Origin: Syntrophaceae bacterium
GTDB lineage: Bacteria > Desulfobacterota > Syntrophia > Syntrophales > UBA5619
Direction: 5' to 3'
Length of the DNA stretch: 56,907 bases
NCBI GenBank assembly: GCA_003141195.1
Contig: PLLC01000026.1
Location: forward strand, 1-56,907
Shown: one piece after another, positions 1 through 56,907 of the stretch
How positions within the stretch are numbered: position 1 is the stretch's first letter
How the letters are laid out: each line of letters starts with the position of its first letter
The notes under the pieces: generated by a model
The model's database searches: none
Told to the model about the DNA's origin: nothing
Seen by the model: the letters and a program-made list of their open reading frames with translations, nothing else
Translations under genes and position numbers: made by a program

Positions 1-261
1 ATGGGTGCATAAATTCCGTGAAGCTTAAACATCGAAGGAGCCTCCTTCTCTCTACACTTTGTTTTGGTTCCAAAATTCCGGTTTGCATTTTCTACATTCC
101 CCGGGTCGGGGCATGAATCCCCTCCCGTTCACTCATATCCGGGTTGTTGAAAAGATACTGCTTTTTAATCGGATTCAATTATGTGCGGCATGGCATCCCC
201 CCCGGTTTCTTTCTCCGATCTCCGGGAGCCCTGAGATTCCCATTTTGACCCCCATTACAAT

Positions 262-1431
262 TTACAGTGTTTTTACAAAATCCTGTATTTTAACTACTGC
301 TTTTTTAATATTCTCCCGTGAGTTGGCAAAGCAAAACCTCACATAGCCCTCGCCGCTCGCGCCGAAGGAAGAACCGTTGATTGCGGAAACCCCCGCTTCT
401 TTTATCATCTTCAGCACAAACTCCTCTGACTTCATATTAAGTTGAGAGATGTTCGCGAATACATAGAACGCGCCTTCCGGCACAATGCAGGAGATCTTCC
501 CCGTTGCGTTGAGGCCGTCGGCAAGGATCTTGCCCCTGACCTTAAATTCCTCCACCATCTCTTTCACGCAGTCCTGCGGTCCGGTTATGGCCGCAACAGC
601 CGCTTTCTGTACTATCGAGCTCACATGCGTGATCGAATAGAGGCTTACCTTCCTTATCGGTGCCATGATATCCTTCTGCGCCGCGCAGTAACCTAACCTC
701 CAGCCGGTCATCGCGTAGGTCTTTGAGAGAGTGAACTGGTTGATGGTCAGATCCCTCATGCCGGGGAGTGAGCCGATGCTTACATGCTTCGTCCCACCGA
801 GGATGAGCTTCTCGTAAGCTTCGTCCGAAAACACAAATATTTCATGTCTTTTGGCAATTTCCGATATACCACGGAGGTTCTCCTCGGACATAACGCCGCC
901 GGTAGGGTTGCTTGGGGAATTGACAACGATGCATTTCGTCTTTGGTGTGATCTTTTTCTCTACTTCCGAAGGGAGCATATTGAATTTATCTTTTTCTTTT
1001 ATAGTCACAAACACCGGTTTGGCTTCAAGTATCGCAAGGATTCCGAGGTAAACCGGCCAGGCCGGGTCGGGAATGATAACCTCGTCACCCGGGTTGACGA
1101 TCGACTGCAGCCCGCAATAAAGGGCCCCCGCGCCTCCCGCTGTAACGCAGATCTCTGTCTCAGGATCATATTCCATGCTATTGTCATTTTTTAGTTTTTC
1201 TGCTATCGCCTTTCTTAATTCCACTATGCCTGGGGCGACCGTATAATGGCTGAATCCGTCATGAATGGCTTTTATGGCGGCTTCCCTGATATGCTTCGGT
1301 GTGTCAAAATCCGGTTCGCCAAGATCAAACCTGATTATGCCTTTCATCTGTGCTACCGAGTCGGCGATTTTTCTTATGCCGGACATCGGGGCGTTGACCA
1401 CGTCCATGTTCAATTTCGATTTCATGTCCAT
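262..1431 (-). CDS. Class I/II PLP-dependent aminotransferase (AspB-like)
   Basis: A 389-residue fold-type I aminotransferase of the aspartate aminotransferase I-gamma group, which moves the amino group between an amino acid and a 2-oxoacid in the cytoplasm. Visible landmarks in order are NSPSNPTGG, the cofactor-binding DEAYEKL, the lysine motif LSKTYAMTGWRLGY (Schiff-base Lys), and a C-terminal RFCFANS carrying the carboxylate-binding Arg. The open frame extends two codons upstream to a TTG, but the ATG at 1431 follows AAGGAG and is preferred. It is monocistronic, with a long non-coding stretch upstream. The exact substrate (aspartate, aromatic or alanine) cannot be told from the sequence. 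Confidence 0.9.
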   Translation of the reverse strand: MDMKSKLNMDVVNAPMSGIRKIADSVAQMKGIIRFDLGEPDFDTPKHIREAAIKAIHDGFSHYTVAPGIVELRKAIAEKLKNDNSMEYDPETEICVTAGGAGALYCGLQSIVNPGDEVIIPDPAWPVYLGILAILEAKPVFVTIKEKDKFNMLPSEVEKKITPKTKCIVVNSPSNPTGGVMSEENLRGISEIAKRHEIFVFSDEAYEKLILGGTKHVSIGSLPGMRDLTINQFTLSKTYAMTGWRLGYCAAQKDIMAPIRKVSLYSITHVSSIVQKAAVAAITGPQDCVKEMVEEFKVRGKILADGLNATGKISCIVPEGAFYVFANISQLNMKSEEFVLKMIKEAGVSAINGSSFGASGEGYVRFCFANSRENIKKAVVKIQDFVKTL

Positions 1432-1974
1432 ATGCAAAGAAACTCCTTTTCCTTAAAGATTATTTGATTTTTCAATGGTGATACCTTCGTCAAAAGTCAT
1501 AATCACTCACTTTGATATTTGTAACCACTTATCAATTCGGAAAAATGGGTCGCCTCCCCACACTAACCCATCTTCCGCAAACTCCTCCCATTTGGATCTT
1601 TAGCTAATCCCCTGACGTACCAGGGGTGGGGTGTGGGGGCGAAGGCCCCACACCTTAAGTGAACCAACATTGTTGGTGAACAAGATTTGAAAAGAGTCAT
1701 TTCAATCCTGGTCAGGCAAAGCGAAGGACATTGTCCGAAGTCTTGCCGCTTTTCAAAGCCACCGACAGGTCGATGGTAGTTTATTAATAATTATATTACA
1801 ATACATGACGAATCTCAAGAAAAAATGTGACGTTGTCAGGAGTAAGGAGTAAGTAGTCCGTCCTGAAAAATGCGGTTTGTATGCCGTATAAACATTGAGT
1901 CGGCTCTTTGAAAATTGAAGAAAGTTGTTGAAAATGGTTGTTATTACTCCGGAAAACCGATATAATATTTCGAT
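1432..1974. other. Gene-free stretch with one strong palindrome
   Basis: No convincing gene is present. The only clear structure is a perfect 9-bp stem at 1630-1654 (GGTGTGGGG, 7-nt loop, CCCCACACC). It has no clean T-run, so it may be a repeat rather than a terminator. The stretch ends in the promoter-like sequence that precedes the transposase remnant at 1975. A 61-codon minus-strand frame at 1796-1981 has no ribosome site or recognisable family and is not called. Confidence 0.5.
1938..1966 (+). promoter_or_regulatory. Sigma-70-type promoter before transposase remnant
   Basis: TTGTTA at 1938-1943 and a perfect TATAAT at 1961-1966 are separated by exactly 17 bp. The -10 box lies 8 bp upstream of the ATG at 1975, so the element probably drove the transposase whose 5' end survives there. 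It may now be orphaned. Confidence 0.45.
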
Positions 1975-2118
1975 ATGACAATAGATTTTTCAGAGAGGCA
2001 AATTCTTATGTTCGGAACACTTTTCACGGATGTCCTGAATACTGAGCATGAACCTCTACGCGGAGCACGCCTGATCGACCGGGATGGTCTTCATGAAGCC
2101 CTTTCTGTTTATTACTGA
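1975..2118 (+). pseudogene. N-terminal fragment of IS5/IS1182-type transposase
   Basis: The 47-codon frame resembles the N-terminal region of IS5/IS1182-like transposases: a short lead, then GTLFTDVLNTEHEP and RLIDRDGLHEALSVYY. The latter matches the family pattern of an IDW-like motif followed by the conserved S-x-YY. It stops (TGA) right after this motif, where an intact protein would continue for several hundred residues. No terminal inverted repeats or second half were seen nearby, so this is a relic. The call rests on pattern memory of the family. Confidence 0.5.
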
Positions 2119-2321
2119 GGCACGCTTTAGGGGAGGAGGACCATTGCGGCGATTCCGCCGTAGACAGAGCTCAGTATGGCGATGATGAGAAGGGAAGTTT
2201 ATTTACCGCCACAGTTCCCCTTTCATGAAATTTCAATGAATTCTCCTTTGCGGAAACGATGTGGATATGCTACTAAAATTGGACTTTCTCAATGGACATC
2301 CGGCGTATCAGGGGAATGGGG

Positions 2322-3653
2322 ATGAAGCTGACGATCTACCGCAAGCTGTTGTTGATCTATCTCGCAATGGTCTTCCTGACCGTGCTCGCCAGCGCCTACG
2401 CCATCTTCAGCCTCCAGCAACTCAACGAGCTCGCCTACCGGATCATCAACGAGGATTTCGCCGTCGTCGATCAGAGCAAGAGCCTGCTGGACACCCTGAT
2501 TGCCCGGGAGAGCGCCGAGAAGCGCTACCTCATCCTTCGGGATCCCACTCTTGAAGAGATCTACTGGTCGCGGAGCCGGGAATTCAGCCGTATCTTCGCG
2601 CAGATGCAGAAGAGCCAGTTTTCCGGTATCGAAACGACGATTTCCCGGCTTGCCCTCCTCCACGGCCAGTACGAAACGCTCTTCTCCCAGGAGGTCGGTC
2701 TGGTCCAGGGGAATCAGACCGAAGACGCCCAGGTTCTTTCCGAAGGGCCGGGGAAAAAGGCGATCGACGAGATGGCCCTGCTCGTCCGCGCCGTCCAGAA
2801 GAAGGCGGAGGGGGATATCGATGCGCGGATGAACCGGATCAAGGTTCAGAGTCTCCGGGCTTCCCGCCTGACCGTCGTCTTGAGCCTGGTCAGCCTCGTG
2901 GTGGGGATTCTGCTCGTCCTGCTGGTGACCTACAACATCTCCCGCCCGCTCCGGAGGCTCGAAAAGGCGACCGCCGTGATCGCGGAGGGAAAGTTCGACT
3001 ACGATGTGCGCCTGAACCGCGACGATGAAATCGGAAGCCTGGCCCGCGCCTTCAGCGTGATGGCCCGGCGTCTCAAGATTCTGGAGGAGCGGAACCTCGA
3101 CGCGAGCCCGCTTACCGGGCTTCCCGGGAACCTGGCGATTGAGCGGGAGCTCGGAAAGCGCCTTCAGGCGAAAAAACCGGTCTCTCTCTGCCACGTGGAC
3201 CTGGACGATTTCAAGCCGTTTGCCGATCAATACGGTTACGCCTGGGGCAGCGAGGTCATCAAGGAGGTCGCCCTGCTTCTGATCGCCGAGCTGAAGGAGG
3301 CGGGGGCAAAGGAGGATTTCGTCGGCCATATCGGCGGCGACGATTTCGTGATCATCTCCGTACCGCCGCGGGCGGAAGAGATCTGCCGCCGGATCGTGGC
3401 CGGCTTCGACGGGCGAATCCGGAAATTCTATACGGAAGAGGACCGAAAGCAGGGGTTCTTCATCGGAAAGGACCGGAAGGGGGTCCGGCAGAAATTCCCG
3501 CTGATCAGCGTGACGATCGCGATCGTCACCGATGACGGCGCCCGTTTCCAAAACCCGCTTGCGATGGCGGAGGCGGCGGCGCAGCTCAAGGAGTATGCGA
3601 AGACCCTTCCCGGCAGCAACTGTGTGACGGAAAAGGATGTGCGCAAGACATGA
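2322..3653 (+). CDS. Membrane sensor with HAMP and GGDEF-like domain
   Basis: A 443-residue inner-membrane signalling protein. It has an N-terminal transmembrane helix, an extracytoplasmic helical sensor of about 160 residues (4-helix-bundle type), a second membrane helix (LVSLVVGILLVLLVTYNI), a HAMP domain (ISRPLRRLEKAT onward) and a C-terminal GGDEF-like domain that starts at SPLTGLPGN. The signature reads GGDDF instead of GGD/EEF, and no RxxD inhibitory site is seen upstream of it, so cyclase activity is uncertain. An upstream ATG at 2292 is possible, but the ATG at 2322 has AGGGG at good spacing. It overlaps the following lipoprotein gene by 4 bp, so the two are translationally coupled. 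Confidence 0.75.
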   Translation: MKLTIYRKLLLIYLAMVFLTVLASAYAIFSLQQLNELAYRIINEDFAVVDQSKSLLDTLIARESAEKRYLILRDPTLEEIYWSRSREFSRIFAQMQKSQFSGIETTISRLALLHGQYETLFSQEVGLVQGNQTEDAQVLSEGPGKKAIDEMALLVRAVQKKAEGDIDARMNRIKVQSLRASRLTVVLSLVSLVVGILLVLLVTYNISRPLRRLEKATAVIAEGKFDYDVRLNRDDEIGSLARAFSVMARRLKILEERNLDASPLTGLPGNLAIERELGKRLQAKKPVSLCHVDLDDFKPFADQYGYAWGSEVIKEVALLLIAELKEAGAKEDFVGHIGGDDFVIISVPPRAEEICRRIVAGFDGRIRKFYTEEDRKQGFFIGKDRKGVRQKFPLISVTIAIVTDDGARFQNPLAMAEAAAQLKEYAKTLPGSNCVTEKDVRKT

Positions 3654-4195
3654 AATGGAGAATTTTCTTCTGGATTCCAGCGGCGCTCTTCCTGGCGGGG
3701 TGTGCCGCGGCACCGACGGCGATCGAGAAAAAGGATGTCGCGACGTCTGTCATAAAACTGGCGGAGGAATCGCCGGCAGCACCGCTGCGCCTGTTCGAGG
3801 ATCGCGACCTGCTGCTGGAAGGGGTTGCTCTTCTCAACCGTCCGGACCGGCCGGAGCCGGCGACGGCCCGTTCGATCTTCGTCTCCCTGATCCAGCGTTA
3901 TCCGCAGAGCCGGCGGCGTTCGGCCGCGGAGGCCTTCATCCGCCTGATTGACGAGCGGGATGTGTTCCGGGAGGAAAAACTCCAGGACCAGCAACTGATC
4001 GATAAGGCGCAGGCCGAGAAGGCGAAGGCGCTGCAGGAGAACGACGGCCTGAAGAAGACGGTCCGGGAGCTGACGGAAAAACTCCAGTCGGAGACGGCGG
4101 CGCTCACGCAGGAGAACGAGCAGCTTAAAAAGGACATCCAGCGGCTGAAGGCCCTCGAGATCGAACTCGAAAAGCGGGAGCGGACGCTCCGCTGA
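3650..4195 (+). CDS. Coiled-coil lipoprotein coupled to the sensor
   Basis: A 181-residue exported lipoprotein. The N-terminus is a signal peptide ending in the lipobox LAGC, so Cys18 is the likely lipidation site. A helical repeat-like region (TPR-like, around residues 45-105) is followed by a long charged coiled coil rich in Glu, Lys and Gln up to the C-terminus. The start codon overlaps the stop of the GGDEF-like gene, so both are made together. By analogy with other lipoproteins encoded beside membrane sensors, it may modulate the sensor from the envelope side; this is inference. No enzymatic motif is visible. Confidence 0.7.
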   Translation: MKWRIFFWIPAALFLAGCAAAPTAIEKKDVATSVIKLAEESPAAPLRLFEDRDLLLEGVALLNRPDRPEPATARSIFVSLIQRYPQSRRRSAAEAFIRLIDERDVFREEKLQDQQLIDKAQAEKAKALQENDGLKKTVRELTEKLQSETAALTQENEQLKKDIQRLKALEIELEKRERTLR

Positions 4196-4208
4196 CCCTT
4201 TTTTGATT

Positions 4209-4763
4209 TCAGCCGCCCTGTTGTCTCTCCCCTTCCAGATATTCCCGGGCCATCTGGATTCCCAGCGCCGTCTTGGCGTCGATGATCTGTTTCTCGTGGA
4301 TCATCTCGCGGGCCTCCGCGAAGGAGGCCGTCATCACCCGGATGTACTCGTCCTCGTCGGCCGGAAGCGAAGCCGGTTGGAGATCGAGGGCAAGGTAAAA
4401 ATACATGTATTCGTTGCAGTATCCCGGAACCAGATACCCCTCGAACAGCCTGATCAATCGTCCCGCCTGGAAACCGACCTCCTCGGCCAGCTCCCGCTGG
4501 ACGCACGCCTCGACGGCTTCGCCTTCCCGGTCCATGTTCCCGGCGGGAATCTCCACGATGATCCCGCCCGTCGCCTGACGGTACTGGCGGATGAGGACAA
4601 GCCTGCCTTCCGGATTCACGGGGACAACGGCGATGCAGGGCCGGTGGTCGATCCAGCTCTGTTTGAAGATCCGACCGTCGGGGAGCCGCACGTCGCCCTC
4701 ATAGACATCGAAGACGCGGCAGTGATAGATGAGTTTGCGGTTGAGTTCTCCTGCGTCAGACAT
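4209..4763 (-). CDS. Nudix hydrolase, ADP-ribose pyrophosphatase-like
   Basis: A 184-residue cytoplasmic Nudix hydrolase that probably cleaves ADP-ribose or a related nucleoside diphosphate derivative. The Nudix box lies around residues 75-100 and reads PAGNMDREGE followed by RELAEEVGF. The catalytic REL-EE-G part is intact, but there is one extra residue between the first Gly and the first Glu compared with the textbook box. The preceding Val/Arg-rich strand and IEIPAG context fit the ADPRase subfamily. The start has AAGGAAA upstream. The gene converges on the lipoprotein gene with 13 bp between the stops and no visible terminator. Confidence 0.85.
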   Translation of the reverse strand: MSDAGELNRKLIYHCRVFDVYEGDVRLPDGRIFKQSWIDHRPCIAVVPVNPEGRLVLIRQYRQATGGIIVEIPAGNMDREGEAVEACVQRELAEEVGFQAGRLIRLFEGYLVPGYCNEYMYFYLALDLQPASLPADEDEYIRVMTASFAEAREMIHEKQIIDAKTALGIQMAREYLEGERQQGG

Positions 4764-4790
4764 GATGGTTTCCTTAAGCCACTCTCCCGG

Positions 4791-5351
4791 TCAGTTGGTC
4801 TTCATAATGGCGACGAGGTGCTGTTCGATGGTCTCCTTCGGCAGGGTGCCGACCAGGCTGTTGATCAGTTTCCCGTCCTTGAACAGGAGCATCGTCGGGA
4901 TGTTGTGAACGTCGTAGCGCGACGCCGTCAGGGGATTTTCGTCCACGTTGAGCTTGGCGATCCGGACGCCGCCTGCGTACTTGGAAGCCAGTTCGTCGAG
5001 GACCGGCGCCACCATGCGGCAGGGGCCGCACCATGGCGCCCAGCAGTCGACGAGGACCGAGCCGGGGGCGGAGAGCACCTCCCGGTTGAAAGTGCTGTCC
5101 GTCACCTCGACGGGACGGCCCTGATCGCTCGTGACGACCAGAACGGCGCCGCACTTGCCGCAGAGGGGCTGTTCGTTGAGCCGGTTCTCCGGCATGCGGT
5201 TTTTAGTGCCGCAGCGCAGACAACGGATGATCATCTCGTCCAGCGTGCTGCTGCATTTGCCGCAGAGGGGCCGGTCGTGAAGCCTTTCCTTCGGGATGCG
5301 GTTTTTCGTGCCGCAGTTGAGGCAGCGGATCACCATCTGTTCATTTTTCAT
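4791..5351 (-). CDS. Thioredoxin with two N-terminal zinc ribbons (TrxC-like)
   Basis: A 186-residue cytoplasmic disulfide reductase. Two nearly identical zinc-ribbon repeats lie at the N-terminus, with cysteine pairs at 10/13 and 30/33 and again at 44/47 and 64/67 (each CxxCGTKNR...PLCGKC). A thioredoxin domain with active site WCGPC at 107-111 and the cis-proline segment NIPTML follows. TrxC (thioredoxin 2) normally has a single such ribbon, so one has been duplicated. A TTG four codons upstream is also open, but the ATG at 5351 follows GGGTGG and is chosen. The small gap to the Nudix gene (27 bp) suggests cotranscription. Confidence 0.88.
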   Translation of the reverse strand: MKNEQMVIRCLNCGTKNRIPKERLHDRPLCGKCSSTLDEMIIRCLRCGTKNRMPENRLNEQPLCGKCGAVLVVTSDQGRPVEVTDSTFNREVLSAPGSVLVDCWAPWCGPCRMVAPVLDELASKYAGGVRIAKLNVDENPLTASRYDVHNIPTMLLFKDGKLINSLVGTLPKETIEQHLVAIMKTN

Positions 5352-5734
5352 ATGGCCACCCAATGTCGTTGATTTAAGGGTTAAAATCTCTCTCGCGATA
5401 TTATCATGTTATGAGTACTTAGTCTCCTTCTGATGGGAGCGAATCCGATCTCAAAAGAAGGCAAAAGATGCCGGAATATCTCCCCGGTTCGATGCATCGA
5501 ACGGCATTGTCGTAGATTGCCATCATCCGTCCGAAAGTACAAGGAGAAAGGTTCTGAACTGCCGAGCATACGCAGCATTTGAAATCGGATGACCTTGTCC
5601 TTCCGGACAGGGGGTATCCCGCCTTCCCGGGAGGACTCCCGAAGAAGGATAGGGTCGTATATCCTCTTCCCGCGATGGGTCTCGTTGATTACAATATGCA
5701 TATCCATTATGTCTGCCGTGATCTTGCCTTAGGG
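5352..5734. other. Gene-free stretch
   Basis: No supported gene. A 108-codon minus-strand frame at 5381-5707 lacks a ribosome-binding site, matches no family I know, and overlaps another unconvincing frame. No strong hairpin or promoter was identified. Confidence 0.4.
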
Positions 5735-6586
5735 TCAGAGGTTTATTGCTCCGTCTGCGGAATTCAGGAACTGGCCGATTCGTCCTCCCGTTTCGGCAAT
5801 CCGCAGGGCGGGCGCGTCTTCCTGCTCCCTGCCTTTCAGAAAGAAGGGGATGACCGCTACCCCGGCCTGAAAGACCCCCCCAAGGACGGTGAAGGTCTTT
5901 TCCTGCCTGGCCTCGATTTTGGCCCATTCCCCATAGCTGTCCCCCTGTTCCTCGTTGAAGCCGAAATCGTCGATGATCAGGACCGACCGGACCGTTTCCA
6001 GCGAGAATCGCGACTTCAGAACCTCCCAGAAGCGGCGGTCCGCCTTCCAGAAACCGATATCGGCGGAGTTGGCGACAGAAAATAGGGACAGCCCCCTATT
6101 TCCCCCAACCCCTTCTTTCGCTTTCTGTGCCGGGATGTCCCAGGAGTGGAGATAACGGATAATGGTTTCGGTGGCTTCAGCGTAGTGATCGGTGGCGATG
6201 ACGACGGCCGCACCTTGATAGCCGTTCAGTTTCTCGAGTAGAGGCCGCCAGTGCGGATCAATCCGCGAGTGGTCAAGATAGCGGTCGACGAAGCGGGAAG
6301 CGGCCGCCGTGATCTCAGCACCGGTTGCGCCGGGCGCTAGGCCGAGCGCCGCAATCCTCTTCGCCATTACCCGCTTGTAGCCGATCGCCGTTGTGCTTCC
6401 CTCAATCCAGGTCGGACCGACGATTTCTTCCCAGAAAATCTCCGGGGTCGTGACGCCGAGGGAGAAAAGGCCGCTTTCCGCAAGCGCCCGCACGAGGTTC
6501 GCCGGCTGGCCGAATCGCGGCGCCTCCAGGCTGAGCGTTCCCGAATAATCGAAGATCACAAGCATTTTTTCTGCAAATTGCGTCAT
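5735..6586 (-). CDS. HAD-superfamily hydrolase carrying an in-frame repeat
   Basis: A 283-residue predicted cytoplasmic phosphatase of the haloacid dehalogenase superfamily. Motif I is VIFDYSGTL near the N-terminus (the nucleophile Asp is present, but the usual second Asp is Ser). Motif II is in VVIATDHY, and a late acidic motif is IIDDFGFNEE. It lies downstream of thiM-thiE on the same strand, 93 bp after thiE, so a role as a phosphatase in thiamine metabolism is possible but unproven. A palindromic repeat (6081-6100) lies inside the frame and encodes part of the linker GNRGLSLFS without breaking it. An internal ATG at codon 8 is an alternative start. Confidence 0.7.
   Translation of the reverse strand: MTQFAEKMLVIFDYSGTLSLEAPRFGQPANLVRALAESGLFSLGVTTPEIFWEEIVGPTWIEGSTTAIGYKRVMAKRIAALGLAPGATGAEITAAASRFVDRYLDHSRIDPHWRPLLEKLNGYQGAAVVIATDHYAEATETIIRYLHSWDIPAQKAKEGVGGNRGLSLFSVANSADIGFWKADRRFWEVLKSRFSLETVRSVLIIDDFGFNEEQGDSYGEWAKIEARQEKTFTVLGGVFQAGVAVIPFFLKGREQEDAPALRIAETGGRIGQFLNSADGAINL
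6081..6100. repeat. GGGACAG-family palindrome inside a coding gene
   Basis: AATAGGG and CCCTATT form a perfect 7-bp inverted repeat around the loop ACAGCC, followed by a C-run. Relatives sharing a GGGAC(A/G)G core and C-tracts occur at 6682-6710, 8262-8308, 21899-21950 and 44871-44912. This copy lies within the HAD hydrolase frame. Confidence 0.6.
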
Positions 6587-6679
6587 GTTTTACATTCCAG
6601 ATGTCCTTGCCGCGGTAGATCCTGTCATACATCAGCCCGCCGCCCTTTGGCAAACTCAGAATGACCATGAGAAGGCGGC

Positions 6680-7327
6680 TCAGGAAGAAGGGGGGACAGC
6701 CCTTTTTGCCAGGGTCGAGCGGATGATCTGGTCGAGCTCTCGCGCCGACCCGAAGGGATCGGGAGACGCGCAGATCGCGGAGACCACGGCGATGCTTTCG
6801 GCGCCGGCCATGACGACCGCCTCCGCGTTCCCCGCATGGAGCCCGCCGATGCCGACGAGAGGATGGCGTGAAAAGGCCCGGATCTTTGCAAGCCCTTCCA
6901 GCCCCCAGTGTCCCTTCGTGTCCTGCTTGGTCGGCGTCGCAAAGACGGGACTGACGCCCAGGTAATCGCAATCGAGCTCCTGCGCCCGCTCCACGTCCTC
7001 CCAGGTTTCTACGGAGAGGCCGATGATCGCCTTCGGTCCCATCAGCCGCCGGGCAATCTCGTAGGGCATGTCTTCCCGACCCACATGAACGCCGTCCGCC
7101 CCGACGGCGAGGGCGACATCCAGCCGGTCGTTGATGATCAGGGGAATATGGAACGGCGCCATAACGACTTTGATCCGCTGCGCCTCTTCGACAAAGAAGC
7201 GGGTTGTGACGTCCTTTTCCCTGAGCTGGACGCAGGCGGCCCCGCCCCGGATCGCCTGGAGGACGACCTCGGCGAGGGGGTTTTCCCCGCACAGGCCGCG
7301 GTCGGTGACGAAATACAATCCTTTCAT
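6680..7327 (-). CDS. thiE: Thiamine-phosphate synthase ThiE
   Basis: A 215-residue TIM-barrel enzyme that joins hydroxymethylpyrimidine diphosphate and thiazole phosphate to give thiamine phosphate. Diagnostic parts are LYFVTDRGL at the N-terminus, CVQLREKD (pyrophosphate-binding Arg/Glu/Lys), INDRLDVAL, ADGVHVGREDM, DYLGVSPVFATPTK and VGIGGLHAGN. The start ATG overlaps the thiM stop by 4 bp, so translation is coupled. The last nine codons (KRAVPPSS and neighbours) are supplied by a copy of the GGGACAG repeat, so the natural C-terminus has been replaced or extended. Confidence 0.95.
   Translation of the reverse strand: MKGLYFVTDRGLCGENPLAEVVLQAIRGGAACVQLREKDVTTRFFVEEAQRIKVVMAPFHIPLIINDRLDVALAVGADGVHVGREDMPYEIARRLMGPKAIIGLSVETWEDVERAQELDCDYLGVSPVFATPTKQDTKGHWGLEGLAKIRAFSRHPLVGIGGLHAGNAEAVVMAGAESIAVVSAICASPDPFGSARELDQIIRSTLAKRAVPPSS
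6682..6710. repeat. GGGACAG-family repeat forming the ThiE tail
   Basis: The segment contains GGGGGGACAGCCCTTTTTGCC and closely resembles the palindromic unit inside the neighbouring HAD gene. It overlaps the 3' end and stop codon of thiE. Confidence 0.5.
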
Positions 7328-8133
7328 CCATCCACCTCGATCTTCAGCAGACGCTCGATGTCCTCCGCGGAGAGGCGGTAGAGCGCGTCGAGGAAGTGGA
7401 GTTGGAGACTCCCCGGTCCCTCCGAACGGGCGAAGGCGATCTCCCCGGCGATCCCCATGACGGCCATCGCCTCTGCGGTGGCGACGGCGGGATCGGCGGT
7501 CACCGCGGCAAAGGCCCCGCAAAGGGCGCTCGCCGTGCAGCCGAGGCCCGTGACCCGGGTCATCAGGATGTGGCCGTTCCGAATCCGGATGATCCCTGCG
7601 GGGCCGACGGTGTAGTCCGTCTTGCCGCTGATGCAGACGATGGAACCGTATTTTGCATGCAGTTCCCGGCCGATCGCCACGGCGGCATCGGAGGAGGCGG
7701 CGCTGTCCACCCCCTTCGTCTTCGCGTTTGTCTCTAAAAGCGCCATGATCTCCGAGGCGTTTCCGCGTATGATTTCCGGGGGGACGGCCCGGATCAGCTC
7801 GCGCGCCGTCCGGGTCCGATAGGAGGTCGCGCCGGCCCCCACCGGGTCGATGACAATCGGGATCTTCCGTTTGCGCGCCGCCTCGGCCGCCCGGAACATG
7901 GAACGGACCCAGGCCGGGCTCAGGGTGCCGATGTTGATCACGAGGGCGGAGGCGATCCCGACCATCTCCTCCACCTCTTCTTCCGCGTGGGCCATGACTG
8001 GCGAGGCGCCGAGGGCGAGCAGGGCGTTCGCCGTGTTGTTCATGACGACGTAGTTGGTGATGTTGTGGATGACCGGCGCCTTTTCCCGGATCGCCCGGAC
8101 CGCCGACCAGATCTCTTCTGCTGTGATGTTCAT
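7324..8133 (-). CDS. thiM: Hydroxyethylthiazole kinase ThiM
   Basis: A 269-residue ribokinase-like enzyme that phosphorylates 4-methyl-5-(2-hydroxyethyl)thiazole, salvaging the thiazole half of thiamine. Visible signatures are HNITNYVVMNNTANALLA, GASPVMAHAEEEVEEM, VIDPVGAGATSYR and the C-terminal catalytic region with RVTGLGCTASAL (anion hole and catalytic Cys region). The start is preceded by GAGGAG. It is the first gene of a thiM-thiE(-HAD) operon. I looked for a THI-box riboswitch in the 270 bp upstream and did not find one. Confidence 0.95.
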   Translation of the reverse strand: MNITAEEIWSAVRAIREKAPVIHNITNYVVMNNTANALLALGASPVMAHAEEEVEEMVGIASALVINIGTLSPAWVRSMFRAAEAARKRKIPIVIDPVGAGATSYRTRTARELIRAVPPEIIRGNASEIMALLETNAKTKGVDSAASSDAAVAIGRELHAKYGSIVCISGKTDYTVGPAGIIRIRNGHILMTRVTGLGCTASALCGAFAAVTADPAVATAEAMAVMGIAGEIAFARSEGPGSLQLHFLDALYRLSAEDIERLLKIEVDG

Positions 8134-8261
8134 CGGATGTTTCTCCTCGGAAAAGGGATTTCAATCTTACATACGGGCGACAGGGCCCGATTTATACCCG
8201 GGACACGATCAGATCTTATCGCTATTCCGGGAGAGTTGCAAGATGGTGTGAAGGAAGGGCA

Positions 8262-8308
8262 AGGAGGGGAAGGGACGGACCCCGCCTTTTTCATTGACCC
8301 CCCTTCCG
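8262..8308. repeat. GGGAC-family hairpin upstream of thiM
   Basis: GGAAGGG at 8268-8274 pairs with CCCTTCC at 8301-8307 around a loop containing GACGGACCCCG. The composition matches the other GGGAC(A/G)G repeats of the window. It lies between the divergent thiM and the small membrane protein gene. Confidence 0.4.
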
Positions 8309-8403
8309 GATGGTGTTATAAAAAAAAATTAAAATGCCCATGTGTTGCGGAGGGCTGCGGGGTGCGGAAATATTTCAGTAATCCACAACAGAGGTGCGCA
8401 ATC

Positions 8404-8730
8404 ATGTCCGAAACCATGAAAATCCTTCTTATGGTCCTGCTCGCCATCGGGGCCCTCATTCTCACCCTTCGCATCGCCGGCTGGAAGATGAAAAAGGCCG
8501 GCGATTTCATCCTCCGGGATCTGAAGGAGAAGAAGGCGTTCGATCCGGTCTCTGCGGTGGAGCTTCCTTACTGCAAGACGTCCCTGTTCCACGTCGGCCT
8601 GCGGGACTACCGGCCCAAAGCGCTGAACGCACTCTTGGAGAACGGAGACGTCCGGGTGCTGGAGGGGAGCCGATATTACCTGCGCGAAGGCCACAAGCTG
8701 ACCGGAACGGGCGGCGGGGCGGCGGCATAG
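8404..8730 (+). CDS. Small single-pass membrane protein, unknown function
   Basis: A 108-residue protein that starts with one hydrophobic segment (ILLMVLLAIGALILTLRIA), followed by a basic stop-transfer sequence and a soluble, charged domain of about 75 residues (RDLKEKKAFDP ... SLFHVGLRDYRP). The cytoplasmic domain looks folded and winged-helix-like in its LLENGDVRVLEGSRYYL part, but I do not recognise the family. The start ATG has GAGGTG at suitable distance. It is flanked by non-coding DNA and seems monocistronic. Confidence 0.6.
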   Translation: MSETMKILLMVLLAIGALILTLRIAGWKMKKAGDFILRDLKEKKAFDPVSAVELPYCKTSLFHVGLRDYRPKALNALLENGDVRVLEGSRYYLREGHKLTGTGGGAAA

Positions 8731-8907
8731 CGAAAGGCGATCCGAAACCCTGCAACACCGTCCGGACGTCGCATCCCGGCATCGCGGGCCGTTCGTTTCC
8801 CCGCGGTTTTCCCCTGAATCCGGATACTTGATTTTCCTCTAATTTTACGATAGGGTTCCACCCCATTCCGGTCATGAGGACGGACGAAAGAGTTTGGAGT
8901 TCAGGAC

Positions 8908-10056
8908 GTGGATTTTAATCCCTGCATGAAGCACAAGGTGGTCCGCAAAGCGGTGCGCATGTTCGCCGAGGCGGAACTCGCTCCCATCGCCCACGACATC
9001 GACCGGGACGCCCGTTTTCCCTGGGAGGTCATGGAGAAGATGAGGCCCCTGCACTTCTTCGGCCTCCAGGCGCCGAAGGCTTATGGCGGCGCGGAGATGG
9101 ACACGATCAGCTACGCAATCGTGATCGAGGAAATCTCGCGCGTCAGCGCCGCGGTCGGCCTCTGCCTCACCGTCCACAACAGCGTCGGGATCTACCCCAT
9201 CGTCCGTTTCGGGACGGAGGAGCAGAAGAACCGCTTCCTGCCGGCGATGACGCAGGGGGAGCGGATCGGCGCCTTCTGTCTGACCGAGGCCAACGCCGGT
9301 TCCGATGCGGGCGGCGTGGAGACGATCGCGGTCCGCGACGGCAGGGATTACGTGATCAACGGCACGAAGATCTTCGTGACCAACGGCGGCGTCTGCGGTA
9401 CGGCGCTCATCTTTGCGATCACGGACACGCAGAACCCCCAGCGGAGCGCCGCGGTATTCATCGTGGAGAAGGACAACCCCGGCTTTGCTGTGGGCGAAAT
9501 CGAAGATCTCTGCGGGATGCGGGCGAACCCCGTCTCCTCCCTTTTTTTGGAGGATTGCCGCGTCCCGGAGACGAACCTGCTCGGCCGTCCCGGCAACGGG
9601 ATCAAGATCGCTCTTGAAACCCTCGACACGGGCCGCCTCGGCATCGCCGCCCAGGCCCTGGGACTTGCCCAGGCCGCCTTCGAGGACTCGGTCCGCTACT
9701 CCAAGGAGCGGCAGCAGTTCCGGAAGCCCATTTCCTCGTTCCAGACCATCCAGAACTACCTCGCCGACATGGCGACGGAGATCGATGCGGCGCGGCTTCT
9801 TCTCTACCGGGCCTGTGCGGTGAGGGATGCGGGGCGGCCCTTCGGAGCGGAGGCCGCGATGGCCAAGCTCTACTGCAGCGCGCTCGCGACGCGTGTGACG
9901 AACACGGCCGTCCAGATCCACGGGGGGTACGGCTACAGCAAGGAGTACGACGTGGAACGCTATTTCCGGGACGCGAAGGTCACGGAGATCTATGAGGGAA
10001 CGAGCGAGGTCCAGCGGATGGTCATCTCCCGCGCGGTGCTCGCCCGGAGGACGTAG
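8908..10056 (+). CDS. Acyl-CoA dehydrogenase
   Basis: A 382-residue FAD-dependent acyl-CoA dehydrogenase of beta-oxidation or amino-acid degradation. Signatures are FCLTEANAGSDAGG (first family signature), the FAD-binding RQQFRKPISSFQ, QIHGGYGYSKEY (second signature) and the catalytic base Glu in EIYEGTSEVQ. It starts with GTG at 8908, with GGAG about 12 bases upstream. The gene is 3 bp from etfB, and its 3' end supplies the etfB ribosome site, so dehydrogenase and electron acceptor are made together. The chain length of the substrate cannot be read from the sequence. Confidence 0.93.
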   Translation: MDFNPCMKHKVVRKAVRMFAEAELAPIAHDIDRDARFPWEVMEKMRPLHFFGLQAPKAYGGAEMDTISYAIVIEEISRVSAAVGLCLTVHNSVGIYPIVRFGTEEQKNRFLPAMTQGERIGAFCLTEANAGSDAGGVETIAVRDGRDYVINGTKIFVTNGGVCGTALIFAITDTQNPQRSAAVFIVEKDNPGFAVGEIEDLCGMRANPVSSLFLEDCRVPETNLLGRPGNGIKIALETLDTGRLGIAAQALGLAQAAFEDSVRYSKERQQFRKPISSFQTIQNYLADMATEIDAARLLLYRACAVRDAGRPFGAEAAMAKLYCSALATRVTNTAVQIHGGYGYSKEYDVERYFRDAKVTEIYEGTSEVQRMVISRAVLARRT

Positions 10057-10059
10057 AAC

Positions 10060-10884
10060 ATGCTGAAGCTGGTCGTTTGCATCAAACAGGTGCCGATGGT
10101 CTCCGAGCTCCCCTGGGACCCGGCGACGGGAACCATCCAGCGGGATCTGGCGGAGGGGATGATGAACCCCGCCTGCCGCTCGGCCCTCGATGCGGCCCTC
10201 CGGATCAAAGAGGCGGCGGGAGGCGAAATCACCGCGATCACGATGGGGCCGCCGATGGCCGAGGAGATCCTCCGCGAGGCGATCGCCCTCGGTGCGGATC
10301 GGGGCGTCCTCCTCACCGACCGGAAAATGGCCGGCGCAGACACCTCCGTAACCTCCCATACGCTCGCGCGGGCGATCGAGAAGGCCTGTCCGGGATTTGA
10401 CCTCATCCTGTGCGGCTTTTCCACGATCGACAGCGAGACCGCCCAGGTCGGCCCACAGCTTGCCGAGGAGCTGGATATCCCCGGCGTGGCCTATGTAAAC
10501 GAGCTGGAGATCTCGGGCCGCACGGTCCGGATGCAGAGATTCACCGATAATTTTCTCGAAACATTAGAGATGGACCTCCCCGGTCTGGTCACTGTGACGA
10601 CCGGGCGGTACGCCCCCCGGCATGTGCCGCTGGGCGGCCTCCAGGCGGCGTTCGCCGGGGCGGACATTGTTTCCCTCGACGCGGCGGCCGTCGGCCTCGA
10701 TCCGGAAAGGATCGGCGCGAAGGGTTCCGCTACGAAAATCCGTAACGTCTATTCGCCGACGGCGGGAAAGAAGAACATCGTGCTGACCGGGGCGCCCAAA
10801 AGGATCGTGGAGCAGCTCTTCGAGCGGTTCGACGACAAGATCGGCGGCGCGATCGGACGGGACTTGAAAACGGAGAGAAAATGA
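10060..10884 (+). CDS. etfB: Electron transfer flavoprotein beta subunit
   Basis: A 274-residue EtfB/FixA-family protein. It starts LKLVVCIKQVP and has ITMGPPMAEEILREAIALGADRGVLLTDR (split here: ITMGPP, then AIALGADRGVLL), the adenosine-binding DTSVTSHTLA region and the diagnostic GFSTIDSETAQVGP. With EtfA it takes electrons from the upstream acyl-CoA dehydrogenase. The protein is somewhat longer than the usual ~255 residues, with an extended C-terminus. It overlaps etfA by 4 bp (ATGA). Confidence 0.95.
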   Translation: MLKLVVCIKQVPMVSELPWDPATGTIQRDLAEGMMNPACRSALDAALRIKEAAGGEITAITMGPPMAEEILREAIALGADRGVLLTDRKMAGADTSVTSHTLARAIEKACPGFDLILCGFSTIDSETAQVGPQLAEELDIPGVAYVNELEISGRTVRMQRFTDNFLETLEMDLPGLVTVTTGRYAPRHVPLGGLQAAFAGADIVSLDAAAVGLDPERIGAKGSATKIRNVYSPTAGKKNIVLTGAPKRIVEQLFERFDDKIGGAIGRDLKTERK

Positions 10885-11921
10885 CCGCGAAAAAACGGGG
10901 CATCTGGGTCTTCGGAGACTACCGGAATTATTTTCAGAATCGCGTGACCCTCCAGCTTCTCTCCCGGGCGAAGGAGCTGGCAGTCAAGATCAACGCCGAG
11001 GTTTGCGCGGTCGTCTTCGGCTACAAGACGGACGAGTGGAAGGGTGATGTACTCTCCTACAACCCTACCTTTTGCGGGGTCGTGGGAGAGTACATCGCCC
11101 ACGGCGCCGATAAGGTTTACCTGGCTGACCATCCGCGGCTGGCCGCCTACAGCATGGAGACTTACACGCTGCTGATGGAGCGCCTGGTCAAGCGGGAGAA
11201 GCCGGAGATCATCCTCATCGGAGCCACCGCTTTCGGGCGGGAGTTTGCCCCTCGCGTGGCCAAGCGCCTGGGGACGGGTCTCACCGCCGACTGCATCGGC
11301 CTCGACATTAACGAAGAGGGCCTGCTCGTCCAGATGGCCCCCTCCTTCGGCGGCAACCTCGTGGCGGAGATCGTCACCCTCGAACGACGGCCGCAGATGG
11401 CCACTGTCCGCCCGGGAACCTTCCAGGAAATCCCTCACGATTACGTCCGGACCGGCGAGGTGGTGAAGGTCCCTCTGCCGAAGACTCTTCCCGCCGACCG
11501 GGTCCGTCTGGTGCGCTCGGAGCACCACCCCCAGCGGGAGCAGAAGCTGGAAGACGCGAAGGTCGTCGTATGCGGCGGCCGCGGTCTGGGGAGCAAGAAG
11601 AAATTCGCGAAGCTCTTCGAACTGGCCGAACTTCTGGGCGGCGAGGTGGGCGCAACGCGTCCCGTCGTTTATGCAGACTGGGCGGATCATGACGCCCTGG
11701 TCGGCCAGGCGGGCAAGCACGTCCGGCCGCAGATCCTCTTTTCCTTCGGGATCAGCGGAGCCATCCAGCATACCGCCGCCTGCAACGACGCGAAATTCAT
11801 CATCGCGGTGAACAAGAACCCAAACGCGGCGATGATGAAGCGGGCTGACGTCGCGATCGTGGCCGACGCAAGCCAGATCTGCACAACCCTCATCCAGGAG
11901 CTGAAGCGCCGGATCCGCTAA
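10881..11921 (+). CDS. etfA: Electron transfer flavoprotein alpha subunit
   Basis: A 346-residue EtfA/FixB-family protein. The N-terminal half carries the EtfB-interacting fold (AHGADKVYLADHP, ILIGATAFGREFAPRVA, TADCIGLD). The C-terminal FAD domain has VVCGGRGLGSKKKF, the family signature ending in ISGAIQHTAACNDAKFIIAV, and NKNPNAAMMKRADVAIVAD. It binds FAD and passes electrons to a membrane oxidoreductase; no ETF-quinone oxidoreductase is encoded next to it. It converges directly on the HD-domain gene with no gap. Confidence 0.95.
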   Translation: MTAKKRGIWVFGDYRNYFQNRVTLQLLSRAKELAVKINAEVCAVVFGYKTDEWKGDVLSYNPTFCGVVGEYIAHGADKVYLADHPRLAAYSMETYTLLMERLVKREKPEIILIGATAFGREFAPRVAKRLGTGLTADCIGLDINEEGLLVQMAPSFGGNLVAEIVTLERRPQMATVRPGTFQEIPHDYVRTGEVVKVPLPKTLPADRVRLVRSEHHPQREQKLEDAKVVVCGGRGLGSKKKFAKLFELAELLGGEVGATRPVVYADWADHDALVGQAGKHVRPQILFSFGISGAIQHTAACNDAKFIIAVNKNPNAAMMKRADVAIVADASQICTTLIQELKRRIR

Positions 11922-12476
11922 TTATAATCCGAAGCGGTCGGCGATTCCCCGCATGGCTGCAAGGCTGATCTCCACGAACTCGTCGAGCGGCAGGCCGATC
12001 TTCTCGCACTCCCGGATCGTGTCGCGGTTCACCGAGGCCGCGAAGGCCCTCTCCTTCATCCGCTTCGTGATCGATTTCACCTTGACGCTCGCGAGCTTCC
12101 TGTCGGGATAGACGAAGGCCGTCGCCACGATCAGGCCGGTGATCGTCTCGCCGGCGGCGAGGGCGTGCTGGAACTCCGTGCTCCGCGCGACCCCGCAGAC
12201 CGCCTCGTTGTGCATCTTCACCGCGTCGATAATCTCCGGGTCGATCCCCGCCTCCGTCAGGATCCGCACCGCTTCCAGGCCGTGGCGGGCCAGATCGCCC
12301 CCGACGACCTCGATGTCGATGTCGTGGAGGAGCCCCGCGAGCCCCCATTTCTCCTCGTCCCGGCCGAGCCGCCGGGCGAGAGCCCGGAGGATCGCCTCGG
12401 AGGCGATGCTGTGGTCCAGCATCCGTTCGTTTTTAACGTACCTTTTAAGCAATTCTTCCGCTTCGTCCCGAGTCAT
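11922..12476 (-). CDS. HD-domain (HDIG-type) phosphohydrolase-like protein
   Basis: A 184-residue soluble protein with the metal-binding HD core LAGLLHDID and a downstream MHNEAV/ALAAGETITGLI region typical of the small HDIG-domain family found in anaerobes. The probable activity is phosphohydrolysis, but the substrate is unknown. The ATG at 12476 follows GGAGGAAAAG and is preferred to an open frame extending 19 codons upstream. Its stop abuts the etfA stop on the other strand. Confidence 0.85.
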   Translation of the reverse strand: MTRDEAEELLKRYVKNERMLDHSIASEAILRALARRLGRDEEKWGLAGLLHDIDIEVVGGDLARHGLEAVRILTEAGIDPEIIDAVKMHNEAVCGVARSTEFQHALAAGETITGLIVATAFVYPDRKLASVKVKSITKRMKERAFAASVNRDTIRECEKIGLPLDEFVEISLAAMRGIADRFGL

Positions 12477-12548
12477 TTCTTTTCCTCCTTGCATGGGATT
12501 GCCGGCCCGCCTCTCCTCAGTCTCAAGATGCACTTGCCCGATGTCGCG

Positions 12549-12782
12549 TTATTCGAATGGATTATATCCCGGTTTCTTGTACAGCTTTTCAGGGTTATCA
12601 AGGATATCCGGTCGATAGACCTCTTCCGCCCAGGCCTCCGGTTTGATCTCCTCGATAGCGACCGAAACCGATTTTTCTTCACACTTTGCGATGGCGACAA
12701 CGTCTTTAACGATTTCTTCGGCGAGTCGAGTCTTCTGCTGTTCCGATCTTCCCGGATAGAGCTTTACGATAACATGCGGCAT
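12549..12782 (-). CDS. 4-oxalocrotonate tautomerase-family protein
   Basis: A 77-residue tautomerase-superfamily protein. Choosing the second of two adjacent ATGs (12782) puts Pro directly after the initiator Met (MPHVIVKLYPGRSEQQK), as needed for the catalytic N-terminal proline. The rest, AEEIVKDVVAI and a beta-strand with SVAIEEI, fits the 4-OT fold. The C-terminal extension (PDILDNPEKLYKKPGY) is longer than the classic 62-residue enzyme and resembles the DUF1904/4-OT-like group. Substrate unknown. It precedes the HD gene by 72 bp on the same strand. Confidence 0.8.
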   Translation of the reverse strand: MPHVIVKLYPGRSEQQKTRLAEEIVKDVVAIAKCEEKSVSVAIEEIKPEAWAEEVYRPDILDNPEKLYKKPGYNPFE

Positions 12783-12821
12783 CATTCTCTCCTTCAATTC
12801 ATCACCTGACGGCGCTGAGGA

Positions 12822-13664
12822 TCAGCGGCAACGGCGGGATCGGCGAGACTCCTTCTCAATTATCGCGCCACTTCCGGCAAAACGCACCGATTCCCGAGCA
12901 ACGGAGCCGCCATCCGCTGGAGCCGGCGTTGGGCGCCGTTTGTCATTTGCCTTCTGGGTGTTCTTCTTTCCATAAGGACACACATATAAACATAGACCGC
13001 ATACTTCCAATCCAGGTTTCTTCTCTCTCATCTTCTCGAAATAGCGATCACACTTGCTCGCAGCATAACGCACCTCCCGTGGTTCTCCCTCCCGAAAAGG
13101 CTGCCCGGTAAAAGCTTGTACGGGACATATCTTCACACACTCCTGGCATGTACCACACCTTTCTTCCGTCGGCGCCCCGGTTACCGCTAATGGCGCATCC
13201 GTCAGCACACTCACCCAACGCACCCTTGGCCCGACTTCAGGCGTAATCAACAGGCAGCTTTTTCCTATCCAACCCAATCCTGCCAGATGGGCCGCTAATT
13301 TATGAGAGAAAACAGCGCAAATCCGTTGATCATCGATGCGCTTTGATGCAGGTACCGGAAATGCCTGAGAACCATGTCGCTGCAAGAGACTGCTGACGTG
13401 AGACGCAATCAGGTCAAGACGCTGGTTGACCACATCATATTCATGCCGATAACTCACAGCAACGGCTCGCTCACTTCCATGCGGCAATTGATCGACGATT
13501 GAGCGGGACAAAGCAATGCCGATAGAGATAGCCAATGGATATTCAGCGACGGAATCGCCGCCCTGATCGATAATGGCTTTCTTGGCCGGAGATAGATCGG
13601 CCACTCCCCAGAAATCTGCTCCCCACATCTGCACAGTGCTTCGTATTGTGTCATTGAGTTTCAA
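12822..13664 (-). CDS. QueG-like double [4Fe-4S] protein
   Basis: A 280-residue soluble iron-sulfur protein related to epoxyqueuosine reductase (QueG) but shorter. The N-terminal part ([40 protein letters not shown]) matches the corrinoid/substrate-binding region of the family. Two [4Fe-4S] motifs follow: [12 protein letters not shown] and [11 protein letters not shown]. After the second cluster the protein has a Lys/Arg-rich tail that does not look conserved and may be read-through into other DNA. Translation begins at TTG (13664) with TAGGA upstream, overlapping the end of the truncated toxin gene. It may act on a corrinoid or a modified base; function unproven. Confidence 0.75.
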
Positions 13665-13670
13665 GAATTC

Positions 13671-13922
13671 CTACCTCATCCGGATCACTTTCACTGTCTT
13701 GATGTCGTCGAGAACTTGATAGATCAGGCGGTGTTGTATGTTGATTCTTCGGGAATAGGCGCCGGAGAGATCTCCCACGAGCTTCTCATATGGCGGGGTG
13801 CGGTAAGGATCTTCCTGCAGCAATTCCAATAGGCGACTTGCCTGCGGTTTAAAACCGGATTGTGCTATCTTCTTCGCATCTCTTTTGGCTTGATGGGTAA
13901 AAATTAGACGCCAACTCACCAT
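13671..13922 (-). CDS. YoeB/Txe-family toxin, C-terminally truncated
   Basis: An 83-residue RelE-superfamily mRNA interferase of the YoeB group: SWRLIFTHQAKRDAKKI, then PPYEKLVGDLSGAYSRRINI and QHRLIYQV, ending KVIRMR. YoeB proteins end with RMWTHYE or similar, and that His-Tyr pair is part of the active site. Here the frame stops after RMR, so the last five or six residues are missing. The acidic (Glu in YEKLVG) and Arg (SRRINI) catalytic residues remain. The start overlaps the antitoxin stop. The break coincides with the junction to the QueG-like gene, suggesting a deletion that also removed this cassette's attC. Confidence 0.85.
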   Translation of the reverse strand: MVSWRLIFTHQAKRDAKKIAQSGFKPQASRLLELLQEDPYRTPPYEKLVGDLSGAYSRRINIQHRLIYQVLDDIKTVKVIRMR

Positions 13923-14158
13923 CCGGGCGCCTCATCGCACTTTTCTACAGGGGTTTTGAGGCCCTTCTGGATAGATTCCCGCATCCCTGGTATCGACAGA
14001 AGATATAAAGTCTCTTCTATTGCCCTCCAGTCCTCCTCGGAAACAAGAACTGCTGAACTTCTCTTTCCTACGATCTGGACCGGCACATGTGTCTCCCTTA
14101 CCTCGTCAACCAGATTGTACAGCCGTTTTCTTGCTTCTGATGCTGATAACGTTGTCAT
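13916..14158 (-). CDS. YefM/Phd-family antitoxin
   Basis: An 80-residue antitoxin with the typical N-terminal DNA-binding/dimerisation part (TTLSASEARKRLYNLVDEV, VPVQIVGKRSSAVLVSEEDW) and a C-terminal toxin-binding tail. It would neutralise YoeB and repress its own operon. The ATG at 14158 is chosen over a TTG three codons upstream because GGAG is better spaced. The gene follows a consensus -35 with an overlapping palindrome (14177-14215) and an attC-like site, so the pair is the last recognisable cassette of the array. Confidence 0.88.
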   Translation of the reverse strand: MTTLSASEARKRLYNLVDEVRETHVPVQIVGKRSSAVLVSEEDWRAIEETLYLLSIPGMRESIQKGLKTPVEKCDEAPGW

Positions 14159-14176
14159 TCTTTTCAATCTCCTTAT

Positions 14177-14215
14177 CGTACGCCATATGGTACGCCACCG
14201 TTATTGTGATGTCAA
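14177..14215 (-). promoter_or_regulatory. Promoter and palindromic operator of the toxin-antitoxin pair
   Basis: Reading the minus strand, a perfect TTGACA (14210-14215) and TACCAT (14187-14192) are separated by 17 bp. The -10 region is embedded in GGCGTACCATATGGCGTACG (14177-14196), two GTAC/GCGTAC half-sites around CATATG. This is the expected position for autorepression by a YefM-type antitoxin. Confidence 0.6.
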
Positions 14216-14225
14216 GCCATTTCGC

Positions 14226-14283
14226 GGCGAACGATAACGCTCAGTGGCGGCTCTTAGGCGTCCGCCGGAGTCACAGATTGGGC
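14226..14283 (-). other. attC-like site after the gluzincin-like cassette
   Basis: On the minus strand the 58-bp site runs from GCCCAAT (degenerate R'') to GTTCGCC (R'). Its core CGGCGGACGCC ... GCCGCC is shared in layout with the two stronger sites at 15265 and 16216. The outer arms pair less well, so it may be partly decayed. Its position, just after one gene and before the next on the same strand, fits a cassette boundary. Confidence 0.5.
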
Positions 14284-14321
14284 AAAAATGCAAGTAAATA
14301 ACAGAATCGTGCTGCCTCTGT

Positions 14322-15212
14322 TTACTGTTTCCCGATTACGAGCTTCTGCGCCTCCGCACAGGCTGTCCCGGGGTTTCTTCCAAACAACTTCGATACTGTC
14401 GCAACGTTTTCCTCTTTTGTTTTTTCATTCGCCCTCAGGGCCTTGAGCCAATTCGCCTCAAGTTCTTGCATACCGATCCCGAACACGTCCTGCCATGGCC
14501 GGGCCTTCTCTTGGGAAAGTCGTTGGAACTTCTTTATCTTGTTGATTCCATAGGTCTGAAACAGATAGTTGCCGAAGGACCCGGTTTCGGCATAGGCCTT
14601 GTGTTGTCTGGCTTTATCAAGAATCGAGAGCTTGCCGCCGCCGGCGTCCTTCATACCCCATGACTCATGATCCGGACCCAATTCGTTGAGAGGGATGTAT
14701 GATTTCGCTTTCAAGAGAGCCAATACCCATTCGTCACTGCCGAATCCGCACATGGGGAATGTTAATGGATTGCCGGCTTGCGCCTCTGTAAGAATACCCA
14801 TCATGTTGCGAATCAATTTGTCCTTTTGGGGGAATACAGCGCTCGTAAGCTTGTGTGCCATCATTTGCGATGCTCCATCAGTGCCGAAAACCCGAACGAC
14901 GCGTATGCTCTGATCTCCCTTCTTGTCCCAATAAAAAACACTCGAGTAGACATCCCTGCGCGGTACGTCAAAAAGCACCCTTATCTTTCCAAAGCGCGCT
15001 ATTCCGGAATCAGCAGACCAGAATGCGAGGATTCTATTCATTGTTTCCTGTGCATGGTCGGCTAATCGTTTTAGTTGCTCATTTGAAAGATTGCCTGTGG
15101 TGTCACTCACTATAAGGTGAGAGGTTTCTAAAGTCGCATCAGATGCGTGAGACAAGGCAGGTATAAATAGTCCGGCCACAAACATCGATAAAACTATCGC
15201 TATCCGTATCAT
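14322..15212 (-). CDS. Secreted gluzincin-like (peptidase MA-like) cassette protein
   Basis: A 296-residue exported protein with a signal peptide (hydrophobic IVLSMFVAGLFIPALSHA, cleavage after SHA). The C-terminal layout GSFGNYLFQTYGINKIKKF, followed by MQELEANWLKAL, resembles peptidase MA-like gluzincins. Where the zinc motif HExxH should be, the protein reads QMMAHKLTSAVF, so the second His and the catalytic Glu are absent and protease activity is doubtful. It lies between two attC-like sites and has its own ribosome site (GGGAGAGAGCG). Function unknown; it may be a binding protein derived from a protease fold. Confidence 0.65.
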   Translation of the reverse strand: MIRIAIVLSMFVAGLFIPALSHASDATLETSHLIVSDTTGNLSNEQLKRLADHAQETMNRILAFWSADSGIARFGKIRVLFDVPRRDVYSSVFYWDKKGDQSIRVVRVFGTDGASQMMAHKLTSAVFPQKDKLIRNMMGILTEAQAGNPLTFPMCGFGSDEWVLALLKAKSYIPLNELGPDHESWGMKDAGGGKLSILDKARQHKAYAETGSFGNYLFQTYGINKIKKFQRLSQEKARPWQDVFGIGMQELEANWLKALRANEKTKEENVATVSKLFGRNPGTACAEAQKLVIGKQ

Positions 15213-15264
15213 CGCTCTCTCCCTGTATTCAATTTTCCAGAGTCTCTAATTTTAAATGTCTTAC

Positions 15265-15324
15265 GCCGAACGACAAGGGTCAGTGGCGCGGCACCGCCGC
15301 GTCCGCTGGAACCTTTGGTTATGC
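15265..15324 (-). other. attC site between cassettes
   Basis: Minus-strand reading: R'' GCATAAC, arms CAAAGGTTCCAGCGGACGC and GCGCCACTGACCCTTGTC, a central GCGGC/GCCGC hairpin, and R' GTTCGGC. The arms pair with extra unpaired bases on one side, as expected for the folded single strand recognised by integron integrases. The stop codon of the membrane-protein gene falls inside R''. Confidence 0.78.
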
Positions 15325-16173
15325 TTTTTTTATAAGCCCATATAAATACTTGCTTAAATTAATCATTTTTTGCTTTATTATTTGGGAAAGAGATATAACT
15401 TTTACAGTAGCTCTTTTAGTAACTTCGATAGGAACTAATACGACTAATAGATAAGCATTTTTCATCCAAATCCGATGTTTTTGGATTGAGTCAATAACTT
15501 TTCGTTCCTTTGAAAATATTCTCATCATTTCATTGGTAACACTTGAGCCTATACTTTCTAAATCCCATATGCTCTTTGAAATTGAGGTTTGGGAGGATTG
15601 TACCATTGCTTTTTCAAGGTTTTCCATTACATCACGAATTGGATATATTAGTAGACGAACGTTAAAGAGCAATTCTTTTGTCTTAGGAATAGAAACGTAC
15701 ATTGAGATTAAACGATCCAATTCATCCAGACTTTCTTGTATAGTTATTTTGAAATATTTAATACTATCTAAATCTTTTTTTTGCAGTTCTTGCCCGAATG
15801 AACCTTCTGTAAATACTTTCGAGCTAAGAACAAATAAGATGTTCTCTAGATTGCCATAAATATAATTACTATAAATTTTAAAATTATCATTATTTATCAT
15901 CTCTTTTAACAGAATAGGAAGAGGGTCTTCTATCGAAGCCATTGATAAGAAATTCCTAGCAATCTTATGGAAAACTTGAAATAAATAGAAGTTAGCTATC
16001 ATTCGAGATTGTCTAGATTTTCGTAATTTGTAAAGATAAATTATTAAAGGCAATAAAATCGATAAAAGTAATAGCTCAATTGCAGTTCCTGTAATCTGAA
16101 CAAAAATACCGTTAACATAATCAGGTGTTTTTGCATAAGCTGCCAATTGCTGAAATATTTTATTTATTAACAT
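15319..16173 (-). CDS. AT-rich membrane protein in an integron cassette
   Basis: A 284-residue protein of unknown family. A strong transmembrane segment (LLLLSILLPLIIYLYKL) lies near residue 35, followed by a long, mostly helical charged region and a second hydrophobic stretch (AYLLVVLVPIEV) near the C-terminus. The gene is visibly much richer in A+T than its neighbours, and its codon use (AAA, ATT, TTA) differs from the chromosome, a sign of transfer. No good ribosome-binding site is visible before the ATG. It is bounded by attC sites on both sides. Confidence 0.65.
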   Translation of the reverse strand: MLINKIFQQLAAYAKTPDYVNGIFVQITGTAIELLLLSILLPLIIYLYKLRKSRQSRMIANFYLFQVFHKIARNFLSMASIEDPLPILLKEMINNDNFKIYSNYIYGNLENILFVLSSKVFTEGSFGQELQKKDLDSIKYFKITIQESLDELDRLISMYVSIPKTKELLFNVRLLIYPIRDVMENLEKAMVQSSQTSISKSIWDLESIGSSVTNEMMRIFSKERKVIDSIQKHRIWMKNAYLLVVLVPIEVTKRATVKVISLSQIIKQKMINLSKYLYGLIKKA

Positions 16174-16215
16174 TATATTGCTCTATGATCATAGAATATA
16201 GTTGTTGCCAGTAAT

Positions 16216-16272
16216 GCATAACGTCGCCATTGAGCCGCGCCGATAGGCGTCCGCTCAAATGGCTTGTTATAC
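16216..16272 (-). other. attC site after first cassette
   Basis: Minus-strand reading: R'' GTATAAC and R' GTTATGC flank arms GCCATTTGAGC and GGCTCAATGGC. These pair perfectly except for one unpaired T, the hallmark extrahelical base of attC hairpins. A TATC loop separates GGACGCC from GGCGCGG. The stop codon of the upstream cassette gene lies inside R''. Confidence 0.85.
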
Positions 16273-16761
16273 GGCCAACTCATTCTCTTGATAGACGCGA
16301 CCATACCTGCCGATTAGGCCCTTTGGCCCCAACATTGTACGTTTGACAATAGGTGTAGGGCTCCAGCCCGCATTCTCGGCCAATGCCTGCTCCTGCTGCG
16401 CTTTCGAGAGTATGCCAACGCGAACTGGCTTGTAGTGTTGGCCAAGCTCGATAAGGACGAATTGATTCCATGGTTCTGTGAGTCGGACATTCCGGCCTTT
16501 TTGATTTTCTTCTGTGATGACCTTGACCTGCGTTTTTCTATGCTTCTCTACTAGATCGTATCCTTGATTTGAGCTGCCGAGAACTTTAGTAGGCTGCTGG
16601 CCCAGTCCTTCAAGGAAGCGGAGCGCAATGAACTCGCCAATGCGACCAATGATGTTGTCGTTCCCCCCAATTCGGCCCGGATGGACTCGTCCCAACTGTA
16701 GAAGGTCGTGACGAGCCAGCAGATACCTTTCAATTGCGGTTTGAATCTTTGCATCGGACAT
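16267..16761 (-). CDS. PD-(D/E)XK-like cassette protein of unknown function
   Basis: A 164-residue soluble protein. The arrangement IGRIGEFIALRFLE, then GYDLVEKHRKTQVKVIT, has the Glu, Asp and Q-x-K spacing of a restriction-endonuclease-like nuclease core, as in uncharacterised families often found in integron cassettes. The C-terminal half (FVLIELGQHYKPVRVGILS) would complete the beta-sheet. The ATG at 16761 follows AGGTGA; a GTG three codons upstream is less likely. It is the first cassette after the attI-like site. A nuclease or defence role is inference. Confidence 0.65.
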   Translation of the reverse strand: MSDAKIQTAIERYLLARHDLLQLGRVHPGRIGGNDNIIGRIGEFIALRFLEGLGQQPTKVLGSSNQGYDLVEKHRKTQVKVITEENQKGRNVRLTEPWNQFVLIELGQHYKPVRVGILSKAQQEQALAENAGWSPTPIVKRTMLGPKGLIGRYGRVYQENELAV

Positions 16762-16776
16762 AAAGCTCACCTGGCC

Positions 16777-16794
16777 GTATAACCATTGTTTATC
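16777..16794 (-). other. attI-like recombination point
   Basis: GTATAAC and GTTTATC form an imperfect inverted pair around a 4-bp spacer on the plus strand. On the minus strand this ends in GTTATAC, the R-type core at which the first cassette would join. It lies between the integrase remnant and the first cassette gene, where attI is expected. Confidence 0.4.
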
Positions 16795-16958
16795 TGGATC
16801 GGTATATAACCCCCCAACACCGCACTATTTGCCATATAAGACGCCGATGGAAATTATGATTCATCGACAATAAACATCATTGTATCTAACACTTACGTAT
16901 GAACAGTGTTTTTATCATGGCGTCTTATACGGATCGGCATAAAATTCTCCGGCGCCTG

Positions 16959-17111
16959 TCAAAGGGCGTCGACGGGACTGCGTACCCCGGTCGGCCCGCG
17001 GTTGAGGACATGGGTGTAAATCATATAGATCTGCTCGGCCCGGCGGCTGTAATGGCGCGCGCGCAGGGCTTCCCGCGGTTGATCGAGGAGTTTCGGTTTG
17101 GGGGGAGCTGG
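16959..17111 (-). pseudogene. intI: Integron integrase (intI) with internal deletion
   Basis: The minus-strand frame reads PPKPKLLDQPREALRARHYS, then RRAEQ, the conserved N-terminal start of integron integrases. It then jumps to MIYTHVLNRGPTGVRSPVD, the conserved C-terminal end that carries the catalytic tyrosine. Intact IntI proteins are about 320 residues long; here roughly 270 residues, including the catalytic Arg/His boxes and the IntI-specific alpha-helix, are missing without loss of frame. The open frame extends further upstream (to 17204), but that part is not recognisable. The product cannot recombine. The gene is co-oriented with the cassettes and points towards them. Confidence 0.85.
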
Positions 17112-17623
17112 GGAATCGGCAGGGGCGACGCAACCCGCCTTCCCGGAAGGGGTATTGTCCCGATGGGTGGAGACGATTTTCAGTGACGCCTTCGTCCCGG
17201 TCATTCCTTTGCCCCAAAACCAGTTTGAAACATTCGGGAAAAACCTGAGAAGCCATGCAGCGGATCAGAAAATCAGAAGGAAAACTGAAGGCAGTCAATC
17301 ACCTTCATGCGCATTTGTCAATCATTTTGAGGTTTCGTGTTAGCCGCCATTGACTTGCGGGGCGTTGTTCCCTATACTGGCGGCGAGTGTTGCGGACCAT
17401 GCCCGGCGCCTTCTCGATTGTCTTTCATGCCCGCGGCGATGGGCTCAACGGTTTCAAAAAATATGGTGCAACCCTTTCCCCTGTCGGAGGTTCAGACGAC
17501 GAAGATCCCTGCGTCGTCTGTAATAAGCCCGGCGGAGGGGAGAGAAGCCGCGTGACCGGCAACGGGAGTGGAAAGAAACATCACCCGGCGGTGAAATCGC
17601 GGATCGGCATTCGGGAGGAAGCC
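17112..17623. other. Gene-free stretch between intI remnant and glgP
   Basis: The minus-strand frame of the integrase relic runs into this region without recognisable family sequence. The plus-strand frame upstream of glgP (from 17387) is open but is judged to be leader, because the family N-terminus starts later. The only clear signal is the promoter at 17350-17378. Confidence 0.5.
17350..17378 (+). promoter_or_regulatory. Sigma-70 promoter of glycogen phosphorylase
   Basis: TTGACT and TATACT are separated by exactly 17 bp, one of the best matches to a housekeeping promoter in the window. The next gene downstream on this strand is glgP, leaving a leader of about 240 nt. Confidence 0.65.
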
Positions 17624-20110
17624 ATGAAAAGCGCAGCAGCATCCAAAGGGAAGCCGAAGGCAACCTGCATCCGGACGGGCGGCAGCGTCGAGGAGATGAA
17701 GCAGGCCATTCTCGACAACCTGGTCTGCGTTCAGGGCCGCTTTGCCCCGGTTGCGACTCGGAACGACTACTACCTCGCGGTTGCCTACACGGTGCGCGAC
17801 CGGATTCTCGCGCAATGGGCGAAAACGGCGCACACCTACTATGCAAAGGCGAGCCGGACCGTCTGCTACCTCTCGGCGGAATTTCTCCTCGGCCCCCATC
17901 TGGAAAACCACTTGATCAATCTTGGCCTCTACGAGGCCGTCCGGCAGGCGGTGGGGGAGCTCGGCCTCGACTTTCAGGCGCTGATCGACCAGGAAGAGGA
18001 GCCGGGGCTGGGAAACGGCGGCCTCGGCCGCCTCGCTGCCTGCTACCTCGATTCGCTGGCCACCCTCAACATCCCGGCCATCGGCTACGGCATCCGTTAT
18101 GAATTCGGCATCTTCACGCAGGAAATCCGCGACGGGTGGCAGGAGGAGGTGGCGGATCAGTGGCTGCGCAAGGGGAATCCCTGGGAGGTGGCGCGTCCGG
18201 AGATCGCCTACGACATCCCGTTCGGCGGCCATACCGAAAGCGGCCTCGACGACGCCGGCCGTTATCGCATCCTCTGGATTCCGGAACGCCGGATCCGCGG
18301 CGTCGCCTACGACACGATGATCACCGGCTTCGCCTCCCCTTCGGTCATCATGCTCCGCCTCTTCCGGGCGGAAGCGACGACTGCCTTCGATCTTCGCTCG
18401 TTCAACGTCGGCGATTACTACGGCGCCGTCCACGACAAGATCGGCTCGGAGAACCTGACCAAAATCCTCTATCCCAACGACGAGCCGTTCGCCGGCCGTC
18501 AGCTCCGGCTGATGCAGCAGTTCCTCTTCGTCTCCTGCGCCCTGCAGGACATGATCCGCATCTATTGCCAGCGGAACCCGGACCTGCACGGGTTCCACGA
18601 GAAATACGCCATCCAGCTCAACGACACCCACCCGGCGATCGGCGTCGCCGAGCTGATGCGCCTGCTCATGGATGTCCATGACATGGGCTGGGACGAGGCC
18701 TGGGAGATCACGCGGAAGACCTTCGGCTATACGAACCACACCCTCCTGTCGGAGGCCCTGGAAAAATGGCCCGTTCCGCTCTTCCGGGGCATTCTGCCCC
18801 GCCATCTGGAGATCATCTGCGAGATCAACCGCCGTTTCCTAAGCGACGTCCGCAGGGACCATCCGGGGGACGAGGACCTGATCCGGCGACTTTCCCTCAT
18901 CGACGAGGGCGGCGAACGCTACGTCCGGATGGCGAATCTTGCCTGCGTCGGCAGCCGCCGGATCAACGGCGTGGCCCGCCTGCATACCGATCTGCTGCGC
19001 GAACAGGTCTTGAACGACTTCAACCGGATCTCCCCGGAGAAATTTCTGAACGTGACCAACGGCGTGACGCCCAGGCGCTTCATGGTCCTTTCCAATCCGG
19101 CGCTCGCCGCGCTCATCTCCGAATGCATAGGCCCGGCGTGGATCAAGGATCTGTCCCGGCTCAGGGAACTGGAGGCCTTTTCGCGGGACGCCGGTTTCCT
19201 CGACCGCTGGCGGGCGATCAAACGCCGCAACAAGGAGCTCCTGACGGAGATCATCCGGACGCGCACCGGGATTGCGACCGATCCCGATTCGCTCTTCGAC
19301 GTCCAGGTGAAGCGAATTCACGAATACAAACGCCAGCACCTGAACGTCCTGCACGTGATTGCGCTCTACAGCCGGATCCGCCGGGGGGAGACCAGCGATC
19401 TGCCGCCCCGAACGGTGATCTTCGGCGGCAAGGCGGCCCCCGGCTACTTCATGGCGAAGCTGATCATCAAGCTGATCCACTCCGTCGCCGAGACGATCCA
19501 CACCGACCCGAGGGCGGCCGGTCTGTTGAAGGTCGTCTTCTTTCCAAACTTCAACGTCAAGACCGCGCAACGTATCTATCCGGCGGCGGATCTCTCCGAG
19601 CAGATCTCGACGGCCGGCAAGGAGGCGTCCGGTACCGGGAACATGAAGTTCTCCATGAACGGGGCGCTGACGATCGGGACGCTGGACGGCGCGAACGTGG
19701 AGATCCGGGAAGAGGTCGGCGCGGAGAATTTTTTCCTCTTCGGCCTCGCCGCGAAGGAGGTGGAACAAAAAAAACGTGAAGGCTGGCGCCCGGGGGAGGC
19801 CATCGCGGCCGACGAGGGGCTGCGCGAGGCAATCGAACTCTTAGAGGGCGGTTTCTTCTCCCGCGGCGATCGGGGACTGTTCTTGCCGCTCACACGGACG
19901 CTCCGGGAACGCGACGATTACATGCTCTGCGCCGATTACCCGTCCTACATTGCCTCCCAGGATCGGGTCGGCCGGACCTATCTCCGGCCGAAAGAGTGGC
20001 TGCGGATGAGCGTCCTCAATGTTGCGAGGGTGGGGAAATTTTCTTCGGACCGCGCGATCCGGGAATACTGCGAAAAGATCTGGCAGGTGAACCCGGTCGA
20101 TATCGATTGA
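17624..20110 (+). CDS. glgP: Glycogen/alpha-glucan phosphorylase
   Basis: An 828-residue GT35 enzyme that releases glucose 1-phosphate from alpha-1,4-glucans, using pyridoxal phosphate. Signatures include YYLAVAYTVRDRI, CYLSAEFLLGPHLENHLINL, GNGGLGRLAACYLDSLATL, the substrate loop IQLNDTHPAIGVAEL, KRIHEYKRQHLN and the PLP-lysine motif EASGTGNMKFSMNGALTIGT. The frame is open 79 codons further upstream, but the ATG at 17624 follows GGGAGGAAG and gives the normal length. It is transcribed alone; no other glycogen genes are in the window. Confidence 0.96.
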   Translation: MKSAAASKGKPKATCIRTGGSVEEMKQAILDNLVCVQGRFAPVATRNDYYLAVAYTVRDRILAQWAKTAHTYYAKASRTVCYLSAEFLLGPHLENHLINLGLYEAVRQAVGELGLDFQALIDQEEEPGLGNGGLGRLAACYLDSLATLNIPAIGYGIRYEFGIFTQEIRDGWQEEVADQWLRKGNPWEVARPEIAYDIPFGGHTESGLDDAGRYRILWIPERRIRGVAYDTMITGFASPSVIMLRLFRAEATTAFDLRSFNVGDYYGAVHDKIGSENLTKILYPNDEPFAGRQLRLMQQFLFVSCALQDMIRIYCQRNPDLHGFHEKYAIQLNDTHPAIGVAELMRLLMDVHDMGWDEAWEITRKTFGYTNHTLLSEALEKWPVPLFRGILPRHLEIICEINRRFLSDVRRDHPGDEDLIRRLSLIDEGGERYVRMANLACVGSRRINGVARLHTDLLREQVLNDFNRISPEKFLNVTNGVTPRRFMVLSNPALAALISECIGPAWIKDLSRLRELEAFSRDAGFLDRWRAIKRRNKELLTEIIRTRTGIATDPDSLFDVQVKRIHEYKRQHLNVLHVIALYSRIRRGETSDLPPRTVIFGGKAAPGYFMAKLIIKLIHSVAETIHTDPRAAGLLKVVFFPNFNVKTAQRIYPAADLSEQISTAGKEASGTGNMKFSMNGALTIGTLDGANVEIREEVGAENFFLFGLAAKEVEQKKREGWRPGEAIAADEGLREAIELLEGGFFSRGDRGLFLPLTRTLRERDDYMLCADYPSYIASQDRVGRTYLRPKEWLRMSVLNVARVGKFSSDRAIREYCEKIWQVNPVDID

Positions 20111-20202
20111 CGGAAAAGCCTTATCCCGTTTCAGGCCGGTTATCCGATTTTGTCCTTTGCCTTCTCCCGTCGCGTTTCCATTGATGCAAAATTCCCGTTG
20201 CC

Positions 20203-20973
20203 TCAATTCTCCAATCGTTGGCCGGTGTAAAGGGAGGTGATGCCGAGGGTCAGGGAATACCGCGCCAGATCCCGGAAACCGGCCTCCTCCATCATGGCGA
20301 GGAAGGCCGGCGGTGCGGGAAAATGGGTGATCGAGTCGACCAGGTAGAGGTAGGCGGCGGGGTTCTGCGAAAAGAGGCGCGCGATGACGGGAAGGACGCA
20401 GTGCAGGTAGGGGGCGAATAACCCCCGCCAGAGCCGGTTCCGGGGAGCGTTCATCTCCAGGATACAGACCCTTCCGCCGGGGACGAGGACCCGCCGCATC
20501 TCCCGGAGGGCGGTGAGGCGGTCCGGGATGTTCCGGATGCCGAAGGCGATCCCCACGGTGTCGAAACTGCCGTCCGGGAAGGGAAGCTCAAGGGCGTCCG
20601 CCTGGAGGAGGTGGATCCGTCCGGCAAGGCCGCGGTCTGTTATCTTTTGCCGTCCCGGGGCGAGCATTTCTCGGACGAAGTCGATCCCTGTAACCTGGAT
20701 TTCCGGATGCCGCCGGGCGGCCTCGATCGCCAGATCTGCCGTTCCCGTCGCCACGTCGAGAAGGTGGAAGGTGTCGAAGAAGCGCATCTTCCGGACGGCG
20801 AAGCGGCGCCAGGCGACGTCGCGGCGGAGGCTCAGGACGCGGTTCAGGAAGTCGTACCGCCCGGGGATCGTCGTGAAGATCTCCCGGACCATGCCGACGT
20901 GCTCGTTGCGGCCGATCCCGTTTACCGGCGGGTAGTTATTGCGGTCTGTTTCTTTGCGAGAGGATGTGTCCAT
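20203..20973 (-). CDS. UbiE/MenG-type methyltransferase
   Basis: A 256-residue S-adenosylmethionine-dependent methyltransferase of the UbiE/MenG (COQ5) family, expected to methylate demethylmenaquinone. It has the N-terminal YDFLNRVLSLRRDVAWRR, the SAM-binding LLDVATGTADLAIEAA, LQADALELPFPDGSFDTV, the family signature GIRNIPDRLTALREMRRVL, and PGGRVCILE. A menaquinone role agrees with the succinate dehydrogenase and Etf genes in the same window. The ribosome site is weak. It converges on glgP. Confidence 0.88.
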   Translation of the reverse strand: MDTSSRKETDRNNYPPVNGIGRNEHVGMVREIFTTIPGRYDFLNRVLSLRRDVAWRRFAVRKMRFFDTFHLLDVATGTADLAIEAARRHPEIQVTGIDFVREMLAPGRQKITDRGLAGRIHLLQADALELPFPDGSFDTVGIAFGIRNIPDRLTALREMRRVLVPGGRVCILEMNAPRNRLWRGLFAPYLHCVLPVIARLFSQNPAAYLYLVDSITHFPAPPAFLAMMEEAGFRDLARYSLTLGITSLYTGQRLEN

Positions 20974-21141
20974 AACAGGCGATCAACCTTCCCCGGCGAG
21001 GAAACTTCATCTTCATCCACCCCTGTCGTTTGATCGGAAGGGCCATCACGATACCATCGCCCGTGGCCGGTGGCAAGAAAATCCTGCCCGCCGCCCGCGC
21101 CGATCAGTGGTGTCGGGGACTGTGGCACCCTCATAAAACAC

Positions 21142-21169
21142 TTGAATATTGTTTTTTTATAGGTAGAAT
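21142..21169 (+). promoter_or_regulatory. Possible promoter of the glyoxalase genes
   Basis: TTGAAT and TAGAAT are separated by 16 bp and lie just upstream of the ribosome site (GGGGGG) of the hydrolase gene at 21185. The spacing is slightly short, so this is a moderate candidate. Confidence 0.4.
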
Positions 21170-21184
21170 CCGTATGGGGGGTGT

Positions 21185-21886
21185 ATGCTGAAAGTGAAGC
21201 AGTTTCGTTACGGCGCCGACAACCTCGGGTATCTGATTTACGGAACGGAAAGCGGTATGGCCGTTGATGGCGGCGCTGTGGACGGGATACTTGCCTTTCT
21301 CGTGGGGCATCGGCTCACCCTGAAGTATGTCGCCAACACTCATGACCACCAGGATCATACGATCGGCAACGAGGCCCTGCTTGCGGCCACGCACGCCCAT
21401 CTCCTGAGTGGGGCGGTCCTGACGGACGGCGGGCAGATTGCCCTGGACGGGGGAAAGATCCGGATCATCCATACCCCCGGCCATACGGAGGAATCGCGGT
21501 CCTTCTATACCGGCACGTCCCTGCTCGCGGGGGACACCCTCTTCAACGGGACGATCGGGAACTGCTTTTCGGGGGATCTCGAGGGCTTCTACCGTTCCCT
21601 CCGGAAACTGATGGAGCTTCCCGATGAAACCGTCGTTTATGCCGGGCACGATTATGTAAAGAGCTCTCTTGCCTTCGCAAGGCGACTCGAACCGGGAAAC
21701 CGGGCGATCGGCGCCTTCCTCCGACGTTACGACCCGAAGCACGTCTTCTCCACGCTGGCCGAGGAGAGAAAGATCAACCCCTACCTCCGTTTCAACGAGC
21801 CGGCCATCGTGAATCTGCTGGCGAAGCTGCGTCTCCCCCGGGAAACGGAATGGGACCGCTGGCAGTCGCTCATGAGCATCGAATAG
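21185..21886 (+). CDS. Metallo-beta-lactamase-fold hydrolase, glyoxalase II-like
   Basis: A 233-residue metallo-beta-lactamase-superfamily hydrolase. The metal motif reads NTHDHQDHTIGN, with further ligands in HTPGHTEES, AGDTLF and YAGHDYVKSS, which together give the glyoxalase II pattern. It is followed by a glyoxalase I-type gene, so the two may form a methylglyoxal detoxification pair (thioester formation, then hydrolysis). The thiol cofactor used is unknown. It lacks the long C-terminal domain of typical GloB and may accept other thioesters. Confidence 0.85.
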   Translation: MLKVKQFRYGADNLGYLIYGTESGMAVDGGAVDGILAFLVGHRLTLKYVANTHDHQDHTIGNEALLAATHAHLLSGAVLTDGGQIALDGGKIRIIHTPGHTEESRSFYTGTSLLAGDTLFNGTIGNCFSGDLEGFYRSLRKLMELPDETVVYAGHDYVKSSLAFARRLEPGNRAIGAFLRRYDPKHVFSTLAEERKINPYLRFNEPAIVNLLAKLRLPRETEWDRWQSLMSIE

Positions 21887-21898
21887 AACATAGGGAAC

Positions 21899-21950
21899 AT
21901 GGGGGGACGGAGCCCCATTATTCAGGGAGAAAATGGGGGGTCCCCCCATT
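21899..21950. repeat. Double hairpin of the GGGGACGG repeat family
   Basis: Two palindromes lie side by side: ATGGGG...CCCCAT around GGACGGAG (21899-21918), and AATGGGGG/CCCCCATT around GTC (21932-21950). They sit between the glyoxalase II-like and glyoxalase I-like genes and could stabilise or attenuate the transcript. Confidence 0.6.
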
Positions 21951-21983
21951 GCAAACGTCGAATCGGGAATAAGGAGAAAAATC

Positions 21984-22355
21984 ATGAAATTCCACTTTGT
22001 CCACAACAATTTCAATGTTCTCGACCTGGAGAAGAGCGTCCGCTTCTACAAGGAGGCGCTCGGACTGATCGAGGTGAGGAAGAGGGAGGCCGCCGACGGC
22101 AGCTTCATCCTCGTCTTCCTCGGTGACGGCGAAACCGGCCATCAACTGGAGCTGACCTGGCTTCGGGACCGGAAGGAACCCTACAACCTCGGCGACAACG
22201 AATTCCACCTGGCGCTCGTCGTGGACGATTTCGCCGCCGCCCATGCCCTGCACGAGAAGATGGGCTGCATCTGTTACGAAAACAAGGCGATGGGAATATA
22301 CTTCATCCACGATCCGGACGATTACTGGATCGAAATCATCCCCGTCCGGCTGTAG
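21984..22355 (+). CDS. gloA: Lactoylglutathione lyase-like (glyoxalase I family)
   Basis: A 123-residue vicinal-oxygen-chelate protein of the glyoxalase I type: HFVHNNFNVLDLEKSVRFYKEALG, then GHQLELTW, FHLALVVDD, and YFIHDPDDYWIEIIP with the metal-binding Glu. It probably isomerises the hemithioacetal of methylglyoxal. The ATG at 21984 follows AAGGAGAAAA; the open frame upstream runs through the repeat and is not used. It is followed after 8 bp by the phosphoesterase fusion. Confidence 0.88.
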   Translation: MKFHFVHNNFNVLDLEKSVRFYKEALGLIEVRKREAADGSFILVFLGDGETGHQLELTWLRDRKEPYNLGDNEFHLALVVDDFAAAHALHEKMGCICYENKAMGIYFIHDPDDYWIEIIPVRL

Positions 22356-22363
22356 CGCGCCTC

Positions 22364-24061
22364 ATGAAGCTCATCTACGCGGCCGACATCCACGGCGCCA
22401 TCGAGAAGGTCAAGACCCTCCTGTACGAGACGGTCGCCGACGCCTATATTGTTTCCGGCGACCTGATCGACATCCCCTTCTACAGCATGGAGACGGCCAT
22501 CCGCTACCACGACATCCAGACCTTTTTTCACGGGTTGCGCGGGCGGATGGGGAAGACGGACATGGTCATCGAGGATTTTGTCGACGAGCTTCTCGACGTC
22601 CCGGACATCCCGGAGGAGATGCAGCGGAAAGGCACGACCTACCAGGAGTACACGATCCGCGCGCGGCGGGTCATGCAGCAGAAGTACAAGGTCCTCGAAA
22701 ACATCATCTCCCTGAAGCCGAAATCCCGGGTCTTCTGCCTGCCGGGCAACTACGACATGGACCTTCGCTACACCTCCCTCCACGAGCAGGACCTCCACCT
22801 CCACTGGTACCAGCTCAAAGAGCTCCGGATCGCGGGTTACGGCGGGGCGGACGTCTGGACGGGCGGGATCCCCGAACGCTACATCGTCAAGTACCGGGCA
22901 GGGATCGGGGTGGACGACAAGCACAACGAGATGTACCGCTTCTTCAAGGCGGTCAAGCCGGACATCATCGTGACCCACCAGCCCCCCTACGGCATCCACG
23001 ACGGCGTCCCCTCAACCGGACCCTCCGGCTCCCCGGGGCTCCGCACATTCTGCGACAACAACCCCTTTCTGCTCGCGCTCTCGGGCCACATCCATGCGTC
23101 CTGGGGCTTTCAGTCTGTGGGAAACGCAATTTTTCTGAATCCGTCCAATTTCGGCGAGATCACGGATATCACCGCGGAGGTCTTCGAGGGCGGGTTCTTC
23201 TACGCGATTGAAATCGAGGGACGGCAGGTCGTCAAGGTGATCTTCAAGAAATTGGTCGAGCACCGGATCTATGACATCGCCGACTACTTCGTGCGGGACG
23301 GCCGGTGGGTGGAGCAGATCATCGATCACGAACGCTATCAGGCCCTCCGGCGGCGGGAGAACTACGACACGAAGACCCTGAAGTACTCCCACATCCCCGA
23401 GATTCAGCTCTACAACGAGATCAAGGAGTTCTACCGGATGTTCCAGACCCAGGAGACGGAGGAACGCCTCGACAAGCTCGAACAGGCGGCGCTTCTGATG
23501 GAGGACAAGATTCTGGACGATATCGCGATGGATGTGGTGGGTTCGGTGAATGTGGGCATGTCCGAAGAGAGCTCCGACATCGATCTGATCCTCTATCTCC
23601 GCTGCGATTCCAGTTGTACCGAGGGCTTTGCCCAGTGTGAACGCTATCGGCAAGCGGAGACGATGATCCGGGAGATCCTCGGGAACCGGTTCAAGGCGGA
23701 GATTCTGGATTGCATCGACCTCAACCGGGTGGAGAAGAGCATCCGGGAGAAGAATTACGAGTGCGAGGTGACCCAGCGGTTCGTCGCCTACCGGTCGCTC
23801 TGCCGGCCGATCCACTACCGGGTCATTTCACCCCTGGAGGACCTTCTCAATCAGGACATGGCGTACCGCGAGGAGTTGGAGGGGAGTATCCGTTCCTATT
23901 TCAAGATTTTCGTGACCACCTCCCAGCACGTCCGCTCCTTCCGCAAATATGAGGCGCGGCTGAGCGCCGTCGGGATCAAACTCCCGGAGTCGATCCGGGG
24001 GAAGATCCAGCGCTATCTTCAGGGAGGCGAGAAGGAGCCGCCCCCCGTCCCCATCGCATAA
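22364..24061 (+). CDS. Metallophosphoesterase-nucleotidyltransferase fusion protein
   Basis: A 565-residue soluble protein with two catalytic-looking parts. Residues 1-290 are a calcineurin-type metallophosphoesterase with ADIHG (7-11), GDLID (32-36), GNYD (128-131), THQPPYG and GHIH (241-244). After a helical linker, residues 393-410 read GSVNVGMSEESSDIDL, the GS...DxD motif of the DNA polymerase-beta-like nucleotidyltransferase fold, followed by about 150 residues. The last part (SIRSYFKIF ... RKYEARLSAVGIKLP) is helical. Domain order suggests coupled addition and removal of a nucleotide or phosphate. Substrate unknown; a rarely described architecture. Confidence 0.8.
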   Translation: MKLIYAADIHGAIEKVKTLLYETVADAYIVSGDLIDIPFYSMETAIRYHDIQTFFHGLRGRMGKTDMVIEDFVDELLDVPDIPEEMQRKGTTYQEYTIRARRVMQQKYKVLENIISLKPKSRVFCLPGNYDMDLRYTSLHEQDLHLHWYQLKELRIAGYGGADVWTGGIPERYIVKYRAGIGVDDKHNEMYRFFKAVKPDIIVTHQPPYGIHDGVPSTGPSGSPGLRTFCDNNPFLLALSGHIHASWGFQSVGNAIFLNPSNFGEITDITAEVFEGGFFYAIEIEGRQVVKVIFKKLVEHRIYDIADYFVRDGRWVEQIIDHERYQALRRRENYDTKTLKYSHIPEIQLYNEIKEFYRMFQTQETEERLDKLEQAALLMEDKILDDIAMDVVGSVNVGMSEESSDIDLILYLRCDSSCTEGFAQCERYRQAETMIREILGNRFKAEILDCIDLNRVEKSIREKNYECEVTQRFVAYRSLCRPIHYRVISPLEDLLNQDMAYREELEGSIRSYFKIFVTTSQHVRSFRKYEARLSAVGIKLPESIRGKIQRYLQGGEKEPPPVPIA

Positions 24062-24588
24062 GAATTCCCAAAGCGGAAATGGCCGAGGACCCTCTCCCCG
24101 GTCAGACTCGACGGCTCAATTTTTCTCTTTCCAGCATGAGAATATTTCTGGTTCATCCGGTTGATACGTACTTTGATTCGATAATATGCTGAATACCTTG
24201 ACTGACTTTCATCTACTATTCAACGATTTTCAGTTCAGAATTGCGGTGAGGATTACCAGATGAAATTCATTAGCTGACGTAGCGATATAAATCACAGCAG
24301 TATTTCCATAATACGCATTCTGAGAAGTATTGCTACAAATAATGAGGACAAGACGCATTGCCCTTGTCCTCTTCCTCATAAATCAAAATCCCCAGGTTCG
24401 ATATGGGGGGCGCGGTGGGCGGCAAAAGGAGGAAGCCCAAAAACCGCCCACCGCTAAAGAAACGTGATTTTCTTCCCGCTCTATTCCGTTCTTTTTCTAC
24501 CCTGTTATCGACTGCCGTTCTGTTGAATTTATCCCTGCCCGGGATCCCAATATCCCTCTGTCCACACATATCCGGCAGGGCGTATCCT
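24062..24588. other. Gene-free stretch with a 9-bp inverted repeat
   Basis: No gene is supported. GAGGACAAG (24344-24352) and CTTGTCCTC (24363-24371) form a perfect stem with a 10-nt loop. It lies between the convergent ends of the phosphoesterase fusion and the PrpF-like gene, so it may terminate either, although no strong T-run follows. Confidence 0.5.
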
Positions 24589-25737
24589 TTAACGCTTGAT
24601 ACTATAGACGCTCGTCGGAACGTATACTTGCCCGTCCATGATTTTCCGGGCCGTTCTCCCCACCGTGCAACTGACGATATGGGGTTGCCCTTTTTCGATC
24701 CGCATCTCCACTTTTACATCCATCATTCCCGACGGATGGCCGATAACGATTTCCTTATCGGTGGGAACCGGCTTGCCGCCGGCTACGACTTGGTTCACCA
24801 CGGAATTCGGGATCACCGCCCCGATCGCCGCAGGAATCCCCGCCGTGATGGCAAAGGTTTTGTGCATCTTGCCCATTGCCATGACGCGCGCCAGCATGCT
24901 GACGGAATCCTTCCCGACCACTTTTCCCGTTACCGTCTTGAAATCCTGTGCCGGCGCGATGAAAGAAATTTTCGGTATCGACTGGCTCACCGGGATCCCC
25001 ATCATCTCGCCTACCTTCTTTCGGATGGCCTCCAATTTTGCCCGCGTCGCCATATCCTGATCGAACTCCGCGGGGAGCTCGTTCCCGCGCAGTTTCAACT
25101 CCTCCGCCCGGACGAAAGCCGTCGGGTTGCCCGCATCCACGATCGTGACACGATAACTTTCTCCCGTATCCAGCTTCAGCTCGTCCACCACATTCCCTGT
25201 AGGCAGCAGCTTCCCCGTCGTGGCGCCACCCGGATCCATAAAACTCAACTCGATCTTGGCGGCTGTTCCGGGACAGCCGTCGATCGCATAATCGCCTTCC
25301 CAGACCACCTTCCCTTTCTTCACGGGAACCCTCGAATAGATCATCTTCTTCGTGTTGGCATTGTAGATCCGAACGATCGTGAAGGGCTCCACGGCTTTCA
25401 CAAGTCCCTTATCCACGGCATAGGGACCGACGGCGGAACTGATGTTGCCGCAGTTGGCCGAGTAATCCACGAAGGCCTTATCGATCCCCACCGCTCCGAA
25501 GTTGTAGTCGATGTCATAATCCGACTTTTTTGCCGGTCCGATGATCGCAAGCTTGCTCGTCAGTGAATCGGCGCCGCCGAGGCCGTCGATCTGGCGGATG
25601 TCCGGACTCCCGAAAACTGCCAGAATGATGCGGTCCCGCAGTCCGGGATCCTCCGGAAGGTCCTTCTCCATCAGGAAGATCCCCTTGCTCGTTCCTCCCC
25701 GCATGATCGTGCAGGGAAATGTGGTTTTTTTCACCAT
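24589..25737 (-). CDS. PrpF-family aconitate/methylaconitate isomerase
   Basis: A 382-residue PrpF-family (diaminopimelate epimerase fold) isomerase: CTIMRGGTSKGIFLMEKDLP, QIDGLGGADSLTSKLAII, the active-site region YSANCGNISSAVGPYAV, VDAGNPTAF and IGHPSGMMDVKVE. PrpF moves a double bond between cis and trans forms of 2-methylaconitate or aconitate. No prpB, prpC or prpD is nearby; instead it is the last gene after acn and icd on the same strand, so aconitate itself is the likelier substrate (inference). The ATG at 25737 has GGAGG; the longer open frame upstream overlaps icd. Confidence 0.88.
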   Translation of the reverse strand: MVKKTTFPCTIMRGGTSKGIFLMEKDLPEDPGLRDRIILAVFGSPDIRQIDGLGGADSLTSKLAIIGPAKKSDYDIDYNFGAVGIDKAFVDYSANCGNISSAVGPYAVDKGLVKAVEPFTIVRIYNANTKKMIYSRVPVKKGKVVWEGDYAIDGCPGTAAKIELSFMDPGGATTGKLLPTGNVVDELKLDTGESYRVTIVDAGNPTAFVRAEELKLRGNELPAEFDQDMATRAKLEAIRKKVGEMMGIPVSQSIPKISFIAPAQDFKTVTGKVVGKDSVSMLARVMAMGKMHKTFAITAGIPAAIGAVIPNSVVNQVVAGGKPVPTDKEIVIGHPSGMMDVKVEMRIEKGQPHIVSCTVGRTARKIMDGQVYVPTSVYSIKR

Positions 25738-25762
25738 AACTTCCTCCATCTGCCATCGTTGC

Positions 25763-26968
25763 CTATATGATACTCTTGAATCTTGCCGCCACGGCGTCGA
25801 TGAACCCTTCCGTGGTCTGGAAGTTTGCCGGCTTCGGATCCATGAGCGGCACAAGGTCTTTCGTGACGATTCCCGCCTCGATGCAGCCGATGACGGCCTT
25901 CTCAATGTTCTCGCCGAAACGGGTCACATCGGGAGTCCCGTCCAGCTCGCCCCGCTTTTTGATTCCGCCCGTCCACGCAAAAATCGACGCCACAGAGTTC
26001 GTGCTCGTCGGATTTCCTTTCAGGTGCTCGTAGTAGTGGCGACGAACCGTGCCGTGGGCGGCCTCGTACTCGTATTTTCCGTCCGGCGACACCAGCACGG
26101 ACGTCATCATGCCCAGGCTGCCGAATCCCGCCGCAACTACGTCGGAGAACACGTCGCCGTCATAGTTGCTGAGCGCCCAGAGGATGTTCCCCTCATGCTT
26201 CATCACCTGCGCGGCGGCGTCGTCGATCAGAAGATAACGGTACTTGATGCCGGCCTTGTCGAAATCGGCCTGACGGGCTGCTACTTCCTTGGCGAAGATG
26301 TCCTTAAAGTAGGCGTGGTACTTCTTGCTGATCGTGTCTTTCATCGAAAACCAGACGTCTACATTCTCTCCGAGCGCGTAGTTGATGCAGGATTTGGCGA
26401 AGGAACGGATCGATTTTTCCAGATTGTGGATTCCCATCACCACGCCCGGCCCTTTGAACTGGTGCACCAACAGCCTGCTCTCCGGACCGCCCTCCGGCGT
26501 GTAAACGAATTCCACTTTCCCCGGCTTGTCCACGACCATCTCCACACTCCGGTAGAGGTCTCCGTAGGCATGCCGGCCGATCATGATGGGCTTCTTCCAG
26601 TTACGCACCGCGGGAGAGATGTTCTTCACCAGGATAGGCTTCCTGAACACGGTGCCGTCAAGGACGGACCTGATCGTTCCATTCGGCGAAGGCCAGGCCT
26701 TCTTGAGCTTGTACTCCGCGATGCGCTCCGCATCCGGCGTGATGGTGGCGCACTTTACGCCCACGCCGTATTGTTTAATGGCGTTCGCCGATTCGAAGGT
26801 AATCTTATCGTCCGTCTCATCGCGCTTCTGCACGCTGAGATCGTAGTATTTGAGGTCTACCTCCAGAAAGGGCAGGATCAACTTCTCCTTGATCATTGCC
26901 CAGATGATCCGCGTCATTTCATCGCCGTCCATCTCTACGATGGGTGTCTTGACTTGAATCTTGGCCAT
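25763..26968 (-). CDS. icd: NADP-dependent isocitrate dehydrogenase
   Basis: A 401-residue isocitrate dehydrogenase of the eukaryotic-like type II family, which oxidises and decarboxylates isocitrate to 2-oxoglutarate. Landmarks are [14 protein letters not shown], the substrate-binding [22 protein letters not shown], the IDH/IMDH signature [19 protein letters not shown], and [11 protein letters not shown] with NADP-binding features. The ATG at 26968 (GGAG upstream) gives the normal N-terminus MAKIQVKTP. The gene lies 31 bp from acn and 25 bp from the PrpF-like gene, all in one operon. Confidence 0.95.
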
Positions 26969-26999
26969 AAAAATCGTCTCCTTCAATCTTGTTGGTTTC

Positions 27000-28934
27000 T
27001 CATTTCGACGTAATTTTATTCAACAGGCCGCCCGCCAGGATCATCTCCCGCAGAGCCTCGGAAAGCGCATACGTGCACTCGATTGACTCGCCCGTTCGTT
27101 CATTTTTGAGAAAAACCGGTTTCCCCGCTGCCACGGCATCGCGCCAGTTGTCGGACGAAAGCCGGTCCCCCTTCTCGATCTTGTCGTAGTCGGCGGGATT
27201 CTTGAAGACGAGCGGCATAATGCCGAAATTGACGAGGTTCGCCGTGTGGATCCGCTCGAAGGACTTGGCGACTGCCGCCTTGACGCCCAGGTACATAGGG
27301 CACATGGAGGCATGCTCGCGGCTGGAACCCTGTCCGTAAGATTCCGCCGCTACAATGAGGTTGTGCATGCCTTGTTTCTTGTTCTTCAGACAGCGCTTCG
27401 AAAAAGAGGCATCCACGTTCTCGAAGACGAACTCGGAATATTTGGGAACATTGGAGCGGTACTTCAGCCTCGACCCCGCGGGCGTGATGTGGTCCGTGGT
27501 AATATTGTTTCCGAGCTTGATCATGACCTCGCCCCGGAGGCTCTGCACCATTTTTTCGCTGCGCGGGGGCTCGCCGATGTTGGGACCGCGGAAGATCGAC
27601 GTGTCTTTCATCTCCGGTTTGGGAAACAGAAACATGCTGTCGTCGATCAGGTAAGCCTCCGGTTCCTCGATCTTCGGATAGGCCATGCCGAATTTACGCG
27701 GATCGGCCAGTTTGCCCGTCATGGCCGCAACGGCGGCCACTTCGGGGCTGGCAAGATACACCTGCGCGTCCTTCGTTCCGGATCGCCCTTCGAAATTGCG
27801 GTTCGACGTCCGGATTGAGACTCCGGCGCTCTTCGGGGAAAATTCGTTGCCGATGCAGAAGGTGCAGGCGCTCTCCATGATACGGCCGCCCGCCCCGAGG
27901 AGATCCGATAACGCCCCGCTTTTGGCCAACATCAGGAGGATCTGCCGCGATCCGGGGGCGATGCCGAGACTTACGTTCGGATGAACCGTACGACCTTTCA
28001 GAATCGCCGCCGCCGTCATCATGTCCTTGTAGGAAGAGTTGGTGCATGAACCGATGCAAACCTGATCGACCTTCATGCCTTCCAGCTCGGAGAGTTTTTT
28101 GACGTTGCCGGGACTGTGTGGTGTTGCGACCATTGGTTCGATTTTGGAAAGATCCAAATCGATCACGCGATCGTATTTGGCATCCGGATCCGCCGACAGT
28201 TCGATCCAATCCTTCTCGCGGCCCTGGGCCTTGAGGAAACGGCGTGTGATGTCGTCCGACGGGAAAATGGACGTCGTCACACCCATCTCGGCGCCCATGT
28301 TGGTGATCGTCGCCCGCTGGGGCACGCTCAACGTCTTCACGCCCTCGCTGCCGTATTCCAGCATGACGCCGACATTGCCCTTGGTGGAAAGGGTGGAGAG
28401 CATTTTCAGGACTACGTCCTTGGCCGTCGCCCAGTCGGGCAGACGTCCCGAGAGCTTCACCAGGTAAACGCGGGGACAGGCAAGGGGAAAGGCACCGCCG
28501 CCCATCGCCACCGCGACGTCCAATCCGCCCGCGCCGATCGCGATCTGGCCGATGCCGCCGCCGGTCGTCGTGTGGCTGTCGGCACCCAAAAGCGTCGTTC
28601 CCGGCTTGCCGAAACGCTCCAGATGAACCTGGTGGCAGATCCCGTTCCCCGCTCGCGAATATACGACGCCGAAGCGGGCCGCCGCGCTCTGCAGATACAG
28701 GTGATCGTCGCTGTTCTCGAAACCGATCTGCTGCGTGTTGTGGTCAATGTATACAACGGACAGATCCGTCTTTACCTCGCATAGACCCAATGCTTCAAAC
28801 TGCAAGAAAGCCATTGTCCCCGTAGCATCTTGCACAAGCGTCTGGTCGATCCCTATCCCGATTTCCTTTCCGGGAACATACTCGCCTTCCTTGAGGTGCG
28901 CCTGAAGTACCTTCTCAACAATATTTTTGCCCAT
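27000..28934 (-). CDS. acn: Aconitate hydratase, one-piece short form
   Basis: A 644-residue aconitase that interconverts citrate and isocitrate through cis-aconitate at a [4Fe-4S] centre. The three cluster cysteines are in [12 protein letters not shown] and ACTFCIGN. Other marks are [19 protein letters not shown], the swivel-domain signature [12 protein letters not shown], and [31 protein letters not shown] (split: [10 protein letters not shown], then [10 protein letters not shown]). It is shorter than AcnA (~890) and resembles the compact form common in anaerobic bacteria and archaea. It follows sdhB by 76 bp and precedes icd. Confidence 0.95.
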
Positions 28935-29010
28935 CGCTCCACTCCATCATAGAAAATTAGGCCGGGATTTGTCTCCACGGCAGTTGATCCATAGGTCCAC
29001 TTATACCGTC

Positions 29011-29757
29011 TCAGTTGAATAACAGCCGCTTCAGCGCATGGATGTTAATTGCGCGGTTGATCTCGGCAATGGATTTCACAAGCGGCAATTTCTTGGGACA
29101 AACCTTTTCGCAGTTCTGCGCGTTGGAGCAGCCGGCGACGCCGCCGGGACCCATCAGGGCATCCAAACGCTCTTCCTTGTTCATCTCCCCCGTGGGATGG
29201 GTATTGAACAACCGCACCTGTGCGATAATCGCCGCGCCCATAAAGGAAGAACATTCGTTGTACTTCGGACACGCCTCCATGCAGCAGCCGCAGCTCATGC
29301 AGCGGGAGATGTCGTAGGCCCAGGACCGGTCGCGCTCGGCCATCCTGGGGCCGGGGCCCGCCGGGTAGGTGCCGTCGATGGGGATCCACGCCTTGACCTT
29401 TTTCAGATTTTCGAACAGGGCGATTCGGTCCACCATCAAGTCCTTGATCACCGGAAATTTGGAGAGGGGTTCGAGCGTGATGGGGTGCTTCAAGGCATCC
29501 ACAAGCGCACTGCACGCCTGCCGGGCATCGCCGTTGATGATCATGCTGCAGGCGCCACAAACCTCCTCCAGGCAGGAACAATCCCAAACCACCGTCGTCG
29601 TCGGCTTCCCGTCGCTCGTAACGGGATTTCTTCGGATCTCCATCAAGAGGGCGATCACGTTCCCGCCGTCCTTGTAAGGGAGTTGGAACGTCTCCCAGCG
29701 AGGCGAGTCTTTCGTCGATGCCTGTCTTTTGATTTTCACTTCTACCGTCTTTGCCAT
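29011..29757 (-). CDS. sdhB: Succinate dehydrogenase/fumarate reductase iron-sulfur subunit
   Basis: A 248-residue three-cluster protein. The [2Fe-2S] region has WDCSCLEEVCGACSMIINGD and RQAC. The [4Fe-4S] ligands are in CMSCGCCMEACPKYN, and the third cluster lies in CSNAQNCEKVCPKKLP. It carries electrons from the FAD subunit to the membrane quinone site. GGTGGCGAG precedes the ATG. It follows sdhC by 10 bp, the third gene in the order A-C-B. Confidence 0.94.
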   Translation of the reverse strand: MAKTVEVKIKRQASTKDSPRWETFQLPYKDGGNVIALLMEIRRNPVTSDGKPTTTVVWDCSCLEEVCGACSMIINGDARQACSALVDALKHPITLEPLSKFPVIKDLMVDRIALFENLKKVKAWIPIDGTYPAGPGPRMAERDRSWAYDISRCMSCGCCMEACPKYNECSSFMGAAIIAQVRLFNTHPTGEMNKEERLDALMGPGGVAGCSNAQNCEKVCPKKLPLVKSIAEINRAINIHALKRLLFN

Positions 29758-29767
29758 CTCGCCACCT

Positions 29768-30376
29768 CTATCGGATAAAAGAAATCAGCGTCATCATAAA
29801 CCCAAGAAATCCGACGCCGAAAATCAATCCGCAAACCCAACCCAAAACCTGCTGGGCCTTCTTCCCCGTCAAGATGCCTGCATTGATCAGAAAACCCCAC
29901 AGGCCGTTGGCGCCGTGAAAACTCGCCGCCAAAACCCCTAACACGGTAACGATCAAAAACAGGGGATTGCCGAAATGCTGCGTCATCCATTGGAAATCCA
30001 CCTTGGCGCCCGCGATCGCCCCGGCGATTCTCGTTCCCCAGACATGCATGACCAAGAACACCAGCAGGACCGCCCCCGAGATCTCCTGGAAAAAGTACAT
30101 CCAATTCCGGAAGTACCCGTATCTGCCGAGATTACCCTTTCCACGATACCAGATGACGAGACCGTAGATGCCGTGGAAAGCGATCGGAACGCCCAAAAGC
30201 AGAATCTCCACGAACGTCAGATGCGGAAGACTCTGCATGAATGAAGCCGCCGTATTGAAGGCGCCGCTGCCGACCGTGGCGTAGGAATTCAGAAAAAAGT
30301 GAACGCACAGAAACAGCAGCAGGAAGAACCCACTCAGGGCATGGAGCCTCTTGAGATAAAATTCACCGTGGTTCAT
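29768..30376 (-). CDS. sdhC: Succinate dehydrogenase cytochrome b subunit
   Basis: A 202-residue integral membrane protein with five predicted transmembrane helices (for example LSGFFLLLFLCVHFFLN, FVEILLLGVPIAFHGIYGLVIW and GAVLLVFLVMHVWG). Histidines in the helices are suited to binding two b-type hemes. The single five-helix subunit fits the Bacillus-type (type B) enzyme, which uses menaquinone. The ribosome site GGAGGAG lies within the last codons of sdhA, 5 bp away, so the two are coupled. Confidence 0.9.
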   Translation of the reverse strand: MNHGEFYLKRLHALSGFFLLLFLCVHFFLNSYATVGSGAFNTAASFMQSLPHLTFVEILLLGVPIAFHGIYGLVIWYRGKGNLGRYGYFRNWMYFFQEISGAVLLVFLVMHVWGTRIAGAIAGAKVDFQWMTQHFGNPLFLIVTVLGVLAASFHGANGLWGFLINAGILTGKKAQQVLGWVCGLIFGVGFLGFMMTLISFIR

Positions 30377-30381
30377 AGGGT

Positions 30382-32151
30382 TTATTTCTCCTCCTTGAAC
30401 TCTTTATCGTAGCGTCTTTCCCTCGGCTTGAACAAAGAAACATCGACGTCTTCGTAACTGAAGATAGGCCCTCCCGGGGACCACTGCGCCTTGGTGGTTT
30501 TCAGCCAGTTTTCGTCATCCCGCTTGGGGAACTCCGGTTTGTAATGGACGCCGCGGCTCTCGTTCCGGTTGAGCGCACCCAGCGTGATCACCCGGGAAAG
30601 AACAATCATGTTGTACAACTGTCTCGCAAGCGACAACGACTGGTTGGCCCAGACCGACTCGTCCGCGATGTCCATTCGGTCGAATCGATCCAGCAGCTCC
30701 AGGAGCTTCTCGTCCGTCTTCTTCAATTTGTCGTTGTGGCGGACGACCGTCACGTTCTCCCACATCCAGTCGGACAGTTCGCTCTGGATCTGGAAGGGAT
30801 TTTCCTTCCCGCGGGGCGACATGATCTTCTGATTGATCTCCTGCCGCCTCTTCGCCTCGGATGCAAAAATACCCGGATTCAGTTCGTTGCTTTTTTTCTC
30901 CAGACCGTTCGCATACCGAATGGCCACGGGTCCGCTGATAAAGCCCGCGTAAAGGCAAGACAAAAGGGCATTCGCCCCCAGCCGGTTGGCTCCATGATAT
31001 TGGTAGTCGCATTCGCCGATCGCCATGAGGCCCGGAATGTTGGTTCTCTGCTCGTAATCCACCCAGAGGCCGCCCATGGAGTAGTGGACTGCCGGGAAGA
31101 CTTTCATCGGAACCTTCCGCGGATCCTCCCCGGCGAACTTCTCGTAGATCTCCAGAGCTCCGCCGAAGAGCCGATCCAGATCCGCCGCCGGAATATGCGT
31201 GACGTCCAAGTACACCATGTCGGAACCGTCGATCCCCAGTCCCATCTCCCGGCAGACCTTGTGGATCGCGCGGCTCGCCACATCTCTCGGAACGAGATTC
31301 TTGTAAGCCGGATACCATTCTTCGAGAAAATACCATTTCTTCCCTTCCTTATAAGTCCATACCCTTCCGCCGCCCCCGCGCAGAGATTCGGAAATCAGAC
31401 GGCACTTGTCGTCGCCCGGAATAGCCGTGGGGTGGACCTGGATGAATTCCCCATTGGCGTAGATCGCTCCCTGCTGGTACACGGCGCTCGCCGCCGATCC
31501 GTTGCAGATATGCGAGGCCGTCGCCTTGCCGAAAAGCGATCCGCAGCCGCCCGTCGCCAGGATCACGACGTCGGCAGGGAAAGACTGGGCCGTAGCGTCG
31601 CCGCGCAGATTCATGGCCGTGATGCCCCGGCAGACTCCCTGATCGTCTTTCACGATTGAGATGAATTCCCAGCCCTCATACCGGTTGACAAGACCTGAAG
31701 CCTCGAAACGCCGCACCTGCTCATCCAAGGCGTAGAGCATCTGCTGGCCCGTTGTGGCGCCGGCGAAAAGACCACGAGAGTATTTCGTTCCCCCGCCACG
31801 CATCTCCACCTGAAGAAATCCCTCCGGCGTCCGGTTGAACATGACACCCATCCGGTCGAGGAGGTAAATCAGGTTCGGCCCCTCTTCGCACATCCCTTTC
31901 ACCGGAGGCTGGTTGGCGAGAAAATCGCCGCCGTAGATCGTTTCCTGAAAATGGATCCACGGCGAGTCGCCCTCGCCTTTTGTATTGACGGCCGCATTGA
32001 CGCCGCCCTGCGCGCAGACGGAGTGGGAGCGCTTCGCATCCACGAGGGAAAACAGCGACACGTTCGCCCCTGCTTCGGCAATCTTGATCGCCGCCATCAA
32101 CCCGGCCAGACCGCCGCCGACAATGATCGCGTGAAATTTCGACTTGGCCAA
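30382..32151 (-). CDS. sdhA: Succinate dehydrogenase/fumarate reductase flavoprotein
   Basis: A 589-residue catalytic subunit. The dinucleotide fold is IIVGGGLAGLMAAIKIAEAG. RSHSVCAQGGVNAA contains the His expected to bind FAD covalently, and HPTAIPGDDKCRLISESLRG and SMGGLWVDYEQRT form the dicarboxylate site. Residues near the end (RNESRGVHYKPEFPKRDDENW) are the usual capping region. The start is TTG with AAAGGAGGT seven bases upstream; an ATG that is closer to this site is in a different frame. It is the first gene of a six-gene minus-strand cluster. Confidence 0.94.
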   Translation of the reverse strand: MAKSKFHAIIVGGGLAGLMAAIKIAEAGANVSLFSLVDAKRSHSVCAQGGVNAAVNTKGEGDSPWIHFQETIYGGDFLANQPPVKGMCEEGPNLIYLLDRMGVMFNRTPEGFLQVEMRGGGTKYSRGLFAGATTGQQMLYALDEQVRRFEASGLVNRYEGWEFISIVKDDQGVCRGITAMNLRGDATAQSFPADVVILATGGCGSLFGKATASHICNGSAASAVYQQGAIYANGEFIQVHPTAIPGDDKCRLISESLRGGGGRVWTYKEGKKWYFLEEWYPAYKNLVPRDVASRAIHKVCREMGLGIDGSDMVYLDVTHIPAADLDRLFGGALEIYEKFAGEDPRKVPMKVFPAVHYSMGGLWVDYEQRTNIPGLMAIGECDYQYHGANRLGANALLSCLYAGFISGPVAIRYANGLEKKSNELNPGIFASEAKRRQEINQKIMSPRGKENPFQIQSELSDWMWENVTVVRHNDKLKKTDEKLLELLDRFDRMDIADESVWANQSLSLARQLYNMIVLSRVITLGALNRNESRGVHYKPEFPKRDDENWLKTTKAQWSPGGPIFSYEDVDVSLFKPRERRYDKEFKEEK

Positions 32152-32433
32152 AAAACATACCTCCTTTCATCTACTTCAAATCGTCATAGGTAGATTGGAA
32201 TGGGCAAACCCGCCCATAGACAACGGCACGGACCTTTCGATCCGGTGTCCGACGGTCGAGTCTCGGTTTCTCCCTCTCCCAGAATCAGTCCCGATTTCCT
32301 CATATTCTTTTCTTTATGGCATCGATGACACGCCACAAGTCAAGGGGATAGTTGAAGTTTTAAATCGCGTCGCTTAACAACGATACTTCACTGTAAGCCG
32401 CCGACAAACTCGGTGGCAATTTACTATTCTTGC

Positions 32434-33744
32434 TCAGCGTAGAGATTTTAAGGGACCCATAATCAAGTCAGGTAAATATAATGAAATCTGCGGGAAAATA
32501 ACGAATAAAATCAGTACAAGAATCATAATCACGATAAAAGGTGCTACGCCCCGCACCACGTCTCCTAGGGAGGCCCTGGCAATAGTACTGATTACAAAGA
32601 GGTTTAACCCGACCGGGGGTGTAATCATAGCCAGCTCCATATTTACTACCATTACTACTGCGAAATGATAAAGATTGATGTCAAGCTTCACAGCCAAAGG
32701 TGCCAGAATCGGCAATGTAATCAAAACAATCGCCACAGCCTCCAAAAACGTTCCTAGCACGAGGAACAACAATTGGGTGAAAATCCAGAAGCTTACCGAT
32801 GTCACTGCTTCCCCTGACTTCAATGCCCAACTGATTATCGCCTTAGGAATCTGATGATCAGTCAGAAAGAGTGCAAAGACGCTAGCGGCAGCAATGATCA
32901 AAAAAATCATTGCCGTAATACCAACCCCTTCTCGAACGGACCTCTGGAACTGTTTCCAAGTCAGCTCCCTATATATGAATACCGAAACTAAAATCGCATA
33001 AAAAACCGATAATATTGATGATTCTGTCGGTGTGGCAATTCCTCCATAGATAGTTCCCAAAATAATGACAGGTAAAAACAATCCTGGTAAGGCCTTAAAT
33101 GTGATTTTCCAGCGTTTCGACCAAGATACTTTTTCTTCGCCGCCATAGCCCTTAATTTTTGCCACCACATAAGCCATGATCATTAATACTATGCTGAGAA
33201 CTATCCCCGGCAGGATACCGGCTGTAAAGAGTCTACCGATCGATGTATCCGTCGCGATCGCAAACAAAACGAACGTTATACTGGGGGGAATGAGAATACC
33301 CAATGTACCTGACGCAGCCACCAAACCCATGGCATACCTTTTATCATAGCCCGCTTGGATCATGCCCGGAACCATGATGCTTCCGATCGCCGCCGCAGTG
33401 GCTGGGCTCGAACCGGAAATCGCCGCAAAGAACGAGCAGCTGGAAACTGTTACGATTGACATACCACCTTGAAAGTGACCAACCCAAGCACGCATTGCTG
33501 CAATCAAGTACTTGGAAATTCCTCCCTCTGCCATAATCGCGCCCGCCATAATAAATCCGGGAATGGACATCAACGGTTCCGCGTCCAGGGCAACGAACAT
33601 CTTGTTGGCAAGCATGTAAAGAGTAAAATCAGTGGTCACCATCATCGTGATAATGCAGGAAGTAGCGAGGGAAACACCAATAGGTACACGTACTAAAAAA
33701 AGGAAAATGAAAAGACCAAACAAAACAAATGTTGATTCATACAT
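32434..33744 (-). CDS. dctM: TRAP transporter large permease DctM
   Basis: A 436-residue polytopic membrane protein with 11-13 hydrophobic helices, the ion-coupled translocation subunit of a TRAP carboxylate importer. Typical parts are FLFLVRVPIGVSLA, SIPGFIMAGAIMAEGG, SSPATAAAIGSIMVPGMIQAG, YDKRYAMGLVAASGTLGILIPPSI and TPTESSILSVFYAI. It follows dctQ by 56 bp. The substrate is set by the dctP product; C4-dicarboxylates are plausible given the neighbouring TCA genes. Confidence 0.92.
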   Translation of the reverse strand: MYESTFVLFGLFIFLFLVRVPIGVSLATSCIITMMVTTDFTLYMLANKMFVALDAEPLMSIPGFIMAGAIMAEGGISKYLIAAMRAWVGHFQGGMSIVTVSSCSFFAAISGSSPATAAAIGSIMVPGMIQAGYDKRYAMGLVAASGTLGILIPPSITFVLFAIATDTSIGRLFTAGILPGIVLSIVLMIMAYVVAKIKGYGGEEKVSWSKRWKITFKALPGLFLPVIILGTIYGGIATPTESSILSVFYAILVSVFIYRELTWKQFQRSVREGVGITAMIFLIIAAASVFALFLTDHQIPKAIISWALKSGEAVTSVSFWIFTQLLFLVLGTFLEAVAIVLITLPILAPLAVKLDINLYHFAVVMVVNMELAMITPPVGLNLFVISTIARASLGDVVRGVAPFIVIMILVLILFVIFPQISLYLPDLIMGPLKSLR

Positions 33745-33800
33745 GAATGTTCTCCTTCCATTATATTGTCAGTCACGATGTCCATCAGCATGCATCGGTT

Positions 33801-34316
33801 CTATATATCTGTATGGATTTTTCGTGGGTCTGGGGTATAGCCCTTTCCGAACAGTTGATCGCTTTGAATCTTCCGCAGCAAATTGACTACATAAACCAAC
33901 CCAAGTAATATACCGGTCAACGGAAGGATCAACATGACGGGCCAGAGCAAAAAACCGCTATTGGTAGATCTTATACTGGCATGGAAATAACCTGCGACAT
34001 TTTGATAGCCCGCATAGATCAAAAAAGCACAAAAACAGATGGTGATGATGTCGGCAAAGACATCCATCCCCCACTTTATCGGCATCGGCATAAAGTCCCA
34101 AAGGAGATCAACTCGGATATGACGATCATCTTTCGCCGCAATGCTCCAGCCTATGAGAGATCCCCAGATCAACAAAAAAATGCCGACTTCATTGCCCCAG
34201 ATAAGCGCATTGTTGAATATGTACCGCATGATCACATTCACGAGAAAAATGGTCATGCCAGCCATGAAAAATATCCCGCCCAATGCATCGCGAACCTTTT
34301 CGAATCTCTGATTCAT
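33801..34316 (-). CDS. dctQ: TRAP transporter small permease DctQ
   Basis: A 171-residue membrane protein with four helices: an N-terminal helix (IFFMAGMTIFLVNVIMRYIF), ALIWGNEVGIFLLIWGSLIGWSIA with the conserved W-x-E region, and two more (ITICFCAFLIYAGY, LWPVMLILPLTGILLGLVYV). It partners DctM. The ATG follows AGGAGG. The transcript from dctP must pass the strong hairpin at 34454-34492 to reach it. Confidence 0.9.
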   Translation of the reverse strand: MNQRFEKVRDALGGIFFMAGMTIFLVNVIMRYIFNNALIWGNEVGIFLLIWGSLIGWSIAAKDDRHIRVDLLWDFMPMPIKWGMDVFADIITICFCAFLIYAGYQNVAGYFHASIRSTNSGFLLWPVMLILPLTGILLGLVYVVNLLRKIQSDQLFGKGYTPDPRKIHTDI

Positions 34317-34453
34317 TAGATGATCCTCCTATTAGAAATTCTCAGCTAAACTACAACCGATCCTGCCGATGGCATTCAATTGAAAGATTTGTGCTTCATC
34401 CGGATTATGCGTTCTTTTAGCTTGAAAAGAATGGACAGACAACCCCAAAATGA

Positions 34454-34492
34454 AATCAACTGACCTCCGACTCTGCCGGAGGTCAGTTGATT
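34454..34492 (-). terminator. Strong hairpin between dctP and dctQM
   Basis: AATCAACTGACCTCCG and CGGAGGTCAGTTGATT form a perfect 16-bp stem with a 7-nt loop. On the minus strand the hairpin is followed by TCATTTTGG rather than a pure T-run. It lies just after dctP and before dctQ, which suggests partial termination or transcript protection so that the binding protein is made in excess. Confidence 0.75.
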
Positions 34493-34536
34493 GATGAACC
34501 ACAAATCTTAATTACCAGTTATTCCGGACAGTAATG

Positions 34537-35553
34537 CTATTTTGTACCTTTTTCCACCCTGATTGCAGCTTCAATGAGATCCTTGCCGACGATTGGGATG
34601 AATTTGTCAAAAACAGGTTTAAGGACCTCTTGAAAAACAAGTCGCTCTTGAGGGGTTAGTGTATAAATGTGCATGCCCGCTGCCTTCAATTCTTCTAATC
34701 CCTTATGATCTAGTTCTTCAGATAATTTCCATTCCAGGTCCGTTGCCTCATTCATGCCTTCAAGGATATTCTTCTTGATGTCGGCCGGAATGCCGTCCCA
34801 CCATTTCTTGTTGACAACTATCGGGTAATTGACGCTATTCACATAGGAAAGTGTAAGATACTTAGTTACTTCTTGCTGTTTTTGGTCTAGAATATTATCG
34901 ATACTGGAGAATGTGCCGTTAATCATACCTTGTTGCAGTGCCGTATAAAGTTCCCCGTAGGGAACCACAACCGCCGAAGCGCCGAAGGCCTGGTAAATTT
35001 CCGTTGCAACGCCCCCTGAAGAAATGCGATATTTTTTACCTTTCATATCGGCAGGCTTTTTAATCTGGACTTTTATATCGGTAAAATGGCGAAAACTATT
35101 ATTCCACCAATTAATGATGGTCATCCCATGTTTATCCAATCGATTATTCAGCTTTTTCCCTCCCTCGCCATCAAAAAACAAGCGCACGGTTTTAAGAGAG
35201 CTGAAAATGAACGGCATATCAGTCACCTGAAACGCATTGTCTATCCCGATCAATTTTCCCGCGGAAGGAGCTATGATTTGCACATTGCCCGACCTCACCG
35301 CATCAATTTCATCTTTGTCGCCATAAAGCTGAGAAACAGGATAAACCTTGACCTCAACCTGACCTTTCGTTTTTTTGTTCACTACTTCCGCGAAAAAATC
35401 TGCCGCACGCCCTTTGGGACTGCTATCGGCTACAACGTGACTGAATTTGGCAACAATCTTTTGTTCGGCCGCCTTGGCATCATGAACAAACAAGCCTGTT
35501 ATCAGGAACACCCCCGTCGCAAATATTAAAACAATCATCCGGATATTTTTCAT
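34537..35553 (-). CDS. dctP: TRAP transporter substrate-binding protein DctP
   Basis: A 338-residue periplasmic binding protein. It has a signal peptide (MIVLIFATGVFLITGLFVHDAKA, cleavage after AKA), the N-terminal strand AKFSHVVADSSPKGRAADFFAE, and the carboxylate-binding Arg in MKGKKYRISSGGVATEIYQ, followed by VVVPYGELYTALQQGMING. These are diagnostic of the DctP family. AAGGAGGG precedes the ATG. It is the first gene of dctP-dctQ-dctM. The bound acid is not known; C4-dicarboxylate is a guess from the neighbouring sdh cluster. Confidence 0.93.
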   Translation of the reverse strand: MKNIRMIVLIFATGVFLITGLFVHDAKAAEQKIVAKFSHVVADSSPKGRAADFFAEVVNKKTKGQVEVKVYPVSQLYGDKDEIDAVRSGNVQIIAPSAGKLIGIDNAFQVTDMPFIFSSLKTVRLFFDGEGGKKLNNRLDKHGMTIINWWNNSFRHFTDIKVQIKKPADMKGKKYRISSGGVATEIYQAFGASAVVVPYGELYTALQQGMINGTFSSIDNILDQKQQEVTKYLTLSYVNSVNYPIVVNKKWWDGIPADIKKNILEGMNEATDLEWKLSEELDHKGLEELKAAGMHIYTLTPQERLVFQEVLKPVFDKFIPIVGKDLIEAAIRVEKGTK

Positions 35554-35798
35554 TTTTTCCCTCCTTATTCATATACTGAGACCTTTGCATAACCCCGGTT
35601 TGCCATCCCGGATCATTCATCGATGAGCTCCCTCGTGACATTGCCGAGGAGGAAGCCACCCCTGATTTTCCCAGATGGTAAATCTTGTCCAAATTGCGTG
35701 AGAAATTTCACGATAAATCATAATAATTATTTGATATCACTGACATATAACTGTATTTATGCCATATTTCCACCATCAAATTTCTCTCTGGAGGGGAT

Positions 35799-35948
35799 AT
35801 GGGATACAAACAAATCGGGCCGATCATGACCTTCGCCGAAGTATCGCTTCTGAGATCCATGGAACATAACCGCAACCTAAAAAGATTGGAAAAAATCAAC
35901 CAGGTCATCAACTGGTCAAAGGTGGATGACATTCTTATGTCTCATTAA
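35799..35948 (+). pseudogene. N-terminal fragment of an IS5-type transposase
   Basis: The 49-codon frame begins with the IS5-family N-terminus: MGYKQIGPIMTFAEVSLL, then NRNLKRLEKINQVINWSKVD and DILMSH, after which intact members continue with YPxGxxGRP. A TAA follows directly. GGAGGGG precedes the ATG, so it is still translatable but cannot be active. No inverted repeats were identified at its ends. Confidence 0.7.
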
Positions 35949-36225
35949 TATTAAGGTGGACCCGGTTGTCAAGAAAATTATTAGGAATATTTTGCATCGA
36001 AAAGCAGGGGCGGGCGATGCGGTTGGGAAAGGGAGGCAGAGCAGTGTACGCCTTTTTGAGAAATCAGCTCACTTTTTGATCGAGTCACCCGTCAAGAAGG
36101 CATTTTTGAGCACAATTCAGGCAGACCTCTCCATACACGCCTCAAATTAGCTTCGCTGAGAAAACAACATCATTTATTTCTGGTTGAAATCAAGCATTAT
36201 CATCGATGTTGACGTTTTACTGACT

Positions 36226-36869
36226 TCATGGTAGAAGGAAGTATGCTTCAACCGGTTTAACCATATTTCTGCTCAAAACGGTCTGAAGATCATTCCGCAC
36301 TTCAACAAAAACGACCACAACAGACCTTAATGCCAAGGTTTGCGATACCCTGATGACCCTTGCCTCGATCGGGTAATGCTGCCCGTCGATGTTCAACGGC
36401 ATTCCAGCAGATCAGCCGGTCTGAAGGGAGAATGGGAGAGGTTCTGGACAAAACCAACCCCCGTCAGGGATATATCCAGGAGCTCGTGCTTTCTGCCGCT
36501 GATGACCAGGGAAATCCCGCTGCCGCTCAATGGACGGATGCGGAAGCCCTTCCTGAGGCTGATCACTTTCGGTTCACTTTTCATCTCCACAAAGAGCGCC
36601 GGCACGCAAACCCCCAAAGAAAGCATGTAATCCCTGGAAAATCCCGTGAGCGTGGCCGAAAAACCCAGGCGCCGTGCGGGAATCCCATCTTTGGAGATAT
36701 AGGAAATGTATAAGGTTCTTTCGACATGGGAAGGGCGAATCGGCGGTGACGTCTGCGAGAGGATAAAACGTTTCCCGACGACGTCGTAAACGCGGGCCTT
36801 CAGGGAAAACGCCCTCACCGACGATGCATCGAGGTTGATCTCAACAATGCTCCCGTGTCTAAGGGACAT
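36226..36869 (-). pseudogene. PilZ-domain (YcgR-like) gene with a frameshift
   Basis: The first frame (36393-36869) encodes a YcgR-like N-terminal domain and the start of a PilZ domain with the c-di-GMP motifs RKGFR (106-110) and DISLTG (132-137), but stops after LLECR. From about 36400 the alternative minus frame down to 36226 reads NIDGQHYPIEARVIRVSQ, then VVVVFVEVRNDLQ, the expected rest of a PilZ barrel. A single-base change near 36395-36402 therefore splits a normal gene of about 213 codons. It may be a true pseudogene or a sequencing error. The gene is divergent from the TetR regulator. Confidence 0.75.
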
Positions 36870-37070
36870 GAAAGTTATTTTCCGCTATGCCGGTCTCGCC
36901 GTGGTTGCCGATCAGGATATGCGTTTATGGATGGAGACGATACAAAAGAGGTCTTTTCTGTCAACCGGTATCTGCCGCACGGCAGTAAAAAAGCTTGACG
37001 GAAGAATACCCATGGTATATTTTTTACCCATAGTAGAAAATCTCGCACTTGTAATTCTACGGGTCACGTC

Positions 37071-37772
37071 GTGAGCAAGGCAGACGATCATCGCGAAGCC
37101 ATTCAGGAACGTAAGCGTCAGGAGCGGGAACGACGGGTTCAAGACATCCTCGACGCCGCCAAAAAGCTGTTTTTCCTGAAGGGTTACCTGAAAATGACGA
37201 TGGACGATATCGCGCTGGAAGTCCGCGTCAGCAAGCCCACCATCTATCAATACTTCAAATCGAAAGACGAACTTTTCTTCTCGCTGCTGACCCCCGCCTC
37301 GGAGAAAACCGAAAAAGCGTTGGGCGAAATCGAGCGGAATCTTTTAGACGGCCGCTATGGTTCCGGGTCGACGTTGCTCCACGATATCTTTCAGGCATTG
37401 TACCGCGTCTACCAGACCGACCCCGACGCCTTCCGGATACTCCAGCTCTTCCAGCAATCCGGGATGGTCTGGGCGCTCAACGAAGACGTCCGCCGGGATC
37501 TCGTGGTCAAGGCGCGCATCACCTTTGCGCAGGGGAGGAGCATCTTGCAGGCGGCCATGGAGCAGGGGCTCATTCACCGGCGGGACATCTATCCGCTGAA
37601 CGACGTCGTCTGGGCGCTGTTTATCGGCATCGTCCAACTGGAAGACACGAAGAGCAAGGGGAAAAAGGGCAATCGCTTTCTCAAGCCGACCCTGGAGATG
37701 GCGGAACGCCTCATGATCGAGGCCATGGCCGCGGACGGGCGCGGAGGCGCGTGCCCGAACCTTGAACCATAA
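37071..37772 (+). CDS. TetR-family transcriptional regulator
   Basis: A 233-residue regulator. The N-terminal helix-turn-helix is typical: ILDAAKKLFFLKGYLKMTMD, then DIALEVRVSKPTIYQYFKSK. The C-terminal ligand domain is helical (LFQQSGMVWALNEDV). It begins with GTG and has a charged N-terminal extension. It is followed after 36 bp by enoyl-CoA hydratase and acyl-CoA ligase genes, so it probably senses an acyl-CoA and controls them; this is inferred from context. Confidence 0.9.
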   Translation: MSKADDHREAIQERKRQERERRVQDILDAAKKLFFLKGYLKMTMDDIALEVRVSKPTIYQYFKSKDELFFSLLTPASEKTEKALGEIERNLLDGRYGSGSTLLHDIFQALYRVYQTDPDAFRILQLFQQSGMVWALNEDVRRDLVVKARITFAQGRSILQAAMEQGLIHRRDIYPLNDVVWALFIGIVQLEDTKSKGKKGNRFLKPTLEMAERLMIEAMAADGRGGACPNLEP

Positions 37773-37808
37773 ATCAGGCAACCCAAATGAATGGATGATC
37801 GGAGGGAG

Positions 37809-38585
37809 ATGATGGCGTATGAGACCATTCAGTACGTGAAAGAGGGGCCTATTGGCATCCTGACCCTGAATCGACCAAAATGTCTGAACGCGATGAACTT
37901 TGTCATGCTCGACGAGTTCAGGAATTTCTTCAATGATCGCTTCCGCGATCACGACACGAGGGTGATCATTCTCACCGGGGCCGGGCGGGGATTCAACTCC
38001 GGCCTGGACTTGAATGATCCGGCGATCACTACCCCCGAGGACGGCTTCACCCCCAAGCAGGTCTATGAGCTCCAGAAGCTGTTTTCCGATTTCATCCTTT
38101 TCATGCGGCGTTGCCCCCAACCCATCATTGGTGCGATCAACGGTGCGGCGGTAGGCGCCGGTTTTTCCATCGCGATGGCCTGCGACGTCCGGCTGGCCGC
38201 CCCGGAAGCCAAGTTTTGCGCCGCCTATATCAATATCGGCGCCGGCGGGGCGGACATGGGTTCTTCCTGGCTGTTCCCCCGTTCCGTAGGCGCCGGTAAC
38301 GCGGCCCGGTATCTGCTGACCGGCGACCTGTTCAATGCGGAAGAGGCTTACAGAATCGGTTTCGTTCAGGCAATCGTCGAGCGGGATCGCCTGATGCAGG
38401 AGGCCATGACCCTGGCGCAGAACATGGCGGGGAAATCACCGTTGGCCCTCAGGCTCACGAAGGAGGCGTTGAACCGGAACACCGGTGGGCTCAGCCTGGA
38501 GGATGCAATTCAGATTGAGGATAGGAACCAGGCCATGTGCATCGTGCAGATGGCGGCCCAGGCCGACTGGAAAAAAGGCAAGTAA
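37809..38585 (+). CDS. Enoyl-CoA hydratase/isomerase family protein
   Basis: A 258-residue crotonase-fold protein: GILTLNRPKCLNAMNFVMLD, the first oxyanion-hole region VIILTGAGRGFNSGLDLND, and the second in IIGAINGAAVGAGFSIAMACDVRLA. At the catalytic loop after CAAYINIGAGGADMGSSWLFP the usual Glu pair is not obvious (Asp in GGADMG), so the reaction may be hydration, isomerisation or another crotonase reaction. Two adjacent ATGs (37809, 37812) follow GGAGGG; the second is better spaced. It lies in a fatty-acid activation operon with two ligases. Confidence 0.9.
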   Translation: MMAYETIQYVKEGPIGILTLNRPKCLNAMNFVMLDEFRNFFNDRFRDHDTRVIILTGAGRGFNSGLDLNDPAITTPEDGFTPKQVYELQKLFSDFILFMRRCPQPIIGAINGAAVGAGFSIAMACDVRLAAPEAKFCAAYINIGAGGADMGSSWLFPRSVGAGNAARYLLTGDLFNAEEAYRIGFVQAIVERDRLMQEAMTLAQNMAGKSPLALRLTKEALNRNTGGLSLEDAIQIEDRNQAMCIVQMAAQADWKKGK

Positions 38586-38646
38586 TCTTTGTCTATGATT
38601 GGCATTGCGCCAATCCATATTGATCGCGAAGGAGGGAAAAGAGACC

Positions 38647-40320
38647 ATGGAGAAGAGAATCTGGCATCAGGCTTATGTCGCCGGCGTTTCACCGACGATG
38701 GATTTTGAGCGGATTACGCTGCACGAAATCCTGGCCAGGACGGCTGCGCTCTATCCGGATCACATCGCCCTGATCATGATGGGCAATGAAATCACCTATA
38801 GGCAGCTTGACGCAGATGTCCGCCGTTTCGCCGCCGCCCTTGCCGGTCTGGGCATCAGGAAGGGGGACAAGGTCGCGCTCATCCTGCCGAACATACCGCA
38901 GATGGTCATCGCCACCTATGCCCTCTTCCGTCTGGGAGCGGTGGCGGTGATGAACAATCCTCTCTATACGGAGACAGAACTGGAGCATAATCTGAACGAT
39001 TCTGAAGCCCGTATGGCCATATGTCTCGATTTCCTGCTGCCGCGGGAAGTTGCCCTGAAACAGAAAACACGCCTTGAGATGATCATCGCCTGCCATATCC
39101 GGGAATATCTGCCTGCGCCCGGCGAGGATCCCTTTATCCAGCAGCTTTACGCCCTGCACATGGATATCGAGCCGCAGGAAGGGATCTATGAATTCGGGGC
39201 GCTGATGGCCGGCGCCGTCTCGGAACCTCCGCATGTCAAGGTGGACTTCGAAGACCCGGCAGCTTTAATCTCTACAGGAGGAACGACAGGCGTTTCCAAG
39301 GCGGTCATGCTCAGTCATGCCAACTCCAGCGTTGCCGTGCAGCAGTTCAAGTCCTGGCTTTTCGATACCGAAGACGGGACGGAAAAACTGCTGGCCGTTC
39401 TGCCTTTTTTCCATGTTGCCGGTTACACCGATATCATGAACAATGCCATCTATCGGGGCTGGACTGCAATCCTCATCCCCTGGCCTACGCCGGAGATCAT
39501 CATCGAGATGACTTCAAGATACAAGCCCACCCTCTTCGGCGGCGTTCCCACGATGTTCGTGGGTCTGCTGAACAACCCGAGATTCGTTTCAGTAAAGTTC
39601 GATTCCATCAAGGGTTGCCTTTCCGGCGCCGCGCCATTGGCCCTGGAAACCATCAATGAATGGGAAAAGCTGACCGGTTCCACCATTGTGGAGCTCTATG
39701 GACTGACGGAAACCAGCGCCCTGGCCACATTCAATCCCTGGCGCGGAAAAACCAAGCTGGGCAGTGTTGGCGTTCCGGTGCCGGAAACCGACTGCCGCAT
39801 CGTCGATATTGAAACCGGCGCCAAAACGTTGAATCCGGGAGAGGCCGGAGAAATCCTGATCAAGGGACCGCAGGTGACCCTGGGATACTATAACAATCCC
39901 GAGGCTACCGCCGATGCCATCAAGGATGGCTGGTTGTCCACGGGCGATATCGGCTATCTGGATGACGAGGGTTACCTCTTCATCGTGGATCGGAAGAAGG
40001 ATGTGATCATCTCAGGCGGTTACAATATTTACCCCCGGGAGGTCGATGAAGTCCTCTATCAGCACCCCAAGGTCCAGGCCGCTTGTGTCATCGGCATTCC
40101 CGATGCCTATTGGGGTGAAACGGTCAAGGCCTTTATCGTGTTGAAGCAGGGGCAAACCGCAACGGAAGCGGAAATCGTCCACTTCTGCAAGGAGACACTT
40201 GCGGCCTATAAGGTGCCGAAGAGTATTGAATTCAGAACTGAACTGCCGCAGACGATCGTAGGGAAGATCTTGCGCCGGACCCTGCGTGATGAAGAAATCG
40301 CCAAGAAAAAAGGACCGTAA
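38647..40320 (+). CDS. Acyl-CoA synthetase (AMP-forming)
   Basis: A 557-residue ANL-superfamily ligase that activates a carboxylic acid to its CoA thioester with ATP. The P-loop is STGGTTGVSKAVMLSH. Other core motifs are ELYGLTETS (A5), GWLSTGDIGYLDDEGYLFI (A7), DRKKDVIISGGYNIYPREVD (A8), and the C-terminal catalytic Lys in VGKILRRTLRD (A10). The ATG at 38647 lies behind GAAGGAGGG. It is 29-36% shorter than bifunctional relatives and has the size of long-chain FadD. The second ligase 217 bp downstream suggests two substrates. Confidence 0.93.
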   Translation: MEKRIWHQAYVAGVSPTMDFERITLHEILARTAALYPDHIALIMMGNEITYRQLDADVRRFAAALAGLGIRKGDKVALILPNIPQMVIATYALFRLGAVAVMNNPLYTETELEHNLNDSEARMAICLDFLLPREVALKQKTRLEMIIACHIREYLPAPGEDPFIQQLYALHMDIEPQEGIYEFGALMAGAVSEPPHVKVDFEDPAALISTGGTTGVSKAVMLSHANSSVAVQQFKSWLFDTEDGTEKLLAVLPFFHVAGYTDIMNNAIYRGWTAILIPWPTPEIIIEMTSRYKPTLFGGVPTMFVGLLNNPRFVSVKFDSIKGCLSGAAPLALETINEWEKLTGSTIVELYGLTETSALATFNPWRGKTKLGSVGVPVPETDCRIVDIETGAKTLNPGEAGEILIKGPQVTLGYYNNPEATADAIKDGWLSTGDIGYLDDEGYLFIVDRKKDVIISGGYNIYPREVDEVLYQHPKVQAACVIGIPDAYWGETVKAFIVLKQGQTATEAEIVHFCKETLAAYKVPKSIEFRTELPQTIVGKILRRTLRDEEIAKKKGP

Positions 40321-40407
40321 CTGAAGCGGGTCCCTTCATCTGCATGCCGATATGCGCCGTCTTGAAATTGCAGCGGCAAAAGGGATATTCCGATAACGGA
40401 GGAATCT

Positions 40408-40575
40408 ATGATGGACGAAAAAGAGAAGAAGCATTATCTTGCCCTGCGGAGCGGACAGCGGGGAGCGGAACGCTACCCGTCCATTTATCAACGCCGCGAT
40501 CACAGCGCAACGGACAATTTAAAAAAGGGGGGAGCGTATGAAGAGAGAAAGGTTTTGGCAGAAGTACTGGGATGA
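40408..40575 (+). CDS. Small ORF overlapping the second acyl-CoA ligase start
   Basis: A 55-codon frame (MMDEKEKKHYLALRSGQRGA onward) with a very good ribosome site (CGGAGGAATCT) between the two ligase genes. It is highly charged, without a signal peptide or membrane segment. Its last 38 bases overlap the start of the next ligase in another frame, so translation could couple to it. I do not recognise a family. It could be a leader peptide, a small regulator, or not a real gene. Confidence 0.4.
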   Translation: MMDEKEKKHYLALRSGQRGAERYPSIYQRRDHSATDNLKKGGAYEERKVLAEVLG

Positions 40576-42217
40576 AGGGTTGGAGGATATCGATCCGGCC
40601 TTGTTCGAAACCGCCTATACCGACCTGATTCGTCCCGTTTTCAAGAAATTCCCCGATAAAACGGCCTGCGCGTATTTCGGCCGGCACGTGAGCTATGCCG
40701 AACTCGACCGCGAGGCCAATCGCTTCGCCCACATGCTTCTCGCCCGGGGATTTCAAAAGGGTGATGTCCTGGGGATCAGTCTGCCCAACATGCCCGAATA
40801 TCTCTTCGCCTGGCTGGGGACCCTGAGGGCGGGTTGCGCTGTATCCGGCGTCTCGCCGCTCCTCTCGACGCAACAGGTGGCCTATCAGCTTCGCGATGGC
40901 AACGCCAAGGGCTTCGTGACCCTGGACATCTTCTTTGCAGACAAGGTGCAGGAACTCGTGGCGCAGCTCGAAAACTTGCGTTTGATCGTCACGGCCAAAG
41001 CGGGGAGTTTCCTGCCGGGGTTTGAGGGCAAGGTGACACCGATCGAGGGAAGGACGGTTTATACCTTCGAGGAAATCCTCCAGGAGGGGAAATTTCCGAC
41101 CGACGAACCGGGGGTCAAGATCACGCCGGACGACATCGCGTATCTGCAATATACCGGCGGTACAACCGGTGTGCCCAAGGGGGCGATGCTCAGCCATCGG
41201 AATTCCGTCGCCGATCTGCTCATCTATCAGAAATGGCTGGGCTGGAAGGAGGGCGAAGTGACGGCGCTTTGCGGGTTTCCCTTCTTCCACATCGCCGGGA
41301 TTTTCGTGAACGCCAACGGCATCTATCTGGGGGGCCTGCAGATTCTCATTCCCAATCCCCGCGATACGGATCATATGTGCGCCGAGATGGAGAAATACAA
41401 ACCCACCCTCCTCGTGAACGTGCCGGCGCTGTATCAGTTGCTGATGGCGAATCCGAAGTTCCGTGCAATGGATCATTCGCATGTGGAAACGTGCATTTCA
41501 TCCGCCTCCCCCTTCCCCGAAGAGTCCCAGAAGGAATTTGAAAAGATCGTCGGCAAAGGGAAATTGCTGGAGAATTACGGCATGTCGGAAACATCGCCGC
41601 TCATCGTATCGAACCCGGTGAAGGGAAAGAAAAAACTGGGGACGATCGGCCTGCCGCTGTTGAACACGGACATCCGGCTGCTCGATCCGGGAACGGGCCG
41701 GGAGGTTGCCGTCGGAGAGCCGGGGGAAATGTGCGTGAAGGGCCCGCAGGTGATGGTCGGTTATTACGGCAAACCGGAGGAAACAAGACATGTGATCGAC
41801 GGCGACGGCTACCTTCATACCGGCGATGTCGTCGTGCAGGATGAAGAAGGCTATCTGCGGATCGTCGACCGCACCAAGGACATGATCATCGTCAGCGGCT
41901 ACAAGGTCTTTTCCGTCAAGGTCGAGGCGATTCTGGCGGAGCATCCGGCGATCCGGAGCGTAGCGCTGATCGGCGTTCCCAATCCGGAACGTCCCGGATC
42001 GGAGATTGTCAAGGCGTTCGTTCAGGTGGATCCGATGTATGTCTTTGAGGGTGATGAGCCGGCCTTGAAGGAAGACATCCTTATGTTTGCCAAAGCGAAG
42101 CTCGCCCCCTATGAAGTGCCGAAAATGATGGAATTCAGGAAGGAGCTGCCGCTGACCCCCGTCGGGAAACTGGACAAGAAACTGCTCCGCAGGGAGGCCC
42201 GGGAAGCAAAATCGTAA
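40538..42217 (+). CDS. Acyl-CoA synthetase (AMP-forming), second copy
   Basis: A 559-residue ANL-superfamily acid-CoA ligase. Motifs: QYTGGTTGVPKGAMLSHRN (P-loop), NYGMSETSPL, GYLHTGDVVVQDEEGYLRI, DRTKDMIIVSGYKVFSVKVE and PVGKLDKKLLR with the catalytic Lys. It differs throughout from the ligase upstream, so it is not a recent duplicate. The ATG has GGGGGAGC upstream. With the enoyl-CoA hydratase it forms a TetR-associated beta-oxidation entry module; no thiolase or dehydrogenase is next to it. Confidence 0.93.
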   Translation: MKRERFWQKYWDEGLEDIDPALFETAYTDLIRPVFKKFPDKTACAYFGRHVSYAELDREANRFAHMLLARGFQKGDVLGISLPNMPEYLFAWLGTLRAGCAVSGVSPLLSTQQVAYQLRDGNAKGFVTLDIFFADKVQELVAQLENLRLIVTAKAGSFLPGFEGKVTPIEGRTVYTFEEILQEGKFPTDEPGVKITPDDIAYLQYTGGTTGVPKGAMLSHRNSVADLLIYQKWLGWKEGEVTALCGFPFFHIAGIFVNANGIYLGGLQILIPNPRDTDHMCAEMEKYKPTLLVNVPALYQLLMANPKFRAMDHSHVETCISSASPFPEESQKEFEKIVGKGKLLENYGMSETSPLIVSNPVKGKKKLGTIGLPLLNTDIRLLDPGTGREVAVGEPGEMCVKGPQVMVGYYGKPEETRHVIDGDGYLHTGDVVVQDEEGYLRIVDRTKDMIIVSGYKVFSVKVEAILAEHPAIRSVALIGVPNPERPGSEIVKAFVQVDPMYVFEGDEPALKEDILMFAKAKLAPYEVPKMMEFRKELPLTPVGKLDKKLLRREAREAKS

Positions 42218-42334
42218 AACAAGGGGCCGTTGTCAATGATTAAAATGCCCCACTCTCCGGTAAGGTTTTGTCAGTCGCCCCCATGCCCAATATCTCGGTG
42301 CGGGTGATTGCCTATGACCGATCTTGTCAGGCGA

Positions 42335-42989
42335 TTACTTTTCGTCAAACTGGCTGAGGATGGCGCCGATCCGGCTCGCCCCGGCCTCGATCATCGCCAG
42401 GGCATCGGCGAGCGTCCGGATGCCGCCCGCGGCCTTGACGCCGATCCCTTTTCCCACGGTTTTTCGCATAAGCTTTAGATCGGCGACCGTTGCACCGGCG
42501 CTACCGTAGCCGGTCGAGGTCTTCACGAAGGCCGCCCCGGCCTTGACGGCCAGCAGGCAGGCCCGGACCTTCTCCTCCTCCGTGAGGTAGCAGGTCTCGA
42601 GGATCACCTTGACGGGATGGCCCGCGTCGTCCCGGACGACCGCGGCGATATCCCCCGCCACCTCGTCGTCCCGACCCTCCTTCAGGGAGCCGACCCGCAG
42701 GACCATGTCCACCTCCCGTGCCTCCAGGCGGATCACCTCCGCCGTCTCGGAGGCCTTCGCCGCCGGGGTTATGGGTTCCGAAGGGGAAGCCCACGACGGA
42801 GCAGACGAGGGGGTTCTCGCCTTTGAGCAGGGCCGCGGCATCGGCCACATGGACGGGGTTCACGCAGACCGCCTTGAAGCCGAACGCAACGGCCTCCGCG
42901 CAAAGTTTTTTCAATTCCTTCCGCGTGGACTGGGGTTTCAGCCGGGAATGGTCAATCATTACCGGCAACTGTTCCTTTGTGATCTTCAT
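42335..42989 (-). pseudogene. deoC: Deoxyribose-phosphate aldolase DeoC, frameshifted
   Basis: The N-terminal third reads in one minus frame ([43 protein letters not shown]), and the remainder reads in another ([39 protein letters not shown], the Schiff-base region [10 protein letters not shown]). The frames join at about 42768-42770, where one extra base turns THTPAAK into THNPGGE. Without that base the protein would be 217 residues, normal for DeoC. All catalytic lysines are encoded. Either the gene is a young pseudogene or the sequence has an indel error. It follows the folate fusion gene in the same direction only by being upstream of it; they are separated by 26 bp. Confidence 0.85.
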
Positions 42990-43015
42990 GTCAACCTCCT
43001 TGATGTCTGACCGTC

Positions 43016-44845
43016 TCAACGCTTGCGCGAACGCAGGTGGCGGACGATGCGGGCCGTATCCTCATGGGAGGATTTGCCGAAGGGCATGATCAGGTAAACG
43101 CCCCGGGCCTCGGCGGCCATGACTTCCGCCAGCTTCAGCGCAAGCTCCAGGCCGACCTGTCTCTGGTCCTCTGCCGATTCGTACCTTGCAAAGGCGGCCA
43201 CAACGGCCTCCGGCACACGGATGCCGGGGATGCGCCCGCTGGCGAAGAACTCGGCGTTGCGTCGGCTCGTCAGCGGCAGGAGCCCCGGGAAGAACCGCAC
43301 GCCCAGGGGGCCGGCCTCGTCCTGGAGTTGCCGGAAGGCGTCCGCCGAAAAGACCGGCTGGGAAAAGATGTACTCGGCGCCGGCCTCGATCTTCTTTTTG
43401 AGCCAGGCGATCTGCGCCGGGGCGGGCCAGCCGATCGTGGCGCCCGCGCAGAAATCGGGCGGATCGGCGATCCGGTCGCCGTTGATCAGCTCCCCTTTCC
43501 GCAGCTTTCGGATGAGGCGCAGGAGCTCCACGGAACTTTTGAGGTCCGTGACGCGCTGGGCCATGGACCCCAGGGGGCCCATGGACGGCGGATCGCCGGT
43601 CACCGCCAGGATCCCCCGCAGGCCGATGTCCCAAGCCCCCATCAGGCCCGAGTGGAGCTGGAGCAGATTGGACTGGGTCACCGCCTTGTGGCAGATCGAC
43701 GGCACCCTCAGAACGTTCTGGAGCCGGGCGGCGGTGATCGTGGCGTCTCGGCCGACCGTCGCCCCGGGGTTGTCCGGCACGTCGAAGAGATCCGCCCCCG
43801 CGCGGGCGATCTCCTCGGCGTGCCGGCAGAGGGCCTCCAGGCTGCTGTTCCGGTCGGCGCGGATCTCCACGCTGATCAGGAACTGTTCGGCCCGGATCAG
43901 CTCCCGGATGGGGTTGAGCGCGGCGAGGCGCTCCGGGCGGGTCTCCGCGGCGGCGGCCGTTCGGACCTCGATCCGGGCGGACGGCCCGACAGGCCGACCC
44001 GCAAGCAGGGGCGCGATCGCCCGGATATGGTCCGGGGTCGTCCCGCAGCAGCCGCCGATCACCGAAACGCCTAGGGCAGCCAGACGGCCCGCGATTCCGG
44101 CAAAATTCTCCGGGGTGAACTCGTAGCGGACCAGCCCCCGTTCGATGGACGGGTTGCCGGCATTGGCCGAGGCCGTGACCGGCAGGCGCGTTCTGGAAAG
44201 GAGGTAGGCCGCCACGTCCACGATGTCGTCAGGGTGCTGGCAGTTGGCCCCCACGGCCGCTGTTCCAGCCGCCTCGGCCTCGGCCAGCAGGACGTCGATC
44301 GTCGTCCAGCGGTTCCGGCCGCGGCCCGTGTGGCCGACCTGGAAGATGATGGGAAGCCCCGTGGCGGCCGCCGCCTTCAGGGCCTCCCGCGCCTCCCGCG
44401 GATCGACGAAGGTCTCGAGGACGATCGCGTCCGCCTTGGCAAGGGCATCGCACTGCCCGGCATAGATCTTCTCAAGCTGTTCCCCGGCGTAATCCTCATG
44501 CCGGAAGCCCAGGGAGAGAGGACCGACGGAGGCCCAGACTCGACAGGCATCCCCCGCCGCCTGACGGGCGAGCACGACGCCCGCTTCGTTGATCTCGCGA
44601 CAGAGGGAGGCCGCCCCGCATTCCGCAAGTATCAGGGGGTTTGCGGCAAAGGTGTTCGTCACGAGGATCCGCGATCCTGCCTCGCGGTAGGCCTTGTGGA
44701 GGGCAAGGACGGCCTCCGGCCGCCGCAGGTTCAGGAGCTCAACCGGCTCCCCCGCCTGCTCCTGCCCCCTGCGCAGGACGGTCCCCACCGCGCCGCTGCC
44801 GACGAGAATGTCTGTACCCAATCCCGGTATCTTTGTGCTGGTCAC
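43016..44845 (-). CDS. Homocysteine S-methyltransferase/methylenetetrahydrofolate reductase fusion
   Basis: A 609-residue bifunctional enzyme like Bacillus YitJ. Residues 1 to about 290 form the homocysteine methyltransferase, with zinc cysteines in GANCQHPDD and the pair in GGCCGTTPDHI. Residues from about 315 are a MetF-like flavin domain (ISVEIRADRNSSLEAL, SICHKAVTQSNLLQLHS, AVTGDPPSMG, GAEYIFSQPVFSADAF). It would reduce methylene-folate to methyl-folate and methylate homocysteine or a related thiol. It starts with GTG behind GGAG. A repeat of the GGGGACAG family lies just upstream. Confidence 0.93.
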   Translation of the reverse strand: MTSTKIPGLGTDILVGSGAVGTVLRRGQEQAGEPVELLNLRRPEAVLALHKAYREAGSRILVTNTFAANPLILAECGAASLCREINEAGVVLARQAAGDACRVWASVGPLSLGFRHEDYAGEQLEKIYAGQCDALAKADAIVLETFVDPREAREALKAAAATGLPIIFQVGHTGRGRNRWTTIDVLLAEAEAAGTAAVGANCQHPDDIVDVAAYLLSRTRLPVTASANAGNPSIERGLVRYEFTPENFAGIAGRLAALGVSVIGGCCGTTPDHIRAIAPLLAGRPVGPSARIEVRTAAAAETRPERLAALNPIRELIRAEQFLISVEIRADRNSSLEALCRHAEEIARAGADLFDVPDNPGATVGRDATITAARLQNVLRVPSICHKAVTQSNLLQLHSGLMGAWDIGLRGILAVTGDPPSMGPLGSMAQRVTDLKSSVELLRLIRKLRKGELINGDRIADPPDFCAGATIGWPAPAQIAWLKKKIEAGAEYIFSQPVFSADAFRQLQDEAGPLGVRFFPGLLPLTSRRNAEFFASGRIPGIRVPEAVVAAFARYESAEDQRQVGLELALKLAEVMAAEARGVYLIMPFGKSSHEDTARIVRHLRSRKR

Positions 44846-44870
44846 GGTTTGCTCCTGAAAATCATCTCAA

Positions 44871-44912
44871 AACAGGGGGACAGCCACCCCGCTTTCGGAT
44901 TCCCCCCCCTCC
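44871..44912. repeat. GGGGACAG-family repeat
   Basis: ACAGGGGGACAGCCACCCCG followed by a tract of eight C, in the gap between the folate fusion gene and the flavin-binding gene. It shares the GGGGACAGCC core and C-tract with the copies at 6081, 6682, 8262 and 21899. Confidence 0.5.
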
Positions 44913-44915
44913 GTA

Positions 44916-45374
44916 TTATTCGCGGCGCTTGCCGGTGAGGCCTTCGATATCGATCCGGATGACTGCAGTCTGGGCCAAGGTCTCGTCCGGGTAGGAAAAG
45001 GGACTTTCTGCGTCGTAGTGCTCCATGATCCGGTCGAGGGCGGCCCTTTTTTCGGCAGGGGCCTCCACGATCACCGCCCGGCCGAAGCCAATGACGCTCT
45101 CGTAGCGCGCGCCCCACCCGCACGACTCCGGTCCCTGCTTGATTTCCCGCAGCAGATCCATCTCGAAGCAGACCCGGTTGTTCCACCGGAGGATGTCGAG
45201 CTTCCGTCCCTCCGTTGCGCAGTGGAGGTAGAGGCAGTTCTCACCGAGGCCGAAGTTCATGGGAACGACGTAGGGCATCCCGTCGTCGGAAAGCCCGATC
45301 CGGCAGACGAGCGCCTCCTCCATGATCGCCCGGATCGCCGCCTTGTCCTGGATCTCCCGGTTCGCCTTTCGCAT
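44916..45374 (-). CDS. Pyridoxamine 5'-phosphate oxidase-like flavin-binding protein
   Basis: A 152-residue split-barrel protein of the NimA-like/flavin-nucleotide-binding group: IRAIMEEALVCRIGLSDDG, PYVVPMNFGLGENCLYLHCA, EGRKLDILRWNNRVCFEMD, SVIGFGRAVIVE. It may be an FMN-dependent reductase; the substrate is unknown. The ATG at 45374 is preceded by GGGGGTTGTG; the open frame upstream overlaps the TrpF-like gene and lacks family sequence. Confidence 0.85.
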   Translation of the reverse strand: MRKANREIQDKAAIRAIMEEALVCRIGLSDDGMPYVVPMNFGLGENCLYLHCATEGRKLDILRWNNRVCFEMDLLREIKQGPESCGWGARYESVIGFGRAVIVEAPAEKRAALDRIMEHYDAESPFSYPDETLAQTAVIRIDIEGLTGKRRE

Positions 45375-45405
45375 CTTCACAACCCCCTTTTCGAGTGATG
45401 GTGCA

Positions 45406-46215
45406 TTATAGGGCAGAGGGCCGCAAATTGGAATATGCTTCTTCCGCCCGGCGGACCTCGTCCAGGAGACGGCGGACACGGTCGAAGTCCTTCCGGAAGC
45501 GGATGGGTCGCCCCCGGTTGTCGCGGGCGTTGGTTTGCGTGCAACTGTCTATTCCCGCGGGCTTCACACGGCCGATGGCATCGAAGACGTTCTCCGGAGA
45601 AATCCCTCCGGCCAGGATCACGGGGATGTGGCTCGCCTCGACGAGTGCGGTGGCGAGATCCCAGTCGCAGACCTCCCCGGTGATGCCGACGTAACCCGCC
45701 ACGGGCTGGGCGGCGCCCTCTCCCCCGTATCCCCGGAGGGTATCCGTCATGAAGCCATCGGTGTGCGGCTCCAGCGTGCGGGCGATCTCCAGGATGGTCT
45801 CCCGGACAGGGGCGGGATCGGTCAGACCCGGCTCGGGGATGGGGATGGAGCGGGTAATCCCGAGCGGGGGAAACTCTCTCTTCACGCGCCGCTGAAGGCG
45901 GATTGCCTCCGCGCAGACGGCCTCCCGCTGCGCGCACTTCTCCGGATCGAGGGGGATCCACTCGCAGAAATGGACAAAATCGGGCTGGTAATAGTCCAGG
46001 GCGCGGAGGATGTCGTCCTCCCGTGCAAGGAGGGGAATCAGGCTGCTCTTCGCCCCCGATCCGCGGACCAGCCGGACGACGTCCCGCACAGTGGGGATTT
46101 TCCAAGTCTCCGGCGAGAGGATCACGCTCCCGATGCGATCCACCCCCAACGCGATCAGTCGATCCGCCTCCCGGGGCTCCTGGATTTCGTAAAGCTGAAC
46201 CATGATCCGTTTCAT
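45406..46215 (-). CDS. TrpF-like (phosphoribosylanthranilate isomerase family) barrel protein
   Basis: A 269-residue TIM-barrel protein. Its C-terminal half resembles phosphoribosylanthranilate isomerase: PVILAGGISPENVFDAIGRV, KPAGIDSCTQTN where TrpF has GVDVSSGVE. It begins MVQLYEIQEPREADRLIALG and keeps VDRIGSVIL. It is longer than TrpF (~210) and carries no other trp genes around it; neighbours are a flavin protein and the folate/methionine enzyme. A different isomerase or aldolase reaction is likely. The ribosome site is weak. Confidence 0.7.
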   Translation of the reverse strand: MKRIMVQLYEIQEPREADRLIALGVDRIGSVILSPETWKIPTVRDVVRLVRGSGAKSSLIPLLAREDDILRALDYYQPDFVHFCEWIPLDPEKCAQREAVCAEAIRLQRRVKREFPPLGITRSIPIPEPGLTDPAPVRETILEIARTLEPHTDGFMTDTLRGYGGEGAAQPVAGYVGITGEVCDWDLATALVEASHIPVILAGGISPENVFDAIGRVKPAGIDSCTQTNARDNRGRPIRFRKDFDRVRRLLDEVRRAEEAYSNLRPSAL

Positions 46216-46546
46216 CCGTTTCCATCCGCCGCCGAAGGATTCGACTCTCTACCGGTTTCCCAACAAGAGATCAACTCTTTTCCAAACCCTCCTCCCGCAC
46301 CGACCATAAAAAACAGAACCTCTCCTTGATTTTCTAAATCAGCTTGGCCCGGCTTTGCCGGCATGCCGCCGGGGACCTGTCGGATTCGATGATGTGCGGG
46401 AGCGAAGTCTTCGGCTCTCTCTGGCCTTTCCCCCCGGGTGACATTGCTGTATTAACCGCAGTATCGGACCATCTGACTCCTGATCCGGTTTCACCGGGAT
46501 AAAATTTGTATTCGCCGGCCACTTTTCATGATAATATTACTCCAAG
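46216..46546. other. Gene-free stretch
   Basis: No gene or clear regulatory signal is supported. Short frames here lack ribosome sites. The stretch leads into the fold-back element at 46547. Confidence 0.4.
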
Positions 46547-46726
46547 ACTTGGAAATCATGATCCCTCCGCGCGCTGGACCTTTTTTGACCCTGCACCTCC
46601 TCGCTTCGCTGCAAAGACGAAACTCGCGCTTCGCGCTCAAACACTCGTCTTTGCGGGCGCTCCGCTACGAGGGCAGGAGCCCCGAAAAATCTCCAATGCG
46701 CGCTTCCGGGGATCCGATTTCCAAGT
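46547..46726. repeat. MITE-like fold-back element
   Basis: ACTTGGAAATC (46547-46557) and GATTTCCAAGT (46716-46726) are perfect 11-bp inverted ends of a 180-bp non-coding segment. Just inside, ATGATCCC...CGCGCGC and GCGCGC...GGGGATC also pair partly. In the centre CAAAGACGA (46612-46620) pairs with TCGTCTTTG (46645-46653). It lies directly upstream of the DHDPS-family gene. Confidence 0.55.
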
Positions 46727-46828
46727 TACACAAAGGTATCACTCTATGACCGTTTTGGCCATTGTGGTTGACGAAACAATGCAGGCCCCCGCGAAGGGGA
46801 TTCAAACCATAAAACAGGGAGATTGCAG

Positions 46829-47734
46829 ATGCATGCGAATGATCAGGAAAAATTATCCGGTGTGTTTCCGCCTTGCATGACCGTTTTTGACGAGAATGAG
46901 GAGGTGGCCTACGACAAAATCGCAGAGAACATTGAACGCTATAACCGGACAAAATTAAAAGGCTATATGCCGCTGGGAAGCAACGGGGAGTTTCGCAGTC
47001 TGACCGATGGGGAATCGGTAAAAATAATCGAGGTCTATCGGAGATACAGAGACAAGGGAAAAACGCTGATCGCCGGCGTGGGGAGGGAATCCGCAAAAAT
47101 CACGATCGAATTTATCAAGCGGATTGCAGACAAAGGGGTCGATTTTGCGACCATTCTGCCCCCATACTACTTCGTGGGCTTCATGACGGATGACGCCCTG
47201 ATGCGGTATTACACAAAGATTGCCGACGAGTCGCCGGTTCCGGTCATGATGTATAACGCCCCCAAATTCGCTGCCGGACTCACCTTCTCCGCATCCCTGG
47301 TGTCGGTGCTGGCCGCCCATCCCAATATTGCGGGTATAAAAGACACATCCAAGGAGGATATCTCCATTTATATCAACGCCGTCCCGAAGGGGGCCCATTA
47401 TTGCGTCATGGCCGGGACGATTGAGAAATTCTATTCGGGGCTCATGCTCGGCGCCGTCGGCGGGGTGCTGTCGATGGCCAATTATCTTCCGGATATGTGC
47501 TGCCGATTGCAGGAACTCCAGGAAACCGGGAATCATGAGGAAGCGCGGAAACTGGATCTCTATGCCCGTCGGCTCAGCAAAAATGCCGCCGGAAATTACG
47601 GAGTCGCCGGTGTCAAAGCCGCCATGGATCTTCTCGGCTATCATGGCGGAAACCCCAGAAATCCGGTCCTGCCGCTGAGCGGCGAGGCAAAGGCGGAATT
47701 GAAAGCGACCCTGCAAAAGGAGGGGTTGCTGTAA
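46829..47734 (+). CDS. Dihydrodipicolinate synthase/N-acetylneuraminate lyase family protein
   Basis: A 301-residue class I aldolase of the DapA/NanA family: GVFPPCMTVFDENEEVAYDK, GYMPLGSNGEFRSLTDGE, the catalytic Tyr in VMMYNAPKFAAGL and the Schiff-base Lys in IAGIKDTSKEDIS. It cleaves or condenses a 2-oxoacid with an aldehyde. Its setting in a carboxylate catabolic region makes a degradative 2-keto-3-deoxy acid aldolase more likely than lysine synthesis. The ATG at 46829 follows GGGAG. It is divergent in strand from the kinase cluster, with which it converges. Confidence 0.88.
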   Translation: MHANDQEKLSGVFPPCMTVFDENEEVAYDKIAENIERYNRTKLKGYMPLGSNGEFRSLTDGESVKIIEVYRRYRDKGKTLIAGVGRESAKITIEFIKRIADKGVDFATILPPYYFVGFMTDDALMRYYTKIADESPVPVMMYNAPKFAAGLTFSASLVSVLAAHPNIAGIKDTSKEDISIYINAVPKGAHYCVMAGTIEKFYSGLMLGAVGGVLSMANYLPDMCCRLQELQETGNHEEARKLDLYARRLSKNAAGNYGVAGVKAAMDLLGYHGGNPRNPVLPLSGEAKAELKATLQKEGLL

Positions 47735-47903
47735 GGCGATTTCAGCGGCTTTCTAACAGGCTGAAACGCCCATCTGCTTTTGTTTACCTCATCCTTCGCC
47801 GTTCAACGTATCCCAAAGTACGCCTCACGGCTTGGGGATTTCGGGGGCCTTGCATCCGGGCATACAGTATCCTGTACGGGACAAGCTTTTGAACAGCCCG
47901 CAA

Positions 47904-47927
47904 AGGAGCCTTTTTCAACAGGCTCCT
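47904..47927. terminator. Hairpin between convergent aldolase and kinase genes
   Basis: AGGAGCC and GGCTCCT form a 7-bp stem with the loop TTTTTCAACA. It overlaps the kinase stop codon. A related sequence (AACAGGCTG) occurs at about 47746, so it may belong to a dispersed repeat as well as terminate transcription. Confidence 0.4.
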
Positions 47928-49287
47928 ACAGGGATGTGCCGGTCCTTTCCATCAGATGTTTTCGGCCCAGCAGGGCGGCGCCCTTCATCGAGGATTGCTC
48001 CTCAAAAACATACCGGCATGTGCGCATCCATTTGGCCTTCGCACGGATCAGCGACGGATTCAGCGCCCCCCCCGTTACCCGGATCTCTTTCGTTAACGGA
48101 ACCTCCAGCGCGATCTCCTTCAAGTGCTCCCTCTGATAAAGACAGAGCCCCCTGACCAGCGCCGCCAGCATCTCTTCCCGGGAGGTTCCCTGGGTCATGC
48201 CTAAAAATTCGGCCCTGAGAGGTTGTTGCGAATAGCGGGAGCCCATGAGAAAGGGGACATAGGTCGCCCCGAATTCCCGATCCAGCCACCGGTCGATGGC
48301 TTTGGGCATGAAGTCTCCGTAGTAGGCCTCCGGAGATAGTTCACTGCAGAACATCTTCCGGAACCATTCATAGGCCACCCCCAGCGCATTCATCACATAC
48401 AGAGTCAGCCAGCGGCCGGAAATGACGTGGCAGCGGATGTTGTAGTTTCGTGACGGGTAGCACTTCGGCAGGCAGACCAGGGTGATCTCGCAGGTGCCGT
48501 TTACATTCACCGTCTCGCCAGGGGCCTCGATCCCAAGCGAGTATGCCGCCAACACGGCATCATTGCCGCCGATCACGACGGGGGGCCGGCGCGTCAGTCC
48601 AAGTTGGGATGCCAGTTCGGGCCTCAGGCGACCCGGACTTTCATGGGCGGTAATCACCTGGGGCAGCCGTTCCAGGGAGATGCCGAAGGCGTCGGTGATC
48701 TCTCTGTTCCAGGTCAGATCGTTTTTAACCGTGTTGTACAGGGCCGTCAGAGATGCCGAGGAGGGATCGATGGCAAAGGCCCCCGTCAGCCATTTTCCCA
48801 TGAAGGTGTTGGAGTGGCCGAAAACGGTAACTTTCTTGTAGATCTCCGGGAGATTGTCCTTGATCCAGAGGAGGCTTGCCAGCGAACACCCGCCGGCGAC
48901 CGGCATGTTCGCCGTCTCGGCCAGCAGGGTGTTCATGCCGACGACATCGATGATTCGCTGGGCCTGCTGCCGGGATCGCTGATCCAGCATGAGGATGGCG
49001 GGATAGAGGGGCCTTCCCTCTGCGTCCATGGCTGTAAGCCCGGGGGTCGTTCCCGACAGCGCGATGACATCCACGGAAGCCAACAGGTCTCCTATGGCTT
49101 TGCACCCGGACATAAAGGCCTGCTGCCATTTTTCCGGTTCGATGTCGCTGAAAAGACCGTCGTTGTAAGTGTTGATGGAATATTCCTGCGAAAACTGCCT
49201 GACGAGTGTGACGGAATCTTCCTTTTCGTCAAAGACGCCCATCTTCATGGAGGTGGTTCCGACATCGACACCCAGGATCCTCATCAT
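47926..49287 (-). CDS. FGGY-family carbohydrate kinase
   Basis: A 453-residue sugar kinase with the ASKHA fold: phosphate-1 motif RILGVDVGTTSMKMGVFDE, ALSGTTPGLTAMDAEGRPL, the sugar-binding SASLTALYN region, VVIGGNDAVLAAYSLG, and the C-terminal adenosine motif IRVTGGALNPSLIRA. It is closest in layout to xylulokinase-type enzymes, but the sugar is unknown and the protein is somewhat short. Of three ATGs near the start, the one at 49287 has AGGGG at the best spacing. It is the last gene of the minus-strand catabolic cluster. Confidence 0.87.
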   Translation of the reverse strand: MMRILGVDVGTTSMKMGVFDEKEDSVTLVRQFSQEYSINTYNDGLFSDIEPEKWQQAFMSGCKAIGDLLASVDVIALSGTTPGLTAMDAEGRPLYPAILMLDQRSRQQAQRIIDVVGMNTLLAETANMPVAGGCSLASLLWIKDNLPEIYKKVTVFGHSNTFMGKWLTGAFAIDPSSASLTALYNTVKNDLTWNREITDAFGISLERLPQVITAHESPGRLRPELASQLGLTRRPPVVIGGNDAVLAAYSLGIEAPGETVNVNGTCEITLVCLPKCYPSRNYNIRCHVISGRWLTLYVMNALGVAYEWFRKMFCSELSPEAYYGDFMPKAIDRWLDREFGATYVPFLMGSRYSQQPLRAEFLGMTQGTSREEMLAALVRGLCLYQREHLKEIALEVPLTKEIRVTGGALNPSLIRAKAKWMRTCRYVFEEQSSMKGAALLGRKHLMERTGTSL

Positions 49288-49378
49288 GATCATCGCCCCT
49301 AATCGGATAATTTGCCGTCTCTTCGTTTCAGCGATGGTGGTTGTTCCGCGCGGTCTGAAGGCCCTGATACCGCTGAAT

Positions 49379-50557
49379 TTAAGCCTGCGATGCGCCTCGT
49401 TCAGCCTTCACCAATCTTCCTTGCAAAATAACGGTGCGGACCCGCTCGAGTGCGCCCGGATCCTCCAGCGGATTGCCTTCCACCCCGATGCAATCTGCCA
49501 GTTTCCCCTTCTGGAGAGTCCCCGTACGATCGGCAAGGCCGCATACCTTGGCTGCGTCGGCCGTGGCGGCCTGAAGGGCGGCGGCAGGCGTGGCTCCCAG
49601 CTCGACGAGATAGGCGATTTCCCGGGCGAGGCCCGCGTGCATGCCGTCGGTGCCGACCGCATAGTGGACGCCGGCCCGGATGGCGGCCGCCAGCCGCTGA
49701 CCGACCTCCTCGCGCTGCCGCAGGTGCCCTTCTATCAGATCCGGGGGGAGGGTGCGGATCCGCGCGTCGGCGAAGAAGATGCTGGGCGTCATCACCAGCC
49801 AGCGGTCATATTGCCCGACCAATTCGATCTCCTGGTCGGTCATGAAATAGCCGTGTTCGATCACGTCGATTCCGGCTTCCAGGGCCAGCCGCAATCCCGG
49901 CCCGCCGATGCAGTGCGTGGCCACCGGCACGCCGACGCGATGGGCCTCATCCACCACCGCCTGGATCTCCTCGCGGGAGTAGAAATGGAGGATCTGCCGG
50001 GGGCCGCGCAGGGTCCCCGTGATGTACACCTTGATCAGATCGGCGCCGGCCTGCAGATTTTCGCGCACGGCGCTGCGGATCTTCTCGACACCGCCAAAGG
50101 GATATCCCACAAAACCATGGCCGTGCGGCGCACGGATGCCGCGGGTGGCCACCAACAGTCGCGGTCCGAGGAGGGTCCCCGTCGCCGATGCCTTGCGGCA
50201 GGCTATATCCAGAAAGCCCTTGTCCCCCAGGCAGCGGGAGGTCGTGACGCCGGCCATCAGGTCGATTTTCATGGAATTGACCGCCCGAATGGTCAGCTCC
50301 GGCAGGGGGTCGTTCATCCGGTGCAGATAGTTGTCCAGCGTCGGGTCCAGGGAAAGGTGGTTGTGGCAGTCGATCATCCCCGGCATCAGGGTCTGATCGC
50401 CACAGTCCCAGACCGCGGAGGCCTCCGCCGCCCGGGCGGCCGCCTCCTCTCCGACAGCCTCAATGACGCCCCGGGCGGTCAGCAGAACAGCGGGTTCAAC
50501 CGCCGGGCCTCCCGTGCCGTCTATCAGCCTTGCGCCTCTGATCAATGTCGCCTGCAT
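49379..50557 (-). CDS. Amidohydrolase-family metal-dependent hydrolase
   Basis: A 392-residue TIM-barrel amidohydrolase of the imidazolonepropionase/prolidase-like group: LMPGMIDCHNHLSLDP (metal His pair), VAGVTTSRCLGD-type loop (here LMAGVTTSRCLGD), DLIKVYITGTLRG with the bridging Lys, VATHCIGGPGLRLALEAGID, DVIEHGYFMTD, and the catalytic Asp in VGTDGMHAG. It hydrolyses a C-N bond in a ring or side chain. AAGGAGA precedes the ATG. It lies between the dehydrogenase and kinase genes of the catabolic cluster, with gaps of 91 and 150 bp. Confidence 0.88.
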   Translation of the reverse strand: MQATLIRGARLIDGTGGPAVEPAVLLTARGVIEAVGEEAAARAAEASAVWDCGDQTLMPGMIDCHNHLSLDPTLDNYLHRMNDPLPELTIRAVNSMKIDLMAGVTTSRCLGDKGFLDIACRKASATGTLLGPRLLVATRGIRAPHGHGFVGYPFGGVEKIRSAVRENLQAGADLIKVYITGTLRGPRQILHFYSREEIQAVVDEAHRVGVPVATHCIGGPGLRLALEAGIDVIEHGYFMTDQEIELVGQYDRWLVMTPSIFFADARIRTLPPDLIEGHLRQREEVGQRLAAAIRAGVHYAVGTDGMHAGLAREIAYLVELGATPAAALQAATADAAKVCGLADRTGTLQKGKLADCIGVEGNPLEDPGALERVRTVILQGRLVKAERGASQA

Positions 50558-50707
50558 CCGGTCTCCTTTGCGTCTGTGAATCGTGACTGCTTTTTGACGA
50601 GATCAAAATCAATAAGGATTGCACCCTCGTCAATCGGAGAAACCCCTGTTCCATCAATCACCAACCCCCTATGATAAGAGTTTTCTCCATACCTCCCTCC
50701 TGGTTCG

Positions 50708-51580
50708 TTAATTCGTCATTTTTTCGATCACCTTGATCAGTTCGTGGGCATCGGCGTTCTCCATACCCAAGGAAAGAGCCGCAAGATAGTACTGATGGGC
50801 TGCAGAGGCCACCATCAACGGGGTTTGCGTCCTTCTGGCGTCATTGATCACCAGACCGATGTCCTTGCACATCTGCCCCAGCCCTCCCGGCGCAGGGGTG
50901 TTGTCAAGGATGCTGGATGTAATGAGCCGGAACCAATCGCTTCCGCAAATGCCGCTCCCTATGACCTGACAGACCAGCCTTGGATCAAGGCCTCCTTTTC
51001 TGGCCAGGGTGATCACTTCGATAATGGAGGCAAGGGTAGTGGCCACCAGGAGCTGGTTGCAGTGCTTAACCGCCTGTCCCAATCCGGGCTTTTCTCCGAC
51101 GTAGGTGATTTTCCCCTGTACCTCAAGAACCGCCCGGCATTCTTCCAGAACATCCTTCGCCGCAGCCACAATCAGCGTCAACGTTCCCGCTTTCACCCTG
51201 GCCGGTCCTCCGGTAACGGGGCAGTCCACAAAACCAACCTTCTTTTCCGCGCATTTTTCAGCCAGCCGTTCAAGATTGTCCTTGTCGATCGTGGACATGC
51301 AGATGACTCGGGTATCCTTGTGGCACCCTTCCAGTATGCCGTCGGGACCTGTTACCACGTTGATCACCTGCTGATCATTCAATACATAAACGATAACTTT
51401 ACCGGACTTTTCTGCGACTTCTCTACTGTTTTTCATCGCAATCCCGCCGGCGGCGGTAAATGCGCTCACTACCTCCGGCCTGCGAGCATAGCCCACAACG
51501 TTGTACCCGTCAGCGATATATTTTATGGCCGCCGCCCTCCCCATCCGTCCAAGACCAATAATTCCTATCGTTTCAGACAT
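50708..51580 (-). CDS. Beta-hydroxyacid dehydrogenase (3-hydroxyisobutyrate type)
   Basis: A 290-residue NAD(P)-dependent dehydrogenase. The N-terminal fold is IGIIGLGRMGRAAAIKYIAD. The substrate motif is DCPVTGGPARVKAGTLTLIV, and the catalytic Lys is in GLGQAVKHCNQLLVATTLAS. Members act on 3-hydroxyisobutyrate, tartronate semialdehyde or similar beta-hydroxyacids. The ATG follows AGGAGG, 14 bp after the PanB-like gene, so the two are cotranscribed. Confidence 0.9.
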   Translation of the reverse strand: MSETIGIIGLGRMGRAAAIKYIADGYNVVGYARRPEVVSAFTAAGGIAMKNSREVAEKSGKVIVYVLNDQQVINVVTGPDGILEGCHKDTRVICMSTIDKDNLERLAEKCAEKKVGFVDCPVTGGPARVKAGTLTLIVAAAKDVLEECRAVLEVQGKITYVGEKPGLGQAVKHCNQLLVATTLASIIEVITLARKGGLDPRLVCQVIGSGICGSDWFRLITSSILDNTPAPGGLGQMCKDIGLVINDARRTQTPLMVASAAHQYYLAALSLGMENADAHELIKVIEKMTN

Positions 51581-51594
51581 GTTTGCCTCCTCAT

Positions 51595-52446
51595 TTAGCG
51601 ATCCTGCATGAGCTTCAGAAACTTCGATTCCTCGCCCTCAATCATTCGGTAACAGTGCTCTTCTCCGGGGAACTTTCCGGCGCGCACATCCTCGCAATAA
51701 TCAGACATTGCCTTGATGATGACCTCAGCCACGTTGCAATATTTCTTGACGAACTTCGGAGTAAAGGCCTGGAATTGTCCGATCAGGTCGCTGACGATCA
51801 GAAGCTGCCCGTCGCAGTGTAAGCCGGCGCCGATAGACAGCACCGGGATAGAGAGTATTTGGTGGATGTAATGAGTCACCTCGGGTGGCACCGCCTCCAC
51901 CAGGATCATCTGGGCGCCGGCTTTTTGCACGGCCAAGGCATCTTCCACTACCAATTTGGCCGCCTCGGCGGTGCGACCCTGGGCCTTGTGTCCGCCAAGG
52001 GCGCCAGAACTCTGAGGGGTAAGTCCGATGTGGCCGACCACCAGAATTCCGGCCTCTACGATGGCTTTTATGCGGCTGGCTACGCGCACGCCGCCCTCGA
52101 GTTTAATGGCATCGACATTGGCTTCCTTAAGAAACCTGCCGGCATTTTCCACGGCCTTTTCATCGCTGACCTGATAGGAAAGAAACGGCATGTCGCCGAT
52201 AACAAAGGTGTTGGGTGCGCCGCGGCGCACGGCGTCGCAGTGCAAGATGCACTGGTCCATGGTCACAGGAACAGTCCCCGGATAGCCATAGACGCACATG
52301 CCTAGTGAATCCCCTACCAGAATCATGTCCAATCCTGCTGCTTCGGCAAACTGGGCGGTAGGAAAGTCATAGGATGTCAGCCAGGTAATCTTCAGAGCTT
52401 CCTGCTTCATCCGGTAAAAATCATGTATCATCAATTTCTTTCGCAT
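51595..52446 (-). CDS. Ketopantoate hydroxymethyltransferase (PanB family)
   Basis: A 283-residue PanB-family TIM barrel: TWLTSYDFPTAQFAEAAGLD, the metal motif LVGDSLGMCVYG, AIKLEGGVRVA, GHIGLTPQSSGALGGHKAQG, and the catalytic Glu in MILVEAVPPEVTHYI. PanB adds a one-carbon unit from methylene-folate to 2-oxoisovalerate. Its location among GntR, TRAP and catabolic dehydrogenase genes, with no panC or panD, argues for a degradative or side-chain-specific role, perhaps in reverse. AGGAGG precedes the ATG. Confidence 0.85.
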   Translation of the reverse strand: MRKKLMIHDFYRMKQEALKITWLTSYDFPTAQFAEAAGLDMILVGDSLGMCVYGYPGTVPVTMDQCILHCDAVRRGAPNTFVIGDMPFLSYQVSDEKAVENAGRFLKEANVDAIKLEGGVRVASRIKAIVEAGILVVGHIGLTPQSSGALGGHKAQGRTAEAAKLVVEDALAVQKAGAQMILVEAVPPEVTHYIHQILSIPVLSIGAGLHCDGQLLIVSDLIGQFQAFTPKFVKKYCNVAEVIIKAMSDYCEDVRAGKFPGEEHCYRMIEGEESKFLKLMQDR

Positions 52447-52555
52447 TACTGCAATCCTCCTCTTGTGGATACTAAATCACGTTAGATATTACAAAATATA
52501 CTCACCGGTTATTCCGGAAAGTACCGATTTTAGATCAAATGCACCGGACAATCAC

Positions 52556-53182
52556 TCATTTCTGAGCCATTGCCTCGAGCAGTCCAGCCGCTCTGTCCGC
52601 GTTGAAAATTCCACACATGCAGGGCTTGAACAGGCGTTCGGCACCCTGCTCGGGGGTCATTTCCCTGTTCTTAACCTTGGTCGCCGTATCTTCGATCAGC
52701 TTCACTGTGACCATGCCATGGCCGCACATGGTGTTTAGTTCCAAAACGTCCTGCGGCGGCAAACGGTCGGTCCGACCCCAGCGTCCTAAAGAATTATTGA
52801 CCGTGTGGAAAGGTAATTCGGATATTTTGCAGCACTCACGTACTTTGTCAAAAAGGCCGGAAACGACTACCGATAAGCCTAAATCCGCCGACTTGAGTTC
52901 CTTCAGGGCGGCGGTCATCTTTTCCAGGTCGTTGAACACGGCGTGCACCACCGCACGGTCTTCAACATGTTCCAAGAGTTTATCAAGCCCGCCCTGATAG
53001 TATTCGTTGCCCAGGCGACAATCGCCAATCCGGATGGCTCCATTCTTCAGACTGATTTCCAGCATTTTCCGCAGCTTGGGGCCGGATCCGACGTGGTTGA
53101 TATCCTTCGAAGGCATAAAGAGCAGGATATAATCCCGGCTCAAGCTTTCGGGGTTGCCCACTCGATGAAGTGTGTGAGTCAT
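52556..53182 (-). CDS. Conserved cysteine-rich protein, partner of the ferredoxin-like protein
   Basis: A 208-residue soluble protein that I cannot assign. It has an N-terminal alpha/beta region (DYILLFMPSKDINHVGSGPK), a middle alpha/beta part, and a C-terminal region with cysteine clusters: RECCKI, ELNTMCGHGMVTVKL and FKPCMCGIFN. These could bind an iron-sulfur cluster or metal. The start overlaps the stop of the ferredoxin-domain gene by 4 bp, so the two are probably subunits of one enzyme. It lies upstream of the PanB homologue in the catabolic cluster. AAGGAGGA precedes the ATG. Confidence 0.75.
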   Translation of the reverse strand: MTHTLHRVGNPESLSRDYILLFMPSKDINHVGSGPKLRKMLEISLKNGAIRIGDCRLGNEYYQGGLDKLLEHVEDRAVVHAVFNDLEKMTAALKELKSADLGLSVVVSGLFDKVRECCKISELPFHTVNNSLGRWGRTDRLPPQDVLELNTMCGHGMVTVKLIEDTATKVKNREMTPEQGAERLFKPCMCGIFNADRAAGLLEAMAQK

Positions 53183-53904
53183 ATTGAATCCTCCTTGATC
53201 AGAGGCCGGCCCAGGCCGACGTTCGTTTTCCCGTTGGGAGCAAACCACACCCCGTTTTGGTGCATGACGGAATGAGTGGGTATAGAACCGTCGGGGGCTA
53301 CGCGCGACGCCACACAGAGGGAAAAAACGGTTTCAATTTGCCGGCTGACCTGCTTCAGGCCTGAAAGCACCTGATCGAGCGTTTCCAAAGGCACGGAAAA
53401 CTCAATTATCGCCGAAAGCACTTTCTCGTTGAGGACATCATCCTTGAATTTTCCGGTCTTGACATCGGACATCAGGGAGGTGGTGGGGTTGCTCGATTCG
53501 AACTCAACCCCCAGTTTTGCCATCGCCATGGCTATTTTCTCCACGTCATAAAACCGCGCCCCCACCACAGGCCGACCGACTTCGATGCCTATCCCCGCCC
53601 ATCCATGCTTGAAGCGGCCGGTGACTTCGTTTGTCTTCATCTCCTCGGTCCCGCGTCCTGAAATGCCCGATTCCGGGGCGATGGTTAAAACGTCGCTCAG
53701 GACGCTGCGCACGGTTCGCGGCCATTCGAGTTTCTGCTGATAGATAGCATCCGCCGGGCAGTGGGCCATCCTCAGGCAGTTGTAGCATTCCGTGCATTCA
53801 TCAAAATCGATTTCGGCGCACTCATCGCCGATCGTGATGGCTCCCACGGGGCAATAGACCTCACACTGCCCACAAGCAATGCACTTTTCCGGGTCAATCA
53901 GCAT
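53179..53904 (-). CDS. Ferredoxin-domain protein with unknown C-terminal domain
   Basis: A 241-residue protein. Residues 8 to about 60 are a two-cluster ferredoxin: CIACGQCEVYCPVGAI, then CTECYNCLRMAHCPADAI. The remaining 180 residues (RFKHGWAGIGIEVGRPVVGA, KLGVEFESSNPTTSLMSDVK, LETLDQVLSGLKQVSRQIET) form an unrecognised domain with GxGxE and several Asp. It overlaps the next gene by 4 bp, and the pair probably forms an electron-carrying enzyme for the cluster's substrate. AAAGGAGAA precedes the ATG at 53904. Confidence 0.8.
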   Translation of the reverse strand: MLIDPEKCIACGQCEVYCPVGAITIGDECAEIDFDECTECYNCLRMAHCPADAIYQQKLEWPRTVRSVLSDVLTIAPESGISGRGTEEMKTNEVTGRFKHGWAGIGIEVGRPVVGARFYDVEKIAMAMAKLGVEFESSNPTTSLMSDVKTGKFKDDVLNEKVLSAIIEFSVPLETLDQVLSGLKQVSRQIETVFSLCVASRVAPDGSIPTHSVMHQNGVWFAPNGKTNVGLGRPLIKEDSI

Positions 53905-54034
53905 TCGGTATTCTCCTTTCGGGGTCAATATATAAATGATCTAAAAACACTTTTCTCTAATCAGGTGCCGTGGAATTTGTTCTCTTTGCTTACGCAACAT
54001 CACGGATTTCCTTCAGGATGATCGCCAATTCATC

Positions 54035-54790
54035 TTAAGGAAGGTCCGTCTTCGCTCCCAAATTCCATTGACTCAAGACATGGGACATGGCATTGGCGAG
54101 ATGGCGCCGCATCAGTTTTCCCGCAGCCTTTTTATCCCTGCGATCAAGGCAATCGATCAGTTGGGAATGCTCAGCCCAAGCCTGTCTCCAGGAACTATCC
54201 TTGCGCAATCCCAACGCTCTAAGCCTGAGAACCGTATTCCTCACGTTGCTGATAAGATCCATCAGGTATCTGCTGTTGGTGGATTGGTAAATGGTTTCAT
54301 GAAAAAGGGAATTGAGCTCGAATATCTGACGCAGCTTGGTCTCTCTTGGGATTGACGAAGATTCAAGCATCTGGCTGGCCTGATCCCGGATGTACCTGAG
54401 AGTTTCGATGGCTTTCGGTTGAATTCGCTCACAGGCCAATTCTACTCCATAGGCTTCAAGAACACCGCGAATGGCAAACAAATCTCTAATGGTTTCAAGA
54501 TCGAGCCGGGTAATTCGGATGCCATTCTGGGGCAATCTTTCAACCAGGCCGTCCTTTTCTAAGAGGTGGAAAGCATGTCGAATCGGAGTGCGACTGGCAT
54601 TGAAGGCCTTGGCGACTTCCTCCTGCATCAACCTTTCTCCAGGCTGGATTTCACTATTCAGAATCTTCTTCTTCAGCAGATCATAGATCTGATCGGAGAT
54701 GGACTTGGGTGGACGAACCTGTTCGGATTCCAGCCACAGACCCGATATTCTGTCATGATTTGTATTATCTTTCTGTAAGTTTTTGATCAT
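54035..54790 (-). CDS. GntR-family regulator (FadR/FCD subfamily)
   Basis: A 251-residue regulator with an N-terminal winged helix (SISDQIYDLLKKKILNSEIQ, PGERLMQEEVAKAFNASRTP, IRHAFHLLEKDGLVERLPQN) and a helical FCD ligand domain (RDLFAIRGVLEAYGVELACE, LFHETIYQSTNSRYL, AEHSQLIDCLDRRD). FCD regulators bind organic acids through a metal site with His and Asp. The ATG at 54790 fits the GAGGAGG site best. It lies between the TRAP permease and the catabolic genes and probably controls both. Confidence 0.92.
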   Translation of the reverse strand: MIKNLQKDNTNHDRISGLWLESEQVRPPKSISDQIYDLLKKKILNSEIQPGERLMQEEVAKAFNASRTPIRHAFHLLEKDGLVERLPQNGIRITRLDLETIRDLFAIRGVLEAYGVELACERIQPKAIETLRYIRDQASQMLESSSIPRETKLRQIFELNSLFHETIYQSTNSRYLMDLISNVRNTVLRLRALGLRKDSSWRQAWAEHSQLIDCLDRRDKKAAGKLMRRHLANAMSHVLSQWNLGAKTDLP

Positions 54791-54927
54791 AACCATAGCC
54801 TCCTCAAAAGGCATCGAACTAAAGGGCGATCGGCTGAATAAGAACCACTGACACTATGATAGGGGTGATGGCCGTCACCTATTTCGCAACATCCCGGCTT
54901 GCCTCCTCTAAGTCAATATCAGCTCTC

Positions 54928-56784
54928 TTAGACGAGGCTGAAGAGGCGTGGAAGCACGAGGGTAAACCAGGGGAAAAATGCTACGAACAATGCCCCAATC
55001 AGCAACACCACGAAGTAAGGTGTATAAGCACGTGTGGCCTTTTCCACATTGACTGGACCCAGCGCACAGGCAATCAGAAAACCGATCCCCATGGGAGGTA
55101 GAAATAATCCGATTCCCAAGGCAGTGATCATGACAATCCCGTAGTGCAACGGGGTAATATCAGCGAAATGGCCCATAATCGGGAAGAGGATCGGCGTAAA
55201 AATGATCAAGCACGGGAGTCCTTCGAGAAATGCGCCAAACACCACGAACAAGGCGATCGTGATCAACAGAAACGGCGCTGAACTGCTCGATAGTTTCGTG
55301 ATCAGGGTCGCAAGCAAACCGGGGACCCCCTCCGCCGCAAAAATCCAGGAGAGGAGCGATGCCGTTCCCACCAAAAGAAGGATCATGCCGGTCAATGAGG
55401 CCGCATTCACCAAGATAGGCATCAGATCGCGCGGCTTAATCTCCCGATAGACAAATACCCCGAGGATCAGGGCGTAAATAACGCCGATCATGCCGGCCTC
55501 GGTCGGTGTCACGAGCCCTCCGAGGATGCCGCCCAGGATGATGACGGGCGTCAAGAGCGGCAGGATAGCCCGGCGAAAGGCCACCAGGACTTCCCTTGCG
55601 GACTGCCGCCGCTCAAGAGGAATATTTTCCCGCACCGCCTGGACATAGATGAGGAGGATCAACGGCACTGCCATGCAAAGAGCCGGCACGAATCCGGCGA
55701 TGAACAAAGCCGCCACGGACAGGTTGGTCAGGTTTGCCAACACAACCATGGGAATGCAGGGGGGAACCAGCATCCCCATAGCCGATGCGGAAGCAACGAT
55801 CGACACCGCCTGTTCCGGACGATACCCCCCGCGCTTCATTGCCGGGATGAGTAATGAACCCATCGCGGAGACGTCGGCTACGGATGCGCCGGAAATCCCC
55901 GAAAAAATGTATTCCCCCAAAACTGTGGAAATCCCAAGGCTTCCGCGCATATGGCCGACAAGCGCCCGCGCGAAATTAACGAGACGCTCCGTGATACCGC
56001 CGGTATTCATCAAATCGCCCACGAGGACAAAGAGGGGGACCGCAAGCAGGACAAACGAGTCCATCCCGCCAATGATGGTAATGGGAGCGATTAAAAGTTG
56101 TATATTGCCTCTGGCCAGCAGGTAAACAAGACAAGCCAAGCCGATGGTGACCGAAATGGGCGTGTTAATCGCCATTAAGATGACAACCACGCAAACCATA
56201 GCGATGATCAAGAAGCCCGAGGGTATGGGCATATATTTTCCGATGAACATCAGGGCGGCGGTCAAAACGACGACTCCAATAGCCGAGACGAAAGTCGAAA
56301 CCCATTCTTTCCGTTTGAGTATCGTATGCAATTGGTACAATACGAAAATTAGCCCTGCCGCGGGAAGGGCTGCAAACACCCATGCCATGGAAAAATGCAT
56401 GGTGATGGAGTAAGATCCCTTCATGGCAACCGCGGTTCCTACTCCCTTGTACAGCAAGAATAGCGAAAAGGTGGTAACCAGGATGACAACAACGGTTTCG
56501 AGTTTTCGGCGGACCGATGCCGACAACCGGGTTACCAGAGTGTCAATGCTGACGTGAGAGCTCCGCGCAAGCGCAACACCAGCGCCCAGAAAATTCCCCC
56601 AGATAAAGAGGTAACGGGAAAGCTCCTCGGTCCACGCCGGCAATTCCTGCAAAATATACCGGCACACGATCTGCATCGTTACAACGAGCGTTATGAGGAT
56701 CAATATTATTGCCGCCGCGAATTCGAGCCATTTAGTCGGTTTTCCGGTCCGTTGGGGCCCCTCTTTAACGGTGCTTTCCGTCAT
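54928..56784 (-). CDS. Fused TRAP transporter permease (DctQM)
   Basis: A 618-residue membrane protein in which the small permease (residues ~15-165: four helices, AWTEELSRYLFIWGNFLGAG) and the large permease (from ~190: AINTPISVTIGLACLVYLLA, AVPLFVLVGDLMNTGGITER, SGISGASVADVSAMGSLLIP, SASAMGMLVPPCIPMVVL, VTPTEAGMIGVIYALI) are one chain. It imports an organic acid by ion coupling. Its binding protein is not in the window and may lie upstream beyond 56784. GGAGGGGGAG precedes the ATG. The GntR gene follows on the same strand. Confidence 0.93.
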   Translation of the reverse strand: MTESTVKEGPQRTGKPTKWLEFAAAIILILITLVVTMQIVCRYILQELPAWTEELSRYLFIWGNFLGAGVALARSSHVSIDTLVTRLSASVRRKLETVVVILVTTFSLFLLYKGVGTAVAMKGSYSITMHFSMAWVFAALPAAGLIFVLYQLHTILKRKEWVSTFVSAIGVVVLTAALMFIGKYMPIPSGFLIIAMVCVVVILMAINTPISVTIGLACLVYLLARGNIQLLIAPITIIGGMDSFVLLAVPLFVLVGDLMNTGGITERLVNFARALVGHMRGSLGISTVLGEYIFSGISGASVADVSAMGSLLIPAMKRGGYRPEQAVSIVASASAMGMLVPPCIPMVVLANLTNLSVAALFIAGFVPALCMAVPLILLIYVQAVRENIPLERRQSAREVLVAFRRAILPLLTPVIILGGILGGLVTPTEAGMIGVIYALILGVFVYREIKPRDLMPILVNAASLTGMILLLVGTASLLSWIFAAEGVPGLLATLITKLSSSSAPFLLITIALFVVFGAFLEGLPCLIIFTPILFPIMGHFADITPLHYGIVMITALGIGLFLPPMGIGFLIACALGPVNVEKATRAYTPYFVVLLIGALFVAFFPWFTLVLPRLFSLV

Positions 56785-56907
56785 CTCCCCCTCCCGCGTC
56801 AGTTTCTTTCATAAGTTTCGATTTACATCGTTTCAATCAAACACATGATCTCCTGAACACTTTGGCATTATCGCATCTGCATAGTTCTACTCCGACATAT
56901 AATTGAT

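Follow-up and report, generated by a model that had tools for sequence, protein, structure and literature searches.

The window examined here is the whole 56,907-nt contig PLLC01000026.1 of a Syntrophaceae bacterium (assembly GCA_003141195.1). Its minus strand carries a collapsed integron integrase gene, intI, an 81-aa open frame with its start codon at 17204 and its stop at 16959, the product of which is MTGTKASLKIVSTHRDNTPSGKAGCVAPADSPAPPKPKLLDQPREALRARHYSRRAEQIY/MIYTHVLNRGPTGVRSPVDAL. The initial annotation had described a 51-aa peptide at 16959-17111. That peptide is indeed present but it is too short: translation of the plus strand of this interval gives nothing relevant, the peptide is coded on the minus strand, and its frame extends to 17204. 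The residues upstream of the first-described start, MTGTKASLKIVS..., align with the N-terminal extension MTGTKAPLKIVS... of the full-length relative L191 (genome G019) and, because that relative begins with MTGTKAPLKIVS, they are counted as part of the collapsed gene. In the alignment with L191 (353 aa), residues 1-60 of the window product correspond to residues 1-60, and residues 61-81 to residues 333-353, so that the start of IntI is joined directly to its end, as had been proposed. Exactly 272 codons (816 nt) are absent, in frame, which agrees with the initial estimate of about 270 residues lost from a still open frame. The deletion removed 77% of the gene and left both ends. Its junction, previously placed at 17033-17040, falls in the alignment between 17025 and 17024 on the minus strand, where codon 60 (17027-17025) abuts codon 61 (17024-17022).

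Both ends of the window copy are homologous to IntI and stand in the right order. Residues 61-81 match positions 295-315 of the 315-position NCBIfam model TIGR02249 (integron integrase; 5e-6), and residues 31-61 match the start of PRK15417 (integron integrase; 2e-5). The IntI identity of the two halves, as read from these family alignments, is far above chance expectation. The collapsed product scores only 26.1 bits over 21 of 315 positions of TIGR02249, below the curated whole-protein cut-off of 265 bits, as against 475.9 bits for a full-length relative. A Pfam search with the collapsed product gave no match because the pieces are too short. These data confirm an integron integrase gene of which an in-frame internal deletion has left only the two ends. 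From the tyrosine recombinase set (two Arg, Lys, His and Tyr) the window copy retains only the tyrosine of IYTH; in the alignment to L191, the remaining catalytic residues all lie within the missing 272 codons, which bears out the suggestion that the tyrosine had been kept without an active site. Tyrosine recombinases that lose all catalytic residues but the tyrosine do not recombine, so the product cannot recombine DNA.

Directly 5' of the start codon is a ribosome-binding-like AAAGGA (17205..17210, minus strand), preceded by a promoter-like PintI of the form TTGACA-17 nt-TTGACT (17293..17321, minus strand) that was recognized by sequence comparison only. The promoter-like region and the leader are common to other intact and collapsed intI loci, with the -35 element TTGACA kept in most. 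On the other side of the gene, the region from the intI stop to the first cassette (16784..16958, minus strand) contains the motif CCGATCC twice, at 16937 and at 16802; after the 16802 copy comes ATAAACAATG^GTT at the boundary with the first cassette, which ATAAACAATG immediately precedes. Full-length intI genes in relatives have this motif pair on their 3' side as well, and by this pair a predicted attI site adjoins intI in the window. The order is intI, attI and cassettes, all in one direction, and likewise at the full-length relative locus L198. Elsewhere in the same genome (G000), attI-like motifs (TTTATACCGATCCATATAAGCAATGTT and similar) occur with no intI seen just upstream (L343, L344 and L346, on contigs C26, C37 and C77); these may be what remains of further integrons, or else off-target sites.

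The attI region leads into an array of cassette genes with four attC-like sites, all on the minus strand. Strict attC pattern scans gave one site, and the other three were located at gene ends by visual inspection and then checked by folding. The first cassette gene (16267..16770, 167 aa) has no family match and is followed by attC site 1 (16216..16272), with a recombining strand that forms a long but imperfect hairpin on folding. The second gene, AT-rich and also without a family match (15319..16173, 284 aa), precedes attC-like site 2 (15265..15324), again a long hairpin by folding. Cassette 3 (14322..15212, 296 aa, no family match) is followed by attC-like site 3 (14226..14283). Further along are a Phd/YefM-type antitoxin gene (13916..14167; Pfam PF02604) and a YoeB/ParE-type toxin gene (13671..13919; PF06769 and PF05016), both assigned to cassette 4, and a QueG-like 4Fe-4S protein gene in cassette 4 or 5 (12822..13664) that scores below the family cut-off. 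The array closes distally with the fourth attC-like site (12877..12936), which is contained in the terminal part of this last frame. On folding, sites 1 and 2 fold well while sites 3 and 4 are degenerate. The GC content is 0.30-0.43 in the proximal array versus about 0.62 outside it. The toxin-antitoxin pair (13671-14167) belongs to a kind of gene pair that commonly stabilizes cassette arrays.

This genome is 96% complete and yielded no full-length integron integrase, and with it no working one; its other integrase matches are XerC/D-like or further relics. Among the relics is a second collapsed intI (L123, G000:C2:24163-24627), a 213-aa frame in which codon 162 is joined to codon 331 and behind which contig C2 carries attI and cassettes. 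Contig C89 of the same genome has an intI of a longer kind with an in-frame deletion, and contigs C39 and C73 carry N-terminal intI stubs. The window array can probably no longer be rearranged, and cassette shuffling would then have been lost. An integrase encoded in a part of the genome missing from the incomplete assembly could act on the array in trans, which is why we grade the freezing of the array as likely only.

The initial annotation proposed looking for the full gene at this site in relatives. The orthologous sites of two congeners have lost even more of the integron. Genome G002 has the same neighbours, an HD-domain gene on one side and glgP on the other, and between them the intI leader as a scar of about 125 bp (L347, G002:C89, reversed 2349-2472) that corresponds to window positions 17213-17337 with 84% identity. 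The site in G002 yielded neither intI nor attI nor cassettes. Where the integron would be, G002 has about 1 kb of other sequence between the scar and the HD-domain gene. The distance from glgP to the HD-domain gene is about 0.9 kb in G007, and no integron sequence was detected within it. The window in turn is without a gene of about 1 kb just upstream of glgP (junction at 17501-17503), which G002 keeps as a 251-aa frame for a membrane protein; because the window has lost this gene as well, the locus is a site of repeated deletion. A long glgP frame that starts at 17387 crosses the 17501-17503 junction, and the true glgP start is probably near 17624. These sites document steps in the loss of a chromosomal integron: a collapsed integrase with attI and array, a leader scar only, and no integron. 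Together with partial and out-of-frame deletions at other loci, they substantiate the earlier description of the window gene as an informative intermediate of decay.

We searched 155 genomes of the order, probably Syntrophales, with the N-terminal part of intI and then read about 100 loci; the class holds this single order of 155 genomes, so a class-level search added nothing. The survey yielded a large number of stubs and about twenty deletions internal to intI. More such deletions turned up when public genomes were scanned, in Cloacimonadota, Deltaproteobacteria, Methylomirabilota, Chloroflexi, Planctomycetota and others, and in the isolate Synechococcus sp. CS-1328 intI is broken in multiple places. 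Many of the collapsed genes elsewhere are independent, with differing junctions, and about half are out of frame. A locus in a Cloacimonadota genome (L251) encodes a 70-aa fusion of the two IntI ends, and one gene (L163) has undergone two successive in-frame deletions. Short homology is present at the junction in L182 (CGCCAT) and in L251 (ATCCGCAC), the latter from YSIRT and YDIRT, which sit at opposite ends of IntI. The window junction, judged without the parent sequence, has no clear short homology.

Some relics are shared between species. The same out-of-frame deletion, joining codon 63 to codon 195, occurs in L125 (G000:C39) and L152 (G005:C369), and the two sequences diverge after it; as its sequence reads, the shared stub is an inherited or exchanged relic. 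L188 (G005:C251) and L181 (G010:C106) have an identical junction, beyond which their DNA is nearly the same, and diverged DNA before it, a pattern that suggests recombination between intI copies. We did not accept this shared junction as a sign of conservation, exchange between copies being as likely when only the downstream DNA is nearly identical. N-terminal stubs of another intI type often stop near GGKTHP, and species pairs have the same stub ends (L155/L159 and L164/L177).

An open frame after a deletion, taken by itself, is a one-in-three event. Among deletions flanked by IntI sequence on both sides, about 14 were in frame and 15 out of frame, and one further deletion kept the phase but has a stop codon where the two parts meet. 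The in-frame excess over one third across all loci gives P=0.07 for 14/29 and P=0.04 for 15/30, in a tally made by eye in which L247, L134 and L301 are uncertain and detection is slightly biased towards in-frame cases. In the family of the window gene, a subset picked afterwards, 9 of 13 deletions are in frame (P=0.009). Overall, the retained frame is not special, and the family count is a lead rather than a result. In-phase short homology, as in L182 and L251, could raise the in-frame share without selection. Strong selection for the reading frame, considered when the first set of deletions was all in frame, was dropped after block-by-block mapping had found about as many out of frame.

Substitutions were compared over the 46 codons that all copies have in common. 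The window copy differs from L191 by 7.5 amino-acid-changing and 18.5 silent changes, the sister copy on contig C2 differs from L191 by 3.5 and 20.5, and the window copy differs from the sister copy by 7.5 and 10.5. With L191 as the reference, the branch to the window carries about 5.8 amino-acid-changing and 4.3 silent changes, and the branch to the sister copy about 1.8 and 6.3. Relative to L191 the window copy thus shows twice the amino-acid changes of its sister, in small counts, which fits a putative relaxation of constraint on the window copy within the limits of such small numbers.

The reading that we prefer, at a probability of about 0.8, is that of an ordinary, still open but decaying intI relic left by illegitimate deletion in a co-oriented integron. 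The deletion would have proceeded through short or no homology and taken 816 bp between codons 60 and 333 of a chromosomal-integron intI. The promoter-like region, start, stop and attI lie outside the deleted segment and survive, so the locus may still be transcribable towards the cassettes. The open frame would be a by-product of a deletion length that chanced to be a multiple of three, and neutral decay of the relic would have followed. What is observed directly is the structure itself, together with its recurrence and the scar at the orthologous site. The open frame, the kept start codon and ribosome-binding-like site, the in-frame share of deletions in the family and, more weakly, over all loci, the lack of clear short homology at the window junction and the small substitution counts speak against this reading. 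Selection against integrase activity is plausible, given the fitness cost described in PMC3510236 and the Xanthomonas integrons (PMC12444791). Joining of reads from several intI genes across a gap during assembly is, in our judgement, very unlikely to have produced the structure. In this genome and in related ones intI is present in several similar copies, at which some contigs end, and the window locus is known here from the assembly alone, but the junction lacks any long common sequence over which an assembler could have crossed from one copy to another. Furthermore, the window copy has private substitutions, the relic is embedded in a 56.9-kb contig, where it has an attI and an array of its own, and equivalent collapses are present in many other assemblies.

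The remaining explanations give the open frame a role. Integrons with a shared promoter and direction might decay preferentially by in-frame collapse, which would drop a costly integrase while ribosomes stay on the message; translation of the leader would avert premature termination and keep the cassettes expressed, and selection would favour in-frame over out-of-frame deletions. Such a mechanism would make the collapsed intI a maintained, non-enzymatic part of the array. Co-orientation, the position of attI directly behind the gene, the retention of promoter-like region, start and stop by copies that differ widely in their interiors, and the in-frame bias in the family of the window gene, including the double deletion of L163, are in its favour, as is the finding that short open frames at attI1, ORF-11 and ORF-18, aid cassette translation (PMC8876359). 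We nevertheless consider it unlikely: the excess over all loci is weak, in-frame cases have a slight advantage in detection, an equal excess could come from in-phase short repeats, and several out-of-frame collapses have attI or attI-like sequence behind them (L189, L160 and L142). Retention of the fused ends as a small DNA-binding or inhibitory protein is highly improbable. An open frame with a start codon and a ribosome-binding-like site would suit it, as would the two-end fusion of L251, but the retained parts vary from copy to copy, so that no common domain is kept, and the window copy, on which constraint looks relaxed, carries private changes, among them a proline within a conserved stretch. 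For this variation and relaxation we rejected a conserved mini-protein as the main reading.

The decaying relic of the preferred reading has counterparts among known systems. About one third of known intI genes are inactive through stops, frameshifts and major insertions or deletions that are scattered and independent (Nemergut et al. 2008, PMC2426708); compared with those pseudogenes, the window gene has lost 77% of its length and yet retains an open frame and both ends, an outcome that recurs in one order. Chromosomal integrons of Xanthomonas combine large intI deletions with stabilized cassette arrays (PMC12444791). They resemble the window in the deletion of intI beside an array and differ from it in the location of intI downstream of ilvD; a text search of that paper gave no mention of an in-frame fusion of two intI ends. 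Nor did we find recurrent in-frame fusion of two intI ends described in the open-access literature. In Treponema integrons, intI is transcribed towards attI, in the same direction as the cassettes (PMC3607928). Since the relic, the attI-like region and the cassettes share a strand, the window integron is of this co-oriented kind, a resemblance of layout that is seen in the window ORFs. Unlike the Treponema integrase gene, the window copy is inactivated, belongs to another phylum and has its own attI motif pair (CCGATCC twice). Syntrophales appears rich in intI relics within co-oriented integrons, which makes the order well suited to asking whether integrase loss is neutral or selected and what effect gene direction has. 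Cassette clusters without an integrase are known as CALIN elements. Like these, the window has an attC array without a working integrase, but it retains intI remains and an intact-looking attI, which places the locus between a complete integron and a CALIN. As a form of gene decay, the window relic is one that has been seen repeatedly; it does not amount to a new system.
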